64,000 bases of DNA from Halobacillus karajensis (GTDB taxonomy: Bacteria; Bacillota; Bacilli; Bacillales; Halobacillaceae), in NCBI RefSeq assembly GCF_900108515.1, contig NZ_FNWW01000002.1:62001-126000 (forward strand). The letters are read 5' to 3'. Of the stretch, positions 1 through 64,000 are shown one piece after another. The translations under genes and the position numbers were made by a program. How positions within the stretch are numbered: position 1 is the first letter of the stretch; the number at the start of each line of letters is the position of its first letter. The notes below the pieces were generated by a model. The model was not told where the DNA came from, did not search any database, and was given only the letters and a program-made list of their open reading frames with translations.

Positions 1-354
1 GGATTAGAAGTTGCTCTTTCTAAAGGGTCTACGTATAGTACGTATGCTGAAGAAGTAACCGATAATATTAAAACGTATGATAGTGATGTTGTAGCCTTAC
101 AATCTCTTGCGAAAGGTCGTCATGATGCTGTAATTACAGACTTTCTTACTGGTAAAGAAGCTTCTGGGGAAGGGCTGGAAATTGAAGCGAAAGAAATGAT
201 TGAACGCAGTGAACAAGCTGTGGCTGTATCTAAAGAGAACGAAGCTTTGCTTGAAGAAATCAATGCAGCTCTAGAAACACTTCGTGAAGATGGAACCCTT
301 GCTGAAATTAGTGAAGAGTACTTCGGAGAAGATATCACGACCCTGCCGGAGTAA
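1..354 (+). CDS. Amino-acid ABC transporter substrate-binding protein (C-terminal part)
   Basis: The reading frame is open from the first base of the window and ends at TAA 352-354; the N-terminus lies outside. The visible 117 residues resemble the C-terminal lobe of family 3 extracellular solute-binding proteins. They include the hinge-like segment with GRHDAVITD and the final helix with LREDGTLAEISEEYFGED, typical of glutamine, arginine or cystine binding proteins. It would be a secreted lipoprotein delivering a polar amino acid to the permease and ATPase encoded immediately downstream. A hairpin terminator separates it from the permease, so it is probably made in excess of the membrane components. 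The exact substrate cannot be read from the sequence. Confidence 0.88.
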   Translation, partial: GLEVALSKGSTYSTYAEEVTDNIKTYDSDVVALQSLAKGRHDAVITDFLTGKEASGEGLEIEAKEMIERSEQAVAVSKENEALLEEINAALETLREDGTLAEISEEYFGEDITTLPE

Positions 355-377
355 TAAATTTTCAGTAAATAACCGAA

Positions 378-414
378 GTCAAAAAGAGTGCGCAATGAGC
401 GTACTCTTTTTGAC
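378..414 (+). terminator. Intergenic hairpin after the binding-protein gene
   Basis: Inverted repeat GTCAAAAAGAGT / ACTCTTTTTGAC with a short GC-containing loop. It lies between the binding-protein gene and the permease of one transporter. There is little U-tract beyond the stem, so partial termination or mRNA 3'-end protection is likely, which would give more binding protein than permease. Confidence 0.65.
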
Positions 415-436
415 ATTATAGAGGAGTTGAGATGAA

Positions 437-1102
437 TTGTATTTGTATTCTGCAAACTTTTGGACAGCACTTATTGATAGCAGAGGAATCTTTTTTGAAG
501 CGGCTCAAATGACGCTTGCTCTTACAGCGGTTTCTATACTAATTGCCATTTTCATCGGCCTTTTGTTCGCTTTTATGAAAATTTCTAAAATCAAACCACT
601 GGAATGGCTTGCAAATATTTATATATATGTAGTAAGGGGAACCCCTTTAATTGTACAGATTTTTGTCTTTTATTATGGGTTAACAGAGATTTGGATGATT
701 AGCGGTTTTTGGTCAGTTGCCCTTGGGCTCGCATTTCACAATGGGGCTTATATTGCAGAGATTTTCCGGGGGGCGATTCAGTCAATTGGAAAAGGCCAGA
801 CGGAAGCTGGGCGTTCACTTGGAATGAGTGGAAATTTAACCATGCGCCGGGTTATTTTGCCGCAAGCATTCAGACGTGCATTGCCTCCTTTAGGGAATCA
901 GTTTATTATTGGTTTGAAAGATTCATCTTTGGCTGCCTTTATTGGCGTTTCGGAGATCTTTGCGGTTGCAACCACGCAAGGGGCCAATACGTTCGACTAC
1001 ATGACCTGGTTACTCGTAAGTGCGGTATGGTATTTAATTCTCGTCTTCCTACTGACTCTTGTTGTCAGTGCAATAGAGAAAAAAATGGCTGTGAGTGACT
1101 AA
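437..1102 (+). CDS. Polar amino-acid ABC transporter permease (HisM/GlnP family)
   Basis: A 221-residue integral membrane protein with about five hydrophobic segments. The cytoplasmic EAA loop reads EAGRSLGMSGNLTMRRVILPQA, shown here only by its family pattern E-A-x(2)-L-G-x(10)-LPQA near residues 117-140, which couples permease to ATPase. The start is TTG at 437: GAGGAG at 421-426 is correctly spaced, whereas the nearby ATG at 432 is in another frame. It would form the homodimeric channel of the importer whose binding protein precedes it and whose ATPase follows 18 bases later. The family includes B. subtilis ArtQ and GlnP-type permeases; the substrate is not resolved. Confidence 0.93.
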   Translation: MYLYSANFWTALIDSRGIFFEAAQMTLALTAVSILIAIFIGLLFAFMKISKIKPLEWLANIYIYVVRGTPLIVQIFVFYYGLTEIWMISGFWSVALGLAFHNGAYIAEIFRGAIQSIGKGQTEAGRSLGMSGNLTMRRVILPQAFRRALPPLGNQFIIGLKDSSLAAFIGVSEIFAVATTQGANTFDYMTWLLVSAVWYLILVFLLTLVVSAIEKKMAVSD

Positions 1103-1120
1103 CAGAGGAGGAAACACAAA

Positions 1121-1855
1121 TTGTCAGATAAAATGATCGAAGTAAATAAATTAAATAAGTCTTTTGGTGATCTTCATGTATTGAAAGATATTGATTTTCA
1201 AGTAGAAGAAAGTGAAGTAGTTGTATTGATTGGAGCTAGTGGGTCAGGGAAAAGTACGATGCTTCGCTGTTTGAATTTCCTTGAAATGAAAAACAGCGGA
1301 GAGGTTTATATTAAAGGAAAGCAAATCGACCCCAAAAAAGATAATTTAAACCAAGTTCGTCAGCAGGTAGGAATGGTGTTTCAACATTTTAACCTCTTCC
1401 CTCATATGACTGTTCTGGGAAATGTGATTGAAGCGCCAACCCAAGTTAAGGGTGTCTCTAAAGCCCAGGCGAAAAAAGATGGTCAAGAGCTTTTAGAGAA
1501 AGTTGGCCTCGGAAACAAGGCGAATGACTATCCTTCAAGGCTTTCGGGCGGGCAAAAACAGAGAGTGGCTATTGCTAGGGCACTTGCTATGAAACCCGAA
1601 ATCATGCTTTTTGATGAACCGACATCAGCTCTTGACCCTGAACTCGTTGGTGAAGTTCTTGCCACGATGAAGGACCTGGCACAAGAAGGGATGACAATGG
1701 TGGTTGTGACCCATGAAATGGGCTTTGCCCGAGAAGTAGCGGATCGAGTAGTCTATATGCACGACGGGAAAATTGTTGAAACAGGAGCACCTAAAGATCT
1801 TTTTGAAAATCCTAAAGAAGAACGAACGCAAGCATTCTTGAGTTCCATTTTATAG
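1121..1855 (+). CDS. Polar amino-acid ABC transporter ATP-binding protein (GlnQ/ArtM type)
   Basis: A 244-residue ATPase with Walker [10 protein letters not shown] (about residues 38-46), signature [15 protein letters not shown], Walker [15 protein letters not shown] and the switch histidine in VVTHEMGFA. This is the classic pattern of the PAAT-type amino-acid importers. TTG at 1121 is preceded by GAGGAGG and is the preferred start; an ATG four codons later is possible. It energises uptake through the preceding permease. It is the last gene of the operon, because a strong terminator follows directly. GlnQ, ArtM and TcyC are too similar here for a gene symbol. Confidence 0.95.
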
Positions 1856-1882
1856 ACTTTCATAAACTTCAGATTCTGAAAA

Positions 1883-1931
1883 AAGCACCCTGTAAAGCAG
1901 AACAATAAAATGTTTGCTTTACAGGGTGCTT
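1883..1931 (+). terminator. Intrinsic terminator after the ABC transporter operon
   Basis: Near-perfect 17-bp inverted repeat, AAGCACCCTGTAAAGCA at 1883-1899 and its complement at 1915-1931. It lies between the transporter ATPase and the convergent gene at 1960, so it may serve both strands. Confidence 0.8.
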
Positions 1932-1959
1932 GTGTATGGAGATTAAGAAGAAAATTCTG

Positions 1960-2439
1960 TTATTTTTTATTCAATAAATAGACTCCGAAAATAATGAGGA
2001 CAAGCGGCCAAAAGCGCTCGATCAACAGGAAAATTTCCTGTATCCATTGAAACCAATCTGGATTTGTAGGAGCAAACAGGGCAAAAAGCCCGATCCCTAA
2101 CAAGGACAGAGCTGGAACTAACCCTTTTTTCGCTTTTTTATAATGAAAAAGAAATGCTGCCCCTATAATGATCAGGTAGATCCCCCAATGGTCTTCCCAA
2201 AAAGGCATATGCTTGATGGCTAAAAAGTGAAAGCCAAACCCGGCGATTATGATACCGGTAAACAATGTAGAATGATCTTTTGCCCAATAGCTATGTAACA
2301 AAAAAGCCAAGCCAATAATAGATACAAGCGCGGGCCATGAGTAAAAAGGGGCCAGTTCGGGTATATTGAGATGGCGTATAAAAAAATAAATACCGATTCC
2401 AATTAATAAAAAGCCTACTAAAGAATTTTGTTTGTTCAA
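1960..2439 (-). CDS. Small multi-pass membrane protein with LiaI/LiaF-like transmembrane repeats
   Basis: The predicted protein has 159 residues and four to five hydrophobic stretches of the type LLIGIGIYFF, LVSIIGLAFLL, IIIAGFGFHFL, IYLIIIGAAFLF and LVLIIFGVYLL. These glycine-rich repeats, each followed by a short charged turn, resemble the membrane region of LiaI/LiaF-type envelope-stress proteins and the DUF5668 family. The start is a TTG behind AAAGGATGAG. It is divergent from hemA and convergent with the transporter operon, so it is probably monocistronic. No catalytic or binding motif is visible and its function is unknown. Confidence 0.75.
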   Translation of the reverse strand: MNKQNSLVGFLLIGIGIYFFIRHLNIPELAPFYSWPALVSIIGLAFLLHSYWAKDHSTLFTGIIIAGFGFHFLAIKHMPFWEDHWGIYLIIIGAAFLFHYKKAKKGLVPALSLLGIGLFALFAPTNPDWFQWIQEIFLLIERFWPLVLIIFGVYLLNKK

Positions 2440-2635
2440 GACGATCTCATCCTTTTCTATCTTATATAATGTCGGATCCTTGCGATTAACGGTGGGTTTT
2501 GGTATATTACAAACGGATTATAATTTAGATTTCTTATAAATAAGCCGTTGTGATTTTTATTTTGAACGTAATCTTATCCTATCATAAGGATTCAAAATCT
2601 GTTCATAATTCGAATGAAAAATGAACGGGTTTTTG

Positions 2636-2644
2636 TGCTATAAT
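2636..2644 (+). promoter_or_regulatory. Extended -10 promoter element for hemA
   Basis: TGC followed by TATAAT forms an extended -10 element (TGnTATAAT) 48 bases ahead of the hemA ATG. The matching -35 region is weak, as is common for extended -10 promoters. A looser inverted TTATAA pair lies about 100 bases upstream; it lacks the compact spacing of a PerR box. Confidence 0.6.
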
Positions 2645-2691
2645 AACGGATATGTGATTAGATATGAACGTTTAATGGGGGTAGAAATGAA

Positions 2692-4065
2692 ATGCACATT
2701 TTAGCTGTCGGTCTTAATTACAAAACAGCCCCTGTGGAAATCCGCGAGAAGCTCACATTTTCTGAGAATCAACTTACAGAAGCGATGCAGCACCTTAATA
2801 CTCAAAAAAGTGTTCTGGAGAATGTGATTATTTCTACATGCAATCGGACGGAAATATATGCAGTGGTGGATCAAATTCATACGGGGCGCTATTATATTAA
2901 ACAGTTTTTAGCTGAATGGTTTGATGTGGCCAAAGAGGAATTTTCTCCATTTCTTTCCATTTATGAAACAGACGGGGCCATCGAGCACCTTTTACGTGTG
3001 ACATCAGGGCTTGATTCCATGGTGCTTGGAGAAACACAAATTCTTGGGCAGATGAAGCAGTCTTTTTTACAGGCGCAGGAAGCAGGTACAACAGGAACAA
3101 TTTTCAATCAATTGTTTAGACAGGCTGTTACCATGGCCAAAAAAGCTCATAAGGAAACTGAAATAGGGGAAAACGCAGTCTCTGTAAGTTATGCTGCTGT
3201 TGAACTTGCACGTAAAATTTTCGGTGACCTTGTCCATAAGCATATTGTCATTTTAGGTGCTGGTAAAATGGGGGAACTGGCTGCGAAAAACCTTCACGGT
3301 TCTGGTGTACGGAAAGTGTCAGTCGTCAACCGCACCTTATCTAAGGCTCAAACTGTAGCAGCTCAGTTTAATGGTCAAGCGCGGACGATGGACGAGCTGG
3401 ACACGATATTAGCAGATGCGGATATCGTTATCAGTTCAACAGGAGCTACAGAATACGTCATTACGAAAGAAAAGATGGAACCCATCCACAAATCGCGGAA
3501 AGGGAAGCCGTTATTTTTTGTAGACATCGCTGTTCCAAGAGATTTGGACCCCGCAATGGAAACGTTGGAAAGTGTATTTTTATATGATATTGACGATCTT
3601 CAAGGCATCGTGGATGCCAATCTGGCCCTTCGCAAACAAGCGGCGGAAGAAATTGAAGTTATGATTGAAGCAGAAATCGTTGCCTTTAAACAGTGGTTGC
3701 AGACAATTGGTGTGGTACCTGTTATTTCTGCCCTCCGTTCAAAAGCTCTTCATATTCAGGCAGAAACTATGAAAAGTATTGAACGAAAAATGCCTGAGTT
3801 GTCTGATCGTGAACGTAAGGTATTGAACAAACATACCAAAAGTATTATTAATCAAATGTTGAAAGAGCCGATCTCTCAGGCCAAAGAAATGGCGGCACAA
3901 CCTGACTCAGAGGAAACGCTCCAACTATTCACGCAAATTTTCGGTATTGAAGAGCAGGTTAAGAAAGAAGCGGAAGAACAAGAAAAAAAGAACAGCGCTA
4001 AGGTGAAGCACAGTTCAGAGGCACATGACCAGGTCTCTATCATCAGCCCTGTAGCCCACTCATAA
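2692..4065 (+). CDS. hemA: Glutamyl-tRNA reductase
   Basis: First enzyme of C5 tetrapyrrole synthesis: it reduces glutamyl-tRNA(Glu) with NADPH to glutamate-1-semialdehyde. The catalytic cysteine sits in [12 protein letters not shown] near residue 50. The substrate domain has [16 protein letters not shown], and the NADPH domain has [16 protein letters not shown] near residue 185. A helical dimerisation domain closes the protein. At 457 residues it matches Bacillus HemA. The C-terminal 25 residues are very charged and probably disordered. It opens the hemAXCDBL operon with GGGGG-type ribosome binding just upstream of ATG. Haem feedback through HemX is known in B. subtilis and is plausible here because hemX follows 12 bases later. 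Confidence 0.98.
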
Positions 4066-4077
4066 GGTGGAAGTTAA

Positions 4078-4896
4078 ATGCTTGAATTCAAATGGGTGTA
4101 CGAACTTATCCTATTCCTTTATGGACTTAGTCTTGTTGGATACTTCATCGACTTTGTACAAAATAACCGGAAGGCAAACGTAACCGCCTTCTGGTTACTT
4201 AGTATGGTCTGGGTTTTACAGACATTTTTCTTGTTAACCCAAGTGTTTATAAAAGAAGATTTTCCGATCATGACCGTTTATGACGGATTATATTTTTATA
4301 CTTGGATTCTCGTAACGTTTTCACTCATTATCAACCGACTGTTCAGGATGGATTTTCTCGTGTTTTTCACTAATGTGGTCGGCTTTTTGATTATGATTAT
4401 TCATTTATCGACCAGGGCTCAAACCGTGCTCGAAAACCGTGGAGTAGCTCTTGTTGATGAACTCCTCGTTATTCATATTAGTTTAGCTATTATTTCATAT
4501 GGATTTTTCACCTTATCCTTTATATTTTCTATCATGTATTTACTTCAGTATCGATTGTTAAAGAAAAAAAGATGGGATGCGAAACTATTCCGATTGGGCG
4601 ATCTGACGAAGCTTGATCACTTCTCATATGTGGCCATCATTCTAGGCGTTCCTCTTTTATTAATAGCTATTATTCTCGGAGTTGTCTGGGGATATGTCTC
4701 GACAGCCACTTTTTACTGGTATGATTCTAAAACATTAGGTTCACTGCTCGTTTTAGTTGTTTACGTTGTTTATTTAACTTTGAGGGTAGTAAAAGGTTAT
4801 CAAGGGAGAACGATATCAATCTTCAACGCAGGAGCCTTTCTGTTTCTACTGATTAATTTCTTTTTATTTGGATCTTTATCTAACTTTCATTTTTAG
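4078..4896 (+). CDS. hemX: HemX membrane protein (CcsA/CcmC-like), regulator of HemA
   Basis: A 272-residue protein with eight hydrophobic segments, the topology of the cytochrome c assembly (CcsA) family. Position between hemA and hemC identifies it as HemX, which in B. subtilis lowers the cellular amount of HemA. The segment LVDELLVIHISLAIISYGFF near residues 122-141 holds the histidine typical of haem-handling CcsA proteins. Ribosome binding is by AAGGTGG ahead of ATG 4078. It is transcribed with hemA and hemC (gaps of 12 and 18 bases). The biochemical mechanism of HemX is not established by the sequence. Confidence 0.93.
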   Translation: MLEFKWVYELILFLYGLSLVGYFIDFVQNNRKANVTAFWLLSMVWVLQTFFLLTQVFIKEDFPIMTVYDGLYFYTWILVTFSLIINRLFRMDFLVFFTNVVGFLIMIIHLSTRAQTVLENRGVALVDELLVIHISLAIISYGFFTLSFIFSIMYLLQYRLLKKKRWDAKLFRLGDLTKLDHFSYVAIILGVPLLLIAIILGVVWGYVSTATFYWYDSKTLGSLLVLVVYVVYLTLRVVKGYQGRTISIFNAGAFLFLLINFFLFGSLSNFHF

Positions 4897-4914
4897 TGAC
4901 GAGGAGGAAATGTT

Positions 4915-5844
4915 GTGAGAAAAATCGTAATTGGCTCACGCAAAAGTAACTTAGCTATTACTCAAACAGAGTGGGTGATCGACCAGTTGAAGCAGATTGA
5001 TTCATCCTATGATTTTGAGATAAAGCGGATTTCCACGAAAGGAGATCGTATTGTGGACGTTACACTTTCTAAAGTTGGCGGGAAAGGACTTTTCATCAAA
5101 GAGATTGAACAGGCTATGTATGATGGTGAAATAGATATGGCTGTCCACAGTATGAAAGATATGCCTGCTGTTGTTGCCGAAGGCTTAATGGTAGCAGCCG
5201 TTCCAATTCGTGAGGATCACAGGGATGCCTTTGTTTCAAATGGGAATGTAAGCCTTAAGGATCTCCCTGAAGGAGCTGTAATTGGAACAAGCAGTCTAAG
5301 ACGTGGATCTCAAATTAAAGCTGTTCGTCCAGATGTTGAGATTAAATGGATTCGCGGAAATATCGACACACGCCTTCGCAAATTGAAGGATGAAGACTAT
5401 GATGCCATTGTGCTTGCAGCAGCTGGACTGAAACGCATGGGATGGGATGATGATGTGGTCACAGAATACTTGGAGCCTGAGGTATGTGTTCCAGCGGTCG
5501 GACAAGGCGCCCTCGCCATTCAATGTCGGGAAAATGATTCAGAGCTACGAGGCTTTCTTGAGAAGTTAAACCATGAATATACGGAAACTACAGTGGCATG
5601 TGAACGGAAGTTTCTCCATGATTTAAATGGCGGGTGTCAAGTTCCAATTGGTGGTTATGCTTACCGTAAAGGTGAAGAAATTGTATTGACCGCTTTGGTT
5701 GGTACACCTGATGGTCAGACGATTCTGCATGAAACGGTGGCAGGAACAGATCCAATTGAAGTTGGAAAAGAAGCTGCTGACCGTTTGAAAGCCCGGGGGG
5801 CACAGGAGATTGTTGATCATGCTAAAGAGGAGTATGACCAGTAA
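4915..5844 (+). CDS. hemC: Hydroxymethylbilane synthase (porphobilinogen deaminase)
   Basis: It polymerises four porphobilinogen molecules to hydroxymethylbilane in the cytoplasm. The start is GTG at 4915 behind GAGGAGG. Visible landmarks are [12 protein letters not shown] at the N-terminus, VHSMKDMP (active-site region), GTSSLRR and RGNIDTRL (substrate-binding arginines), and [13 protein letters not shown], whose cysteine carries the dipyrromethane cofactor. The length of 309 residues is standard. Its stop codon overlaps the hemD start by one base (TAATG), which implies translational coupling. Confidence 0.98.
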
Positions 5845-6617
5845 TGATAGCATTGCAAGGGAAACGTATTCTCGTTACGAGAAGCAAGTCCCAAGCGAAT
5901 CCATTGATTAAGAAAATAGAAGAGGAAGGCGGAGTGCCTTATCACACTCCCCTTCTGAACTTTCAATTGAATGCCTCAGAATCACATGAGGGTATTCTTA
6001 ACAGACTTCACGACTATTCTTGGGTGTTTCTAACTAGCGCCAATGGCGTGAAGTTTTTTTTCAAGCTTTTAAAAAGAAAAAATGTCTCACTTCCTAAAGG
6101 TTTGAAGTTTGCGATTGTCGGATCTAAAACAGAGCGTGCTTTAAAAAGATTTGGTTATCAAGCAGACTTTATCCCATCAAGGTATAGGGCTTCTACAATG
6201 GGAGAGGAGTTTTTTGATATCCATCCTGATCCAGGGATGATTCTCTACATACGAGGCAACCGTTCACGTGATGTATTACCCGATATATTTAAAGATAAGG
6301 GTGTATTTTTCCAATCCATGACCGTATATGATACGCTACTGGTGAAAGAGACAAAGGATGATATCATCCAATGGGTGGAGGAGCATAGCTTGGACGCCTT
6401 AACCTTTACGAGTCCATCCATTGTCCATGCCTACATGATTATAGTAAAAGACATCAAAGAAAAAGGTCTTGATATCCCTTGCTTCTGTATAGGACCAACT
6501 ACTGCAAAAACTGCAAAAGAACATGGGTTCCGTCACATTCATGTGCCTGATCAATATACCATGAACCATATGTTCAACCAGATGATTCACTATTTTTCTA
6601 ATGAAGGGAAAAGATAA
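5844..6617 (+). CDS. hemD: Uroporphyrinogen-III synthase
   Basis: It closes and inverts ring D of hydroxymethylbilane to give uroporphyrinogen III. This poorly conserved family shows the expected features: N-terminal [27 protein letters not shown] near residue 60, a central [12 protein letters not shown] segment, [13 protein letters not shown] near residue 190 and a C-terminal [15 protein letters not shown]. At 257 residues it matches bacillar HemD. It starts on the last base of hemC and ends two bases ahead of hemB, so it is firmly inside the operon. Confidence 0.96.
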
Positions 6618-6619
6618 GG

Positions 6620-7597
6620 ATGAAAGATATTCAATTCAAACGTCACCGTCGCCTGCGGCGGACGGAATCCATAAGAGCGCTTGTTAGAGAGACATACCTG
6701 CGTACAGAAGATTTAATCTATCCGATTTTTGTCGTCGAAGGAGAGAAAATAAAGAATCCAGTAGCCTCCATGCCTGGAGTCCATCAAGTTTCTCTTGATT
6801 ATTTAACGGAAGAGATGGAAGAACTCGTAAACTTGGGTATAAAATCTGTTATTGTATTTGGTGTACCTGCAGAGAAAGATGATGTTGGAAGCCAAGCGTA
6901 CCATGAAGAGGGGATCGTGCAACGGGCAATTCGTCAAATTAAAGAAGAAGTTCCTTCTTTGGCTGTGATTGCAGATACTTGTCTTTGTCAATTTACCGAT
7001 CATGGTCATTGCGGTATTGTTCGTGATGGAGATATAGCAAATGATGAGTCCCTTACTTATATTACAAAAACAGCTGTTACCCAGGCAGAAGCAGGGGCAG
7101 ATGTAATTGCCCCATCCAATATGATGGATGGTTTTGTTGCAGCTATTCGCCGCGGTCTGGATGAAGCGGGTTACAGTCATATCCCTGTTATGTCCTACGC
7201 TGTGAAATATGCTTCTTCTTTTTATGGTCCTTTCCGTGATGCAGCGCATAGTTCTCCGCAATTTGGAGATCGACGAGCTTATCAAATGGACCCTTCCAAC
7301 CGTCTTGAGGCTCTAAGGGAAGCGGAGTCTGATGTAGAAGAAGGAGCAGATTTTCTCATTGTAAAACCGGCCTTATCCTACTTGGATATTATAAGAGAAG
7401 TTAAAGATAGATTTCATTTACCGCTTGTCGCTTATAATGTCAGCGGAGAATATTCAATGATCAAGGCTGCGGCACAAAACGGTTGGGTGAATGAAGAAGA
7501 AATCGTTCTTGAAAAATTGACTTCGATGAAGCGAGCAGGTGCAGACCTTATTATTACTTATTTTGCTAAAGATGCAGCTAAATGGCTGAACCAATAG
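6620..7597 (+). CDS. hemB: Delta-aminolevulinic acid dehydratase (porphobilinogen synthase)
   Basis: It condenses two 5-aminolevulinate molecules to porphobilinogen. Metal-binding cysteines lie in [14 protein letters not shown] (about residues 118-131). The two Schiff-base lysines lie in [18 protein letters not shown] (near residue 195) and in [12 protein letters not shown] (near 250). At 325 residues it is full length. The cysteine-rich loop indicates a zinc-dependent enzyme. It has only a short gap after hemD; the operon order places it after hemD although its reaction precedes hemC. Confidence 0.98.
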
Positions 7598-7628
7598 TCA
7601 GAGGTGAATGATAGAAAGGGTGTCGGTA

Positions 7629-8915
7629 ATGAAAAAATATGAACAGTCTCAACAAGCATATAAGGAGGCAGTCAATTTAATGCCAGGGGGAGTGAATTCA
7701 CCTGTACGAGCGTTTAAATCCGTTAATATGGATCCGATTTTCATGGAAAAAGGAGAAGGCTCGAAACTGTATGATATGGATGGGAACTCTTACATCGATT
7801 ATGTACTGAGCTTCGGACCTTTGATTCTCGGACATGCCGATGAACAAGTAACGAAAGCACTTACTGAAGTGACAGCTAACGGTACAAGTTTTGGTGCTCC
7901 TACAAAAGTCGAGAATCAATTGGCAGCGCTCGTTAAAGAACGCGTCCCATCAATTGAAATGCTTCGTATGGTTAATTCTGGAACAGAAGCAACCATGAGT
8001 GCCTTGCGAGTTGCCCGTGGTTATACAGGGCGGGACAAGATTCTGAAATTTGAAGGAAACTATCATGGTCATGGGGATTCATTATTAATTAAAGCTGGAT
8101 CTGGGGTAGCTACATTAGGGTTGCCAGATTCCCCGGGTGTACCTGAATCCATTGCTCAGAATACAATTACCGTCCCATATAATGACTTGGAGAGCGTAAA
8201 GTATGTATTTGAGCAGTTTGGCGATGATCTGGCTGCAGTTATTATTGAGCCGGTTTCTGGCAATATGGGTGTCGTTCCGCCCAATGAAGGATTCTTGCAG
8301 GAGTTAAGAACTTTGACTGAGAATAATGGCACAGTTCTTATCTTTGATGAAGTGATGACAGGCTTCCGGGTTGGTTACCATAGTGCACAAGGACATTTTG
8401 GTGTGACACCTGATATGACTTGTCTAGGGAAAGTTATTGGCGGTGGTCTTCCTGTTGGCGCGTATGGTGGAAAGCGAGACATTATGGAACGAGTAGCCCC
8501 TGTTGGTGATATCTACCAAGCAGGTACTCTCTCAGGAAACCCACTTGCAATGACAGCAGGGTTTGAAACAATTTCTGCCATGACTAAAGAGGCGTATGCG
8601 TCCATTAATAAAAAGGTAGATCGTCTAATAGAAGGCTACTTAAATGCAGCTGAAACACATGGAATTCCATTGACCGTTAATCGTGCCGGTTCCATGGTTG
8701 GTTTCTTCTTTACGAATGAACCTGTCACGAATTTTGAAACGGCCAATCAATCAGACCTAGAATTGTTCACACGTTACTTTCAAGGAATGATCCAAGAAGG
8801 GATTTATTTGCCACCATCTCAGTTTGAAGGATTGTTTTTATCTGTTAAACATACGGATGAAGATATTGAGAAAACCATTCAAGCTGCTGATCGAGTTTTC
8901 TCTAAAATTAAATAA
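7629..8915 (+). CDS. hemL: Glutamate-1-semialdehyde 2,1-aminomutase
   Basis: A PLP enzyme that converts glutamate-1-semialdehyde to 5-aminolevulinate, completing the first two-step branch begun by HemA. It contains [15 protein letters not shown] near the N-terminus, the class III aminotransferase core ending [14 protein letters not shown], and the PLP lysine in [20 protein letters not shown] 7629 has AAAGGG eight bases upstream, whereas the in-frame ATG at 7608 is almost touching its GAGGTG. The shorter 428-residue form is therefore preferred. It is the last gene of the operon, followed by a terminator. Confidence 0.97.
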
Positions 8916-8923
8916 AAAAGATG

Positions 8924-8953
8924 AAGCGCATGAGCCTTTCTCATGCGCTTTTG
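8924..8953 (+). terminator. Intrinsic terminator of the hem operon
   Basis: Perfect inverted repeat AAGCGCATGAG / CTCATGCGCTT with a short loop and a TTTTG tail, nine bases after the hemL stop. The 227 bases from here to spoVID hold no gene. Confidence 0.9.
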
Positions 8954-9180
8954 TTATTGATTAGGAGATTTTAAAATCATTTCCTGAGAAATGATTGGAT
9001 TCACTCCCTGGCGTTTTAACACCATCGATAAGAATTTCCACTTGATGTCTGTAACCCACTTTTAGGAGAAGCCATGTTCTCTTGCTGCTGTACGTCCGTG
9101 TTTCTCCATGTATAATACCCTAACTCCCGCATAAGGTGTTAGTAGAGAATAGTGTTTAACCTTAGGGAGGGGACCAAACT

Positions 9181-10179
9181 TTGCAGAATAAACAAAATGT
9201 ATTTTCTTTTTATTTAGATGAATCCATATGGTTTAAGGAAGGACAGGGCGTACGTGAATTACTTGGTATATCTTTGGAGCCAGAGATCACTATTGAAGAA
9301 CTTGGCGATGAAGTAAAGATGAAAGGGACTGTGGATCTTGCTGGGGAGTATATTCCAACTGGGTCCGAGGATGCTCAAGACGAAAGCCCTTTATCTCCGT
9401 CTATGCGTGTTATGGATCAAGTCGAGCCTTCAGACGACGGTTTGCATACTTTCTCTCACGCTTTCCCTGTAGATATAACCGTTCCTCTGGAGAGAATATC
9501 CAGTTTAGAAGATGTTTTGATTGATATTGAAAGCTTTGATTATGAGCTCCCGGCCAACCGTCAGCTTCGCCTTCATGCCCATGTAAATATTAATGGTGTA
9601 GAAGAAAAACAGCAAGAAGCATCAAATGAGCCTGCATTCGATGAGACGGCTCAGGTGGGACCTGTTAATTTTCCAGAACAAGGAGATCCAAAAGAATCTC
9701 CTGTTTTCCCTGAGAGAGAGGTACCGATCTTTCGACTTGATGATGATAATAATGAGAATGATGAGCAGAATGAAAAATCAGAAGATGATGGGCGATGGTT
9801 TTATAAGAAATCGCAGAGTTTTCCTGAGTTTTTTGGTCAGGAACAGGAGGTTAAAAAACTCCCTGAGGAACCTTCGTATGACAGCAGCGTGAATTGGGGT
9901 GATGTTAGCGTGGATGATGTAGAAGAATCAAATGGAGAACAGTCCAGCGACGAGAGTGCACAGGCCCCTGGAGGCATGGACGGAATCAAACAAATATTTA
10001 AACACTTGTTCCCAAATAGAGAAGACACGTACACACAAATGAAAATGTATATTGCCCAGGAAGAAGAAACGCTTTCGTCAATTGCGGAAAAGTATGATGT
10101 CTCTGTGAAACAATTAGAACGAGTTAATGATTATAAAGATGATGTCTCTCCTGGGCAGATCGTCTATATACCGAATTAA
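9181..10179 (+). CDS. spoVID: Stage VI sporulation protein D, spore coat morphogenesis
   Basis: SpoVID is the coat-assembly protein that encases the forespore together with SpoIVA and SafA. The 332-residue product starts with FSFYLDESIWFKEGQGV, the conserved N-terminal region. A long acidic, glutamate- and asparagine-rich middle (about residues 150-260) follows. A C-terminal LysM domain runs from about residue 285 and ends SPGQIVYIPN. The start is TTG at 9181, eight bases after AGGGAGGGG. Location after hemL matches B. subtilis. Mother-cell (sigma-E) expression is expected from the family; no convincing sigma-E promoter was identified here. Confidence 0.95.
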   Translation: MQNKQNVFSFYLDESIWFKEGQGVRELLGISLEPEITIEELGDEVKMKGTVDLAGEYIPTGSEDAQDESPLSPSMRVMDQVEPSDDGLHTFSHAFPVDITVPLERISSLEDVLIDIESFDYELPANRQLRLHAHVNINGVEEKQQEASNEPAFDETAQVGPVNFPEQGDPKESPVFPEREVPIFRLDDDNNENDEQNEKSEDDGRWFYKKSQSFPEFFGQEQEVKKLPEEPSYDSSVNWGDVSVDDVEESNGEQSSDESAQAPGGMDGIKQIFKHLFPNREDTYTQMKMYIAQEEETLSSIAEKYDVSVKQLERVNDYKDDVSPGQIVYIPN

Positions 10180-10364
10180 ATCCATTTATATTTAAAAGCA
10201 AGAAAGATACCCAGGACTAAACCGAGGAGGAAAATGTCTAAGGTGGTCGGGAAAATAATTGTTCTTATGGCTTGGAAAATCACAATGGGAAGCATGGATT
10301 TTTCAATGACATTAAGCCACGTTCTACACCAAGGAGGCAGTCGGTAACGATAGAGACGGCTCAT
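10176..10364 (-). CDS. Small membrane protein of unknown function
   Basis: A 62-residue ORF on the minus strand with a good GAGAGGTG ribosome-binding site six bases ahead of its ATG. The N-terminal third is basic and aromatic (MSRLYRYRLPPWCRTW). The remainder is two closely spaced hydrophobic segments ending FLAFKYKWI. Its stop codon overlaps the spoVID stop by four bases in convergent orientation. It occupies the place where B. subtilis carries ysxE and a small ORF. I do not recognise the family. The strong ribosome-binding site and membrane pattern argue that it is real. Confidence 0.6.
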   Translation of the reverse strand: MSRLYRYRLPPWCRTWLNVIEKSMLPIVIFQAIRTIIFPTTLDIFLLGLVLGIFLAFKYKWI

Positions 10365-10400
10365 GATGTCACCTCTCTTCTATAGGATAGGATGAAGGGG

Positions 10401-10440
10401 AGCTCCTGAAAATGAACCAGGGGCTTTCGCTTTTTTTTTT
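10401..10440 (+). terminator. Hairpin with long T-run
   Basis: AGCTCCTG / CAGGGGCT stem followed by a run of ten T residues at 10431-10440. It would end transcripts coming rightward from spoVID, insulating the valS leader. Confidence 0.7.
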
Positions 10441-10489
10441 GGACATAGTTGACTAAACACGTCTTTTCTATATACAATATGTAATATAG

Positions 10490-10750
10490 TCTATATACGT
10501 GAAATGCTTAGATAGGGAAGAGTACATGAACAAATCCTTCAGAGAGGAAAACATTTGCTGAGAGTTTTCTAGGAACCCTGTTAATGGAAGGTCCCCCTTG
10601 ATGCAGCTTCTTTGAACTTTAAGTAGGAGAAGCCGGTTAGAAGCCGTTATTTATTTTGAGTGTACAGGAATGTCTTCCTGTAAATTAAGGTGGTACCACG
10701 GAAAATAATCCCTTTTCGTCCTTTGTTGGATGGAAAGGGATTTTATTTTT
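10490..10750 (+). promoter_or_regulatory. T-box riboswitch of valS
   Basis: Leader RNA that senses uncharged tRNA(Val). It contains the AGTA of the specifier loop near 10520 and an AGAGAG bulge near 10541. A GAAG-GTC segment follows, whose GTC at 10591-10593 is the likely valine specifier. The T-box proper is AAGGTGGTACCACG at 10687-10700, followed at once by a terminator stem (AATCCCTTT / AAAGGGATT, 10707-10743) with a T-rich tail. When uncharged tRNA binds, the antiterminator should form and valS is read. The specifier assignment rests on hand-folding and on the downstream gene. Confidence 0.93.
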
Positions 10751-10781
10751 AGATAAAGTGAATAGAAGGAGGAAGATCGAA

Positions 10782-13424
10782 ATGGATCAAAAAGATCTTT
10801 CGATGCCTACAAAGTATGATCCGGCAGCTGTTGAAAAAGACCGGTATCAGTACTGGGTAGATGGTAAATTTTTTGAAGCAACAGGGGATAAAAATAAGGA
10901 ACCCTATACAATTGTTATTCCACCTCCAAACGTTACGGGTAAGCTGCACCTAGGACACGCATGGGATACGACTCTGCAGGATATACTTACTCGCGTGAAG
11001 CGAATGCAGGGGTATGATGTGCTGTGGCTTCCAGGAATGGATCATGCGGGAATTGCTACACAAGCGAAAGTAGACGCTAAACTGCGTGAAGAAGGGCTGT
11101 CACGTCATGATTTAGGACGTGAAAAATTTCTAGATAAAGCTTGGGAATGGAAACACGAATATGCTAAATTCATTCGAGCTCAGTGGGAAAAGCTTGGCTT
11201 AGGACTCGATTACTCCCGGGAACGTTTTACCCTTGATAATGGACTTTCTGATGCGGTTAAAGAAGTTTTTGTAACATTATATGAAAAAGGTTTAATTTAC
11301 CGTGGTGAATATATAATAAACTGGGACCCGGCAACACAGACGGCTTTATCAGATATTGAAGTAGAATATAAGGACGTACAGGGTGCGTTTTACCATATGC
11401 GTTACCCATTAAAGGATGAAGAAGGTACTATTGAAATCGCCACCACCCGTCCGGAGACAATGCTGGGGGATTCAGCTGTTGCTGTTCATCCAGAAGATGA
11501 ACGATACAAGCACCTGATCGGTAAAAAAGTTATCCTTCCAATTGTGGGCAGAGAAATCGAAATTGTGGCTGATGACTATGTCGATATGGAATTTGGTTCT
11601 GGCGCTGTAAAAATCACTCCTGCCCATGACCCGAACGACTTTGAGATTGGAAACCGTCATGATCTTGCCCGCATTCTTGTTATGAATGAAGATGGGACGA
11701 TGAATGAAAATGCAGGTCAATATAAAGATATGGACCGTTTTGAATGTCGTAAACAGATTGTTAAAGACCTTCAAGAGGAAGGAGTTCTTTTTGAAATTGA
11801 AGAGCATATGCATTCCGTCGGTCATTCTGAACGAAGCGGCGCGGTAGTAGAGCCCTATCTATCCACACAATGGTTTGTGGATATGAAACCATTGGCAGAG
11901 GCCTCCATTGATTTACAAAAAGGGGACAATCAAGTCCAATTCGTTCCTGATCGCTTTGAAAAACCTTACTTACACTGGATGGAAAACACAAGAGATTGGT
12001 GTATTTCCCGGCAACTATGGTGGGGGCACCGGATTCCTGCTTGGTACCATAAAGAGACAGGAGAAGTATATGTAGGCAAAGAAGCACCGAAAGACTCTGA
12101 AAACTGGAAACAGGAGGAGGATGTGCTTGATACATGGTTCTCATCTGCTCTATGGCCTTTTTCTACAATGGGCTGGCCGGATGAAGAAAGCGATGATTAT
12201 AAACGCTATTTTCCAACTAACGTACTCGTTACTGGATATGACATCATTGGTTTCTGGGTAAGCCGGATGATCTTCCAATCTCTTGAATTCACAAATGAGC
12301 GGCCGTTTAAAGATGTTCTCATCCACGGTTTGGTCCGCGATGCTGATGGACGTAAGATGAGTAAATCCCTTGGTAACGGTGTTGATCCAATGGATGTGAT
12401 TGATAAGTACGGGGCAGACTCTCTGCGTTACTTCTTATCCACAGGTTCTTCTCCGGGACAGGATTTGCGTTTCCATTGGGAAAAAGTAGAGTCAACATGG
12501 AACTTTGCCAACAAGATATGGAATGCCTCCCGTTTCGCTCTCATGAATATGGGAGACTTGAAGTATGAGGATATTGATATTAGTGGAGAGAAATCTGTGG
12601 CTGATCTGTGGATTTTGACTCGTCTGAACCAAACAATTGAACAAGTAACTACGAATATTGATAGATATGAATTTGGAGAAGCAGGTCGTCATCTTTACAA
12701 TTTCATTTGGGATGATTTCTGTGACTGGTATATTGAAATGGCAAAATTACCGTTATATGGGGATGATGAAGCGAGGATTCATACCACACGATCGGTCCTA
12801 GCCTATACATTAGATCAAACCATGCGTATGCTTCATCCATTTATGCCATTCATTACAGAAGAAATTTGGCAGCATCTCCCACATGAAGGAGAGTCTATTA
12901 CACAGGCATCTTGGCCGGTTGTAAAAGAGCACTTCCATAATGAACAAGCGGTCGAGGAAATGAACCGCTTAGTATCCATCATCCGTTCTGTTCGAAACAT
13001 CCGGGCGGAAGTTGATACACCAATGTCTAAGGAAATCCAATTGTTAATTCAAACGAAAGATGAAGAGGTAGTCAATGAACTTGAAAAGAACCGTCATTAC
13101 CTTGAGAGGTTTTGCAATCCAAGCGAATTGACGATTGCAGAAAAATTGAAAGTCCCTGAAAAAGCAATGTCTGCAGTAGTGACAGGAGCAGAATTGTACC
13201 TTCCACTGGCCGGTTTAATCAATATTGAAGATGAAATTAAACGCCTTGAAAACGAATGGAAGAAGTGGGATCAAGAAGTAACGCGTGTTCAGAAGAAGCT
13301 GGCTAATGAAGGTTTTGTAAATAAAGCGCCTGAACATGTAGTTGAGGAAGAACGTAAGAAAGAAACGGATTATCTTGATAAGCGCTCCAAAGTGGAAGAG
13401 CGGATTAAAGAGTTAAAAGCATAA
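10782..13424 (+). CDS. valS: Valyl-tRNA synthetase
   Basis: A class I aminoacyl-tRNA synthetase that charges tRNA(Val). The HIGH signature appears as [14 protein letters not shown] (about residues 46-59). The editing domain follows, then [17 protein letters not shown] and the KMSKS loop in [11 protein letters not shown] near residue 525. A C-terminal coiled coil spans about residues 810-880. ATG 10782 lies eight bases after AAGGAGGA and gives 880 residues, the size of the B. subtilis enzyme; an upstream in-frame GTG at 10758 overlaps that site and is rejected. Expression is governed by the T-box leader. Confidence 0.98.
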
Positions 13425-13430
13425 AGTGTG

Positions 13431-13466
13431 AAGGAGGGTATTCTACGGAGTACTCTCCTTTTTTGA
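13431..13466 (+). terminator. Intrinsic terminator between valS and folC
   Basis: Imperfect inverted repeat AAGGAGGGTATTC / GAGTACTCTCCTT followed by TTTTT. It lies six bases after the valS stop. Confidence 0.8.
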
Positions 13467-13481
13467 AAAGAGGGAAAAGAA

Positions 13482-14762
13482 ATGAATTACGAAGAAGCTA
13501 TTAACTGGATTCACTCTAGAGAGAAATTCAAAGTGAAACCTGGGTTGAAACGTATGGATTGGATGATGGAACGTCTGAACCACCCGGAAAGGAAAATTAA
13601 CGCTGTTCATATCGCAGGGACAAATGGAAAAGGATCCACTGTCTCATTTCTCAGACATATCCTAGAGAAACAAGGGTTATCAGTAGGTACATTCACTTCT
13701 CCTTATATAAAAAAATTTAATGAACGTATCAGTATAAATGGAGAGCCTATCGATGATGAAGTTATGGCTGATCTTGTGAGCAGAATTAAACCATTGGCTG
13801 AAGAATTAAGCTATACCCCATTAGGAGAACCGACTGAATTTGAATTGATCACCGCGATGGCTATGATCTATTTTTCAGAAAGCCGGTTGGATTTTGTCTT
13901 GCTAGAAACAGGACTTGGAGGTAAGTATGATTCAACTAACATTATCACCCCTGTTCTTTCGATTATTACGAATATTGGTCATGACCATATGAACATTCTT
14001 GGTTCCACTGTTGAAGAGATTGCCGAGGAGAAGGCCGGCATTATTAAGGATACAATTCCTGTTATTACAGGAGTTCACCAGATGGAAGCAAAGAGGGTAA
14101 TTAGTGATAAGTCTAAAGAATGTGATGCAGAAATATATGTGTTAGGAAAAGACTTTAATATTCAGCATAAACGTAGTAGCGAAGAAGGAGAAGTATTTAC
14201 TTTTTCCAATCCTGAATTTCAGTCTTCAGAACTTTTAAGCAGGATGAAAGGCAAGCATCAAGTGGAGAATTCTTCTATAGCCATTCAAGCTTCTGAAGTT
14301 TTGAATGCTAGGGGAACCGAAATGGATCGACGTTTATATGGAGAAGGGATAGCCAGCACCGTTTGGCCGGCAAGGTTTGAAGAAGTAAGGAAAACACCTT
14401 TAACGATTATAGATGGCGCTCATAATGAAGAGGGCACGCAAGCACTTGTAGATACGGTGAAGCGTCATTATGGAGATAGGAAAATTGTTCTCGTTTATGC
14501 GGCTTTGGAAGATAAACCTGTAAGTAAAATGATGGGGCAGTTGGAAGAAATCGTGGATATTGCTTATATGACTACTTTTGATTTTCCTAGAGCTTTAAAG
14601 GCAGAGGATCTTGCTGGATATTCAAATATAAGGAAGACATTTGCTATGGAAGATTATCAAGCAGCCATCATTGAAGCCTCGCGTGTTGTTGGAAATGATG
14701 GACTCTTACTTATTACAGGATCTCTTTACTTTATATCAGAAGCAAGAAAATATTTTGAATAA
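13482..14762 (+). CDS. folC: Bifunctional folylpolyglutamate / dihydrofolate synthase
   Basis: It adds glutamate to folates, and usually also to dihydropteroate, using ATP. The Mur-ligase-type P-loop is HIAGTNGKGSTVSFLRHIL near residue 45, with TSPYIKKFNERI, LLETGLGGKYDSTN and ITNIGHDHMNILGSTVEEIAEEKA as further family motifs. The C-terminal domain carries TIIDGAHNEEG. At 426 residues it is full length. It starts 57 bases after valS, in the conserved valS-folC-comC order. The terminator before it suggests expression partly from read-through or from its own promoter. Confidence 0.97.
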   Translation: MNYEEAINWIHSREKFKVKPGLKRMDWMMERLNHPERKINAVHIAGTNGKGSTVSFLRHILEKQGLSVGTFTSPYIKKFNERISINGEPIDDEVMADLVSRIKPLAEELSYTPLGEPTEFELITAMAMIYFSESRLDFVLLETGLGGKYDSTNIITPVLSIITNIGHDHMNILGSTVEEIAEEKAGIIKDTIPVITGVHQMEAKRVISDKSKECDAEIYVLGKDFNIQHKRSSEEGEVFTFSNPEFQSSELLSRMKGKHQVENSSIAIQASEVLNARGTEMDRRLYGEGIASTVWPARFEEVRKTPLTIIDGAHNEEGTQALVDTVKRHYGDRKIVLVYAALEDKPVSKMMGQLEEIVDIAYMTTFDFPRALKAEDLAGYSNIRKTFAMEDYQAAIIEASRVVGNDGLLLITGSLYFISEARKYFE

Positions 14763-15371
14763 AATGGAAAACGTGGTAATATATTAACGGTCTAAACATT
14801 TTCACGGTCACAAAGTATCGATAGGAGGTAGGTCATTAGACCGGGGTGGCAGGATGATGAACCAAAAGAAATTGCCAGGATGTATGGTGTGGACAATTGC
14901 TTTGCCTCTAGGTTTTATTTTCTGATTTCAAGGGCCACCCCTGTAGTTAAGAGAATTTATCGTCATGGATTAGTTGAGCGATGTGTTCTTCTTTTCCGTT
15001 GCATCTTACGACCACATATCGAATTTGGCTACATAATCTTGGGCCTTGTGAAGAGGCCCCTGGATTTAATTCATCAGGATGACCGCTGACCGAGTAAAAG
15101 GAAAAGATAGAGTGGCTGGCTATAGAGAAATGAATCGAGTCTTATTTGCAAGGATTGCTTTATTGTTGAGCTGTCTTTAGTCCGTTGCTGACGTAGAAGT
15201 CTTAAAGTAACAATATTATTATTTGGCCACCATTTGTCTAGGACATCTTGTTTATTCTACTGAAATAAAAGAAGGGAGGAAGTCCAGGTTTTTGTGAAGA
15301 GAAATTATCGATCATACTTCAGCGGCCACTTACTGAATTTCTTTTCAATTCTAATAAAAGGAGAAAAATAG
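14763..15371 (+). other. 609-bp gene-poor gap between folC and comC
   Basis: No convincing gene is seen. A paired segment CGGTCTAA (14788-14795) / TTAGACCG (14836-14843) encloses a GGAGGTAGG stretch. A possible 23-codon ORF follows at 14854. A weak open frame at 14880-15089 has no ribosome-binding site and no recognisable family. The end of the gap supplies the AAAAGGAG site for comC. Confidence 0.5.
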
Positions 15372-16130
15372 ATGAACATTATTATTTCCATGTATGTTTT
15401 CTTTACGGGCACGATTTTAGGCTCCTTTTACAACGTTGTAGGGCTGCGATTACCTAAAAACCTCCCTTTCGCGATCTCCAGATCCTATTGTCCCCATTGT
15501 TTAACCCTTCTCCAAGCTAGAGATTTAATCCCTTTGCTATCTTATTTTCTATCCAGAGGCAAATGCAGACACTGTGCCAAGAATATATCCTATACTTATC
15601 TACTCGTTGAATTTCTGACAGGTATCCTGTTTTTATTAGCGTACTTAAGATTGGGGTTATCTTCCGTATTTATAGGGGCTTGTTCTCTTATATCCCTAGC
15701 TGTGATTGTATCTGTCAGCGATTTGAAATACATGGTCATTCCAAATCGGCTTTTACTATTTTTTGGTTTGTTTTTTGTGGTTTATCGTTTTATTTATCCT
15801 CTAAACCCTTGGTACGATTCTATTTTAGGGGCGGTTACAGGTTTTGGATTGATTTTCCTCATTATTTTTATCAGTAAGGGAGGCATCGGGGCAGGAGATA
15901 TGAAGCTCTTAGGTACATTAGGGATTCTTTTAGGAATGAACCTTACTCTATTGACATTCTTTTTAGCAGTAATTTTAGGTACGGTCATTAGTTTTAGTTT
16001 ACTCATTTTTAAGGTAATTGGTAGAAAAGACCCCTTCCCTTTTGGTCCATCGATTGTAGGCGGATCAATGGTTAGTTATCTTTTTGGGAATTCTATGCTG
16101 ACCTTTTATTTTGAAGCCTTTTATTTTTAA
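15372..16130 (+). CDS. comC: Type IV prepilin peptidase / N-methyltransferase for competence pilins
   Basis: A membrane aspartyl protease that cleaves and methylates ComG pilin precursors for DNA uptake. It has the N-terminal GTILGSFYNVVGLRLP, a zinc-binding pair CPHC...CRHC (about residues 37-72), and catalytic aspartates in VSDLKYMVIPN and GGIGAGDMKLLG. Eight hydrophobic segments are visible. At 252 residues it is normal size, with AAAAGGAG ten bases before the ATG. Gene order folC-comC-spoIIB matches B. subtilis. Confidence 0.95.
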   Translation: MNIIISMYVFFTGTILGSFYNVVGLRLPKNLPFAISRSYCPHCLTLLQARDLIPLLSYFLSRGKCRHCAKNISYTYLLVEFLTGILFLLAYLRLGLSSVFIGACSLISLAVIVSVSDLKYMVIPNRLLLFFGLFFVVYRFIYPLNPWYDSILGAVTGFGLIFLIIFISKGGIGAGDMKLLGTLGILLGMNLTLLTFFLAVILGTVISFSLLIFKVIGRKDPFPFGPSIVGGSMVSYLFGNSMLTFYFEAFYF

Positions 16131-16385
16131 ATAAGAAAATTGTATATGAGATTTAGGGAAATATTACATTTTATGTTCGGAGTATTATATTCAAAGAGTT
16201 TTCTGTTTTTCTCATCCTTATGGGATGGTGATCTGAAGAAAATAGCGAGTGGAATAAACTTAGAAAGAAGTAAAAGGAGATCAGCCCTATAGCTGAAATT
16301 GTCGAAGTGGTACTGACAAATTTCTGCGTTGTTTTTAACCCACCTGTGATAGGGTTGGGACAAACCTTGCAGGAGTGATTAATCC

Positions 16386-17198
16386 ATGGATTCCAAAAAC
16401 AAAATCTCAATTTCATTCCGTAATGAAGATCAACAGGAAACAAAAAACGAAGTTGTCCGTACCCAGAAGGAACAAGCGGCTGCGGTGGAGGAAGATAAAA
16501 AAGGGGACCGCCATGAAACTCGAGTATATCAAATTCCTCTTAAAAAAATGAAGCGATTTTCATCACCGGTAAGACCTTTCCTCGCTACGGCATTAACTGC
16601 TTTGATTATTAGTTTAGGTCTGGGATTTCTACTGTTGCGTATGTTTGTATCTTTAACTGATCAAACAGATGCCAGTAGTCAAACTTCCCAAGTAACGGGG
16701 GACCCAGTTAATTCTGAAGCTACAGCTAGTAACAATGATGAACAGGGTACTGAATTACCGAGTGGGACCCCTCAAACTTTGGATAGTTATATTGTTCAAG
16801 CGGGGGCTTTTTCCACTGAAGGTAAAGCAAAGGAGTGGCGTAGTAAATTGACCGCTTTGCTCGTTCCTTCCGTTATTTGGCAGCGAGACGGTCAATATTT
16901 TTTGTTTGTCGGAAGTGCGAATAGTAAAAAGGAAGCTAATGTAATTGCTGATCGATTGGCGGAAAAAAGTATAGAAACATATGTGAAGCCATTTGCTGTA
17001 ACAATTGAAAAAGAAGTACCGGAGGAATTGATCACATCCTTACAATCACATGAGCTGGGAAAATTGTCAGAGAACGAGAGACAGGGCTTCATTGAAAAAG
17101 TGGGAAATGACACAACTCTCGGTAAGGTATTGACAGATTGGGAGTCCCAGGATGATTCCAATATTAATTGGCTTAAAGTTGCTCAATCACTTGAATAA
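16386..17198 (+). CDS. spoIIB: SpoIIB-like sporulation protein with SPOR domain
   Basis: A 270-residue bitopic membrane protein. It has a charged cytoplasmic N-terminus of about 60 residues, one transmembrane helix (about 63-85), a serine/threonine-rich linker, and a SPOR domain beginning YIVQAGAFSTEGKAKEW near residue 136. SPOR domains bind denuded septal glycan. SpoIIB helps engulfment septum dissolution in B. subtilis. Family and position between comC and maf support the name. The final 80 residues have no clear domain. Other SPOR proteins share the architecture, so the symbol relies partly on synteny. Confidence 0.88.
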   Translation: MDSKNKISISFRNEDQQETKNEVVRTQKEQAAAVEEDKKGDRHETRVYQIPLKKMKRFSSPVRPFLATALTALIISLGLGFLLLRMFVSLTDQTDASSQTSQVTGDPVNSEATASNNDEQGTELPSGTPQTLDSYIVQAGAFSTEGKAKEWRSKLTALLVPSVIWQRDGQYFLFVGSANSKKEANVIADRLAEKSIETYVKPFAVTIEKEVPEELITSLQSHELGKLSENERQGFIEKVGNDTTLGKVLTDWESQDDSNINWLKVAQSLE

Positions 17199-17223
17199 GG
17201 AGAATGGGAGCATGTTCAAGGTG

Positions 17224-17259
17224 AAAAAGGGGATTCCTATTAGGAATGCTCCTTTTTTT
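17224..17259 (+). terminator. Terminator after spoIIB
   Basis: AAAAAGG-GATTCCTA / TAGGAAT-CTCCTTTTT inverted repeat with a run of seven T residues, 26 bases after the spoIIB stop. The T-rich 100 bases that follow probably contain the maf promoter. Confidence 0.8.
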
Positions 17260-17361
17260 AATGTTTTTTCTATTATAAAATTTATTTTTACTATACTCTT
17301 TAATTCTGTGAATTCTAGTAATATAAAGATAACCCCATGTATGGAAAGGATGTTGCCAAGA

Positions 17362-17928
17362 ATGAAACGCTTAATTTTAGGTTCTCAGTCTCCAAGAAGA
17401 AAGGATCTGTTGCATCTAGCAGGGTATGATTTTGAAGTCCGCCCATCTAGAGCAGAAGAAATAATGGAGAAGACGCTGTCTCCGGATGAAGCTGTACTTT
17501 ATTTGGCAAGGTTTAAAGCAGAAGCCATTTCCTTAAAGGAGAATGAAGTGTTGCTCACCTCTGATACGGTGGTGGTTCAAGATAATGAGATCCTTGGAAA
17601 ACCTGCAGACCTTCAAGAAGCAAGAAATCACTTAAAACGCTTGAGTGGAAGGACGCACCAAGTTTATACAGGGGTGTGTATAAGCACGGTGGAAGAACAA
17701 AAAGAATTTTTTGTCCTTACTGACGTGACCTTTTTTCCATTAACAGATGATGAAATTGACGATTATATCGAGACAGGGGAGGTTTGGGATAAGGCCGGAT
17801 CTTATGGTATTCAAGGAAAGGGAGCCCTCTTTGTGGAGAAGATCCATGGAGATTATTATAGTGTGGTAGGGCTTCCGCTAGCACGTGTAGTACGAGAACT
17901 TAAGACGTTTGGTATTGTTGGCAGTTGA
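17362..17928 (+). CDS. maf: Maf nucleoside triphosphate pyrophosphatase
   Basis: A house-cleaning pyrophosphatase for non-canonical nucleotides such as dTTP/UTP analogues, affecting septum formation when overproduced in B. subtilis. The signature LILGSQSPRRKDLL lies at the N-terminus, with SDTVVVQDNEILGKP, LSGRTHQVYTGV and DKAGSYGIQGKGALFVEKI further on. The open frame extends upstream to 17152, over the spoIIB end and its terminator. ATG 17362 gives 188 residues, the normal length, with GAAAGGA about 12 bases ahead. ATGs at 17341 and 17350 are alternatives. Confidence 0.95.
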   Translation: MKRLILGSQSPRRKDLLHLAGYDFEVRPSRAEEIMEKTLSPDEAVLYLARFKAEAISLKENEVLLTSDTVVVQDNEILGKPADLQEARNHLKRLSGRTHQVYTGVCISTVEEQKEFFVLTDVTFFPLTDDEIDDYIETGEVWDKAGSYGIQGKGALFVEKIHGDYYSVVGLPLARVVRELKTFGIVGS

Positions 17929-17960
17929 TTCCTTTTGCCATGGGGATTTGGAAGGAAAGG

Positions 17961-18524
17961 ATGCGAATTAAACCATTGAATCAAACCAGTATAATGATTA
18001 AAGATGTCCCAATGCAGGATCGACCTAGGGAGCGCCTGATTGAACTGGGGGCTTCCCAGTTATCAAATCAGGAACTTTTATCTATTTTATTGGGAAGTGG
18101 TACGAAACGGGAATCAGTTATGGAACTGTCCAATCGCTTACTTGTTCATTTTGAAGGAATTATGCTGCTAAAGGATGCAACCGTGGAAGAATTGACGGCG
18201 ATCAGAGGAATTGGGACAGCAAAAGCCGTGTTACTCTTGGCTGCGATCGAAATGGGCAAGCGTATGCAAAAAATGAAACCTGTAGAACGTTACATGATCC
18301 GCAGTCCGGAAGACGGAGCAGATTTTATTATGGAAGAAATGAGAGATTTAAAGCAGGAGCATTTTATTTGCTTGTTTTTGAATACAAAAAATCAAGTCCT
18401 CCATCGACAAACCATATTTATTGGAAGCCTGAATGCTTCTATCGTCCATCCCCGTGAAGTGTACAGGGAAGCCGTTAAACGGTCCGCTGCCTCCATCATT
18501 TGTGCCCACAATCACCCGTCAGGA
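17961..18524 (+). CDS. radC: RadC family protein, 5' exon (interrupted by group II intron)
   Basis: This exon encodes residues 1-188 of a RadC/DUF2466 protein: an N-terminal helix-hairpin-helix region (IRGIGTAKAVLLLAAIEMG) and the first half of the JAB/MPN-type metallo-domain, ending HNHPSG. The C-terminal remainder is encoded after the intron, and the join restores [14 protein letters not shown]. Without splicing, translation continues six codons into the intron (VRLQGA) and stops at 18543-18545. ATG 17961 has an AAGGAAAGG ribosome-binding region; ATG 17994 (MIKDVP) matches the B. subtilis start and is an alternative. RadC was once called a DNA-repair protein, but its cellular role is not established. 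Confidence 0.93.
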
Positions 18525-19089
18525 GTGCGCCTGCAAGGTGCGTAATTTTAGTGATTATAATCTAGAACTCCTTACACTGTTCTATGGTCACCATCTTACC
18601 TTGAGGGGAAACCCATATAGGGAAAAAAGCATGATGAGAAAAGGAGAAGAGACGACAACGCTATCTAATGTCGAGTCCGTTCTTCAGACCAAGTGATGCA
18701 TGGTAAAAGCTATACTGCTTGAATCCTAGACGAATGAGCGATAGGTGCGCCATAGTCTACGATAGCTAATAGGCAATGAGAGCAAAATGGGAGACACTTC
18801 ATTATTAGTGTCTGTTGGGAATCTCCTGATCCCTGCCCATAGTAGGGTTTGTTCTTCACTCCTCAAGTTGAGGAAACCGTCGAAAGGGATACCTAAACAT
18901 CACGTAACTAAAATTATGTCATAATGCAGGGATTACCTAAAATCAATAGCTATAGCTATAATGCCGAAATCTATAGATATTGCTTATGGTAACGGAGTCT
19001 CCATAGTACCCAACGTTTGCTTGTAATGAGTGGAGCAGGGGGAAGGGAGACAGGTTGATGCTGACGCCAATGAGAAAGGAGTCATGAAT

Positions 19090-20520
19090 ATGGCAACAAA
19101 TCCATTTCAACAATTGGACGTTATAAGGAACGCTTCTCAAAATGGTAAAACGATAACAGATTGCTATCGACTTATGTATAAAAAGGAATTATGGATGGAA
19201 GCCCATGCACAGTTATATCCGAATGGACGAAACCCGACCAATAAAAATGAAAAAATAAAAAATAATTTTCGTTTGCAAAAAATGAATGAATGGATTGAAC
19301 AACTTAAGGGTGGGGTGTTTCGCTTTGATCCTATAAGAAGGGTTTCAAAAGCAAATGGAAAAGCAAACCTTTTAGAGAACACCGACTTTAAAGATAAAAT
19401 CGTACAGGAAGTAATGAGAATGGTTTTGGAGAGTATATATGAACCTGTTTTTTCGAATCATTCCCATGGATGGAGAGAACAGAAAAACTGTCACACGGCA
19501 CTATCTCAAATCAAGAATACGTGGAGAGGCTTCACATGGTGTATAAAAGGAGATCTAAATACATCCCCCGTCCATTTCAACCCTTCTGAATTATTAAACC
19601 TCCTATCAAAGAAGATCGATGACCACCGTTTTCTTTTACTTATGCATAATGCTCTGTCTAGTGGTGTGTTAGAGGAGCGGGCTTATCATCACACCTATAG
19701 TGACAAATCAAAGAAGGGTGAATTTTCATCTTTATTAGCTAATATCTACCTTCATGAATTTGATTTATTCATGGAACAGCACATGAAAGGAGGATTCATA
19801 GAAACAATAGTTCCTCTTAAGCTTAACCTGAATGTCCCTCTAAGTTGTCCCTCTAAAACTAATTCTGATTCAAGAATGAATTATGTTCGTTTTGAAGATG
19901 AATTTTTAATCGGATTAGCTGGTTCCAAAGACAATGCATTAAAGATAAAGAAAATGGTGAAGAGGTTTCTAAATCAAAAACTCCATCTTGAATTAAATGA
20001 GGAGAAGATACACATTACCCACCTGCAAAATCCAATCCCTTTTTTAGGGTACGAATGTTGCAGGCAAGAGGAGAAAAGCAGAAGGGTTTCATTGAATAGC
20101 CACTCGATGAAACAGAGAACTCACTTAGAAGCTATTCTATTGAGAATTCCCAAAAAGAAAATGAGGGAATTTGTGAGATTGAATGGATATGGCCATCTGG
20201 ATAATTTTAAAATTATGCATCGAGCCAATCTCGTGAACCATACTGAATCAGAAATTCTGTCCACTTATAATGCTGAACTACGTAAAATGGCAAACTACTA
20301 TAAGCTAGCGAGTAATTACCATCATTTAGAACGGGTGTTTCATTTAGCAGAGAGTAGTTTTCTTAAAACGATTGCCCACAAGCGTAAAAGCACCTCAATG
20401 AAGGTTGCTTCAAATATGAGGGTACCCAAACAAGGAGTTTTGAGTATAGTCACCAAAGATAAAAGCGGGAATGAAAAACTCCATCATTTTTTGAAATTAA
20501 AGGATTTACCTAACGGCTAA
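19090..20520 (+). CDS. Group II intron-encoded protein with degenerate RT and retained maturase domain
   Basis: A 476-residue LtrA-like protein. RT blocks can be traced, but key residues are changed. The YADD box reads FEDE at residues 268-271 and PQG reads KKG at 208-210. The RT1-2 blocks (RRV-x-IPK and RPLGIPT in relatives) are unrecognisable. D155 of the first catalytic motif remains. The X/maturase region (about 300-430) is well kept, with IPFLGYE, STYNAELRKMANYY and LKTIAHKRKST. No HNH endonuclease domain follows. ATG 19090 lies eight bases after AAAGGAG; ATG 19084 is too close. The open frame despite a ruined RT suggests selection for splicing function only. Confidence 0.9.
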   Translation: MATNPFQQLDVIRNASQNGKTITDCYRLMYKKELWMEAHAQLYPNGRNPTNKNEKIKNNFRLQKMNEWIEQLKGGVFRFDPIRRVSKANGKANLLENTDFKDKIVQEVMRMVLESIYEPVFSNHSHGWREQKNCHTALSQIKNTWRGFTWCIKGDLNTSPVHFNPSELLNLLSKKIDDHRFLLLMHNALSSGVLEERAYHHTYSDKSKKGEFSSLLANIYLHEFDLFMEQHMKGGFIETIVPLKLNLNVPLSCPSKTNSDSRMNYVRFEDEFLIGLAGSKDNALKIKKMVKRFLNQKLHLELNEEKIHITHLQNPIPFLGYECCRQEEKSRRVSLNSHSMKQRTHLEAILLRIPKKKMREFVRLNGYGHLDNFKIMHRANLVNHTESEILSTYNAELRKMANYYKLASNYHHLERVFHLAESSFLKTIAHKRKSTSMKVASNMRVPKQGVLSIVTKDKSGNEKLHHFLKLKDLPNG

Positions 20521-20659
20521 AGCAACCCGGGTCTAGGTCAGGTAAAATGAATTTTCAAAAAAGATAGTTAGTTCTATCGGTGGAATAGAAAGACAATGAT
20601 CCAGTGTGTTCAGTGATCGTACCTACCATGAGAAGGCAGATTCCGATTAGTCAACTGGC

Positions 20660-20693
20660 GAGCCGTATACGCTGAAAGGTGTACGTACGGTTC
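20660..20693 (+). ncRNA. Group II intron domain V
   Basis: A 34-nt hairpin starting GAGCCGTATAC, with a GAAA tetraloop and ending GTACGTACGGTTC. It carries the AGC catalytic triad and the conserved two-base bulge. All bases expected for catalysis appear intact. Confidence 0.95.
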
Positions 20694-20753
20694 TGAGGGG
20701 GAGACATGAAACCTACTTTGGTTACAAGGAAAGGCGCCTGTTCTCTACCCTAC
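20694..20753 (+). ncRNA. Group II intron domain VI with branch point
   Basis: AGGG (20696-20699) pairs with CCCT (20748-20751), and GGAGA (20700-20704) pairs with TCTCT (20742-20746). A 20747 is left bulged as the branch nucleotide, seven bases from the 3' splice site counting itself. This is the expected lariat geometry. Confidence 0.9.
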
Positions 20754-20894
20754 GATCCGACCCCATCCCAGGAAGATATTCAAGTCACACGCAGATTAAA
20801 GGAATGTGGGAAAATGATCGGCATTGAATTACTAGACCATCTGGTCATCGGAGATCGTCGATTTATCAGCCTTAAAGAAAAAGGATATCTGTAA
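20754..20894 (+). CDS. radC: RadC family protein, 3' exon
   Basis: This exon encodes the last 46 residues of RadC. It opens [15 protein letters not shown], which supplies the SxxD metal-site residues, and ends [18 protein letters not shown], the usual RadC C-terminus. It has no start codon or ribosome-binding site of its own and is only meaningful after splicing to 18524. The joined protein has 234 residues from the 17961 start. In B. subtilis mreB follows radC; here it lies 39 kb away. Confidence 0.95.
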
Positions 20895-21030
20895 GACCCT
20901 CCTTTTTCTATGAAAATGAGGGGGTTATAAATCTCACTATTTTTTATTGTTGGGAAATCAGCAACTTACTAGACACAACGATAACCTAAGGATTTCATAT
21001 AGAAATACTAATTTGGAGTCTTCCACACAG

Positions 21031-21066
21031 TGGCACTTATCTGAAGAAAGGTAAGTGCCATTTTTT
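21031..21066 (+). terminator. Intrinsic terminator downstream of radC
   Basis: Perfect stem TGGCACTTA / TAAGTGCCA followed by TTTTTT. It lies 140 bases after radC exon 2. No gene is seen in the AT-rich stretch between, so it probably ends the maf-radC transcript. Confidence 0.85.
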
Positions 21067-21135
21067 GATGAATTGGGTAGTAGAGTTGAAAAAGCAAGAG
21101 AGAAGATTGTATGTTATTAATGCAATTTTCATTCA

Positions 21136-21179
21136 TTTACAAAAATCTACATACTTAGTTAACATTTCTTTTCTATACT
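21136..21179 (+). promoter_or_regulatory. Candidate promoter with PhoP-box-like repeats
   Basis: TTTACA (21136), CTACAT (21147) and TTAACA (21159) approximate the TTAACA repeats bound by PhoP about every 11 bp. They are followed by a -10-like TATACT at 21174-21179. The gene behind is a secreted glycerophosphodiester phosphodiesterase, a type of gene often in the Pho regulon. Match quality is modest. Confidence 0.35.
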
Positions 21180-21216
21180 TAATGTGAATACATATTGTAG
21201 ATAGGAGATGGAGAAA

Positions 21217-22047
21217 ATGAGCAAAAAATTAGTATTAGGTGTAGGGATAGCTTTTTCGGTGTTGATTAGTCCTTTTAGTCAGGTGTTTGCTGATGATCTA
21301 ACAGGAGGCGAAAGAAAACAGGTGGATAATGTAGCACACCGTGGTGCAGCAGGTTATGCACCTGAAAATACAATCGCTGGTTTTGATCTTGCCGTCGATA
21401 TGAAAGCAGACTATATTGAGATCGATGTTCAAAAAAGTAAGGATGGGGAATTAGTAGTGATCCATGATACAACAGTGGATCGTACTACTGATGGAACAGG
21501 CAAGGTAGGGGATTTAACATTGAAACAGCTTAAAAGCCTTGATGCCGGTAGTTGGAAAGACGAAAAATTCGCAGGAGAACCAATCCCCACGTTTGAAGAG
21601 ATTCTTGACCGTTACTATGGAAAAGTTGGAATTTTAATAGAATTAAAGGCCCCACAACTTTACCCTGGTATTGAAGAACAAGTGGCAGAAGCTTTAAAAA
21701 AACGAAATCTCGATAAGCCACAAAACGAAAAAATTATTATTCAATCATTTAACTTCAAATCTATGAAAAAAATGAACAAGCTTCTTCCGGAAGTTCCAAT
21801 CGGTGTATTGACTTCCAACCATACGGATACAACAACGGAGGCTTTACAGGAATTTTCTACTTATGCGGATTGGTTTAACCCGAATTATGGAAACGTTTCA
21901 AAAGAATTGGTTAACCAAGTTCATTCTCTTGATATGCAAATTGGATCATGGACGGTACGTAGTCAAGAAGCAGCAGACCTTCTATTCGAAATGGAAGTTG
22001 ACGCGATTATTTCTGATTATCCGGATTATGTAGATCCTAGAAACTAA
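21217..22047 (+). CDS. Secreted glycerophosphodiester phosphodiesterase
   Basis: It hydrolyses glycerophosphodiesters to glycerol-3-phosphate and an alcohol outside the membrane. A signal peptide covers about the first 25 residues (basic start, VLGVGIAFSVLIS core, cleavage near VFA-DD). The GDPD TIM barrel begins AHRGAAGYAPENT, with catalytic residues also in YIEIDVQKSKDGELVVIHD and ILIELKAP, and ends with VDAIISDYPD. ATG 21217 lies nine bases after AGGAG; the upstream ATG 21208 touches that site. The 276-residue length is normal. A GlpQ-like role in phosphate or glycerol scavenging is inferred. Confidence 0.92.
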   Translation: MSKKLVLGVGIAFSVLISPFSQVFADDLTGGERKQVDNVAHRGAAGYAPENTIAGFDLAVDMKADYIEIDVQKSKDGELVVIHDTTVDRTTDGTGKVGDLTLKQLKSLDAGSWKDEKFAGEPIPTFEEILDRYYGKVGILIELKAPQLYPGIEEQVAEALKKRNLDKPQNEKIIIQSFNFKSMKKMNKLLPEVPIGVLTSNHTDTTTEALQEFSTYADWFNPNYGNVSKELVNQVHSLDMQIGSWTVRSQEAADLLFEMEVDAIISDYPDYVDPRN

Positions 22048-22065
22048 AATTATTGGAAGAGAGTT

Positions 22066-22097
22066 AAAAAAAGGAGTAGTTGCTACTCCTTTTTTTG
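22066..22097 (+). terminator. Intrinsic terminator of the phosphodiesterase gene
   Basis: AAAAAAGGAGTAG / CTACTCCTTTTTTT stem with TTG loop, 20 bases after the stop. The A and T flanks make it usable on both strands. Confidence 0.9.
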
Positions 22098-22122
22098 TTT
22101 TGATTTATGGTTGTAAAAGAAA

Positions 22123-22148
22123 AAAAGGGTTGCTACAGCAACCCTTTT
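22123..22148. terminator. Second symmetrical hairpin
   Basis: AAAAGGGTTGC / GCAACCCTTTT with loop TACA, 30 bases after the previous terminator. It has A and T tails on both sides. No minus-strand gene ends here, so it is a backup or a remnant. Confidence 0.7.
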
Positions 22149-22288
22149 CTCTTATACGCATAAAAGGATAACAAGTTTGCTTAAGTGATTGATATTAATT
22201 CATTCATTTGAAATAATTGTAATCAGTAATAAGGATGAATGATGAATAAAAAGGTTCAACGGATGTAAAAGAAGGAGGACATTGAACA

Positions 22289-22765
22289 ATGAATAAATAT
22301 GGAACACTACATGAGACAAATGGCCGTTATACTTTAAGATATAAACGCTTCTTCTCCTATAAATCCGAGGATGTTTTCCGTGTTCTTACGAATCCTAGCT
22401 ATTTCTCTCAATGGTACCCTTTTGCAACAGGGAAGATGGACCTCAGGTTAGGAGGTAAGATTGCCTTTGATGACGGTGAAGGGTCGACATATGAGGGTAT
22501 TATAACTGGATTAATAGAGCCTCATACATTTGAATTCCGTGAGGTTGATGATTTAATAAAAATCTCATTCCTAGAGGAGGAAGAAGGATGTCAAATGATC
22601 TTCACCCACACTTTTGACGATAAGGAAGTGGTGATGTATGTTGCTGCAGGTTGGCATAGATGTCTTGATGCATTTGAGCAGATCGTTAATGGGCAACCCG
22701 TTGAATGGGAAGATAATTCAGCTGAGTTAAGAGAATTATATAGGGAAGTATTTGATCTGAATTAG
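22289..22765 (+). CDS. SRPBCC / AHSA1-like domain protein
   Basis: A 158-residue single-domain protein with the START-like fold pattern of the activator-of-Hsp90-ATPase homologues. It contains YKSEDVFRVLTNPSYFSQWYP near residues 27-47, a KMDLRLGGKIAF strand pair, and the C-terminal AAGWHRCLDAFEQIVNG helix. Such proteins bind hydrophobic ligands or act in toxin and stress responses, but the substrate cannot be inferred. The start has AAGGAGG nine bases upstream. It stands alone, with gene-free DNA on both sides. Confidence 0.8.
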   Translation: MNKYGTLHETNGRYTLRYKRFFSYKSEDVFRVLTNPSYFSQWYPFATGKMDLRLGGKIAFDDGEGSTYEGIITGLIEPHTFEFREVDDLIKISFLEEEEGCQMIFTHTFDDKEVVMYVAAGWHRCLDAFEQIVNGQPVEWEDNSAELRELYREVFDLN

Positions 22766-23090
22766 TTCATAATTTTTGTATAGCTATGGTTAAGAAATAC
22801 TAAAAAATCATACTTTCAAAAGAGGTTGCATAAAGAAGGGGAGCCTCATATTAGAGTATATAATTAATTTATGGTACGTACTAAGACAGTGGGTTATTTA
22901 AACTCTCTTAATTTAGTGGTCTGGATGCGAGTATCTATTTTTATACCCTCTTCTTTTTGCTTTTAAAGAAATGAATGGAACAATACTTGAATAAAAAATA
23001 GAAACCTTCTGTGTTCCTGTTGAACTTGGAAGGCTTTTTATATAACCTTTTAAGCTGACGAGCAGTCTTTTTTCAGAAAGGTGTGGTCCT
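22766..23090. other. 325-bp gene-free stretch
   Basis: AT-rich. A weak inverted pair (AACCTTC ... GAAGGCTTTTT, about 23003-23040) could be a terminator. No ORF with a ribosome-binding site was found. Confidence 0.4.
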
Positions 23091-23607
23091 ATGAGAAAAG
23101 TCGAAGTACACTCACACAATCAAAAGTGGTCTTTAAAGTTTGCAGAAGAAGTTGAAAAACTTACATTCATTTTCGGATCTGAAATTGTAGATATCCATCA
23201 TATTGGAAGTACATCCATTCAAGGTCTAAAAGCCAAGCCAATAATAGACATCATGCCTGTAGTTAGAGACATAGAACTTGTTGACAAGTACAACCAGGCG
23301 ATGCGGGACATTGGATATGAACCCAAAGGTGAAAATGGAATACCTGAACGAAGGTATTTCCAAAAAGGTGGTGACAAACGGTCTCATCATGTACATTTTT
23401 ATCAGTTCTGATATAACAAGACACTTGGCTTTTCGTGATTATCTAAGAAAACACACTGTTGAAAAGAAGAAATACGGGGAACTAAAAGAAAAGCTAGCGA
23501 AGCAGTATCCCTATGATGTTGAGTCATACATAAATGGTAAGGAAAAACTGGTTAAAGAGATAGAAGGGGAAGCATTGAACTGGTTTAAAGAGAATTCTCC
23601 TGAGTAG
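23091..23607 (+). pseudogene. GrpB family (UPF0157) protein, frameshifted
   Basis: The first frame (23091-23411) encodes 106 residues with HHIGSTSIQGLKAKPIIDIM and RYFQKGGDKRSHHVHFYQ, the hallmarks of the GrpB nucleotidyltransferase-like family, then stops at TGA 23409. A second frame, shifted by one, continues the same family with SDITRHLAFRDYLRKHT and a helical C-terminus ending at 23607. One net insertion of a base (or loss of two) near 23395-23410 explains both. It may be a true pseudogene or a sequencing error; otherwise the product would be a normal 170-residue protein. Confidence 0.85.
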
Positions 23608-24025
23608 TAAATAAATTAATTTATTCAGTGCAATTTCCTTCAGTTTTATGGGGGGGGGGTTCTATTACTGGCTTCCAGTCTAATGAGGATTGAATGAGAT
23701 GGTTCCACGTTTGGTGTGGTGGAGGTGTAACCGAGAGGGAAGTCCCATCCTCGGAATTGAAAGTCGTTATGAATAATGTTTTTTATACTAGGAAAGCGCA
23801 ACAATAATCAAATGCATTTATCATCATGAAGTAACTCTTTAAATAAAACACAGTGGCAAAACGCTTCGGACCTTTAATTACCCTCTCCATCTTAGCTGCC
23901 AAGGATATCCTTGGCAGCTAGATGAGGAATAAAAGGATACAGTATTAACCACTGATTTTTCAACAATGACTATTTCCCAGCCTACTCTCTGGTAGTGCTG
24001 GCGATGATTTAGACGATCGCTTTAA
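23608..24025. other. Gene-free stretch with G-tract and palindrome
   Basis: A run of ten G lies at 23650-23659. A self-complementary CCGAG...CTCGG segment lies near 23732-23755. A long perfect palindrome, listed separately, is at 23893-23920. No gene was recognised. Confidence 0.5.
23893..23920. repeat. 28-bp perfect palindrome
   Basis: Each 14-base arm reads TAGCTGCCAAGGAT from its own strand, with no loop. CATC and GATG flank it in near-continuation. There is no T-run on either side, so it is not a standard terminator for the minus-strand ABC operon that ends 106 bases away. Confidence 0.85.
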
Positions 24026-25630
24026 TTATTGGCTTTCCAAATCGCGCTTTCGGAAGCCAATAAATCCTAGGATGATAAGAACCACGGACACTGCATTTAG
24101 TAAGAAAAGAGGCAAAAAGGTTATGTCTTCTAAAGGGGCTTGCGGAATATGACCGAAGGGAGAAAGATTCCCTATCCATTCCGGAAATTGCATCAATCCC
24201 CCTAAATAAAGAACAAAAAATGAATAAACCAGATACACCCAAATCATCGCTGTAAGTTTTGGAAATAAACCAATCAAAAATACAGTAAGGCCGATCATGG
24301 TGAATAGAGCCGGGTAGTACGCCAACACTGCTTCATAAATGGTCCATAACTCAAATCCATCTTCCATTACAGTGGCGCTGGCGCCCCACAGGCCAAGAGC
24401 ACTAAGGGACAGCATGACAAAGCCGACAATGAGTGATAACAAGAGATAGCCCCCTAATAGGCGGGGGCGGGAGACCGCTCTTCCTAATAAATGCTCAATC
24501 CGGTCCTTATTCTCTTCGCCACGAAGTTTGGTCATCGCCATGATCGTGGGAACGGCAGATATAATCGCTATGATTATAATTAACATGGGGATAAACTGCT
24601 CCGTCAACGACACGTCAGCTGTAGGCTGCAACATTTGTTGCATCATTTCATTACCTTCAAAAAAAGATTCCATATCACCCAAAACTGATCCATAGGAAGC
24701 ACCCACCACAAAAATTCCCAATGCCCAGCAGAACATCCCAGTTCGTTGAAGACGAAAGGCAAGGCCAAGCGGACTAAGCAGGAATCGGGAGGCATGCTTT
24801 TTTCCTGGTTTGGAAGGAAGGAATCCTCTTTCTAAGTCACGGATCGAATGCAAATAGTTCGCAAATATAAACAAAAGCAGAGAAATACCGATCATTAATA
24901 AAACAGGGCTCCAGTTATTTGCGGAATACGCCTCCGTCTTGGTTACCCAACCCAGAGGAGACAACCAGGAAAGGGCTTCATTGCTTATATCCGTCACCGC
25001 CCTGAAGAGATAGGTAAAAAGCAGGATAGCGACAGACAATCCAATCGTACCGCGAGAGCTTTCGGATAATTGAGCAAAAATCGCGGTTACCCCTGCAAAC
25101 ACCAGCCCGGTTCCGCCCAGTCCGGCCCCATAAAGCAAGGAACCTTCCAGATTCATGCTATCTATACCCAAAATATATAACCCTATTCCGGTCACCAACG
25201 ACAATGTTAGACATATACCGATTAGCATGAGGATCGAAGCATTTAAATACGAAAGACGTCCCGCAGGCAAGGACCGTATCATTTCTACACGTCCGTCTTC
25301 TTCATCCAATCGTGTATGAAGGGTCATAAGCAATATGCTCATCAATCCAGCAACTAGTGCTGTCATTAGCAACATTTGGTGGGTGGTCATTGCACCAACC
25401 GTGTAGTTTTCCAAATCTCCCGGTCCGACCATAGCGGTCATGGCAGGATTCTTCATCGTATCCGCCATCCCGTCCCTCTCCTGCTGTGATTCATAAAGCC
25501 CATTAAAGGCATTTGGCACCACGAGAGTGAAGAAGGTAAGACCGATCAGCCACAAAATAATTCTCATACGATCAATTCGAAGAATGAATCGGGTAAGTGT
25601 GCCCATCTTGGCTAGTGAATGCTGTGCCAT
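24026..25630 (-). CDS. ABC-2 type exporter permease
   Basis: A 534-residue integral membrane protein with about twelve hydrophobic segments in two similar halves. Each half opens with a cytoplasmic helix (LTRFILRIDRMRIILWLIG and LGLAFRLQRTGMFCWALG). This duplicated layout is that of the large permeases sometimes called polyketide-antibiotic exporters. Its ATG shares one base with the ATPase stop (TGATG), and its AGGAGGTG site lies inside the ATPase gene, so the two are translationally coupled. It should form an efflux pump with that ATPase. The exported compound is unknown; drug or lipid efflux is a guess from the TetR neighbour. Confidence 0.88.
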   Translation of the reverse strand: MAQHSLAKMGTLTRFILRIDRMRIILWLIGLTFFTLVVPNAFNGLYESQQERDGMADTMKNPAMTAMVGPGDLENYTVGAMTTHQMLLMTALVAGLMSILLMTLHTRLDEEDGRVEMIRSLPAGRLSYLNASILMLIGICLTLSLVTGIGLYILGIDSMNLEGSLLYGAGLGGTGLVFAGVTAIFAQLSESSRGTIGLSVAILLFTYLFRAVTDISNEALSWLSPLGWVTKTEAYSANNWSPVLLMIGISLLLFIFANYLHSIRDLERGFLPSKPGKKHASRFLLSPLGLAFRLQRTGMFCWALGIFVVGASYGSVLGDMESFFEGNEMMQQMLQPTADVSLTEQFIPMLIIIIAIISAVPTIMAMTKLRGEENKDRIEHLLGRAVSRPRLLGGYLLLSLIVGFVMLSLSALGLWGASATVMEDGFELWTIYEAVLAYYPALFTMIGLTVFLIGLFPKLTAMIWVYLVYSFFVLYLGGLMQFPEWIGNLSPFGHIPQAPLEDITFLPLFLLNAVSVVLIILGFIGFRKRDLESQ

Positions 25631-26547
25631 CAGTCAGCACCTCCTGTACCTGCATTGGTCCCTTCCTTTGTCATTTCATAATGGCGCATGAATAAATCTT
25701 CCAATGTTGGTGGCGCACTTTCAAGCTTTACAACTCCGAATTCACTGATATACCGTATGGCATTACCTAGTTCTTCTGTATCCACTTGAAAAGTTACCCC
25801 TTGTTTTGTTTCCACAATTTCATGGACCCCTTTTACATCACTTAATGAAAGGATCGGTTTTTTTGTTTCCACAAGAAGTTGGGTCCGTGTTAAGTGGCGG
25901 AGTTCATCAAGTGAACCTTTTTCGATAATCTTGCCCTGGCGGATAATGCCCACTCTGTCACACAACTTTTCTACTTCTGATAAGATATGGCTGGAGAGCA
26001 AAACACTTTTTCCCTGGTTTTTAACTTCTATCACACATTCTTGGAATACTTGTTCCATCAATGGATCTAACCCGGAGGTTGGTTCGTCTAAAATATAAAG
26101 ATCGGCATCAGAGGAAAAAGCCGCAATCAACGCAACCTTCTGTCGGTTTCCTTTTGAATAGGTGCGGCATTTTTTCGTGGGATCGAAATCGAATTTCCGG
26201 ATCAGTTCTTCACGTCTGTTCTGGTTATTTTTCCCGCGCAATTTCATAAACAGGTCAATCACTTCTCCACCTGTTAAATTTGGCCATAAATTCGCATCGC
26301 CAGGGACGTACGCAATACGTTTGTGGATTTCTACAGCATCTTCCCAGACATCTTTCCCGAAAATTTTTGCTTCCCCGCTTGTGGCTTTCAGAATCCCAAG
26401 CAGTACACGGATGGTGGTGGATTTTCCAGCGCCATTGGGACCAATAAACCCGAACACTTCACCTTTGCGCACTTCAAACTCTACCCCATTTAACGCTGTG
26501 AATTTACCAAATCGTTTAGTCAGGTTCTCCACTTTTAATAAACTCAT
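25630..26547 (-). CDS. ABC exporter ATP-binding protein
   Basis: A 305-residue ATPase of the CcmA/DRR type. It has Walker A GPNGAGKST (about residues 38-46), an unusual signature TYSKGNRQKVALIAAF in place of LSGGQ, Walker B LYILDEPTSGLDPL and switch LSSHILSEVEKLC. The extended C-terminus of some 90 residues is typical of antibiotic-export ATPases. GGGGGAAGG lies before its ATG, 18 bases after the TetR stop. It powers the permease encoded downstream. Confidence 0.94.
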   Translation of the reverse strand: MSLLKVENLTKRFGKFTALNGVEFEVRKGEVFGFIGPNGAGKSTTIRVLLGILKATSGEAKIFGKDVWEDAVEIHKRIAYVPGDANLWPNLTGGEVIDLFMKLRGKNNQNRREELIRKFDFDPTKKCRTYSKGNRQKVALIAAFSSDADLYILDEPTSGLDPLMEQVFQECVIEVKNQGKSVLLSSHILSEVEKLCDRVGIIRQGKIIEKGSLDELRHLTRTQLLVETKKPILSLSDVKGVHEIVETKQGVTFQVDTEELGNAIRYISEFGVVKLESAPPTLEDLFMRHYEMTKEGTNAGTGGAD

Positions 26548-26565
26548 AACCCTTCCCCCTTTTAC

Positions 26566-27176
26566 CTAGTAAAAACACTTCTTCAACAGTTCTGAGTATC
26601 TCTCCCATTCTTGGATCTGTTCGATCCCCACATCCTCAAACGAATCCAATTTATCTACTTCTCTTTCTGCAAAACCAATCATGGTCCAATTGATGACATC
26701 CATTGCTTTTTCTACGTCAATGTCCGAGCGGAATTTGGAGAAATCGATATTTTCATATACTTTTTCCAGGCCGCTTCCAAACATCCTATCCTTTTTTTGT
26801 TCAATTTCTGATTTCACTTCCAGAGACTCTTCATTTCCTAAAGATTTAAGAAAATCAAATACTTGAGGGTATGTTTGCTGGGTTTCCAATTTCAGGATCC
26901 CAATATCTCCAATTCTTTTGAAAATGTCTGTTTCTTCAAGATTTATTTCTTTATACATCTCTTCAAGGATCGCAGCTGCATGATCAAGCAAAAACAAATA
27001 CAATCCCTTTTTGCTTTTAAAGTAATTAAACAAAGAACCCTTAGAAATGTTTGCTGTGATTACGATTTCATTGGTAGACGCTCTTTCGAAACCAGTACGG
27101 ACGAATTCTTTTAACGCTGCGTTTATAATATCTTCCTGTTTTTCCTGGTGCAGACTATAAAATTTAGAATAAATCT
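26566..27176 (-). CDS. TetR family repressor with a probable ATT start codon
   Basis: The first ATG (27033) would remove the DNA-binding domain. In the same frame upstream there is a complete HTH: QEDIINAALKEFVRTGFERA, then STNEIVITANISKGSLFNYF. The only codon in that frame correctly placed behind GGAGGG is ATT at 27174-27176, giving 203 residues starting I-Y-S-K-F-Y-S-L. Related TetR proteins commonly begin MYSKF. A CTG at 27153 is an alternative without a ribosome-binding site. It sits first in an operon with the exporter, behind two palindromes that should be its operators. The C-terminal ligand domain is family-typical. Confidence 0.82.
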
Positions 27177-27217
27177 TTACTCCCTCCTCTCCTCAAAGTA
27201 GCATGAATACTTTCAGA

Positions 27218-27276
27218 TGACCAATTTGGTCATCTTTTACCACTTGAGTATAAACCTTATGACCATTTTGGTCAAA
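27218..27276 (-). promoter_or_regulatory. Sigma-A promoter with two TetR operators
   Basis: On the minus strand TTGACC (27270-27275) and TATACT (27247-27252) are separated by exactly 17 bases. One palindrome TGACCATTTTGGTCA (27260-27274) covers the -35 region. A second, TGACCAATTTGGTCA (27220-27234), lies just past the start point. Their centres are 40 bp apart, so a repressor dimer at each could lock the promoter from one DNA face. Confidence 0.85.
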
Positions 27277-27279
27277 TTC

Positions 27280-27898
27280 ATTTTTGTAGTGATTATGATG
27301 AGTTTTTACACTATCCGTAATCGTTCGGAAAAGGGGGGAAACGAGAGTGTTAAAACACTTTAGGAATGACTATATGCTTCGCTGGTTAATTTTCTTTTCT
27401 TATCTTACAAGCATTGAAAACCTTTCACTATAATTATGCAAATTACATTAAAATCATTAAGAACCTCTAAAGGGGGGAAGCACTAGTATCGGTGTTAAAA
27501 ACGTTGAATTATAGGGTGTTCAAATTCATGGAAATTGAGTTTTCGTTTAAGATTTTCAAGTGGATTAGAAAATGAAAAGGTTAGGGGGGCAAAAGGAGAA
27601 TCTTCGATCAAGGATTTGGATATGGGCGCATTCTTAAATGAGATTTTGGGGCTATTCAGCTATTGGAAAGAAAGTAAGTAAGAATGCTTTACAATAAGGA
27701 GGGAGTTAGTGAAGATACCTCGATTTTGAGTCAATAAAATAGGGGGATGATTTAATTTAGAAGACGAATAAATGAATCTCAATAAACGGGATCTAAAATA
27801 AAAAATACTCTAAAGTATATCTCCTTCAAGTCTTCTAGTTTAAAGGGGATGAACGAAAATATATTTTTTGGAAAAGAAAAAATTCTCAAAATTAGGTA
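27280..27898. other. Gene-free stretch between the ABC operon and thiC leader
   Basis: About 620 bases with several GGGG runs on the plus strand. No ORF with a ribosome-binding site, no hairpin of note and no recognisable remnant was seen. Confidence 0.5.
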
Positions 27899-27927
27899 TT
27901 GGCTCTTTTTTGTTTTTCATATATACT
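27899..27927 (+). promoter_or_regulatory. Promoter of the thiC transcript
   Basis: TTGGCT (27899-27904) and TATACT (27922-27927) with 17 bases between. It ends about 20 bases before the TPP aptamer. Confidence 0.7.
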
Positions 27928-27945
27928 GGAGTCAAATTGAATAGT

Positions 27946-28047
27946 CATAACTAGGGGAGCCCAATGAGCTGGGCTGAGAAGGAAACGCTTTGAAGTTTCC
28001 TGACTCTTCGGACCTGATCTGGATCATGCCAGCGTAGGGAAGTTAGA
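27946..28047 (+). promoter_or_regulatory. TPP riboswitch upstream of thiC
   Basis: THI-box aptamer with closing stem AACT / AGTT, CTGAGA at 27974-27979, and GACCTGATCTGGATCATG followed by CCAGCGTAGGGAAG. All core bases for thiamin pyrophosphate binding are present. It should switch off thiC when TPP is plentiful. Confidence 0.97.
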
Positions 28048-28084
28048 ATAATCACCAATATTAACAATCCTTCTGTATACATAT

Positions 28085-28124
28085 AAGCCGGGTCCAACCA
28101 TAATTCAATGGACCCGGCTTTTTA
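28085..28124 (+). terminator. Riboswitch-controlled terminator of thiC
   Basis: AAGCCGGGTCCA / TGGACCCGGCTT perfect 12-bp stem and TTTTT tail, 38 bases after the TPP aptamer. This is the likely expression platform. Confidence 0.9.
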
Positions 28125-28156
28125 TGTGCTTCTATAACCAATTCCGCTTGGCATGA

Positions 28157-30170
<2,014 letters not shown>

Positions 30171-30176
30171 TTGAAA

Positions 30177-30206
30177 AACTGGCTCCGTTAGCGAGCCGGT
30201 TTTTTC
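30177..30206 (+). terminator. Intrinsic terminator of the thiC transcript
   Basis: AACTGGCTC / GAGCCGGTT stem, then TTTTTT, seven bases after the small ORF. This places that ORF inside the thiC transcription unit. Confidence 0.9.
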
Positions 30207-30280
30207 ATAAAAGCAAAGGTCTTTTTAGAATCACGCTTGTTATGATGGCATTTAAGAATGGCACTTTAGGGGGAAGTGAT

Positions 30281-30943
30281 ATGATTAAAGCATTTATTTT
30301 TGATTTAGATGGAACTTTATTGAACCGGGATGAATCGGTAAAGAGTTTTATAGCTGAACAGTATGAGCGATTGTATGAGACACTTAAACATCTACCGAGA
30401 GAGACATACATACAAAGGTTTATTGAACTAGATCATCGAGGATATGTTTGGAAGTACAAGGTGTATAGACAGTTAGTAGACGAATTTGATATTCAGAGGA
30501 TGACGGGGGATGAGCTACTACACGATTATTTAAATAACTTCAAAGAAAATTGTATACCATTCCCTAAGCTCTTGGAGATACTTGAAGAATTGAAAAAAAA
30601 TAACTTTCTGATTGGGATAATTACCAATGGAAAAGGACAATTTCAAATGAATAACATTAAAGCTTTGAAGATAGACAAATACGCAGATACTATTCTTATA
30701 TCAGAGTGGGAAGGGGTTAAAAAGCCTGATCCAACAATATTTAGAAGGGCAGCAGAGAGGCTTAAGGTGGATCCGGAAAATTGTGTATTTATAGGAGATC
30801 ATCCAGAGAATGATGTGAAAGCCGCACAAAATGTTGGAATGGTAGGCATTTGGAAAAGGGATTATCAATGGAGTGAAGGAGCAATAGGAGCAGACTATAC
30901 CATTGATGATTTAGAAGAAATACTAAAAATAATCAACCGATAA
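30281..30943 (+). CDS. HAD superfamily hydrolase
   Basis: A 220-residue phosphatase-like protein. It shows motif I FIFDLDGTLLN, motif II IITNG near residue 119, and motif III-IV KKPDPTIF and CVFIGDHPENDVKAA. The helical cap inserted after motif I makes it a C1-cap (phosphoglycolate or pyrophosphatase-like) member, similar to YfnB/YjjG-type nucleotidases. ATG 30281 follows AGGGGGAAG; the frame from 30242 lacks a site. The substrate is not predictable. It stands alone between the two thiamin loci. Confidence 0.9.
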   Translation: MIKAFIFDLDGTLLNRDESVKSFIAEQYERLYETLKHLPRETYIQRFIELDHRGYVWKYKVYRQLVDEFDIQRMTGDELLHDYLNNFKENCIPFPKLLEILEELKKNNFLIGIITNGKGQFQMNNIKALKIDKYADTILISEWEGVKKPDPTIFRRAAERLKVDPENCVFIGDHPENDVKAAQNVGMVGIWKRDYQWSEGAIGADYTIDDLEEILKIINR

Positions 30944-31042
30944 ATTTTTAGTAGGCTATCTTGATATTGATCTTCAAGTATGGGGACGAATATTTTGAGT
31001 AATGTTCATGTGGAGTTCTAAAAAAAAGGTGGACTATTTGGA

Positions 31043-31065
31043 GGACTCCACAATAGGTGGAGTCC
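31043..31065. terminator. Hairpin after the HAD gene
   Basis: GGACTCCAC / GTGGAGTCC perfect 9-bp stem with loop AATAG, about 100 bases after the HAD stop. The tail is TTAACC, so termination would be weak. Confidence 0.5.
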
Positions 31066-31225
31066 TTAACCAAATATGGTCATTTTCTACATGTTCTCAC
31101 TAAATTGGTTAGAAATGTGAGAAGGATGGTCATTAAAAATTGTAATACATTACTTCTCTAGTGTAAACATGCTTTAAATAATTAAAGAGCGTTTGAGGTC
31201 ACCATGTATCAAATCTTCATCCATA

Positions 31226-31303
31226 AAAAATGGTGCAGGGCAAACCCGTCCGTATCTCGAGGGCGAGATAAAAGGTTCCAGGCGGAGCTTCTCCATTTTT
31301 CTT
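31226..31303. other. GC-rich, fold-prone island in AT-rich DNA
   Basis: AAAAATGG and CCATTTTT bracket a GC-rich block. Inside is a TATCTCG / CGAGATA hairpin around 31253-31271. The block is open in one frame on each strand for about 25-40 codons but lacks ribosome-binding sites. It does not match a riboswitch class I can name. The rest of 30944-31428 holds no gene. Confidence 0.35.
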
Positions 31304-31428
31304 ATTGAAGTGAATGTCACTATGCTGAAAGATAAATAAGAGCTTTTTTGTGAAAAATTTGAAAGGGATGTGGACTAAATCGAATAAGTCGTGTAAAGTA
31401 TAGACAAATGCAAACTGAATAGGGTGTA

Positions 31429-31520
31429 CACTAGGGGTGCCATTATGAAATGGCTGAGATCAAAGTATTACTTTGAGACTCTTTGAACCTGAACTGGCTT
31501 AATACCAGCGGAGGAAAGTG
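31429..31520 (+). promoter_or_regulatory. TPP riboswitch upstream of tenI-thiOSGF
   Basis: Closing stem CACT / AGTG, CTGAGA at 31454-31459, GAACCTGAACTGGCTTAATA and CCAGCGGAGGAAAG. The core is conserved with minor changes (CTGAACTGG for CTGATCTGG, GCGGAGG for GCGTAGG). Confidence 0.93.
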
Positions 31521-31571
31521 ACAGGACTTATAGCAATATAGGTGTATTTTCAATAGTTAACTCGTAGATCC

Positions 31572-31607
31572 ATGCCACTTTCCATTTGAGGAGAGTGGCA
31601 TTTTTTT
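31572..31607 (+). terminator. Riboswitch-controlled terminator before tenI
   Basis: ATGCCACT / AGTGGCAT stem with further pairs and a run of seven T residues, 50 bases after the aptamer and 26 before the gene. Confidence 0.9.
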
Positions 31608-31632
31608 ATTCATTTTAAAGGTTGTGCTTTTT

Positions 31633-32235
31633 ATGAAACTTATAGCTGTAACAAATGGGGAAATGTGTGAAAAGCAACTGGTGGAGGTGATCATCGAAAT
31701 CTCTCCAGAAGTTGATGCTATTATTTTGCGAGAAAAACAACTCGTTCCGAAAGCTTACTTGTCATTAGTAAAGCAATTAATAGAGCGAGGGGTGGATCGT
31801 CGAAAACTTTGGATTCATGACCGGTCAGATCTAGCTTGTATGACAGGCATTCACAACCTCCATTTACCAGAGAAAGGTCTTCCGGTTAGGGAGGTGAAGG
31901 GTTCCTTTCCATGGTTAAATGTTGGTGTTTCCGTGCATTCCTTGGAATTTGCCAAACAGGCAGAAGAACAGGGAGCGGACTATATCATGTTCGGCCATAT
32001 TTTTTCAACGCTCAGTAAAAAAGGATCACCACCGCAAGGGATACAAAAATTAGCGGAAGTAACGGACGCATTAACGATTCCAGTTGTGGCTATTGGGGGG
32101 ATCACGGAAGAAAATATACATAACATACGATCGACTAGCGTAAGTGCCATCGCCGTCATGTCAGGAATATTCGATGCGGAATCACCTATAGCTGCAGTAA
32201 AAAAACTGAGAAGGGAGATGGGACATAGTGAGTGA
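31633..32235 (+). CDS. tenI: Thiazole tautomerase, ThiE-like fold
   Basis: TenI aromatises the thiazole phosphate made by ThiG. The 200-residue TIM barrel has AIILREKQLVPKAY, LWIHDRSDLAC, VGVSVHSLEFAKQAEEQGADY, FGHIFSTLSKKGSPPQG and VVAIGGITEENI. The SKKG..PQG loop is TenI-like rather than ThiE-like. The neighbours thiO, thiS, thiG and thiF follow the B. subtilis tenAI-thiOSGF order, with tenA missing. ATG 31633 has AAAGG ten bases ahead. Annotation as ThiE (thiamin phosphate synthase) is the alternative. Confidence 0.88.
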   Translation: MKLIAVTNGEMCEKQLVEVIIEISPEVDAIILREKQLVPKAYLSLVKQLIERGVDRRKLWIHDRSDLACMTGIHNLHLPEKGLPVREVKGSFPWLNVGVSVHSLEFAKQAEEQGADYIMFGHIFSTLSKKGSPPQGIQKLAEVTDALTIPVVAIGGITEENIHNIRSTSVSAIAVMSGIFDAESPIAAVKKLRREMGHSE

Positions 32236-33361
32236 AAGACAAAACGTCTTAATCATAGGTGGTGGGATTATTGGTCATTCCATATCCTATTACTTAAATA
32301 AAAGCGGTGTTTCAGCTATGGTCATCGATAAACAAGAGAGCGGAAGAAAAGCAACAAGAGCAGCAGCTGGAATGCTCGGTGTCCATTCGGAAAATGCCCA
32401 AGCGAATGTTTTTTACAAGTTTTGTGAGAGAAGCAGAGAGCTCTATCAATCATTAAGCCAGGAGTTATTCCGTTTGACTTCCATAAACATCGGACTTTCT
32501 CGGACAGGGATGATCGAGGTGGCTTTATGTGAAGAAGAGAAGAACAAGTTACGAGACAAGAAAGCGTTCTTTCCTGAACTGGAGTGGTTAGAGGGTGAAA
32601 AATTAAGCGAAAAGATTCCATCTTTAAATGGAAGTGGGGCTGTGGGGCTGCATATGGAGAAGGACGGGCATGTTGAGCCCACTCATGTTTGTGAAGCATT
32701 TAAACGAGCCGCTCTCCATTTTGGAGGGAAATTGATAGAAGACCACTCGGTATGGGGGATCGAGAAAAATGAGCAAGGTTATTCGATTCAATTAGGTAAC
32801 GAGACACTTTTAGTTGACCGTGTTGTCGTTGCTGCTGGTGCAGAGAGCGGCCCATGGTTTGAAGCCACCGGGCTGGTGGATCCTATGGTACCGACGAAAG
32901 GGGAGTACATTTCGATCAAACCAAAGAAAAATATTTGGGACGAGACATTATTCTTTCGTGATTTCTATATTGTTCCTAAGCCAGATGGTCGATGTGTGAT
33001 TGGGGCTACAACAAAGCCATATGATAGGGGTCATTTTCCAACGGCAGGTGGATTGTCGGAATTACTGAACCATGTTTTTTCTGTCTTTCCCACTCTCCAA
33101 AGCGAACCTCTTCAAGACTGCGGGGCAGGCATAAGGCCCGGTACGAAGGATGGCTTTCCGATTATTGGAGAACATCCAACCATGGCTGGGCTTTATTTTG
33201 CAACGGGACATTATCGCAACGGGGTTCTTCTTGCCCCAGCTACGGGAGAGTTGATGAAAGATCTTATCCTCGATAAAAAGGTAGATTCTTCGATAACAGG
33301 GCTATTATCACCTAATCGCTTAGTTAGGAAAGGAGAGCATTCTTATGAACATTCAAATTAA
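32228..33361 (+). CDS. thiO: Glycine oxidase for thiazole synthesis
   Basis: A FAD enzyme oxidising glycine to the imine that ThiG uses. The Rossmann motif LIIGGGIIGHSISYYLN lies at residues 6-22, followed by ATRAAAGMLGVHSE and a C-terminal CGAGIRPGTKDGFPIIG and GHYRNGVLLAPATG, typical of the DAO/ThiO family. The start is GTG at 32228, overlapping tenI by eight bases. The protein of 377 residues is full length. Its 3' end overlaps thiS by 17 bases, so the cluster is tightly coupled. Confidence 0.96.
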   Translation: MSERQNVLIIGGGIIGHSISYYLNKSGVSAMVIDKQESGRKATRAAAGMLGVHSENAQANVFYKFCERSRELYQSLSQELFRLTSINIGLSRTGMIEVALCEEEKNKLRDKKAFFPELEWLEGEKLSEKIPSLNGSGAVGLHMEKDGHVEPTHVCEAFKRAALHFGGKLIEDHSVWGIEKNEQGYSIQLGNETLLVDRVVVAAGAESGPWFEATGLVDPMVPTKGEYISIKPKKNIWDETLFFRDFYIVPKPDGRCVIGATTKPYDRGHFPTAGGLSELLNHVFSVFPTLQSEPLQDCGAGIRPGTKDGFPIIGEHPTMAGLYFATGHYRNGVLLAPATGELMKDLILDKKVDSSITGLLSPNRLVRKGEHSYEHSN

Positions 33362-33548
33362 TGGCCGAAGTGTTGATTTATCTGATAAGGAAACGACTAT
33401 CGCTGATCTTCTTGAGAGTTATCGCATTCGAAATAAAATCGCAGTCGTTGAACGCAATAAAGAAATCATTCATAAGGCAGATTATGAAAATACGAAATTA
33501 TCACATGGAGATACATTAGAAATTATTCATTTTGTAGGAGGAGGATAA
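33345..33548 (+). CDS. thiS: Sulfur-carrier protein ThiS
   Basis: A 67-residue ubiquitin-fold protein. The C-terminal GG is adenylated by ThiF and becomes a thiocarboxylate that donates sulfur to the thiazole. It begins [17 protein letters not shown] and ends [10 protein letters not shown], with one extra glycine. AGGAGAG precedes ATG 33345 inside thiO. Its stop overlaps the thiG start. Confidence 0.97.
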
Positions 33549-34312
33549 TGATGTTGAAAATAGGTGGTAAGACTTTTCAATCACGATTAATGCTGGGGAC
33601 GGGGAAGTATCCGACTTTTGAAATCCAAAAAGAAGCGGTCCAAGCATCGGATACGGAGATTCTTACTTTTACGGTACGGAGAATGAATATCTTCGATCCT
33701 GAAGAACCGAATTTATTGGAAGCACTAGATTTGAATAAGTATTCCTTGCTTCCAAATACAGCTGGAGCTAAGACTGCGGAAGAAGCTGTGCGGATGGCAC
33801 GATTAGCAAGGGCGTCCGGCTTATGTGACATGATCAAAGTGGAAGTAATCGGATGTGAAAAAACACTTCTTCCTGATCCTTTTGAAACGATGAAAGCATC
33901 TGTTCAACTGTTGGAAGAAGGGTTTACCGTCCTTGCTTATACTTCAGATGATGTTGTCTTGGCGAAGCGTTTAGAGGAACATGGCGTTCATGCCATAATG
34001 CCTGGAGCTTCTCCAATTGGTTCAGGACAAGGAATTGTAAATCCTTTGAACCTACAATTCATTGTTGAGCAAGCTAAAATTCCAGTTATTGTTGATGCGG
34101 GGGTAGGAGCTCCAAAAGATGCTGCCTATGCAATGGAAATCGGGGCAGACGGTGTCTTATTAAATACAGCAGTCTCAGCTGCTGAAGACCCAGTAAAGAT
34201 GGCAAAAGCAATGAGGTTAGCCGTCGAGGCCGGTCGGTTAGGATATGAAGCCGGACGCATCCCGAGGAAAAACTTCGGGACTAAAAGCAGTCCAGAGAGT
34301 GGGATGATCTAA
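33548..34312 (+). CDS. thiG: Thiazole synthase
   Basis: It condenses deoxyxylulose-5-phosphate, dehydroglycine and ThiS thiocarboxylate to the thiazole phosphate. Start region [17 protein letters not shown], core [16 protein letters not shown], catalytic lysine in [19 protein letters not shown], phosphate loops [17 protein letters not shown] and [20 protein letters not shown]. At 254 residues it is normal. It begins with tandem ATGs behind GGAGGAG, overlapping thiS by one base, and ends two bases before thiF. Confidence 0.98.
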
Positions 34313-34314
34313 CG

Positions 34315-35331
34315 ATGTCGGAACGCTATTCTCGTCAAGAACGATTTGCTCCAATAGGGAAAGAGGGGCAGGCAGCATTAATGGATAAACACGCCTTTAT
34401 TGTTGGAGCGGGTGCATTAGGCAGCGCCAATGCGGAGATGCTGGCGAGAGCTGGAGTAGGGAATATCACGATTATTGACAGGGATTATATTGAATGGAGC
34501 AACCTTGGAAGACAGCAGCTTTATACCGAGGAGGATGCTGCTTCCATGCGGACGAAGGCTAAAGCAGCTGAACAAAAATTGAAATCCATTAATTCTAGTA
34601 TAAGGGTTCGTGGAATGATACAAGAATTTAATGCGGAAAATGCCGAAGATCTACTGGAAGGTGTCGACATCCTCATCGATGGTACCGATAACTTTCGTAC
34701 TCGTTTGGTCATCAATGATGCTACATCTAAACGAAGGGTGCCTTGGGTGTATGGGGGGTGTCTGCAAAGCTACGGGCTGGTTCTTTCGATTATTCCAGGG
34801 GAGACACCGTGTCTCCAATGTTTAATAGATTATATTCCAGATCAAGGCGGGACGTGCGATACGGTTGGAATTATCGGGCCTGCTGTACAAACGACGGCTG
34901 CCTATCAAACGGCGGAATGCTTGAAGTTTCTAACTGGACATCCGATGTCACCTGAAATGGTTTCTTTTGATGTATGGGGGCGAAACTATTCTTCGATTAA
35001 TGTAAGTAAGCTCATCGATACAGCTTGTCCCTCCTGCTCCAAGGAGGCTGTTTATCCTTACTTGAACAAAGAAAAAGGTTTGAAGTCAGATCGTTTGTGT
35101 GGGAGGAATACCGTGCACATCAGACCTGCACATTCTATAAATCTTTCCTTCCCATTGTTGACCAAAGACTTAGAAACTATTACTTCAAAGGTAAAAGAGA
35201 GCGGAGAAATCCTTTCGTTTCAGATCGAAGAGAAAAGGTTTGTGGTCTTCAAGGATGGACGGACACTGATCCATGGAACGGACGACGTGAAAGAGGCTAA
35301 AGAGCTATATCAACGCTATATTAAAGCTTAG
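34315..35331 (+). CDS. thiF: ThiS adenylyltransferase (E1-like)
   Basis: It activates the ThiS C-terminus with ATP. The ThiF/MoeB/E1 fold shows FIVGAGALGSANAEMLARAGV, IIDRDYIEWSNLGRQQLY and DGTDNFRTRLVINDA. A structural zinc site is formed by CLQC and CPSC. The C-terminal 70 residues form the extra region seen in Bacillus ThiF (338 residues here). The thiamin cluster ends here; no thiD, thiE or tenA follows. A degenerate TPP element and a terminator lie directly downstream. Confidence 0.95.
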   Translation: MSERYSRQERFAPIGKEGQAALMDKHAFIVGAGALGSANAEMLARAGVGNITIIDRDYIEWSNLGRQQLYTEEDAASMRTKAKAAEQKLKSINSSIRVRGMIQEFNAENAEDLLEGVDILIDGTDNFRTRLVINDATSKRRVPWVYGGCLQSYGLVLSIIPGETPCLQCLIDYIPDQGGTCDTVGIIGPAVQTTAAYQTAECLKFLTGHPMSPEMVSFDVWGRNYSSINVSKLIDTACPSCSKEAVYPYLNKEKGLKSDRLCGRNTVHIRPAHSINLSFPLLTKDLETITSKVKESGEILSFQIEEKRFVVFKDGRTLIHGTDDVKEAKELYQRYIKA

Positions 35332-35347
35332 GAATGACTATCTGAAA

Positions 35348-35440
35348 ACCTGCACGGGTGCAGCTGACTTTGGACCAGTAAAGCGGAAGAGGTTTGCCCC
35401 TGATTGACCTGATCTAGAACATACGAGCGTAGGGGAATAA
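35348..35440 (+). promoter_or_regulatory. Degenerate TPP riboswitch with no gene behind it
   Basis: The 3' half ACCTGATCTAGAACATACG + AGCGTAGGGGAA follows the TPP consensus. The 5' half CACGGGTGCAGCTGACTTTGG has lost the CTGAGA core (CTGACT) and most of stem P2. The next plus-strand gene is over 2 kb away, beyond a terminator and two minus-strand genes. It looks like a decayed or very divergent copy. Confidence 0.65.
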
Positions 35441-35473
35441 TTCGAGAGTCAGAGGATTTTTCCTATGCTTTTG

Positions 35474-35507
35474 CTCGCTCCTTTTTAACCAGGAGCGAGT
35501 ATTTTTA
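35474..35507 (+). terminator. Terminator after the third TPP element
   Basis: CTCGCTCCT / AGGAGCGAG perfect stem followed by TATTTTTATTT. It ends the thiF transcript or serves as the expression platform of the degenerate riboswitch. The 230 bases beyond it are gene-free. Confidence 0.88.
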
Positions 35508-35739
35508 TTTCGCTGACATGGATTTTCCCTTGTGATCCAGAAATGGCCTTAAATTTCCTCTTTACTAACATTCGCCTTTTGTTGTGAAATCAACCCGGAG
35601 TTCTAATGGTTGGTTTAAATAAAGGGTTTTGATAGTCCAGGGGACTGTAACCGGCTTATAAAACGATGTGTGTGGATAGGCCAATTTTAAAAGGGACCCT
35701 CCACATCAAATGGTTTAAGAAATAGACATTTTAAACAAG

Positions 35740-36465
35740 TCAGTGTTTTATTGGTGGAAGAGTTAAATCGCTTTCATCTTTCAAAGAGAATTGTAACTCA
35801 AGGTTATGATTGATTGAAGCAAAAAAAACATGCTTTATATCGATGATGTCCCGCTGTGATAATTGTTGTTTTATCCAATCTTCGTTAAGATTAAAGTGAT
35901 GTAGAACACTTGAATAAATTTCACCTTCTACAATAACAGGGTAAGAAATCGCAGATGTTGTTTTTGAAATTTTCATGTCTTCTAATGTAACGGAGTTTTT
36001 CTGTGCTTTTTTTAATACGCTTATCTCCCCATTTGCTTCTATAATGGCTATTTCTACTTCATTAATATCAAAAACATCTTTTTCCCTAAGCATTTGAAGG
36101 ATATTGTCTATTGAATAACGAATTTTTTTTAGATTATGGTTAAGGAATTTTCCATTTTGGATAATAATCGTTGGTTCAAATGTGAGTAATCTCCCAATTG
36201 TTCTATTTGAAATTTTCCATTTTGCCACAACCCGTTGCAGAATACCGATACCTACTATAGCAATAGCAGTTGGGAGATGTTTAATGCCAGGATCTGCAAT
36301 ATCTGCTCCAACAACAGCTCCTAAGGTGACGATAATTAAAAAGTCAAATATAGGCAATTCCCCAATGGCTCGCTTTCCCATAAATAGGGTTATAAACAAT
36401 AGCAAGGGTAAAATAGTAAGAATTCTCCCAAGAACCAAAAGTATCTCTTTCATAAATTCAACCAT
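35740..36465 (-). CDS. DUF421 (YetF-like) membrane protein
   Basis: A 241-residue protein with two or three N-terminal membrane helices (to about residue 85), containing the RxxGKR-like FMGKRAIGELPIFDF and ILQRVVAKW. A cytoplasmic alpha/beta domain follows, with IIIQNGKF, VEIAIIEANGEISVLKK and VIVEGEIYSSVLHHFNLNE. This is the DUF421 layout found in many Bacillus sporulation-linked membrane proteins (YetF, YkjA, YrbG, YdfR types). The specific function is unknown. It lies 85 bases downstream of a second DUF421 gene in the same orientation. Confidence 0.88.
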   Translation of the reverse strand: MVEFMKEILLVLGRILTILPLLLFITLFMGKRAIGELPIFDFLIIVTLGAVVGADIADPGIKHLPTAIAIVGIGILQRVVAKWKISNRTIGRLLTFEPTIIIQNGKFLNHNLKKIRYSIDNILQMLREKDVFDINEVEIAIIEANGEISVLKKAQKNSVTLEDMKISKTTSAISYPVIVEGEIYSSVLHHFNLNEDWIKQQLSQRDIIDIKHVFFASINHNLELQFSLKDESDLTLPPIKH

Positions 36466-36550
36466 TTCTCATACCACTTCCTGAACTATATAATTTTATG
36501 AAAATGTTTTTGAATATACTTAGCTAGGGGTATTTGGGTAAGGAACTGGT

Positions 36551-37225
36551 TTATAAGGAATAACCAATATCCCCATCATTTTCCAACCATTCAGCGAAAA
36601 GAACATCTTCGACTTGATGAACGCCATTGGCTAATAACTGGTTTTTGAGCCAATCATCATTTTTATTTATTTCCTTTAAGTTTTCTTGGATTACTTCTCC
36701 GTCGCTAATTAGTGCCACGGGAAGATAAACAGGTTGATTAGGCATGTTAAAATCTTCTAAGGTTGTTTTTTGATAGCGTGATTTTTTTAAAACACTTATC
36801 GACCCATTCGGTTCAATCAATGCAAAGGCTACTTCCCGAATGGAAAAAATTTCACTTTGACGAAGTAAACTTTGCAGCTGATTAATATTCATTCGACACT
36901 TTTTTAACTGTCCAAAGTCAATCTGTCCATTTCTAATAACTACAGAAGGCGGCCCTTCCAATCGTTGCCTTAATAAAAGAAATTTTTGGTCAAGATATTC
37001 TACTAGAAATAGTAACCCTCCCCATATGATGGTGGTGAAAAAAATATAAAAAATAGGAATACTTTTTTCATAAATCGCGTTCCCTAATAATTCACTCAAG
37101 ACAATGGCAGATATAAAGTGAAAGGGATTAAATTGGTCGATTAATTTTCTTCCTACTATTCTTATTAGAAAAAATAACAGGAAGAATCCAATAATCAACT
37201 TAATAAAGATTTGTGTTAATTCCAC
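36551..37225 (-). CDS. DUF421 (YetF-like) membrane protein, upstream copy
   Basis: A 224-residue relative of the following gene. It has N-terminal helices with FLIRIVGRKLIDQFNPFHFI, then VVIRNGQIDFGQLKKCRMN, VAFALIEPNGSISVLKKSRY and LISDGEVIQENLKEIN. The start is GTG at 37225 behind GGGAGGG. The two genes likely form an operon and arose by duplication, or encode subunits of one complex. Both keep the same domain order, so neither looks inactivated. Confidence 0.88.
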   Translation of the reverse strand: MELTQIFIKLIIGFFLLFFLIRIVGRKLIDQFNPFHFISAIVLSELLGNAIYEKSIPIFYIFFTTIIWGGLLFLVEYLDQKFLLLRQRLEGPPSVVIRNGQIDFGQLKKCRMNINQLQSLLRQSEIFSIREVAFALIEPNGSISVLKKSRYQKTTLEDFNMPNQPVYLPVALISDGEVIQENLKEINKNDDWLKNQLLANGVHQVEDVLFAEWLENDGDIGYSL

Positions 37226-37463
37226 TTTTTTCCCTCCCAGCTAATACTTATAACTCAAAAATAGTACACTATCATCTTTTCCAAGACTTAAGCTATGAAT
37301 ACCATTCATAATAAATAAAATCTGAATTTATCATCCTATGTAAGGATGACGGAATAATTCAAAAGTGAAATAGTAGGTTTCAAATAAAAGAACAAGTGTT
37401 TTCAGAGGGATAAGGTTCATCTACTTCTGGAAAATAATCTAGTTATAAACTTATAGGTTTATG

Positions 37464-37522
37464 TTGCCTTTCAGCGATTTCTTTTCTATAATCATAGGTA
37501 AATGATAATGATAATTGTTATC
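37464..37522 (+). promoter_or_regulatory. Sigma-A promoter with Fur box
   Basis: TTGCCT (37464-37469) and TATAAT (37487-37492) are spaced by 17 bases. At the start point lies GATAATGATAATTGTTATC (37504-37522), an almost perfect Fur box. The two downstream genes should therefore be repressed by iron. Confidence 0.9.
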
Positions 37523-37546
37523 AATTAATGGTTAGGGGGAAAAGAA

Positions 37547-38182
37547 ATGTCTGATCCGATTTCATATACAGAACTGAAGATGACGGAGCAAGGAAAAGAA
37601 GGGCGGTTTTCATTCCGACCGCTGGATGCTAATAAGGATGTGGAACTGCTTTATTCTTGGATGCATCAAAAACATATCGCGCCATTCTGGAAGCTCGATG
37701 TGCCTAAGCCTGAACTGGAGAGTTGGGTGCACCGATCGGTAAATGCGGAACATAAGGATTGTTATATAGGTACATACAATGGGGAGACTGTTTGCTACCT
37801 CATTGCCTACAACATAGAAAAAGATCCGATTAAAGAGTATTATCATTATCAACCAGGGGATTTAGGTATGCATTTATTAATAGGTCCCCGGTCCACATTA
37901 AATAAAGAAAATGGACTGTCCCTCATCCGGGCGATGATTTTCTTCTTATTTGATCGTTATGGAGCGAAAAGAATCATTGGTGAGCCGGACAGAAGGAACC
38001 GGGTCATTATTCCGATTTTGAAACAGGTAGGAGGTTCAATTTTGGGGCGTATTCATCTGCCGAACAAAGAAGCGTCATTAATTGTCGGGGAGAAAGGGTT
38101 GTTTGAAAGATCGCTCCAGGATCAGGACGTCGAGATAGAGGTTGTAAATAGAATGGTTACACCAGAAGGGCGATACGTGTGA
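37547..38182 (+). CDS. Siderophore-type GNAT acyltransferase (IucB/MbtK-like)
   Basis: A 211-residue acyltransferase with the IucB-like pattern: FSFRPLDANKDVELLYSWMHQKHIAPFWKL near the N-terminus (first 16 residues after FSF define the motif), LGMHLLIGPRSTLNKENGLSLIRAMIFFLF in the acetyl-CoA region, and RIIGEPDRRNRVIIPIL near residue 145. Relatives acylate hydroxylamines during hydroxamate siderophore synthesis. The Fur box directly upstream supports an iron role. GGGGGAAAAG precedes the ATG. It overlaps the esterase start by one base. No other siderophore-assembly gene is in the window. Confidence 0.87.
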   Translation: MSDPISYTELKMTEQGKEGRFSFRPLDANKDVELLYSWMHQKHIAPFWKLDVPKPELESWVHRSVNAEHKDCYIGTYNGETVCYLIAYNIEKDPIKEYYHYQPGDLGMHLLIGPRSTLNKENGLSLIRAMIFFLFDRYGAKRIIGEPDRRNRVIIPILKQVGGSILGRIHLPNKEASLIVGEKGLFERSLQDQDVEIEVVNRMVTPEGRYV

Positions 38183-39144
38183 TGGGGGTGGATCGACAAG
38201 TATTGGCATTACTAAAAAATATCGAAGAAAAGATGATTGAACTCGAGCATCCTCCGTTAGATCATCTGACTCCAGAACAATCACGGAATTTCTATCAGGA
38301 GGCGAGGACGCACTTCAAAGAGCTTCCTGTCGAAGGGGTTTCGGTTACGGATACCTATTTTCGGGGGAGATCCGGTAATGAGGTGCCGGTACGCCTATAT
38401 ACCCCTGAAGGGGAGGGTACACATCCTGCGGTCGTTTACTTTCACGGGGGCGGCTGGGTGTTCGGAGATATCGAAAGCTCTGACAACGTCTGCCGATATC
38501 TATCTCGTTACGCTCACACAGTCGTCGTCTCGGTTGGCTACCGTTTAGCGCCAGAATATAAATACCCGGCGGCGTTTTATGACGCCATCGATTCGATTGC
38601 CTGGATTTCCTCCCAATTCGCGAAATGGAATATCGATCCGGAGCGCCTTGCGGTAGCTGGAGAAAGCTCTGGGGGAAATCTTGCCGCAGCATCGGCGATC
38701 TATTTCTTAGATAAGGAAGACGTGGAAATCTCCCATCAATTCCTGATTACTCCCGTCCTTGATTATAACCTCAACACTCTCTCCTACAAGGCGGATTACA
38801 GATACAACTTGACGAAGGAAAAAATGGAATGGTTCTTCGGTCATTATTTGAACGATTATGGGGAAGGGGACGAAGTGTTCGTTTCGCCGCTCCGCCTGCG
38901 AAAAGTGGACAGACTTCCACGGACGCTGCTCGTGACGGCGGAATATGACCCGCTCCGGGAAGAGGCCTTTTCTTTTGCCGAACGACTGAAGGGGGCCGGA
39001 GTGGTTGTAGATCACCTGCATTATGAAGATCTTGTTCACAGCTTCATCAGTATGCTTGGAGTCGTCAGCCGTTCGAAGGAAGCAATGCAAGAAATGGCGC
39101 TTGCATTAAAAGAAGCTTTACACGCGGATATGGTGCATCTGTGA
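38182..39144 (+). CDS. Alpha/beta hydrolase, HSL-like esterase
   Basis: A 320-residue hydrolase of the hormone-sensitive-lipase family. The oxyanion motif is YFHGGGWVFGD near residue 92 and the nucleophile motif GESSGGNLAA near residue 163. The catalytic Asp lies in TAEYDPLREE and His in DLVHSFISM. It is coupled to the acyltransferase through TGATG, so it shares the Fur-controlled promoter; release of iron from an ester siderophore is possible but unproved. Codon use is visibly more GC-rich (GGCGGCG, GCGCC) than its neighbours, hinting at separate acquisition. GTG 38179 is an alternative start. Confidence 0.9.
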   Translation: MGVDRQVLALLKNIEEKMIELEHPPLDHLTPEQSRNFYQEARTHFKELPVEGVSVTDTYFRGRSGNEVPVRLYTPEGEGTHPAVVYFHGGGWVFGDIESSDNVCRYLSRYAHTVVVSVGYRLAPEYKYPAAFYDAIDSIAWISSQFAKWNIDPERLAVAGESSGGNLAAASAIYFLDKEDVEISHQFLITPVLDYNLNTLSYKADYRYNLTKEKMEWFFGHYLNDYGEGDEVFVSPLRLRKVDRLPRTLLVTAEYDPLREEAFSFAERLKGAGVVVDHLHYEDLVHSFISMLGVVSRSKEAMQEMALALKEALHADMVHL

Positions 39145-39534
39145 TACAAGGTTTCATTTTAAGCAAAGGTAAACGATCTTCAATAGAATATTCATATCCC
39201 TGTGGTAAACCATAACCATGATCCATGTTATAACGTATGGTCATTATTCTAATGGAGCAACTGAATAGGGAATATCATCATTACTGGAGTCTTTTTTCAG
39301 TTATGTAAAAATGGTTGTTTTTATACATAATGAGAGGTATAGGTATATCCCTGGAGTCCATTCGCTTCCCCAATTAGTGACATTGCAATTAGGGCATTGA
39401 GAACATGGGGCTAAGAAAATCGTTTCCCTGTAATTACCATTATATTTTGGAGGAGATCAACCAAAATAGAATCATACGGATGAAAAGAGAAACTATCTGT
39501 TCTTAATAATTGGTAATGTAAAAGGGGATTTAGA
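39145..39534. other. 390-bp gene-free stretch
   Basis: AT-rich sequence without a credible ORF, hairpin terminator or recognised regulatory site. The end provides AAAGGGG ahead of the next gene. Confidence 0.4.
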
Positions 39535-40107
39535 ATGAGAATAAGACTTTACTTTATAGCTTTGTGGAAAATCGTGGACCCGATTTATTTTTCCTGTACT
39601 CGTTTGCAACACCTTGGAAACAAGCGTAATCACCCCTCTATTTTCCGAGTGCGACTTACGTGTTATAAAGGACGGGATGTTACTTTATCTGATGGCACCG
39701 TGATTAAGAAGAATGATGTTTTGCTTAAAATACATCTTCACAACGCTCGCTTATTACATGAGTTCCGGGAAATGGATAGCGATTTGAAAAAAGCGATGAT
39801 TCTTTATAAAAAAGTAAAAGAATCATTTCCACATCTTGCCTGTTATCTTGAGCAGCATCGAGACGTAAAAGATATTAAAGGTATAATTGGAATAAGCGTG
39901 TTAAATAAAGGCTGCGAGCGATTAGGCTTTGATTCGTATACGATTTCAAGCCCATGGTATAAATGGTTTAAACAACTGGCTCACTATCCGATCTATTTAC
40001 TTTCCACACCAAAGCCTTATGCGATTTGGAAAAAAAGACCTTCACCGAAATACTTATTTATGTCAAAAGACCGTTTGTTGAACAAATATGGAACATCCAT
40101 AGGATAG
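39535..40107 (+). CDS. YkoP-like protein
   Basis: A 190-residue basic, aromatic-rich protein resembling B. subtilis YkoP, which is linked there to a glycosyltransferase/deacetylase-like ykoN-T cluster. Visible stretches are RVRLTCYKGRDVTLSDGTVI near residue 38, KKNDVLLKIHLHNARLLHEF, and KYLFMSKDRLLNKYG at the end. No catalytic motif is recognised. No neighbouring envelope-sugar gene supports a pathway here. AAAAGGGG lies nine bases before ATG. Confidence 0.7.
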   Translation: MRIRLYFIALWKIVDPIYFSCTRLQHLGNKRNHPSIFRVRLTCYKGRDVTLSDGTVIKKNDVLLKIHLHNARLLHEFREMDSDLKKAMILYKKVKESFPHLACYLEQHRDVKDIKGIIGISVLNKGCERLGFDSYTISSPWYKWFKQLAHYPIYLLSTPKPYAIWKKRPSPKYLFMSKDRLLNKYGTSIG

Positions 40108-40473
40108 AGGTTGGGATAGAAATAGGTCACTGTTATTTTTAGGAGTAAAATAACCAATTTTAAAAACCAATGAATGCAGTGGGATGGAACAGGAATAAAC
40201 TTCCGTTAAAAAATTCAGGTTGTTTATCATTACATCCACTCCAAAAAATGTAATGATATCTTTGATTCGAATTAGAATATTGGGATCATTGATTCATTAC
40301 TTTTCTATTTTATTGAAAAATACAATTGGTATTAAACATTTTATGGTTTCTATAAGACAAGGGTAAGTCTTTTTTATCATTTTGATAGATGGTCGATCAA
40401 CTGGAAAATTATCTGTTAAAATATGAAAGGTTCCTATAAGAACGAACTTTATTTGAAAGAGAGGAAGGAATAA
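40108..40473. other. 366-bp gap before mscS
   Basis: Gene-free and AT-rich. The probable mscS promoter lies near its end (TAAAAT around 40424), but the -35 region is not convincing. Confidence 0.4.
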
Positions 40474-41268
40474 ATGGAATGGTTTGATATGGTACTACCG
40501 ATTATTAAGAGTGTTTTGCTCGCCGTTGTTGTACTCATTGTTGGTCTTATTGTTGTTAAAGGGATTACAAACTTCATTGGTAAAAGAATTCAACGCTCTG
40601 AAATGGATCATACTTTGAAACCCTTTTTAGTATCTGCGAGTGGTACGATACTAAAAATCTTACTCGTTTTGTCTGTCATACGGATTTTAGGTGTAGATAT
40701 TACTTCGTTTGTGGCTATTATTGCTGCAGCAGGTTTTGCTATCGGATTAGCATTTCAGGGTTCTTTAGCTAACTTCGCTGGGGGTGTCTTGTTATTAACT
40801 TTACGTCCTTTTAGAGTAGGTGATTACATAGAAGGTGCTGGGTATAGTGGGACGGTGAACGCGATCCAAATTCTTTACACAGAACTCACTACTCCAGACA
40901 ATAAGGTGATTTATATCCCAAATGGTAATTTATCAAATACAGGAATTGTAAACTATTCTGTTAAAGATACAAGACGTGTTGATTTTCAATTTGGCACAGG
41001 CTATGAAGCAGATACAAATCATGTACTTGCTACATTAAACGATATCGTTCGCAAACACTCTTTAACACTTGACGATCCAGAGCCATTTGTACGTCTCTCC
41101 GCTCACGGAGACAGTGCCGTCGTTTATACGGTAAGAGTATGGGTGAATGCTGAAGATTACTGGACCGTCCATTTTGACATTCTGGAAGAAGTTAAGAAGA
41201 GGTTCGACGAGGAAGAAATTTCAATGCCATACCCGCAAATGGATGTTCATGTAAGTCCACAATCCTAA
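40474..41268 (+). CDS. Small-conductance mechanosensitive channel, MscS family
   Basis: A 264-residue channel that opens under membrane tension to release solutes on hypo-osmotic shock. It has three membrane helices; the pore helix TM3 is FAIGLAFQGSLANFAGGVLLLTL (about residues 87-109, glycine/alanine packing). The cytoplasmic beta domain follows with RPFRVGDYIEGAGYSGTV and IYIPNGNLSNTGIVNYS. It is the minimal form close to YkuT and E. coli MscS. AGAGAGGAAGG precedes the ATG. It is a single gene, closed by a terminator. Confidence 0.95.
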   Translation: MEWFDMVLPIIKSVLLAVVVLIVGLIVVKGITNFIGKRIQRSEMDHTLKPFLVSASGTILKILLVLSVIRILGVDITSFVAIIAAAGFAIGLAFQGSLANFAGGVLLLTLRPFRVGDYIEGAGYSGTVNAIQILYTELTTPDNKVIYIPNGNLSNTGIVNYSVKDTRRVDFQFGTGYEADTNHVLATLNDIVRKHSLTLDDPEPFVRLSAHGDSAVVYTVRVWVNAEDYWTVHFDILEEVKKRFDEEEISMPYPQMDVHVSPQS

Positions 41269-41277
41269 TAGTAACGG

Positions 41278-41307
41278 ATCCCATCGTAATGCTACGATGG
41301 GATTTTT
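41278..41307 (+). terminator. Terminator of the mscS gene
   Basis: ATCCCATCGTA / TACGATGGGAT perfect stem with loop ATGC and TTTTT tail, nine bases after the stop. Confidence 0.93.
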
Positions 41308-41576
41308 ATAAAAAGCCTTTTTATTACGGAGAATTTAGATGATTATCTTAAAACTTCCTTATTAAAAATAACAACCCAATTCTTCCGTGGATGACCTTGA
41401 TGATTTAATAGAGATTCATTCTTTTTATGGAGATCCGGAAAGGGGAAGAAAAGATTAGAGCCTTTAAAAAAGAAGTAAGATATTGGGATATGATCCCGTT
41501 TAATAAACCGTCCATTTATAGTATGCTTTAAGACAAATTGATTAAATCTGCGAATGATTTGAAAGGATGGCGTTTT

Positions 41577-42404
41577 ATGGCAGAATCAAAAGTTTGGTTT
41601 ATTACAGGGTGTTCTACTGGATTTGGGCGTGAAATTGCTAAAAAAGTTATTTTAGAAGGCTATAAAGTCGTGGTTACTGCTAGGAACATGGCTCAAATAG
41701 AAAATTTGAGTCCGGATAATGAAAATGTGTTGGTACTTAAATTAGATGTGACAGATAAAAATCAAGTTAGAGAAGCAGTCAATCAAACGATCGTTAAATT
41801 TGGTCGTATAGATGTACTAGTAAACAATGCGGGAATTGGTTATTTCAGCTCTGTCGAAGAAAGCATCGAAGAAGAAACTAGAAAGATGTTTGAGATAAAT
41901 TTCTGGGGATTGATGAATGTTACAAATGAGGTCTTGCCTCATTTTAGAAGTCAAAAATCTGGGCACATTATTAATCTCTCATCTATTAGTGGCTTAGCAT
42001 CTTCCCCAGCAGTGGGGTACTATAACGCAACTAAATATGCGGTCGAAGGGATTTCAGAGAGTCTTGCAGAAGAAGTTGCTGTTGCAGGGATAAAAGTAAC
42101 CCTTATTGAACCGAGTTCATTTCGTACAGATTGGGCTGGACGTTCAGCAAATCGTACCCAGACTACAATTTCAGAGTATAAGGGAACAGTTGGAAAAAGA
42201 ATAGATCAACCAAGTGGTCAAGAAGCAGGGGATCCAAAAAAACTAGCTGATTCTGTCCTTGCTGTGGCTGAATCTGAAAAACCGCCTTTACGTTTATTAC
42301 TTGGCGGGGATGCTTACGAAATAGCTACTAAGAAATTTACCACATTGTTAAATGAAATAGAAGATTGGAAGGAAACCACCATCAGTGCTGATTTTAAAGA
42401 ATAA
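41577..42404 (+). CDS. Short-chain dehydrogenase/reductase
   Basis: A 275-residue NAD(P)-dependent oxidoreductase. The cofactor loop is TGCSTGFGREIAKKV near residue 10, followed by VVVTARN (arginine after the second strand suggests NADP), NNAGIGYFSSVEE, the catalytic serine in NLSSISG and YYNATKYAVEG. It is of the classical SDR type similar to YusZ/YqjQ oxidoreductases; the substrate is unknown. ATG 41577 follows GAAAGGATGG; the frame from 41538 has no site. Single gene; the convergent amylase follows. Confidence 0.92.
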   Translation: MAESKVWFITGCSTGFGREIAKKVILEGYKVVVTARNMAQIENLSPDNENVLVLKLDVTDKNQVREAVNQTIVKFGRIDVLVNNAGIGYFSSVEESIEEETRKMFEINFWGLMNVTNEVLPHFRSQKSGHIINLSSISGLASSPAVGYYNATKYAVEGISESLAEEVAVAGIKVTLIEPSSFRTDWAGRSANRTQTTISEYKGTVGKRIDQPSGQEAGDPKKLADSVLAVAESEKPPLRLLLGGDAYEIATKKFTTLLNEIEDWKETTISADFKE

Positions 42405-42532
42405 CCTAAAGGTAGTGGATGTTGACATTGCAAATTAAACAAGTTAATGAGTCAATCTTTTGGGATAGTCGGTCAGATGGAAGTTCGATTACCAGCCTAT
42501 TGTTGAGTTGATTAGATTTTCAAAGATAGAGA

Positions 42533-42574
42533 AAAACCTCCCACAATTTCATTGGACTTTTGGGAGGTTTTCTT
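42533..42574. terminator. Bidirectional terminator between SDR and amylase genes
   Basis: AAAACCTCCCA (42533-42543) and TGGGAGGTTTT (42561-42571), with A-rich and T-rich flanks on opposite sides. It serves the two convergent genes. Confidence 0.88.
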
Positions 42575-42604
42575 GAAAATGATTATGGAATAAACGATGA
42601 TCTT

Positions 42605-44170
42605 TTATTTTGCTTCTAGTAGTACAGTCGTATAGGCTGGAACTTTAAGGGTGGTTCGAGCTTTCTTTGTACCCTTTTCACTGGAAAATACTACTTTATC
42701 CTTTTTGCTCACTGAGATTTCAGCCTTTTGGGACGAAATATTGTGGTATACTTTCACTGATTTCCCTTGGTAATTTCGTGAATAAGCAATTACCTGTGAG
42801 GTAGCGATATTCAACGGCTCAAGGTTTCCTTTTTCTAATTCTACATGATCCTGCCGTACTCTAATGAGCTCACGATAATGATTAAGTAAGGAGTTTTTAT
42901 TTTTATCCTGTGCTTCTACAGATTGCCCGTCTCCTCCTGTATTATAAATCGGTTTTTCCCAACTTGTTTGTCCAGGACCATCTCCTTCATACCACCGGAA
43001 TGGTTCACGAATAAGTTCATCAGGTTTCTCGCCAGTCATCCCGATTTCTTCTCCATAGTAGATGAAAGGATTGCCTGGAAGAGTTAAAAGGATTGACGCA
43101 GCAGTTTTTGCTTTATTCGCGTTTCCATTCAATTCACTCATGACGCGATTTTGGTCATGATTCGTTAAGAAAGTAGCATCAATTTTGTCGGGATTATACT
43201 CCCGGTATAACTCCTCTGTTGATACTGCGGCATCCACAACACCAAGATCTTCCCCGCCCTGAACAGAGTTTACAATGGTTTGTGCTAAATCAAAATTAAA
43301 TGTAGAATCTAAGGATTGATAATAAGGTGCTACGACTTCAGGTTCGTCCCATACTTCTCCGACTAAATAAGCATTTGGGTTTGTTTCTTTCATGGAATTC
43401 CGAAATTCATTCCACCATTCTATATTTTTCCTTGCTCCTTCCTCCGTTTCACCTTCAAAAATATGCATAGCTGCATCTAAACGGAAACCATCAGCGCCTT
43501 GATTGAGCCAAAATCTACCAATATCCTTTATTTCCTCACGAACTTCTGGGTTATCGAAATTTAAATCCGGCATTCCATGCCAGAAAGTTCCGTAAAAATA
43601 CCCTTCACCATTTGGGTTTTTATGCCATACTTGCTGACCCCAAGGTCCCTTTTCGTCGAGATTGGTGTCCTCATTCGCCCAGACATAATAATTCCGATAT
43701 TTACTGTTTTTATCTGAACTGGCTTGTTTAAACCAGGGATGCTCACTGCTGGTGTGGTTTATAACTAAATCCATGATCACTTTCGTTCCGAGTTTCTCAG
43801 CTTCTTTTGCAAGTTTGTGAAAATCTTGGAGGGTTCCATATTCAGGAGCAATGCTATAGTAATCTGTTACATCATATTTATGGTAGCTTGGGGAAGGGTT
43901 GATCGGCATCAACCACATGCCATCAACCTGCAAGTCTTTCTTGGTATGGGGGTTGCCATCATTCAAATAATTCAACTTTTTGGTAATCCCGTTTAAATCC
44001 CCATGTCCATCCTCATTTGAATCATAAAAAGAATTTACATAAATTTCGTAAAAGACTCCGTTTAAGTTATCTTTTGATACACTTTGTTTGGGCTCCGCTT
44101 GGACAACTGAAGAAAGGCTTGCTGCCATTACAAAGGAGGCAGCTGTAGCTGACCATTTCTTTTTGCTCAT
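42605..44170 (-). CDS. Secreted alpha-amylase, glycoside hydrolase family 13
   Basis: It hydrolyses starch or maltodextrins outside the cell. The 521-residue precursor has a signal peptide (MSKKKWS..., cleavage near VQA-EP). GH13 regions are [22 protein letters not shown] with the nucleophile Asp, LVGEVWDE with the acid Glu, and FLTNHDQNR with the stabilising Asp. A calcium-type loop [12 protein letters not shown] lies near residue 52. A C-terminal beta domain completes it; no starch-binding module is present. The promoter carries a cre-like site and a LacI-type palindrome. Confidence 0.96.
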
Positions 44171-44203
44171 ATTATCAAATCCTTTTTTTGAAAATGTGCA
44201 ATC

Positions 44204-44257
44204 GGTTGCGCAACCTAATTACAAATGTATTATATCTTTTAGTGTAAACGATATCAA
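44204..44257 (-). promoter_or_regulatory. Amylase promoter with cre site and LacI-type operator
   Basis: On the minus strand TTGATA (44252-44257) and TATAAT (44229-44234) are 17 bases apart. A cre-like TTGATATCGTTTACA (44243-44257, one mismatch to the CcpA consensus) covers the -35 box. Just downstream of the start is GGTTGCGCAACC (44204-44215), a perfect palindrome with the central CG of LacI-family operators. Confidence 0.85.
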
Positions 44258-44678
44258 GTAATACTCAGAAAATTGATTCTATTATATTTTTGAAAGGGTG
44301 TATATTCATTATTGAGGTATAACTATGTTTGGGAATTATTTATCTATCGCATTTAGTTTTCACTATTATGCTATTCAATCCATGATGAATGCCAGGTCAC
44401 AGTTAAAGTGAAGAATAAAAGTAAAGTAGTGAGAGGTAAAATGATCCACCTGATGGTGGATGGTGTGTAAGCAGCTGAAGAAAGAGATCTGACATGACTT
44501 CACCATACCAAAGAAGAGACTCTCTTAGAAGCTAAAGGATAAATAACACGTAAGAAACAAAGAGTATTTCAAACAAATTTTTATTTAGTAAAACAAATTT
44601 TTTGTTGACAAAATGATCTAATTCGTCTTAAAGTTTATACTATACAAAATTTTCAAAAAACAAAAGGTGGGTGACAAC
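44258..44678. other. Gene-free stretch between amylase promoter and the D-amino-acid regulator
   Basis: AT-rich. TTGACA near 44613 with a weak -10 (TAAAGT) may be the promoter of the regulator. The stretch 44460-44550 is less AT-rich and may be a remnant, but nothing is recognisable. Confidence 0.4.
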
Positions 44679-45338
44679 TTGGGACATATTCATGAGGAGC
44701 TAGACTTTTTAAAATCATTTATAAAGGGGATAGCTAATCATTTTGGAGAAAATTGTGAAACCGTTTTATTAGATGTATCCAATCCAGAGAAATATGGGAG
44801 TGGACTGATAGTTGCAATTGAAAACGGGCATATAACTGGTCGTAAAGTTGGAGATACCGGCACTAATTTGGGGTTAGAAATATTAAGAGGAACGGATAGT
44901 GAAGGAGACAAACATAATTACTTGACACAAACCAAAGATGGGAAAATGCTGAGGTCGACGACTATGTATATTCGTAATTCAAAAAATATACCTATTGGTT
45001 GTGTTTGTATTAATTTAGATATAACAGACCTAGTAATGGCTGAAAACACTCTAAGACAATTCACAAAGATAGATGATATCAATACTGAGGTTAAAGAAGT
45101 TTTCGTGAATAATGTAAATGATGTATTAGATGTGTTAATTCAAGAAGCACAAGAACATGTTGGTAAACCTGTTGCTCATATGACTAAAGAGGAAAAAATG
45201 AAAGGGATCCAATACTTGGATGAAAAAGGAGCTTTTTTGATAAAAAAAGCAGGAGATACGATTTGTACCTATTTTGGGATTTCAAAGTATACATTATATA
45301 ACTATCTTGAAAAATCCAGAGGTGGAGTAACTAAATAG
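44679..45338 (+). CDS. YheO/DauR-type transcriptional regulator
   Basis: A 219-residue regulator with an N-terminal PAS-like YheO domain (LLDVSNPEKYGSGLIVAIENG, then IPIGCVCINLDITDL) and a C-terminal helix-turn-helix (KAGDTICTYFGISKYTLYNYLEK). Relatives include DauR, which controls D-arginine catabolism in Pseudomonas. The genes downstream handle D-amino acids, so a matching role is inferred. TTG 44679 has AAAGGTGG eight bases upstream; GTG 44667 overlaps that site. A gap of 184 bases separates it from the transporter. Confidence 0.86.
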   Translation: MGHIHEELDFLKSFIKGIANHFGENCETVLLDVSNPEKYGSGLIVAIENGHITGRKVGDTGTNLGLEILRGTDSEGDKHNYLTQTKDGKMLRSTTMYIRNSKNIPIGCVCINLDITDLVMAENTLRQFTKIDDINTEVKEVFVNNVNDVLDVLIQEAQEHVGKPVAHMTKEEKMKGIQYLDEKGAFLIKKAGDTICTYFGISKYTLYNYLEKSRGGVTK

Positions 45339-45522
45339 AAACCATCGCTTTTAGTCTTTCTAGGAATTTTACACAATCTATTTAAATGGTTTCTAAATTT
45401 CTTTCCCCCTTAAACTTACAGCATGAATAAATATATAACCCCCTGAATGATTTTGCCACCAAGATAATATTTTTTGTGTGTAGTATTACTATAAGAAAAA
45501 TATTAAAGGAGAGGTATAATAA

Positions 45523-47007
45523 ATGGGCGAAGCACAGTTAATTTATTTCTTAGTGTTTCTTGGTTTTCTTCTTGCTATGATAGCTGTTGGAATTATTGTG
45601 AGTAGAAATGTTAATAGTGGTGAGGACTTCCTGATGGGCGGCCGCGGCTTGACTACACCATTATTAATTGGAACTACTCTAGCTACATTAGTAGGGACTG
45701 GATCAAGTATGGGAGCTGTAGGTTATGGGTTTGCTAATGGATGGGCGGGAGCTCTTTATGGTATAGGTGGATCTATTGGAATGTTTCTCTTACTAGTATT
45801 GTTTGCAGATGTAAGAAAATATAACTTTATGACCTTCTCTGAAGAATTAAGCTTTTATTATGGGGCAAATAAATTTGTCAAAGGCTTAACTTCTATTATT
45901 CTATATATGGCATGTATTGGTTGGCTAGGAGCTCATATTATTGGCGGGAGCTTATACTTAAGTTGGATTACAGGTCTTGATCCAATTTTATCTAAAGTGA
46001 TAGTTGCCGTGGGTTTCGGTTTATACACGCTTATTGGAGGTTATTTAGCTGTTGTTTACACAGATGTGATCCAAGGGGCAATTTTATTTTTAGGATTTAT
46101 TCTATTGACTGCGCTCTCGATTATAAAAATCGGAGGTTTTGGCGAATTAAATACAAATGTTACTCCGGGGATGAGCTCCTTCTTAGGAATGGGGCAAATA
46201 GGAGTTATTCCTGCCATATCCTTAGCGATAGTTATTGCAGTTGGAGTACTGGCTACCCCATCCTATCGTCATCGAATTTATTCTAGCAAAAATGAAGGAA
46301 CTATAAGAAAAGGATTTTTAATTACAGGTATACTTTTTGCATTATTTTCTTTGTTCCCTGCCATTGTAGGGATGTCTGCAAGTCTCCTTAACCCTGAACT
46401 GGAATCAGGTTATGCATTTCCTTATTTAGCTACAGAAGTATTTCCTCTCTGGATTGGAGCTGTTGTTCTTATCGCAGGACTTAGCGCCACCATGTCATCT
46501 GGAAGTTCTGACTTCATTGCTGCAGTAACCATTCTCCTTAGAGATGTGTTTGAAGTTTTTACAGGAAGACTTCCGAAAAAAGAAAGCATGGTTTTCTCAT
46601 CAAGAATCTCACTCGTGTTAACTCTACTACTAGCATTATTTTTCACACTATTTACGAACAATATAATAACGTATATCTCCAACTTTGTTTCTACTGTCAT
46701 GTCAGGTTTATTCGTAGCGGCTCTTTTAGGGAAGTTTTGGGACAGGGCGAATTGGCAAGGTGGTATAGCAAGCTTGATTGGCGGATCTGCAACTTCATTT
46801 ATTATTTTAAACAATGAAGGGATGATGGCTTTTTGGGGAAACCCTATCATCCCTTCAGTTATAGTTGCATGGCTAGCAAATATCCTTGTTAGTTTATTAA
46901 CTCCAGCTCAGAAAATATCCAAAGAAGATGCGCTTCGCTTACTAGAAGAAGAAAGAACCAGGGTGGACGAGGGGACGATTATTCCAGATAAAAAACATGT
47001 TCAATAG
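45523..47007 (+). CDS. Sodium:solute symporter (SSS family)
   Basis: A 494-residue membrane protein with about 13 helices in the LeuT-fold arrangement of the SSS family. The first helix is followed by RNVNSGEDFLMGGRGL. Family features are GTGSSMGAVGYGFANGW, the long TM with GGYLAVVYTDVIQGAILF, and SATMSSGSSDFIAAVTILLRD near residue 315, which holds the serines of the sodium site. Relatives carry proline, pantothenate or sugars. Here the operon partners suggest uptake of D-amino acids or N-acyl-D-amino acids. AAAGGAGAGG precedes the ATG, 14 bases separate it from the next gene. Confidence 0.92.
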   Translation: MGEAQLIYFLVFLGFLLAMIAVGIIVSRNVNSGEDFLMGGRGLTTPLLIGTTLATLVGTGSSMGAVGYGFANGWAGALYGIGGSIGMFLLLVLFADVRKYNFMTFSEELSFYYGANKFVKGLTSIILYMACIGWLGAHIIGGSLYLSWITGLDPILSKVIVAVGFGLYTLIGGYLAVVYTDVIQGAILFLGFILLTALSIIKIGGFGELNTNVTPGMSSFLGMGQIGVIPAISLAIVIAVGVLATPSYRHRIYSSKNEGTIRKGFLITGILFALFSLFPAIVGMSASLLNPELESGYAFPYLATEVFPLWIGAVVLIAGLSATMSSGSSDFIAAVTILLRDVFEVFTGRLPKKESMVFSSRISLVLTLLLALFFTLFTNNIITYISNFVSTVMSGLFVAALLGKFWDRANWQGGIASLIGGSATSFIILNNEGMMAFWGNPIIPSVIVAWLANILVSLLTPAQKISKEDALRLLEEERTRVDEGTIIPDKKHVQ

Positions 47008-47021
47008 AAGGAGGAAAATAT

Positions 47022-48113
47022 ATGGATCAAACACCTTATATAGTAATAGATGAAAAAATTTTAGTTAAAAATATCAGAAAAATGTCAAGATTGGCAATAA
47101 TGAACAAGGTTAATTTAAGGCCACATATTAAAACACATAAGATACCTCATATCGCTAAATTACAGTTGGCAGAAGGAGCGGTAGGGATTACCGTAGCAAA
47201 AATATCAGAGGCTAAGGTAATGGCTAGTTATGGTATTAATGATATTTTTATCGCTTATCCAATAGTCAGTGGGGCAAAAGCGAGAGAAATTTGTGTCTTA
47301 AATAAGAAGATTTCTAAATTAATAGTTGGTGTAGATAGTATCGATGGTGCCAGAGTACTGAATGAATATGCTAATAAATACAATCAGACCATAAAAGTCC
47401 GCCTAGAAATTGATACGGGTTTGGAACGGACTGGGGTGGGTTTCCAAGAAGCTTTAGTTTTGGCAAAAACAATAAATCAACTAGAATTTCTTTCGTTAGA
47501 AGGGATATTTACTTTTAAAGGTCCTGTCTATAAAGGGAAAGCAACAAAAGATGTCCAAAAGGCTGGTAGAGAAGAAGGAGAGCTTATGGTAGAAGTAGCT
47601 ACTAAGTTAAGGAATGCTGGAATAAGGGTGGAGGACATCAGTGTAGGTTCTACTCCAACCGCATCCTCGGCTGCCACCGTGGATGGTATTACAGAAATTC
47701 GCCCAGGAACATATGTATTTAATGATGCCATGCAAGTTAATTTAGGAGTTAGTGAATGGGGAGACTGTGCGGCAAAGGTGGTTAGTACGGTAGTAAGTCG
47801 ACCATCTGATAAACGTGCTGTGATTGATGGGGGCAGCAAAACATTTGCAACAGATGTGCAACCGAATTGTGCTCCGCTTTATTTGCTGGGGTTTGGTTCT
47901 ATACAACAATATCCTAAAGCTCAATTTGCTCGAATGAATGAAGAACATGGAGTAATAATGACCAATGGTTCTACTCTTAAAATAGGGGAAAAGCTTAGTA
48001 TTATTCCAAACCACATTTGTAGCACTATTAATCTTCATAACTATGTCTATTTGAAGAGGGGAGAAAATGATTACGAAAAACTTACAGTAGAAGCAAGAGG
48101 CATGGTCCAGTGA
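47022..48113 (+). CDS. D-serine dehydratase / D-threonine aldolase-like PLP protein
   Basis: A 363-residue fold-type III PLP enzyme of the eukaryotic-like D-serine dehydratase (DSD1) and D-threonine aldolase family. The PLP lysine is in NLRPHIKTHKIPHIA near residue 30. RLEIDTGLERTGVGF and VGSTPTASSA bind cofactor phosphate, and PNHICSTINLH near residue 330 holds the His and Cys that bind a divalent metal. It should release ammonia or an aldehyde from a beta-hydroxy D-amino acid. GAAGGAGG precedes the ATG; 9 bases separate it from the D-aminoacylase frame. Confidence 0.9.
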   Translation: MDQTPYIVIDEKILVKNIRKMSRLAIMNKVNLRPHIKTHKIPHIAKLQLAEGAVGITVAKISEAKVMASYGINDIFIAYPIVSGAKAREICVLNKKISKLIVGVDSIDGARVLNEYANKYNQTIKVRLEIDTGLERTGVGFQEALVLAKTINQLEFLSLEGIFTFKGPVYKGKATKDVQKAGREEGELMVEVATKLRNAGIRVEDISVGSTPTASSAATVDGITEIRPGTYVFNDAMQVNLGVSEWGDCAAKVVSTVVSRPSDKRAVIDGGSKTFATDVQPNCAPLYLLGFGSIQQYPKAQFARMNEEHGVIMTNGSTLKIGEKLSIIPNHICSTINLHNYVYLKRGENDYEKLTVEARGMVQ

Positions 48114-48125
48114 GGAGGTATTGTG

Positions 48126-49739
48126 ATGCTAGATACGGTAATTAAGAATGGGAAGGTCGTAGATGGAACAGGAAATCCTTGGTTTTATGGGAACGTTGGG
48201 ATTAAGGAGGGGCGAATTGTAGCTGTTGGGCCTAACATTTCAGATGATGCAAAAGAAACGATTGATATTAAAGGAAAAATTGTGTCTCCAGGGTTTATTG
48301 ACGGACATTGCCATTCTGATCTTATGATTCTTGATTTTCCGGAAAGTGAAATTAAACTTCAACAAGGGGTTACGACAGAAGTTGTGGGAAATTGTGGTCT
48401 CGCTCCTGTACCCGTTAATCCTTTACACAAAGTAGCACTTCAAACTTATGTAGAACCAGTTTTGGGGAAAGCCAACAAAGATTGGAAATGGGAAACGATA
48501 AGTGAGTACTTTAATGAGCTTGATAAAAGTCTTATTTCAGAAAATGTTGCTTCTTACGTTGCTCATGGTTCACTACGTATTGCTGTAATGGGATTTGATA
48601 ATAGACCACCAACGAAAGAAGAAATGGAAGAGATGAAGTACATCTTAGAAGAAGGAATGAAGGCTGGGGCCATTGGGCTTTCTATTGGACTTTTATATTC
48701 TCCAGGAAGCTATTCAACGAAAGAAGAGCTTGCAGAATTATGTCAAGTTGTAGCCAAATATAATGGAGTATTCTCGACGCATATCAGAGGAGAAGGCAAT
48801 AATCTAATCCCTTCCATTAAAGAGGTTATATGGATAGCTAATAAAGCAAATGTTCCTCTTCATATTAGTCACTTAAAAGCAGCTGGTAAACGAAACTGGG
48901 GAAAAGTGATAGAGGCTATGGAAATAATAGAAAATGCTCGAAGTAACGGAATGGATGTAACTTGTGATGTTTATCCTTATTCAGCTGGATCTACGATGCT
49001 TACTACCCTACTACCTCCATGGTCTTTAGAGGGGGGGATTTCTTCCGTATTGTCTAAATTAAAAGACCCTATAGAGAGAAATAGAATTAAGCAGGAACTA
49101 ATTCATGAACAAGAGGGTTGGGACAACCTCGTAGCATCAACTGGATGGGATAGTGTTATTGTATCTTCAGTAAACTCAATTAACTTAAAGAAGTATGAAG
49201 GGAAATCAATCCTTGAAATTAGTCAGGGAAATGGAAAATCTCCCGTTGACCAAGCTTTTGATTTATTAACTGAGGCGAATGGAAACATTGGAATAGTTTT
49301 TTTCCATATGGATGAAAAAGATATTCAGCAAGTTATGCATTATCCTAACTCTTTAATAGCTTCAGATAGTTTAACCTGTTATTCAGGTAAACCTCATCCA
49401 AGACTTTATGGGACTTTCCCAAGGGTGTTTTCAAAATATGTGAAACAAGATAAAGTTCTCTCCATTGAAGAAGCGATTAGGAAAATGACATCATTTCCAG
49501 CTAAAAGGTTCGGGCTAGGGAGACGAGGATTATTAACGGAGGGGTATGCTGCCGATCTAGTCGTATTTGATTTTGAAGAAATAACTGACAAAGCTACCTA
49601 TGAATTTCCCGAAGTTTATCCAGAAGGAATAGAATATGTTTTTGTGAATGGAAAACTTACCACAAAAGCGAAGAATCATACTTCTCAAAAGTGTGGGTGT
49701 TTTATTAAACAATCAAGTTCCACTATTCCTGTGAGGTGA
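48126..49739 (+). CDS. N-acyl-D-amino-acid deacylase (D-aminoacylase)
   Basis: A 537-residue amidohydrolase-superfamily enzyme that removes the acyl group from N-acyl-D-amino acids. Metal ligands are visible in GFIDGHCHSDL near residue 65, TEVVGNCGLAP (the bridging cysteine typical of D-aminoacylases), STHIRGEG and PLHISHLKAAG. The C-terminus closes the small beta domain (GYAADLVVFDFEEITD). ATG 48126 lies eight bases after GAGGAGG; GTG 48123 is one codon upstream. The C-terminal tail (FIKQSSSTIPVR) is unusual. Its stop is five bases before the RidA start. Confidence 0.93.
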   Translation: MLDTVIKNGKVVDGTGNPWFYGNVGIKEGRIVAVGPNISDDAKETIDIKGKIVSPGFIDGHCHSDLMILDFPESEIKLQQGVTTEVVGNCGLAPVPVNPLHKVALQTYVEPVLGKANKDWKWETISEYFNELDKSLISENVASYVAHGSLRIAVMGFDNRPPTKEEMEEMKYILEEGMKAGAIGLSIGLLYSPGSYSTKEELAELCQVVAKYNGVFSTHIRGEGNNLIPSIKEVIWIANKANVPLHISHLKAAGKRNWGKVIEAMEIIENARSNGMDVTCDVYPYSAGSTMLTTLLPPWSLEGGISSVLSKLKDPIERNRIKQELIHEQEGWDNLVASTGWDSVIVSSVNSINLKKYEGKSILEISQGNGKSPVDQAFDLLTEANGNIGIVFFHMDEKDIQQVMHYPNSLIASDSLTCYSGKPHPRLYGTFPRVFSKYVKQDKVLSIEEAIRKMTSFPAKRFGLGRRGLLTEGYAADLVVFDFEEITDKATYEFPEVYPEGIEYVFVNGKLTTKAKNHTSQKCGCFIKQSSSTIPVR

Positions 49740-49744
49740 AAAAA

Positions 49745-50206
49745 ATGATCAATGTAGAAGAAAAAATTAAAGAATTAGGTATTGTTATTCCTGAAGCCCC
49801 CAAACCAGGTGCTGTTTATGTGCCTGCTAAAACTGTAGGGAAATTAGTTTATACATCTGGGCAGGATTGCAGAGTAAATGGCAAACTTCTCTATGAAGGG
49901 AAACTTGGCAGCGACCTTACAGTAAAACAAGGTTATGAGGCAGCTCAACAGACCATGATTAACTGTTTAGCAGTACTAAAAGCAGAGATAGGAAATTTAA
50001 GTAGAATAAAACAAGTAATAAAGCTTCTTGCTTTCGTAAACTCAGCTCCCGGGTTTGTAGAACAACCTTATGTAATCAATGGAGCGTCTGAATTGTTAGA
50101 AGATATTCTTGGTGATAAAGGTAAGCATGCGCGATCAGCTATTGCTTCAAATGAACTGCCATTTAATACACCAGTTGAGATTGAAATGATCGTGGAAATT
50201 GAATGA
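49745..50206 (+). CDS. RidA family (YjgF/YER057c) imine deaminase-like protein
   Basis: A 153-residue member of the RidA superfamily, longer than the canonical 125 residues, with KTVGKLVYTSGQDCRVNGKLLYEGKLG near the N-terminus and NGASELLEDILGDKGKHARSAIASNELPFNTPVEIEM at the end (N-G-A-S/E-L and HARSA are the landmarks). RidA removes reactive enamines and imines formed by PLP dehydratases. A role next to the DSD1-like enzyme is therefore logical. ATG 49745 has GAGGTG seven bases ahead. It is the last gene of the operon. Confidence 0.9.
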   Translation: MINVEEKIKELGIVIPEAPKPGAVYVPAKTVGKLVYTSGQDCRVNGKLLYEGKLGSDLTVKQGYEAAQQTMINCLAVLKAEIGNLSRIKQVIKLLAFVNSAPGFVEQPYVINGASELLEDILGDKGKHARSAIASNELPFNTPVEIEMIVEIE

Positions 50207-50452
50207 TCGTTTTTAAGAAGGGAAATAGCTATTCAAGAAATCAATTATTGAATGACAGGATTTTGACTGGATTTACTGATAATCTTTTTACCCCTATACT
50301 AATACAGTAAAGTAGGACAACCAATAATATAGGGGTTTTACATCTTATCTTCTAGTTTTTATTTAATACAGAGAATGAACGGCATGGTGTGATAACATCT
50401 AAAAGCTTTTCAGGACCAGGGCTGATTGGATTTTAAAATTAAATATATAATT

Positions 50453-50499
50453 AAGAAGCCCTTCAAAAGTTCTATGGACTTTTGAAGGGCTTCTTTTTA
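50453..50499. terminator. Strong terminator after the D-amino-acid operon
   Basis: AAGAAGCCCTTCAAAAGT / ACTTTTGAAGGGCTTCTT, an 18-bp perfect stem with loop TCTATGG and T-rich tail. It lies about 250 bases after the RidA stop; the interval holds no gene. Confidence 0.9.
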
Positions 50500-51320
50500 T
50501 CTGGAGGAGATTCTTAGATTTAAAAATGATCTAAGAATGGTTAACTAAATCTTTATTCTTTTCATAAAGGACTTTTTGCTTTTTTTGTGCGACTGTTTGT
50601 GTACGATGAATAACTCTCGAATTATAAAAGGCTCCCCATTCTTGATTATCATTTCTACACTCCAAAACTCTAAGTTATATACAAATGATTATCCATTATT
50701 ATTCGGGAATTTGAAACCGTTGTTTAGGGATTATAGCCCGTTACTCACCCAAGCGAGTTATTTTTAAGTACTAGTTCTGCTGGAATTATGGGGCCCTGTC
50801 ATGAGCTATAATCTGGCCGTTGGGATATCTGGGCATCCAGGACTTTTAACGTGTTCCTATACTGCATTAAGCAATGTAAACGCCAGAATAAAGTAGTGTC
50901 CTGGAAAGAAGATATGGGAAACGGTGTCAACGGTATCTTCTTCGATAGCCAAATTGCCTGTTCACCTGACTGTATCAACTTCTTCGGGAATAACATTCCT
51001 ACATTATACTCGCCCGTATCTGTGATCATACCTTCATCGTTTTCATCGTTAGGGTATTCACATAAGTAGGATGTACATGTAATGATAGTGAAGATAACAC
51101 TTCGCCCCTTATACCTATCATCAATTTCTCTTATCTATTGGAGACTTTTGGATTACAGTCATGGCGTTTGATCACTTTTCAGCAAGTGTTGTAATTTAGC
51201 CATGAATAAAAAAAGACGATGAATGAAAAGATAGGATGGGCGTGACTATACTCCACCAAGGAACTATTCCGAAAAGTAACTAAAGATCACGATAATTCTG
51301 ACAATAAAGGAGGGTACAGG
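50500..51320. other. 820-bp gene-poor stretch
   Basis: Several open frames of 60-76 codons on both strands lack ribosome-binding sites and known domains. The least AT-rich part, 50790-51065, is open on both strands and could be a gene remnant, but no family was recognised. Confidence 0.4.
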
Positions 51321-51605
51321 ATGTCATTAGAAAAAGAAGAACGAATTATTATCCCTGACGAGAATGGAGAAGAACACTTATTTGAAGTATTGTTCACATT
51401 TGATTTAGGTCAAACAGAAGAAACCTATGTTTCAGTAGTCCCTGCCGAACAAAAAGAAGACGAGGACGTAGAAGTATTCACTTTCCGTTATGAGGAAAAA
51501 GTGAATGATGAGGATGATCTTGCCATATACCATATCGAATCCGATGAAGAGTGGGAATTGGTCGATGAAAAGCTGAACACTCTAACAAAAGAGAACTCTA
51601 TTTAA
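51321..51605 (+). CDS. DUF1292 family protein (YrzB-like)
   Basis: A 94-residue acidic cytosolic protein of the DUF1292 family: IIIPDENGEEHLFEVLFTFDL, then VSVVPAEQKEDEDVEVFTF and a final SDEEWELVDEKLNTL. B. subtilis YrzB, in the yrrL-yrzB region, belongs here; its function is unknown. AAGGAGGG lies before ATG 51321. This copy is isolated from the yrrL/yrrK genes and is closed by its own terminator, so it may be a paralogue. Confidence 0.85.
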   Translation: MSLEKEERIIIPDENGEEHLFEVLFTFDLGQTEETYVSVVPAEQKEDEDVEVFTFRYEEKVNDEDDLAIYHIESDEEWELVDEKLNTLTKENSI

Positions 51606-51609
51606 GGAT

Positions 51610-51645
51610 AAAAAGCTTACGGTTTCTAATCCGTAAGCTTTTTTT
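51610..51645 (+). terminator. Terminator of the DUF1292 gene
   Basis: AAAAAGCTTACGG / CCGTAAGCTTTTT perfect stem with T-run, five bases after the stop. Confidence 0.93.
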
Positions 51646-51855
51646 ATCTTTCCAATCACAAGTACTAATTCCTTTATTGAAATTATGTTTTTACTACTAT
51701 TCCTTCCTTAAGAGAATTAGTATATTTCCCATAGGGTTCTACCAAAATAAAAAGCAGTTGGATACTCAAGGTTGGGTAACATTTTTTATGCTTTAAAAGT
51801 CGATAATAAGAAAGGATATCCTGGTACCGTTTAAACGAAGGAAGGTGATGATCAA

Positions 51856-52590
51856 ATGAAAAAGGTAACTAGACCTGTAATCGGGATTACCAGCTCGACG
51901 GTTAACCACAATAACATTCCGAGCATTAATCTACACGAGAAGTATATTCGTTCTGTAATCCAAGCAGGGGGGATCCCTGCTGTCATTCCAACAGGGACGG
52001 AAGAAGGGATGGCGGAAGTGTGGAGCTCCATCTGTAGTGGTATTATTTTAAGTAGTGGGGAAGATGTTGATCCGAATTCATACCAAGCAGAACCCGATCC
52101 AAAGATACAAAAAACCAATGGAAAACGTGACAAATTGGAAATTGAACTAGTGAAGAATGCACAAAAACAGACCAAACCGATCTTGGCCATTTGCAGAGGT
52201 ATGACCATGTTAAATGCAGCCTTAGGAGGAACGGTTATACAAGACATTGAAACGCATAAATCTAATACAATCAACCATTATCAAAAGGCGGCGAGACCTG
52301 AGCCTACGCATGAAGTTCAGATTGATAATCAGAGTCGGTTATATCAAATTTTCAATTGTTCAAAGATTCGAGTGAATAGCATGCATCACCAGGCCATTGA
52401 CCAACTTGCCCCTCATCTTAAACCAGTAGCCTTCGCTCCAGATGGTGTGATTGAAGCTGTCGAGGGAGTTAACGAAACCTCACTGTTGTGGGGAATCCAA
52501 TGGCATCCTGAAGAAATGGCTAGTGAAGATCCACGTATGGTGCAACTATTTAAAGAGTTTGTAGCTGAGTGTACAAATAAGATACAGTAA
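51856..52590 (+). CDS. Gamma-glutamyl-GABA hydrolase-type class I glutamine amidotransferase
   Basis: A 244-residue C26-family peptidase similar to PuuD, which splits gamma-glutamyl-GABA to GABA and glutamate. The N-terminus has PVIGITSSTVNHN. The catalytic cysteine is in ILAICRGMTMLNAALGG near residue 115, with His and Glu in WGIQWHPEEMA near residue 215, and SMHHQAIDQLAP between. AAGGTGATGATC precedes the ATG. A gamma-glutamylcyclotransferase-like gene follows 44 bases later, supporting gamma-glutamyl metabolism. Substrate specificity is inferred only from family resemblance. Confidence 0.9.
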   Translation: MKKVTRPVIGITSSTVNHNNIPSINLHEKYIRSVIQAGGIPAVIPTGTEEGMAEVWSSICSGIILSSGEDVDPNSYQAEPDPKIQKTNGKRDKLEIELVKNAQKQTKPILAICRGMTMLNAALGGTVIQDIETHKSNTINHYQKAARPEPTHEVQIDNQSRLYQIFNCSKIRVNSMHHQAIDQLAPHLKPVAFAPDGVIEAVEGVNETSLLWGIQWHPEEMASEDPRMVQLFKEFVAECTNKIQ

Positions 52591-52633
52591 TATATTACTG
52601 AGGGAAACACTTAAATTTGTGAGGATGGTGAGG

Positions 52634-53266
52634 ATGTTGGAATTAGAAAAGGTGAACTATGTATGGTATGCAAGTTATGGTTCTAATTTAAATAGAGATC
52701 GATTTTTATGTTACATAAAAGGAGGTAAGCCTGAGGGCTCTGGAAAAGTGGAAGTAGGCTGTAAAGACCCAACTCTACCCATTGAGGAAGCAACCTATAT
52801 CATGCATTATCCTTTATATTTTGCAATGGAATCTGGTCGTTGGCAACAACAAGGTGTGGGATTTATAGGGTTAAAACAGGATAATAAGCACCGTACTTAT
52901 AGTAGAAAGTATTTAATAACTATAGAGCAATTTATGGATGTCGTTAAACAAGAAAATAACGGTGCTGCATTGGATATCGATTTACATGAAATTATGGATC
53001 AGGGGTACAAGACAATAAAAGATTCATGGTATGGAACCATTTTATACTTAGGTAATGAGGGTGGATATCCCGTCCTCACTTTTACAGCTGATTGGGATTT
53101 AGACGTTCCATTTAATCAACCGTCGAAAGAGTACCTAAGTATGATCATTCACGGTTTAAAATCGACATTAGGGCTGGAAAATAAGGAGGTCATCGATTAT
53201 CTCAGCTCAAAACCAGGAATAGATGGTTATTATAGAAAGGCCGATATTGAACAGTTAATTAAATAA
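52634..53266 (+). CDS. Gamma-glutamylcyclotransferase-like protein
   Basis: A 210-residue protein with the GGCT signature VWYASYGSNLNRDRFL near its N-terminus, where YGSNL forms the substrate loop. GTILYLGNEGGYPVLTF lies in the middle. Members convert gamma-glutamyl amino acids to 5-oxoproline and free amino acid; many bacterial relatives are uncharacterised. ATG 52634 has GAGG nine bases ahead; ATG 52625 and GTG 52619 are alternatives. Close spacing after the PuuD-like gene suggests a two-gene operon. Confidence 0.8.
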   Translation: MLELEKVNYVWYASYGSNLNRDRFLCYIKGGKPEGSGKVEVGCKDPTLPIEEATYIMHYPLYFAMESGRWQQQGVGFIGLKQDNKHRTYSRKYLITIEQFMDVVKQENNGAALDIDLHEIMDQGYKTIKDSWYGTILYLGNEGGYPVLTFTADWDLDVPFNQPSKEYLSMIIHGLKSTLGLENKEVIDYLSSKPGIDGYYRKADIEQLIK

Positions 53267-53775
53267 ATAGCAGACCCATGGTTCTTCTATTATGGCCAAA
53301 AGTGGCTGGGTCCGGGGGGAGAACCTATAGTGAACCGCATATTGTATTTGGTATGTCAAAAGCTGCGAATGTATTGACTCGAAGATACCCATGTACTATG
53401 ATCAGAAACATTTATTCTGGAAGTAACAATGGTAGTCCCAAGAATGCAATGTTAAATAATGATGACTTCATAGAGTAAAGAAACGAGCCATACTAACCTC
53501 TGTAAAAAATGATATATTATCTCACCCTTGATCGAGGGCGCTTTCACATACAGGAAGGCGTCCTTTCCTGTTCGTATGGCTATTTACATCAATTTACTCT
53601 CTCGCGTAAGAAGAAAGAGTGTTATTTGGTGCACATCCACATTTTCCAATTGCATCTGTTAGGTGTAACTAATAGAGGTTTCAACTTTAATGATAGGAAC
53701 CCCCCTCAACTTTTCCTTACATATGGATGCAGTGCCTATTCTGGTAAAGAGGGAATACTGCTTGGAGCAACTACA
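53267..53775. other. 509-bp gene-free stretch
   Basis: Two short open frames (53278-53478 and 53509-53790) have no ribosome-binding site and no recognisable domain. A GGTCCGGGGGGAG patch lies near 53310. Nothing else is identified. Confidence 0.4.
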
Positions 53776-54540
53776 TTATACATATTTTAAAAAACTAAAT
53801 AGTGCATGATTAAATGAACGATAACTTTTGATTGGTATTTGGTGAAAAGATTTGCTGACCAGTGCGCTTTCCATTTGCGGAACTTGCCGTTTATAAAGCT
53901 CTACATACGGCCGAGTATGGCTGAATTGACCATATAATAGAAACAATGGACAATGAAGGTTGTGCAAACGATGGGTACACCTATAGTTCATGCTTTGTTT
54001 ATAAAAATCGTAAGCGCTTTGGGGATGTGCTTGTAAACATTCATCAAGAAGCATGCGTTGGTCTTCTTTCGTGACTTTATGAGACCTCGCTAAAAGTTTG
54101 CTTAAAAGCTCCCTTTTTCCGGTACGTACTAGTGCCATACCGAGTTGGTATTGCTTTTTTAAAATAAATGTACTTACTTGCGGAAATCCCCCTGAAAGCA
54201 CGAGCGCCTTGACACGCTCAGGATGTGTTAGCGCAAAATCTTGAGCAATTGAACCTCCTGCTGAATAACCCACAATGGTAACTTGATCAATCCCCAGCGC
54301 ATCTAGAAAAGCTGATAAATCGGCGGTAAGGCGGGAAATAGTCACCTTTTCACAACTAATTCCACTTCTGCCATGACCCTGGATATCATATGTAATTACC
54401 CGAAAATGGTCCGAAAGTTCATGCTGGTACTTGAAGACGTTATGCCCCATATGCGGCGGATGGATAAATACAACTGGAGAGTCTGTTCCCGAGGACTCGT
54501 AGTACGTCGACAACGACGAGGAAATCTTTACAATTGGCAT
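53776..54540 (-). CDS. Alpha/beta hydrolase
   Basis: A 254-residue serine hydrolase. The oxyanion segment is VVFIHPPHMGHNVFKYQ near residue 23, then YDIQGHGRSG, the nucleophile elbow VGYSAGGSIAQDFA near residue 92, and a late SFNHALFSFL histidine. The catalytic acid is probably in LYGQFSHTRPY, where the usual Asp is not obvious. Relatives include haloperoxidase- and esterase-like proteins. GAGGGAAAG lies ahead of the ATG. It is a single gene with no functional context. Confidence 0.85.
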   Translation of the reverse strand: MPIVKISSSLSTYYESSGTDSPVVFIHPPHMGHNVFKYQHELSDHFRVITYDIQGHGRSGISCEKVTISRLTADLSAFLDALGIDQVTIVGYSAGGSIAQDFALTHPERVKALVLSGGFPQVSTFILKKQYQLGMALVRTGKRELLSKLLARSHKVTKEDQRMLLDECLQAHPQSAYDFYKQSMNYRCTHRLHNLHCPLFLLYGQFSHTRPYVELYKRQVPQMESALVSKSFHQIPIKSYRSFNHALFSFLKYV

Positions 54541-54965
54541 GATATCTTTCCCTCCTATTAGAGATTAATGTGTATGAGTTCTGCCTCTCTCTTCTTTTAC
54601 TCTCCCTGTTCTATGAGGTCGGGAACTAATGACGTTCCTGTTGATTCACTTAATACTTCCAGCTCTTTCATTAATAAATACGACTCAATGTTCCGGTCTG
54701 ACAAAATACATTCCAAGATAAATCGAACACAAAAATACCGCCTTTCCATATTTCCTAAGGATAATATCGATATACTTAGGTTGCTCCAGATAAGAAAAAC
54801 GATAAGGTAAAATATTTTCCAATCCTAATAGTCCTCTTTATTGTCATCAACTGAAATTGACGGTGGATCCAACTTTTTTGATCCTTTCGATGATAATCAC
54901 TGCTTGCACCTCCTTCAAATCATAACCTTCATAGTAATCACTGGATAATCTAAATCCGTCTTTAA
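54541..54965. other. Gene-free stretch upstream of sspH
   Basis: Open frames on both strands (54568-54810 plus, 54847-55056 minus) lack ribosome-binding sites, and the second runs antisense to sspH. No feature is supported. Confidence 0.4.
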
Positions 54966-54996
54966 GAATATTGAAGATTTTGTTGTAAACATTATA
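54966..54996 (+). promoter_or_regulatory. Sigma-G (forespore) promoter of sspH
   Basis: GAATATT (54966-54972) and CATTATA (54990-54996) match the sigma-G -35 and -10 consensus, separated by 17 bases, and end 23 bases before the sspH ATG. Confidence 0.75.
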
Positions 54997-55019
54997 TATA
55001 GAAAGGAGATGATCTATCC

Positions 55020-55205
55020 ATGAACAAACAACGGGCACAAGAAATTGCTGCTTCACCCATTATGGCTAACGTAACTTATAAAAGTAGCCCCATCTATATT
55101 CAACATGTAGATGAAAAGAACGAATCAGCTAGGGTATTTCCCCTAGATCAACCAGAGGATGAACAAGATGTTTCTTTAAACGACTTAATAGAGGAGAATC
55201 AATAG
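55020..55205 (+). CDS. sspH: Small acid-soluble spore protein, H type
   Basis: A 61-residue minor SASP of the SspH family, made in the forespore and packed in the spore core. It begins MNKQRAQEIAASPIMANVTY and continues SSPIYIQHVDEKNESARVFP, both strongly family-typical, ending with an acidic DLIEENQ tail. GAAAGGAG lies ahead of the ATG. The sigma-G promoter matches its timing. Confidence 0.95.
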   Translation: MNKQRAQEIAASPIMANVTYKSSPIYIQHVDEKNESARVFPLDQPEDEQDVSLNDLIEENQ

Positions 55206-55281
55206 AGCTCAACTAGTGAAACAAAAACAAATGCAACAAGTGAAACAGGCAATGTGAGTCCCTTTTTTTAGGGGACTTAAT

Positions 55282-55351
55282 TGGTCTATATCCGGTAAGG
55301 CATCGGGTTTTGATCCCGTGATCTTTGGTTCGTGTCCATCTAGACCAACCA
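55282..55351 (+). pseudogene. Degenerate tRNA-Gln (TTG)
   Basis: Acceptor arms TGGTCTA (55282) and TAGACCA (55341) pair perfectly, followed by A and CCA. The anticodon loop TTTTGAT carries anticodon TTG. The D arm is about four bases short (TCCGGTAAGG). The T arm reads TTTGG-TTCGTGT-CCATC, with two failed stem pairs and the invariant A58 replaced by T. Total length is 70 rather than about 75 including CCA. It is probably non-functional. Confidence 0.8.
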
Positions 55352-55666
55352 TTTAACTATTTCACTTAAAAGGGAATTAATAACCATCATTTAAGGGAGT
55401 GCGAGACGGGGATACGGCTGGAGTTGATAATTTACAAGCTTATTTCAAAAGTTTTATTCATACAAGGGATGATATGGGCCTTCTAATAAGAGTGGATATG
55501 TGGTCGTTGACGAAATTGTTGAACCCATTCGTAAATAAACACCGATAATATAGGCAATTTCGACCCTTATATTTGAGTATTTCGTTTGTCCAGGGAATGG
55601 AGGGTATTCTTTAAACTGTCCTTCAATCTTGGCTTTAGCGATTCGTAACATCGTCCTTCTACCTTC
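55352..55666. other. Gene-free stretch after the tRNA remnant
   Basis: No supported gene. Minus-strand open frames at 55454-55651 and 55567-55788 overlap each other and lack ribosome-binding sites. No integrase or recognisable mobile-element fragment was found next to the tRNA remnant. Confidence 0.4.
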
Positions 55667-55696
55667 AAAAAGGTCCTTGCTAAAAGGACCTTTTTA
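55667..55696. terminator. Symmetrical terminator downstream of the aldehyde dehydrogenase
   Basis: AAAAAGGTCCTT / AAGGACCTTTTT-type stem around GCTAA, with A-run and T-run on opposite sides. It would stop minus-strand transcripts from the aldehyde dehydrogenase gene 130 bases upstream. Confidence 0.85.
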
Positions 55697-55826
55697 TATC
55701 CATCCATTGGTAAGTAACGTACTGAATCCCCAGATAGCGCCAGGCTAGTGCTCCTGAGCCTCTTCTTTGTATATTTCCAGAACTCCACATAGACCTTTTA
55801 TGACTTCTCTCCCCCGTAGGTTAATT

Positions 55827-57305
55827 TTATTCAGGGATATAAGGCAAATCCAGCTCTTTAGGGATATTGATTACATGGGTATCGGTATACGCAAGAAGCC
55901 CTTCTTTGCCATATTCACGTCCTATTCCAGACTGTTTCACTCCGCCGAATGGGAATCGTACATCGAGTCCTTGAACGGCAGCGGTATTGATCATCGTCGT
56001 ACCAGCCTGAATATGTTTCGCGATTTTTATCGCATGTTCTTCATTTCCCCATACCGAACTAGTCAGGCCAAAAATGCTATCGTTTGCAAGCCTGATGGCA
56101 TGTTCATCATCATCAAAAGGTAAAATGGGAACGGTTGGACCAAATTGTTCTTTTACGACAATTGGATCATCCTGCTTTGCACCTAAGACGACCGTCGGCT
56201 GCATAAAGTAACCCTTCTCATATAGATCCTGATCCAGAATTTCACCTAATCGAACAATTTTGGCGCCTTTACTTTCGACGTCATCAATCAAACCTTGTAC
56301 AAACTCAATTTGTTTTTCGTTATTGACAGGACCGATCGTGACGTTCTTGTTAAAAGGATCTCCTACTCTTATCCATTTGTTCGCTGCCTCTATATATTTT
56401 TCAACAAAAGGCTCATAAATAGATTTATCTACGTAAATCCTCTTTGCAATCATACAGATTTGTCCTGCTGTAAGAAAGTTAGAGATGACTAAACGTCTCA
56501 TGGCTTTTTCGTCATTGACATCAAAATCATTTAAGACAAGCGCAGCATCATTTCCTCCTAACTCTAGGGTCATATGTTTAATTGTCTCTGCTGCTGCTTT
56601 CATAATATGTTTTGCCGTTTCTGTTCCACCAGTAAAAGCAATCTTTGCTACCTTGGGGTTCGACGTTAATTCTACGCCTACATCCGACTCCCCATGGATA
56701 AGGTTCAATACTCCTGGCGGGAATTCAGCTGCAATCATCTCCACTACTTTACTTACAGCAAGCGGTGCTAATGGACTCGGTTTCAAAACCATTGTATTCC
56801 CTGCTAAGAGGGCTGGCGCAATCTTTATGGTGGAAAGGGATATCGGATAATTCCAAGGGGTAATAGCAGACACAACACCGATCGCATCTTTGGAGATGAT
56901 GGTTTTCCCATTATCGTGTTCCTGCACATCATTCTTCAAAACCTCTTTTACGTTATTGCACGCATATTCCATCCACATTAAGGAAACAGCAATTTCCCCT
57001 TCAGAATCATAAAGCGGCTTTCCATGCTCTCTGGATAACAATTCTGCAACCTCCGGGGTCGCCTCTTTGATTCTTTGAATCGCCTTTCTCATCCGCTCTA
57101 TCCGTTCATCCATAGGTGTTTCCCGCCATGTCGAAAACGTATCATGGGCAGCATCAATGGCCTTGATCGTCTCCTCTACCGTGTTCACTGGGGCATACCC
57201 AACTATTTGATCTGGGTGTGTAGGGTTTTCACGTGGGGATTGTTTCTCTGCCTTATGCATTTCCCCATTTATAATGGCATCAATGGTAATAGGCGTGTCA
57301 GACAT
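55827..57305 (-). CDS. Aldehyde dehydrogenase, succinate-semialdehyde type
   Basis: A 492-residue NAD(P)-dependent aldehyde dehydrogenase. PWNYPISLSTIKIAPALLAG holds the catalytic Asn near residue 150, FTGGTETAKHI the cofactor loop, TLELGGND the general-base Glu near 250, and AGQICMIAKR the nucleophilic Cys near 285. The C-terminus has PFGGVKQSGIGREYG. The nearby gabT remnant and amino-acid permease suggest oxidation of succinic semialdehyde (GabD-like), an inference. The ATG at 57305 is better spaced from GAGGAAGG than the one at 57314. Confidence 0.93.
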   Translation of the reverse strand: MSDTPITIDAIINGEMHKAEKQSPRENPTHPDQIVGYAPVNTVEETIKAIDAAHDTFSTWRETPMDERIERMRKAIQRIKEATPEVAELLSREHGKPLYDSEGEIAVSLMWMEYACNNVKEVLKNDVQEHDNGKTIISKDAIGVVSAITPWNYPISLSTIKIAPALLAGNTMVLKPSPLAPLAVSKVVEMIAAEFPPGVLNLIHGESDVGVELTSNPKVAKIAFTGGTETAKHIMKAAAETIKHMTLELGGNDAALVLNDFDVNDEKAMRRLVISNFLTAGQICMIAKRIYVDKSIYEPFVEKYIEAANKWIRVGDPFNKNVTIGPVNNEKQIEFVQGLIDDVESKGAKIVRLGEILDQDLYEKGYFMQPTVVLGAKQDDPIVVKEQFGPTVPILPFDDDEHAIRLANDSIFGLTSSVWGNEEHAIKIAKHIQAGTTMINTAAVQGLDVRFPFGGVKQSGIGREYGKEGLLAYTDTHVINIPKELDLPYIPE

Positions 57306-57921
57306 AAATTTCATCCTTCCTCTAATGGAACAATTTGTTTTAGTGTGGTTCTCTTGTAAGTGATTTATTCAAGTCCGGCTAGTCTAGGGGGGAAGTAAAA
57401 ACCAGCCTCTCATAAAGGGAGAATTTTATGGGGGGATTTCTATTCATTATCATATAAGCTTTATCTTAACTGCAGGATATGGCAGGAAAAGAAAGGAGTT
57501 CAGCATAGAATTCATTGGAGATCTTGGATATTTGTTTTTAAAGGGTGTTCAATCTGATAGAGGGAAATGATGATAGTTGGATATTCCAGAGTCAGTTCTA
57601 TCGAGTGAAATTTGGATACATCAGATCAAGGGATTAAAAGGGTATGGTCCCTAAAGTAGAGGAAGAGTTTTTCGTCAATGAAAGACTCTTTTTGCACAAA
57701 AAAAGAAATCCTTTCCAAATTATTGAATAATAACTAAATTCAGAAAATTGTATGGATTTTATAATTCTTTTACGATAAGATAACAGTATGTTTATATTGT
57801 ATACAATTCAGAAATACAATGGTTCGGGTTCACCATGAGTTTTGTGAATTCCTTCTATGGACGTACGTTGACAATGTCGATGACAATTAAAACTCATATA
57901 AATATGAATTCGGATTAATTC
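57306..57921. other. Gene-free stretch upstream of the gabT remnant
   Basis: About 600 bases without a supported gene. A weak hairpin with T-run (GAAGAGTTTTTC / GAAAGACTC..TTTTT) lies near 57660-57695. The promoter of the aldehyde dehydrogenase should be at the left edge on the minus strand. Confidence 0.4.
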
Positions 57922-58252
57922 GCTCCTGAGGTTTATAAGGCGCTCAATTCTCTTATTCCTACCGCCGTCCAAAAGGGATGAACGCGGATGACTACATAGA
58001 TTTCATGATTGACCAGTTTCAGAATTTCTTAATTTCTTATTGAAAGAAGTGGCCCCGGAAAAAATAGCGGCTGTCTGATTGAAAAAAAGCACAATCTAAT
58101 GAACTTCTCGTCCTAGGAACCGGCGTATATGGCAACGTTATCCGTTTCTTATTACCTATTGGCATTACGATGAAGAACTTCAGGAAGACTTTAACATTTT
58201 GAAGAATTCCATGAGATCTGTTTGGAATGAAAAAGTAGAATTTTCAGTATAA
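57922..58252 (+). pseudogene. Decayed 4-aminobutyrate aminotransferase (gabT-like) remnant
   Basis: Translated in successive frames this DNA gives fragments of a class III aminotransferase in the right order. They are SYSYRRPKGMNADDYIDFMI (57951 on), VAPEKIAAV (58049-58075), LLVLGTGVYGNVIRFLLPIG (58104 on) and DEELQEDFNILKNSM (58169 on), ending at TAA 58250. At least three frameshifts and a large internal deletion, including the PLP-lysine region, separate them; the 5' half is missing. The match to GabT-type enzymes was recognised by eye. It lies between an aldehyde dehydrogenase and an amino-acid permease, which fits a former GABA locus. Confidence 0.82.
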
Positions 58253-58270
58253 AAACAGGGGGATTTTCAG

Positions 58271-59662
58271 ATGGAGGAAAAGAAGTTAAAGAAGGTTTTA
58301 TCAAAGTTCGATCTATTATTTCTTGCCCTCGGAGCCATGCTCGGATGGGGCTGGGTTGTCCTTTCTGGTACTTGGATTACGGAGGCGGGCTCGTTCGGTG
58401 CCGTTATCGCCTTTACCATTGGCGGCTTTCTTGTGGTTTGTGTGGGCTTGAATTATGCGGAACTTTCTTCTGCAATGCCTAAAGTGGGTGGGGAACATGA
58501 ATATGTTCACAGGGCTTTAGGAAAAAAGTTTTCGTTCGTCGCATCTTGGGCGATTACCCTCGGCTATGTGTCTGTAGCGACGTTTGAAGCTGTCGCTCTA
58601 CCAACCGTCATAGACTACTTATTACCTGAATACCAGGCAGGTTATTTATGGACGATTGCTGGCTGGGATGTTCACTTGAATTGGGTCTTGATCGGTTCTG
58701 TAGGAGCACTGATTATAACGTTCATTAACTATATCGGGTTGAAACAGGCGGCCGTATTACAAACAATTTTCACCTTGATGATCGTTTCCGTGGGGCTCGT
58801 CTTGATTTTTGGCTCCTCCTTCCTTGGCGACCCGGGGAATCTGTCACCAGCCTTTGTCGGAGGCATGGGGGGAATTATGACGATCTTGGTCATGGTACCC
58901 TTTTTGTTTGTCGGTTTTGACGTCATTCCGCAAGTGGCTGAAGAAGCGAACTTGCCTCCCCAGAAAATTGGGGCTTTTTTGATCGTCTCTGTCGTCACTG
59001 CGGTTGTGTTTTACCTAGCGATTACTTTAGGTGTAGGATTAGGACTAAGTCCTAGACAGCTGTCCAGTGCAGAACTTGCCTCTGCGGATGCGATGGGCGC
59101 ACTTTTCAATTCCGATACCTTTGCTAAAATTCTCATTCTAGGTGGAGTAGCCGGGATCATAACAAGCTGGAACTCGTTTATCATTGGAGGCAGTCGTGTC
59201 CTTTACGCAATGGCGAAATCCGGGATGGTTCCCGCCTGGTTCGGTTACTTGCACCCAAAGTATCATACACCATCGAATTCGATTCTATTTATTGGATTCC
59301 TCTCTATGTTAGCGCCGCTGCTTGGGCGTTCGGCACTTGTATGGATTGTAGATGCTGGTGGACTAGGTATTGTTGTCGCTTATTTTTTAGTTGCCCTTTC
59401 TTTTCTTATTTTAAGAAAAAAAGAGCCAAACATGGAGAGACCATTCCGTGCGGCAAAATCCCCGATCTTCGGCTGCTTGGCATTTGTATTGAGTTTAGGG
59501 TTCATCGTACTATATTTGCCAGGAATGCCGGCGGCTCTTATCTGGCCATATGAATGGGTAATGGTAGCAGGTTGGACATTGATTGGTGCTTATTTCTTTA
59601 TTCAAATGAACCGCGGAACGTATGAGAGTAGAACACCTGCCACTCAAAAGAAAGCTTTATAG
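58271..59662 (+). CDS. APC family amino-acid permease
   Basis: A 463-residue transporter with about 12 membrane helices. The first helix has LFLALGAMLGWGWVVLSG, the substrate-binding glycine region of APC carriers, followed by GLNYAELSSAMPKVGGEHEYVHRALG. A cytoplasmic VPFLFVGFDVIPQVAEEANLP lies near residue 210. GGGGG at the -10 position precedes ATG 58271. It starts 18 bases after the gabT remnant, as if once in the same operon, so GABA or a related amine is a plausible but unproved substrate. Codons are somewhat GC-richer than the surrounding DNA. Confidence 0.92.
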   Translation: MEEKKLKKVLSKFDLLFLALGAMLGWGWVVLSGTWITEAGSFGAVIAFTIGGFLVVCVGLNYAELSSAMPKVGGEHEYVHRALGKKFSFVASWAITLGYVSVATFEAVALPTVIDYLLPEYQAGYLWTIAGWDVHLNWVLIGSVGALIITFINYIGLKQAAVLQTIFTLMIVSVGLVLIFGSSFLGDPGNLSPAFVGGMGGIMTILVMVPFLFVGFDVIPQVAEEANLPPQKIGAFLIVSVVTAVVFYLAITLGVGLGLSPRQLSSAELASADAMGALFNSDTFAKILILGGVAGIITSWNSFIIGGSRVLYAMAKSGMVPAWFGYLHPKYHTPSNSILFIGFLSMLAPLLGRSALVWIVDAGGLGIVVAYFLVALSFLILRKKEPNMERPFRAAKSPIFGCLAFVLSLGFIVLYLPGMPAALIWPYEWVMVAGWTLIGAYFFIQMNRGTYESRTPATQKKAL

Positions 59663-59857
59663 AAAGGTTACCTATGAAGCTATTAATGAATGGAAAGTAG
59701 ACGAGAGATGAAAAAGTGATCGAGGTTACCATTCCATACAATAAGGAAGTCGGGATACTGTCCCGGATGCTGATCTTATGAAAAAGTTGAACATATGATA
59801 TCTGTAACACTATCTATTTTTATGTATTTTTCGTATAATTGAATAGATGAAAAAGAA

Positions 59858-59900
59858 AAGCGCCATTTTATAGGGATTTCTTATAAACTGGCGCTTCTTC
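59858..59900. terminator. Hairpin before mreB
   Basis: AAGCGCCA (59858-59865) / TGGCGCTT (59889-59896) plus inner pairs and a TCTTCT tail. It isolates the mre-min operon from the permease gene; 59663-59857 has no gene. A -10-like TATAAT (59834-59839) precedes the hairpin. Confidence 0.7.
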
Positions 59901-59969
59901 TAATCATGAATTTATTTGGATGCCTAACCCCCGCTGGGATGTAAGCGGGTTTTAGAAAGGAAGATATTA

Positions 59970-61010
59970 TTGGGGATTTTTGGATTCTCTCAAGATTTAG
60001 GAATTGATTTAGGCACTGCGAACACATTAGTTTTTTTGAAAAGTAAAGGGGTTATTGTAAGAGAGCCCTCCGTGGTTGCCAAGAATGCCCAAACGGGTGA
60101 TATCGAGGCGGTAGGAAACGATGCCAGAAATATGATAGGACGTACGCCGGGGTACATAAATGTCATCCGTCCTATGAAGGATGGCGTCATTGCTGATTAT
60201 GATACAACAGCTCAAATGATGAAGTATTATATAAAGAAGGCGTTAAAAAATAGGTCATCTTTTGCTAGTAAACCGAATGTTATGGTCTGTGTACCTTCAG
60301 GAATCACGATGGTGGAAGAGCGTGCTGTCATTGATGCGACGAAACAGGCAGGAGCTAAAGAAGCATACCCAATTGCAGAACCTTTTGCTGCAGCTATCGG
60401 TGCAGGTCTGCCTGTATGGGAGCCGACAGGAAGCATGGTTGTTGACATTGGTGGAGGCACGACGGAAGTGGCCATTATTTCACTTGGTGGAATTGTCACA
60501 AGCCAGTCTATTCGGGTTGCAGGAGATGAAATGGATGATAATATTATCCAGCACATCCGCAAAAAGTATAATCTTATGATTGGTGAACGCACGGCTGAAG
60601 AAGTGAAAATGGAACTTGGCGGTGCAGGAGAAATCCCGGATATTGATGAAATGGAGATTCGGGGGCGTGATTTATTGAGCGGATTGCCGAAGACCATTAC
60701 GATCAAAAGTAACGAAATTGTTGGTGCTATGAAGGATACAATTGATTCGATTATCGAAACGGTTAAGAACACTCTTGAAAAAACACCCCCAGAACTAGCT
60801 GCAGATATTATGGAACGCGGGATCGTCCTTACTGGGGGCGGCGCGCTGCTCAGGAACATCGATACAGTCATCAGTGAAGAAACGAATATGCCAGTATTTA
60901 TCGCCGACAATCCTCTTGATTGTGTGGCAATTGGAACAGGAAAGTCGTTGGAATATATCCACCACTTCCGTTCACAACCGAATGTAGCAAGTCGAGCAAA
61001 AATGGAGTAG
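59970..61010 (+). CDS. mreB: Rod shape-determining protein MreB (bacterial actin)
   Basis: MreB polymerises beneath the membrane and directs lateral wall synthesis. The 346-residue protein has the actin-family phosphate-1 loop [14 protein letters not shown], phosphate-2 [19 protein letters not shown] near residue 156 and adenosine motif [15 protein letters not shown] near residue 290. The membrane-binding N-terminus reads MGIFGFSQ. The start is TTG at 59970, behind AAAGGAAG. It opens mreBCD-minCD, which in B. subtilis follows radC directly. Confidence 0.98.
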
Positions 61011-61021
61011 TCTAACTGGTT

Positions 61022-61903
61022 ATGCCTTCATTATTCCGTAGAAAAAGACTGATGGTTGTATTAGTGGGGTTCATAGTACTTGTAGCGCTGATTGGCTTTT
61101 CGATTCGTGACCGTGATTCGTTGAGCACACCAGAAAAATTCCTGCAGGATTCGATCGGTTGGGTGCAGACCGTTTTTCATAAACCGGTCAGTCTTGTAGA
61201 CAATACCATTGAAAACGTGAAAGACATGTTTGGAGTCTATGAACAAAATGAGGTATTGAAAGCCCGTCTCTCTGAATACAAAGGGGTCATTCAGGAGAAT
61301 CAAAGGCTTAAAAGTGAAATAGAAGAGCTGAAGAATACAATGGATAAGACAGACAGTCTGAGCGACTATTCTCCTATCCAGGCTACTGTCATCGCCAGAA
61401 GTTCTGACCGTTGGTTCGAACAGATGACGATTAATAAAGGGGAAGAACATGGGGTTGAAAAAGACATGGCTGTCATGACTAGCGACGGTCTGGTTGGGAA
61501 AGTCAAATCGGTAGGGGCTTTTCACTCTACGGTTCAGCTTTTAAGTGGTTTCGATCGTTCAAATAAAATATCCGCCTGGGTGGTTAGAGAAGGTGAAGAT
61601 GAAGCGTTTGGACTAATAGAAGGGTATGATGACGAGTCTGGCCGTCTCCTATTAGAAGGGATCAAGCTTGATGAAGAGCTTAGCCCTGGAGACACGGTCA
61701 TATCCTCAGGGTTAGGCGGCGTTTTTCCTAGTAATTTAAGAATTGGTACTGTAGAAGAGGTTGTTAATGATCAATTTGGCTTAACACAGACGGCTTATGT
61801 TGAACCTTTTGCAGACATGTTTGACATCAGCCATGTCATGGTAGTCGATCGGACAGCGGAAACGATTGAATCTGAAATGGATCAGGAGGAAGACGCATCA
61901 TGA
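61022..61903 (+). CDS. mreC: Rod shape-determining protein MreC
   Basis: A bitopic membrane protein of the elongasome. It has a short basic N-terminus, one transmembrane helix (LMVVLVGFIVLVALIGFSI, about residues 9-27), a coiled coil (about 70-110, ending KSEIEELKNTMDK), and two beta domains with GLVGKVKSVG and DTVISSGLGGVFPSNLRIG. The 293-residue length and order mreB-mreC-mreD are standard. The last four bases overlap the mreD start (ATGA), so the two are coupled. Confidence 0.97.
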   Translation: MPSLFRRKRLMVVLVGFIVLVALIGFSIRDRDSLSTPEKFLQDSIGWVQTVFHKPVSLVDNTIENVKDMFGVYEQNEVLKARLSEYKGVIQENQRLKSEIEELKNTMDKTDSLSDYSPIQATVIARSSDRWFEQMTINKGEEHGVEKDMAVMTSDGLVGKVKSVGAFHSTVQLLSGFDRSNKISAWVVREGEDEAFGLIEGYDDESGRLLLEGIKLDEELSPGDTVISSGLGGVFPSNLRIGTVEEVVNDQFGLTQTAYVEPFADMFDISHVMVVDRTAETIESEMDQEEDAS

Positions 61904-62427
61904 GCCGTTATTTCATTGCGCTTCTTTGTTTGTTTTTTTTAATTATGCAAGGAATGGCGATGAGCCTGCTCCCTGCAAACCTCGTCTATTCTGATTTGCT
62001 GATGACTCCTCACTGGATCTTAATCTTCCTTTTGATTATTGCGATTTTTTATGACAGCGATGATACCTACCACGCCGTCTGGTATGGCCTTGTTTTTGGA
62101 TTGTTGATTGATGTAGTGTACACGGGAGTATTGGGTGTTTATATGATCACCTACACTCTTATTATTTACACGGTGCATGGACTGAATAAATGGCTCCACG
62201 CAAACTTTTTTGCAGCTTCTTTATTAGCGATTATTGGTGTCGCTTTAGCTGATACGATGTTGTACATCATTTACTCATTTGTCCAAATCACTACCATGTC
62301 TTGGGGGGAATATGCTCTGTTAAGGTTGTTACCTACATTGGCAGCTAATATGATATTCTTTATTATCTTATATCCACTAGTGAAAGAAAAAGTCCATGAT
62401 TGGGCTGAAGAAGTAAGCAGTCTATGA
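61900..62427 (+). CDS. mreD: Rod shape-determining protein MreD
   Basis: A 175-residue membrane protein with five to six helices that works with MreC in lateral wall synthesis. Hydrophobic segments begin FIALLCLFFLIMQGMAMSLL; a conserved GLVFGLLIDVVYTGVLGVYM lies near residues 63-82. AGGAGGAAG inside mreC precedes its ATG. The family is poorly conserved and its identity rests on size, topology and position. Confidence 0.95.
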   Translation: MSRYFIALLCLFFLIMQGMAMSLLPANLVYSDLLMTPHWILIFLLIIAIFYDSDDTYHAVWYGLVFGLLIDVVYTGVLGVYMITYTLIIYTVHGLNKWLHANFFAASLLAIIGVALADTMLYIIYSFVQITTMSWGEYALLRLLPTLAANMIFFIILYPLVKEKVHDWAEEVSSL

Positions 62428-62463
62428 AAAGTTGGAAATGTCTAAGGTTTGAGGTGAAAGCCT

Positions 62464-63150
62464 ATGGCTGGTAGTACACAGAAAGTAATGATTAAAGGAA
62501 CGAGGGACGGGCTTACGTTAAGGCTTGATGATCAATGTTCGTTCCAATCTATATTACGAGAATTACAAGAACAATTATCAATGAATGGTTTAACAGATGA
62601 ACACCCGATGATTCGTGTTACTATTCAGCTCGGAAATCGTTATTTAAATGACGAACAAAAAGAAGAGCTCGCAGCTGTTATCCGTGAGAAACAAAAGCTT
62701 GTCGTAGACAGGATAGAATCGGATGTCCTTACAAAAAAGGAAGCCCTGGAGTGGAAAGAAAACACAGAAATAAACCCTATAGCTAAAACTGTACGTTCAG
62801 GTCAGCTAATTGAGGTTAAAGGTGACCTTCTCCTGATAGGGGATGTGAACCCAGGCGGACAAGTTCAGGCTACGGGGAACATCTTTGTTATGGGCAGTCT
62901 GCGCGGTATTGCTCATGCAGGATATGACGGTGATACCAATGCTGTCATAGCAGCTTCTTATATGCAGCCAAGTCAATTAAGAATCGCTGATCAATTGAGC
63001 CGGTCACCTGATTATGAATCAGAAGGCGTATATATGGAATGTGGATATATCGATGACTCATTAGAAAAGATTCTAATGGACCGCATGCAAGAAGTGATAA
63101 AAAAGAGACCGGATCTCGTTAGTTTTGAAAGGAGAATGATCAATGGGTGA
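62464..63150 (+). CDS. minC: Septum site-determining protein MinC
   Basis: An inhibitor of FtsZ ring assembly at the poles. The N-terminal FtsZ-interacting domain starts VMIKGTRDGLTLRLDD. The C-terminal right-handed beta helix carries RSGQLIEVKGDLLLIGDVNPGG (conserved RSGQ and GDVNPG), IFVMGSLRGIAHAG and AIIAAS-like AVIAASYMQPSQLRIA, which bind MinD. It has 228 residues. GAGGTG precedes ATG 62464. Its end overlaps minD by eight bases. Confidence 0.97.
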   Translation: MAGSTQKVMIKGTRDGLTLRLDDQCSFQSILRELQEQLSMNGLTDEHPMIRVTIQLGNRYLNDEQKEELAAVIREKQKLVVDRIESDVLTKKEALEWKENTEINPIAKTVRSGQLIEVKGDLLLIGDVNPGGQVQATGNIFVMGSLRGIAHAGYDGDTNAVIAASYMQPSQLRIADQLSRSPDYESEGVYMECGYIDDSLEKILMDRMQEVIKKRPDLVSFERRMING

Positions 63151-63940
63151 AGCGATAGTTATTACCTCTGGAAAAGGGGGGGTTGGAAAGACAACCACAA
63201 CCGCTAATCTGGGGACCGCTTTGGCCTTGCAGAAAAAGAAAGTTTGTCTCGTTGATACGGATATCGGTCTCCGGAATCTGGATGTTGTGATGGGGCTTGA
63301 AAATCGCATTATCTACGATATTGTAGATGTGGTTAACGAGCGTTGCAAGACAAAGCAGGCATTAATTACGGACAAGCGCTTTGATTGCCTCCATTTATTG
63401 CCGGCAGCGCAAACATCTGATAAATCGGAGGTTACTCCTGAGGCTGTTAAAGCAATTGTAGAGGAACTGAAACAAGATTACGACTACATCGTTATCGATT
63501 GCCCAGCAGGTATTGAGCAAGGGTATAAAAATGCCGTGGCTGGGGCGGATAAGGCGATTGTTATTACCACCCCGGAGAAATCGAGTGTGCGTGATGCGGA
63601 TCGTATTATTGGGCTATTAGAACAAGAAGAGATGGAATCTCCAAAGCTTGTCATTAACCGTATCCGAAATCATATGATGAAAAACGGTGACATGCTCGAT
63701 GTTGATGAAATCGTTAATATTTTGTCGATTGACTTATTGGGGATTGTTATCGATGATGATGCGGTCATCAAAGCATCGAACAGTGGAGAACCTATAGCGC
63801 TTAAACCGAATTCGAAAGCATCTATAGCCTATCGGAACATTGCCAGAAGAATTCTGGGTGAAACCGTACCGCTTATGAAACTTGATGATCAACAGGGAGT
63901 CTTGGCTAAAGTGAAGAAGTTTTTCGGCATACGCTCATAA
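63143..63940 (+). CDS. minD: Septum site-determining protein MinD
   Basis: A membrane-associated ATPase that recruits MinC. The deviant Walker A is SGKGGVGKTTTTANLG at residues 9-24, with CLVDTDIGLRNLDVVMGLEN, DYIVIDCPAGIEQGY and a C-terminal amphipathic membrane-targeting helix ending VKKFFGIRS. At 265 residues it is full size. It closes the operon, followed by a terminator; no minE is expected in this group, where DivIVA/MinJ place the complex. Confidence 0.98.
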   Translation: MGEAIVITSGKGGVGKTTTTANLGTALALQKKKVCLVDTDIGLRNLDVVMGLENRIIYDIVDVVNERCKTKQALITDKRFDCLHLLPAAQTSDKSEVTPEAVKAIVEELKQDYDYIVIDCPAGIEQGYKNAVAGADKAIVITTPEKSSVRDADRIIGLLEQEEMESPKLVINRIRNHMMKNGDMLDVDEIVNILSIDLLGIVIDDDAVIKASNSGEPIALKPNSKASIAYRNIARRILGETVPLMKLDDQQGVLAKVKKFFGIRS

Positions 63941-63954
63941 TTATCTATTAACTT

Positions 63955-63982
63955 ACCTGTCACTCAACGTGGCAGGTTTTTT
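63955..63982 (+). terminator. Terminator of the mre-min operon
   Basis: ACCTGTCAC / GTGGCAGGT stem followed by TTTTTT, 14 bases after the minD stop. Confidence 0.9.
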
Positions 63983-64000
63983 ATTTTGGATTAATAAACC

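Follow-up and report, generated by a model that had tools for sequence, protein, structure and literature searches.

A degenerate group II intron protein in radC of Halobacillus karajensis, probably kept as a maturase, and a graded series of introns at the same site in Bacillales

LtrA, the protein of the Ll.LtrB intron, has reverse transcriptase (RT), maturase and endonuclease activity, and Cui et al. in 2004 reportedly found that it requires both its RT and X domains. A 2015 review calls decayed intron proteins rare in bacteria and gives one example (PMC4424553): O.i.I2, in radC of Oceanobacillus iheyensis, the only bacterial degenerate case known to that review, and one argued from missing stop codons. 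As described there, O.i.I2 is of the mitochondrial-like class, lacks YADD and other motifs, and keeps an open frame between RadC exons (PMC4424553), in all of which it resembles the intron of the present study. MatK, encoded by the trnK intron of plant plastids, is similar in having lost RT motifs while keeping X, in a host gene that is needed; it differs in being described as unalignable in motifs 0–4 and as a protein that binds several introns (PMC4424553), whereas most of the RT domain of our protein aligns. MatK is also organellar, while the intron studied here is bacterial and lies between radC exons. TeI4h of Thermosynechococcus elongatus is likewise a resident intron with a variant active site, YAGD, its natural sequence giving a reported mobility of 2.5 × 10−5% at 37 °C compared with 3.4% for YADD (PMC2882425). 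That variant is a single-residue change in YADD, whereas the protein described below has lost several motifs and its endonuclease.

The window, by which we mean the whole 64,000-nucleotide stretch analysed, contains a radC gene split between NHPSG and DPTPS by an intron, the two exons joining in frame (Table 1). The radC start codon is a choice, either ATG 17994 or one further upstream. The core of domains V and VI at the intron's 3′ end matches Rfam RF00029 (20658–20753, 64.8 bits against a gathering score of 40), and the branch-point A is presumably 20747, going by its position. Delta adjoins EBS1 and pairs with the 3′ exon, ATC and TCCTGA together matching the host's own radC in 9/9 positions, which is the arrangement given as the rule for IIA-type introns (PMC4424553). 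The assignment to the LtrA-like IIA introns is borne out by a phmmer search of the PDB, in which the best solved relative is LtrA (5g2x, E = 2.6 × 10−73, aligned over LtrA residues 13–500; next match 7.1 × 10−18); LtrA differs in having intact YADD and PQG. When 44 genomes of the family were searched at the protein level, close relatives of the intron protein (>50% identity) turned up in one other genome, G036. Elsewhere the window has a T-box leader (10500–10726) and two TPP riboswitches (27943–28057 and 31423–31533).

Table 1. Features of the interrupted radC locus, in window coordinates
Feature	Position	Strand	Basis
radC 5′ exon, ending ...NHPSG	17994..18524	+	Pfam UPF0758_N and RadC; ORF
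LtrA-like group II intron, 2229 nt, GTGCG...CCCTAC	18525..20753	+	Rfam RF00029 and in-frame exons
EBS1 plus delta, ATCTCCTGA	18821..18829	+	9/9 complementary to exon junction TCAGGA/GAT
AAAGGAG (Shine-Dalgarno-like) and ATG of intron protein	19075..19086	+	sequence
Intron-encoded protein, 478 aa and stop: degenerate RT, X domain, without endonuclease	19084..20520	+	
RT3: GDIKGFFDHI-like, now GDLNTSPVHF, first Asp kept	19552..19581	+	
RT4: PQG, now KKG	19711..19719	+	
RT5: YADD, now FEDE, first Asp kept, second now Glu	19891..19902	+	
X (maturase) domain, limits approximate	20125..20430	+	Intron_maturas2 8.7e-11; X profile; ω 0.097
Endonuclease C-terminus, short remnant (RNRKTMIQC; RQIPISQLASRIR), two frames, past stop	20581..20672	+	tblastn and DNA alignment
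Domain V hairpin, catalytic	20660..20694	+	RF00029; D5 motif in 41/41 introns
Domain VI	20695..20753	+	RF00029; consensus V/VI structure
radC 3′ exon, DPTPSQED...KEKGYL	20754..20894	+	Pfam RadC 1.1e-15

An earlier note on this DNA had read the intron protein as a maturase relic with a frame open for 476 codons, and in that numbering with FEDE at residues 268–271 and KKG at 208–210; the frame (19090–20517) and both motif positions agree. Its likely start is ATG 19084 (MNMATNPF), behind AAAGGAG, while GTG 19030 would give 496 residues. The note's description of the RT motifs as ruined, with RT1 and RT2 unrecognisable, holds for part of the domain. RT1, elsewhere RPLGIP-like, is now NLLENT, RT3 and RT4 are destroyed, and 43 residues are absent between RT4 and RT5. 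However, RT2 is clear (SHGWREQKNCHTAL), much of the scaffold remains along with the RT3 Asp and the first Asp of YADD, and the protein scores 45 bits with Pfam RVT_1 and 447 bits with an RT profile built from nine relatives whose RT motifs are intact and which themselves score 813–854. The maturase region is as clear as had been claimed: besides the Pfam match in Table 1, a family X profile gives 197.7 bits, compared with 12.4 for the best shuffled protein. A Pfam scan found no endonuclease family in the protein, again in agreement with the note, and what is left of that domain is a broken remnant past the stop (joint E = 3 × 10−6 in a tblastn search using the L058 tail), the last 13 bases of which lie inside domain V. 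Given that this remnant is in two frames while the RT–X frame is open, the endonuclease, the dead part, has gathered breaks and the RT–X part none. The protein therefore has neither the intact RT active site nor the HNH endonuclease of its lineage that would mark a mobile intron.

Columns that are invariant in the relatives have changed in the window protein throughout its length: 7/15 in RT1, 4/13 in RT2, 5/7 in RT3, 8/19 in RT4, 3/10 in RT5, 2/6 in RT6, 41/139 in the other RT columns and 20/80 in X, the share being highest in RT3 and lowest in X. Motifs RT1, RT3, RT4 and RT5 together (23/51) exceed X with P = 0.022, but the remaining RT with P of only 0.056. Thus the excess of change in the RT motifs over the rest of the RT domain is marginal, and the changes extend beyond the motifs. 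An AlphaFold model from a two-row alignment had a mean pLDDT of 32.4 and was unusable.

Selection was estimated with a codon branch model (F3x4 frequencies, IQ-TREE topology) against the nine relatives with intact RT motifs. The ratio dN/dS (ω) by domain, which the earlier note had put forward as a check, is 0.097 for X on the window branch (131 columns; P(ω = 1) = 2 × 10−9; background 0.044, P = 0.09 for the difference), and 0.209 for the N-terminal and RT part (398 columns; P(ω = 1) = 9 × 10−18; background 0.087, P = 2 × 10−5), values which may average two phases, given that part of the branch may predate RT loss. RT is thus relaxed relative to the background, while X is not significantly so. 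The value near 1 in the maturase region that the note had named as refuting its reading is not what the window branch shows. The fitted length of the window branch is ∼1.2 substitutions per site. The note had argued that a dead frame would gather stops. When neutral drift of the homologous L060 frame (477 codons) was simulated, 64 of 300 copies were still open after 0.02 substitutions per site, 5 after 0.05, and none after 0.1 or more. It is extremely unlikely, on these figures, that the protein is a recently dead pseudogene with its stops yet to come. Arrival of the intron may indeed be recent, since of 22 genomes in the genus all but the window's own have an uninterrupted radC site, but ω far below 1 and the absence of open neutral frames at less than a tenth of the branch length argue for constraint on the frame. 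Most likely the protein is kept as a maturase for the intron that encodes it.

The constraint on the RT part could also be read as that of a working RT with a variant active site, in an intron that is still mobile. Both the RT3 Asp and the first Asp of YADD are kept, as is most of the RT scaffold, and the N-terminal and RT part has an ω of only 0.21. We nevertheless consider this very improbable, since the changes to RT1, RT3 (now SPVHF) and RT4 are accompanied by the gap between RT4 and RT5 and by loss of the endonuclease, and since the milder YAGD change of TeI4h already gave the low mobility reported above (PMC2882425).

To place the intron among its relatives, we searched genomes of the order and of several families for radC reading NHPxG followed by GTGYG. 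In the order, 17 of 397 genomes matched (18 matches, one left out); by family, matches were found in 28/159 genomes for that of G100, 2/24 for that of G391, 2/3 for that of G114, 1/35 for that of G267, 1/22 for that of G415 and 1/19 for that of G308. The match left out in the order is the second one of G114, which would read NHPIGVW; L114 (G554) was also left out, its contig being as long as that in the record of L001, which was used. After removal of overlaps, 41 same-site introns including that of the window remained, with NHPSG/DP in frame in 41/41. In our grouping, 10 have intact RT motifs (one YSDD) and 3 are decaying; a further 13 count as degenerate and 13 as short, and the remaining 2, with no frame >64 aa, as frameless. 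Scores with the RT profile start at 813–854 bits and drop until, in seven short proteins, they no longer reach that of the best decoy (14.4): L057, L067, L101, L103, L104 and L105 (141–339 aa) have no score or a negative one, and L097 scores 13.1. X, on the other hand, outscores the best shuffled decoy (12.4) in 38 proteins out of 39, the exception being L062, in which X lies in another frame. A Pfam scan of four reduced relatives gave a maturase call for L104 (9 × 10−10) and L101 (2 × 10−5), a match below cutoff for L107 and none for L067. Six of the 13 introns grouped as intact or decaying (L001, L060, L116, L065, L098 and L111) already have a broken or truncated endonuclease part, which suggests that this domain goes first. 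The stretch between RT4 and RT5 is absent from all nine degenerate proteins compared (that of the window, L061, L113, L106, L054, L059, L053, L099 and L107), which lack 43–73 residues with differing ends. By our count, AAAGGA directly precedes the start region in 24 of the 39 proteins.

The ribozyme core is kept throughout this series. The D5 motif is present in 41/41 introns, and the consensus pairs of domains V and VI, in a structure predicted from the same 41 sequences, are kept at 96–99% per group. EBS1 fits the intron's own exon better than any of 5000 shuffled exons, both over all 41 introns and over 20 non-intact introns taken one per close clade. We dropped an earlier suggestion that intact introns misfit their own exons: 23/5000 shuffles were as good when the segment was picked blind to the intron's own exon, a choice that is poor in some hosts with an AGY serine codon. 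L064 (877 nt) and L102 (705 nt) have no long protein frame, and their EBS1 and delta match their own exons at 9/9. In L057, L096, L103, L104 and L105 the frame of the short protein is free of stops up to domain V and continues across it as far as the end of the intron, so that catalytic RNA and protein code may overlap.

Selection on X can also be followed within the series. The cleanest test is the pair L108 and L110, both without RT motifs and presumably descended from a common ancestor that already lacked them: ω is 0.225 for X (P = 3.7 × 10−7) and 0.43 for the RT-derived part. In 11/11 other degenerate or short foreground proteins X has an ω of 0.048–0.130, although 9 of these 11 fits, all except those of L113 and L061, are saturated, with fitted branches between 2.6 and the upper bound of 8. 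Refitting X for the pairs among L103–L105 without the codons that overlap domain V gave 0.133 and 0.224, the L103/L104 fit being saturated; the pairwise fit of the RT part for L103/L104 diverged. We infer that L108 (G484), at the same radC site as the window intron, is O.i.I2 itself, from which the window protein differs in retaining far more of its RT domain (447 compared with 63 bits).

Distances over 69 radC codons and over the ribozyme bear on how the introns have spread. For the 13 introns in the intact and decaying groups, the median difference is 10% for the ribozyme and 32% for the exons, and the two are uncorrelated (rho 0.01); therefore, these introns spread between hosts. In a nine-member clade of short introns (support 100/98), by contrast, 36 pairwise comparisons, which are not independent of one another, give a rho of 0.67 between the two distances, as would fit vertical descent. 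The window ribozyme differs by 13–14% from the nearest intact ones, which are in other families, and the exons by 28–34%, so the window intron came by transfer and has decayed since. How often RT was lost is less clear. The ribozyme tree gives at least four losses (bootstrap 3–5), under irreversible loss and the best root placement, but a single clade of all 28 non-intact introns is not rejected (AU p = 0.31). In a protein tree of 26 proteins and 3 outgroups, with the 13 short proteins left out, the 13 degenerate proteins fall on one side of a branch that is weakly supported (64/84) and at which long branches meet. Two groupings count against one common loss: a clade of the window intron with L061 and L113 (p = 0.031) and one of six members (p = 0.026), whereas the three pairs gave p = 0.12–0.33; these are five tests, with no correction for their number. 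In pairwise comparisons among six of the 13 degenerate proteins, changed columns are shared above expectation and seldom carry the same residue (7/34 for the window protein with L113, 6/30 with L061). We had expected many independent RT losses, and these could not be shown from the ribozyme or protein trees.

An explanation that would leave the window protein out of splicing altogether is that a different intron protein provides for splicing in trans, the window protein being kept for some other host function. The window genome has four other group II intron proteins (L003–L006, on G000 contigs 17, 10, 13 and 21), which could help in trans, and selection on the window protein could be for another function, a bacterial intron-like RT domesticated for DNA repair having been described (PMC12337344). 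Moreover, the two genomes with frameless radC introns, G177 and G448, each have another LtrA-like protein (513 or 494 aa). However, L003–L006 are of a distant type, at 24–28% identity to the window protein; two of them are short, at 384 and 411 aa, and the matched region of the 411-aa one contains an internal TGA. Nine of the 41 genomes (G162, G267, G431, G457, G458, G459, G477, G487 and G531) have no match to an intact-type protein at E ≤ 10−20, in a search with an intact protein that finds the 34–37% identical proteins of the window genome but that decayed or very different ones could escape. All nine have decayed radC proteins, and given that no intact-type match is found there, these are the best candidates for splicing their own introns. 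Since, in addition, X is what persists across the series, we consider the explanation in trans very improbable.

In G177 and G448, radC is also interrupted further upstream, by a second intron that has no long frame. This belongs to a second group II intron site after HPREV, ∼66 nt upstream (L117, L118, L120, L121, L122 and L123; L008), and both sites are occupied in 6 of 8 genomes examined (G177, G448, G237, G391, G426 and G545). The HPREV intron has an LtrA-like protein in G391 and G426 (538 aa; 541 aa open, the remainder containing stops), has no frame >150 aa in G177, G448, G237 and G545, and in G010, of the window's genus, encodes a 605-aa protein with YADD. For L119 (G100), radC is in frame only from NASIVHPRE on, with stops just upstream, where there may be a further insertion or break.

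The reading we prefer, and hold to be highly probable, is that a once-mobile intron, now immobile, keeps its protein because the scaffold and X help that intron to splice, so that radC is expressed. An LtrA-like intron would have homed into radC of the window lineage; its endonuclease domain and RT active-site pocket would then have been lost, leaving it immobile; the remaining scaffold and X would still aid folding and splicing of the intron RNA; and the protein would be retained through the RadC that splicing allows to be made. In-frame exons, a conserved ribozyme core, matched EBS1, purifying selection, a broken endonuclease and the losses of motifs support this reading, while the persistence of two catalytic Asp residues, and the loss from X of 20 of 80 otherwise invariant residues, weigh against it. 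Loss of RT activity and mobility, help in splicing and selection via RadC are what we infer from sequence comparison. Action of the protein on its own intron, unlike that of MatK, would be the simplest reading. As in O.i.I2 and MatK, RT motifs are lost, X is kept, and the frame is open and constrained. The observation of a degenerate intron protein that keeps its maturase is thus confirmed in part, and the parallel with MatK drawn in the earlier note is supported, though not as a first bacterial case: that reading had already been published for O.i.I2, in the same gene (PMC4424553). What seems to be new is the graded series at one site and its X-only proteins, no report of such a series having been found in the open literature searched, a coverage outside which most subscription journals lie.

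Taking the series as a whole, we lean, by a small degree, towards the radC site in Bacillales being the seat of a standing cycle, in which intact introns home in across families and lose first the endonuclease, then the RT pocket and then the whole RT, ending as vertically inherited X-only maturases (141–339 aa) or frameless introns. If this cycle is true, group II introns that only splice would arise repeatedly in bacteria and endure there, and an X domain could function with no RT beside it, contrary to what Cui et al. reportedly found for LtrA. The route from selfish group II intron to splicing-only intron is relevant to how organellar and spliceosomal introns arose, and a single gene site in bacilli, with many stages of decay and intact same-site controls, would open the needs of a maturase to experiment.
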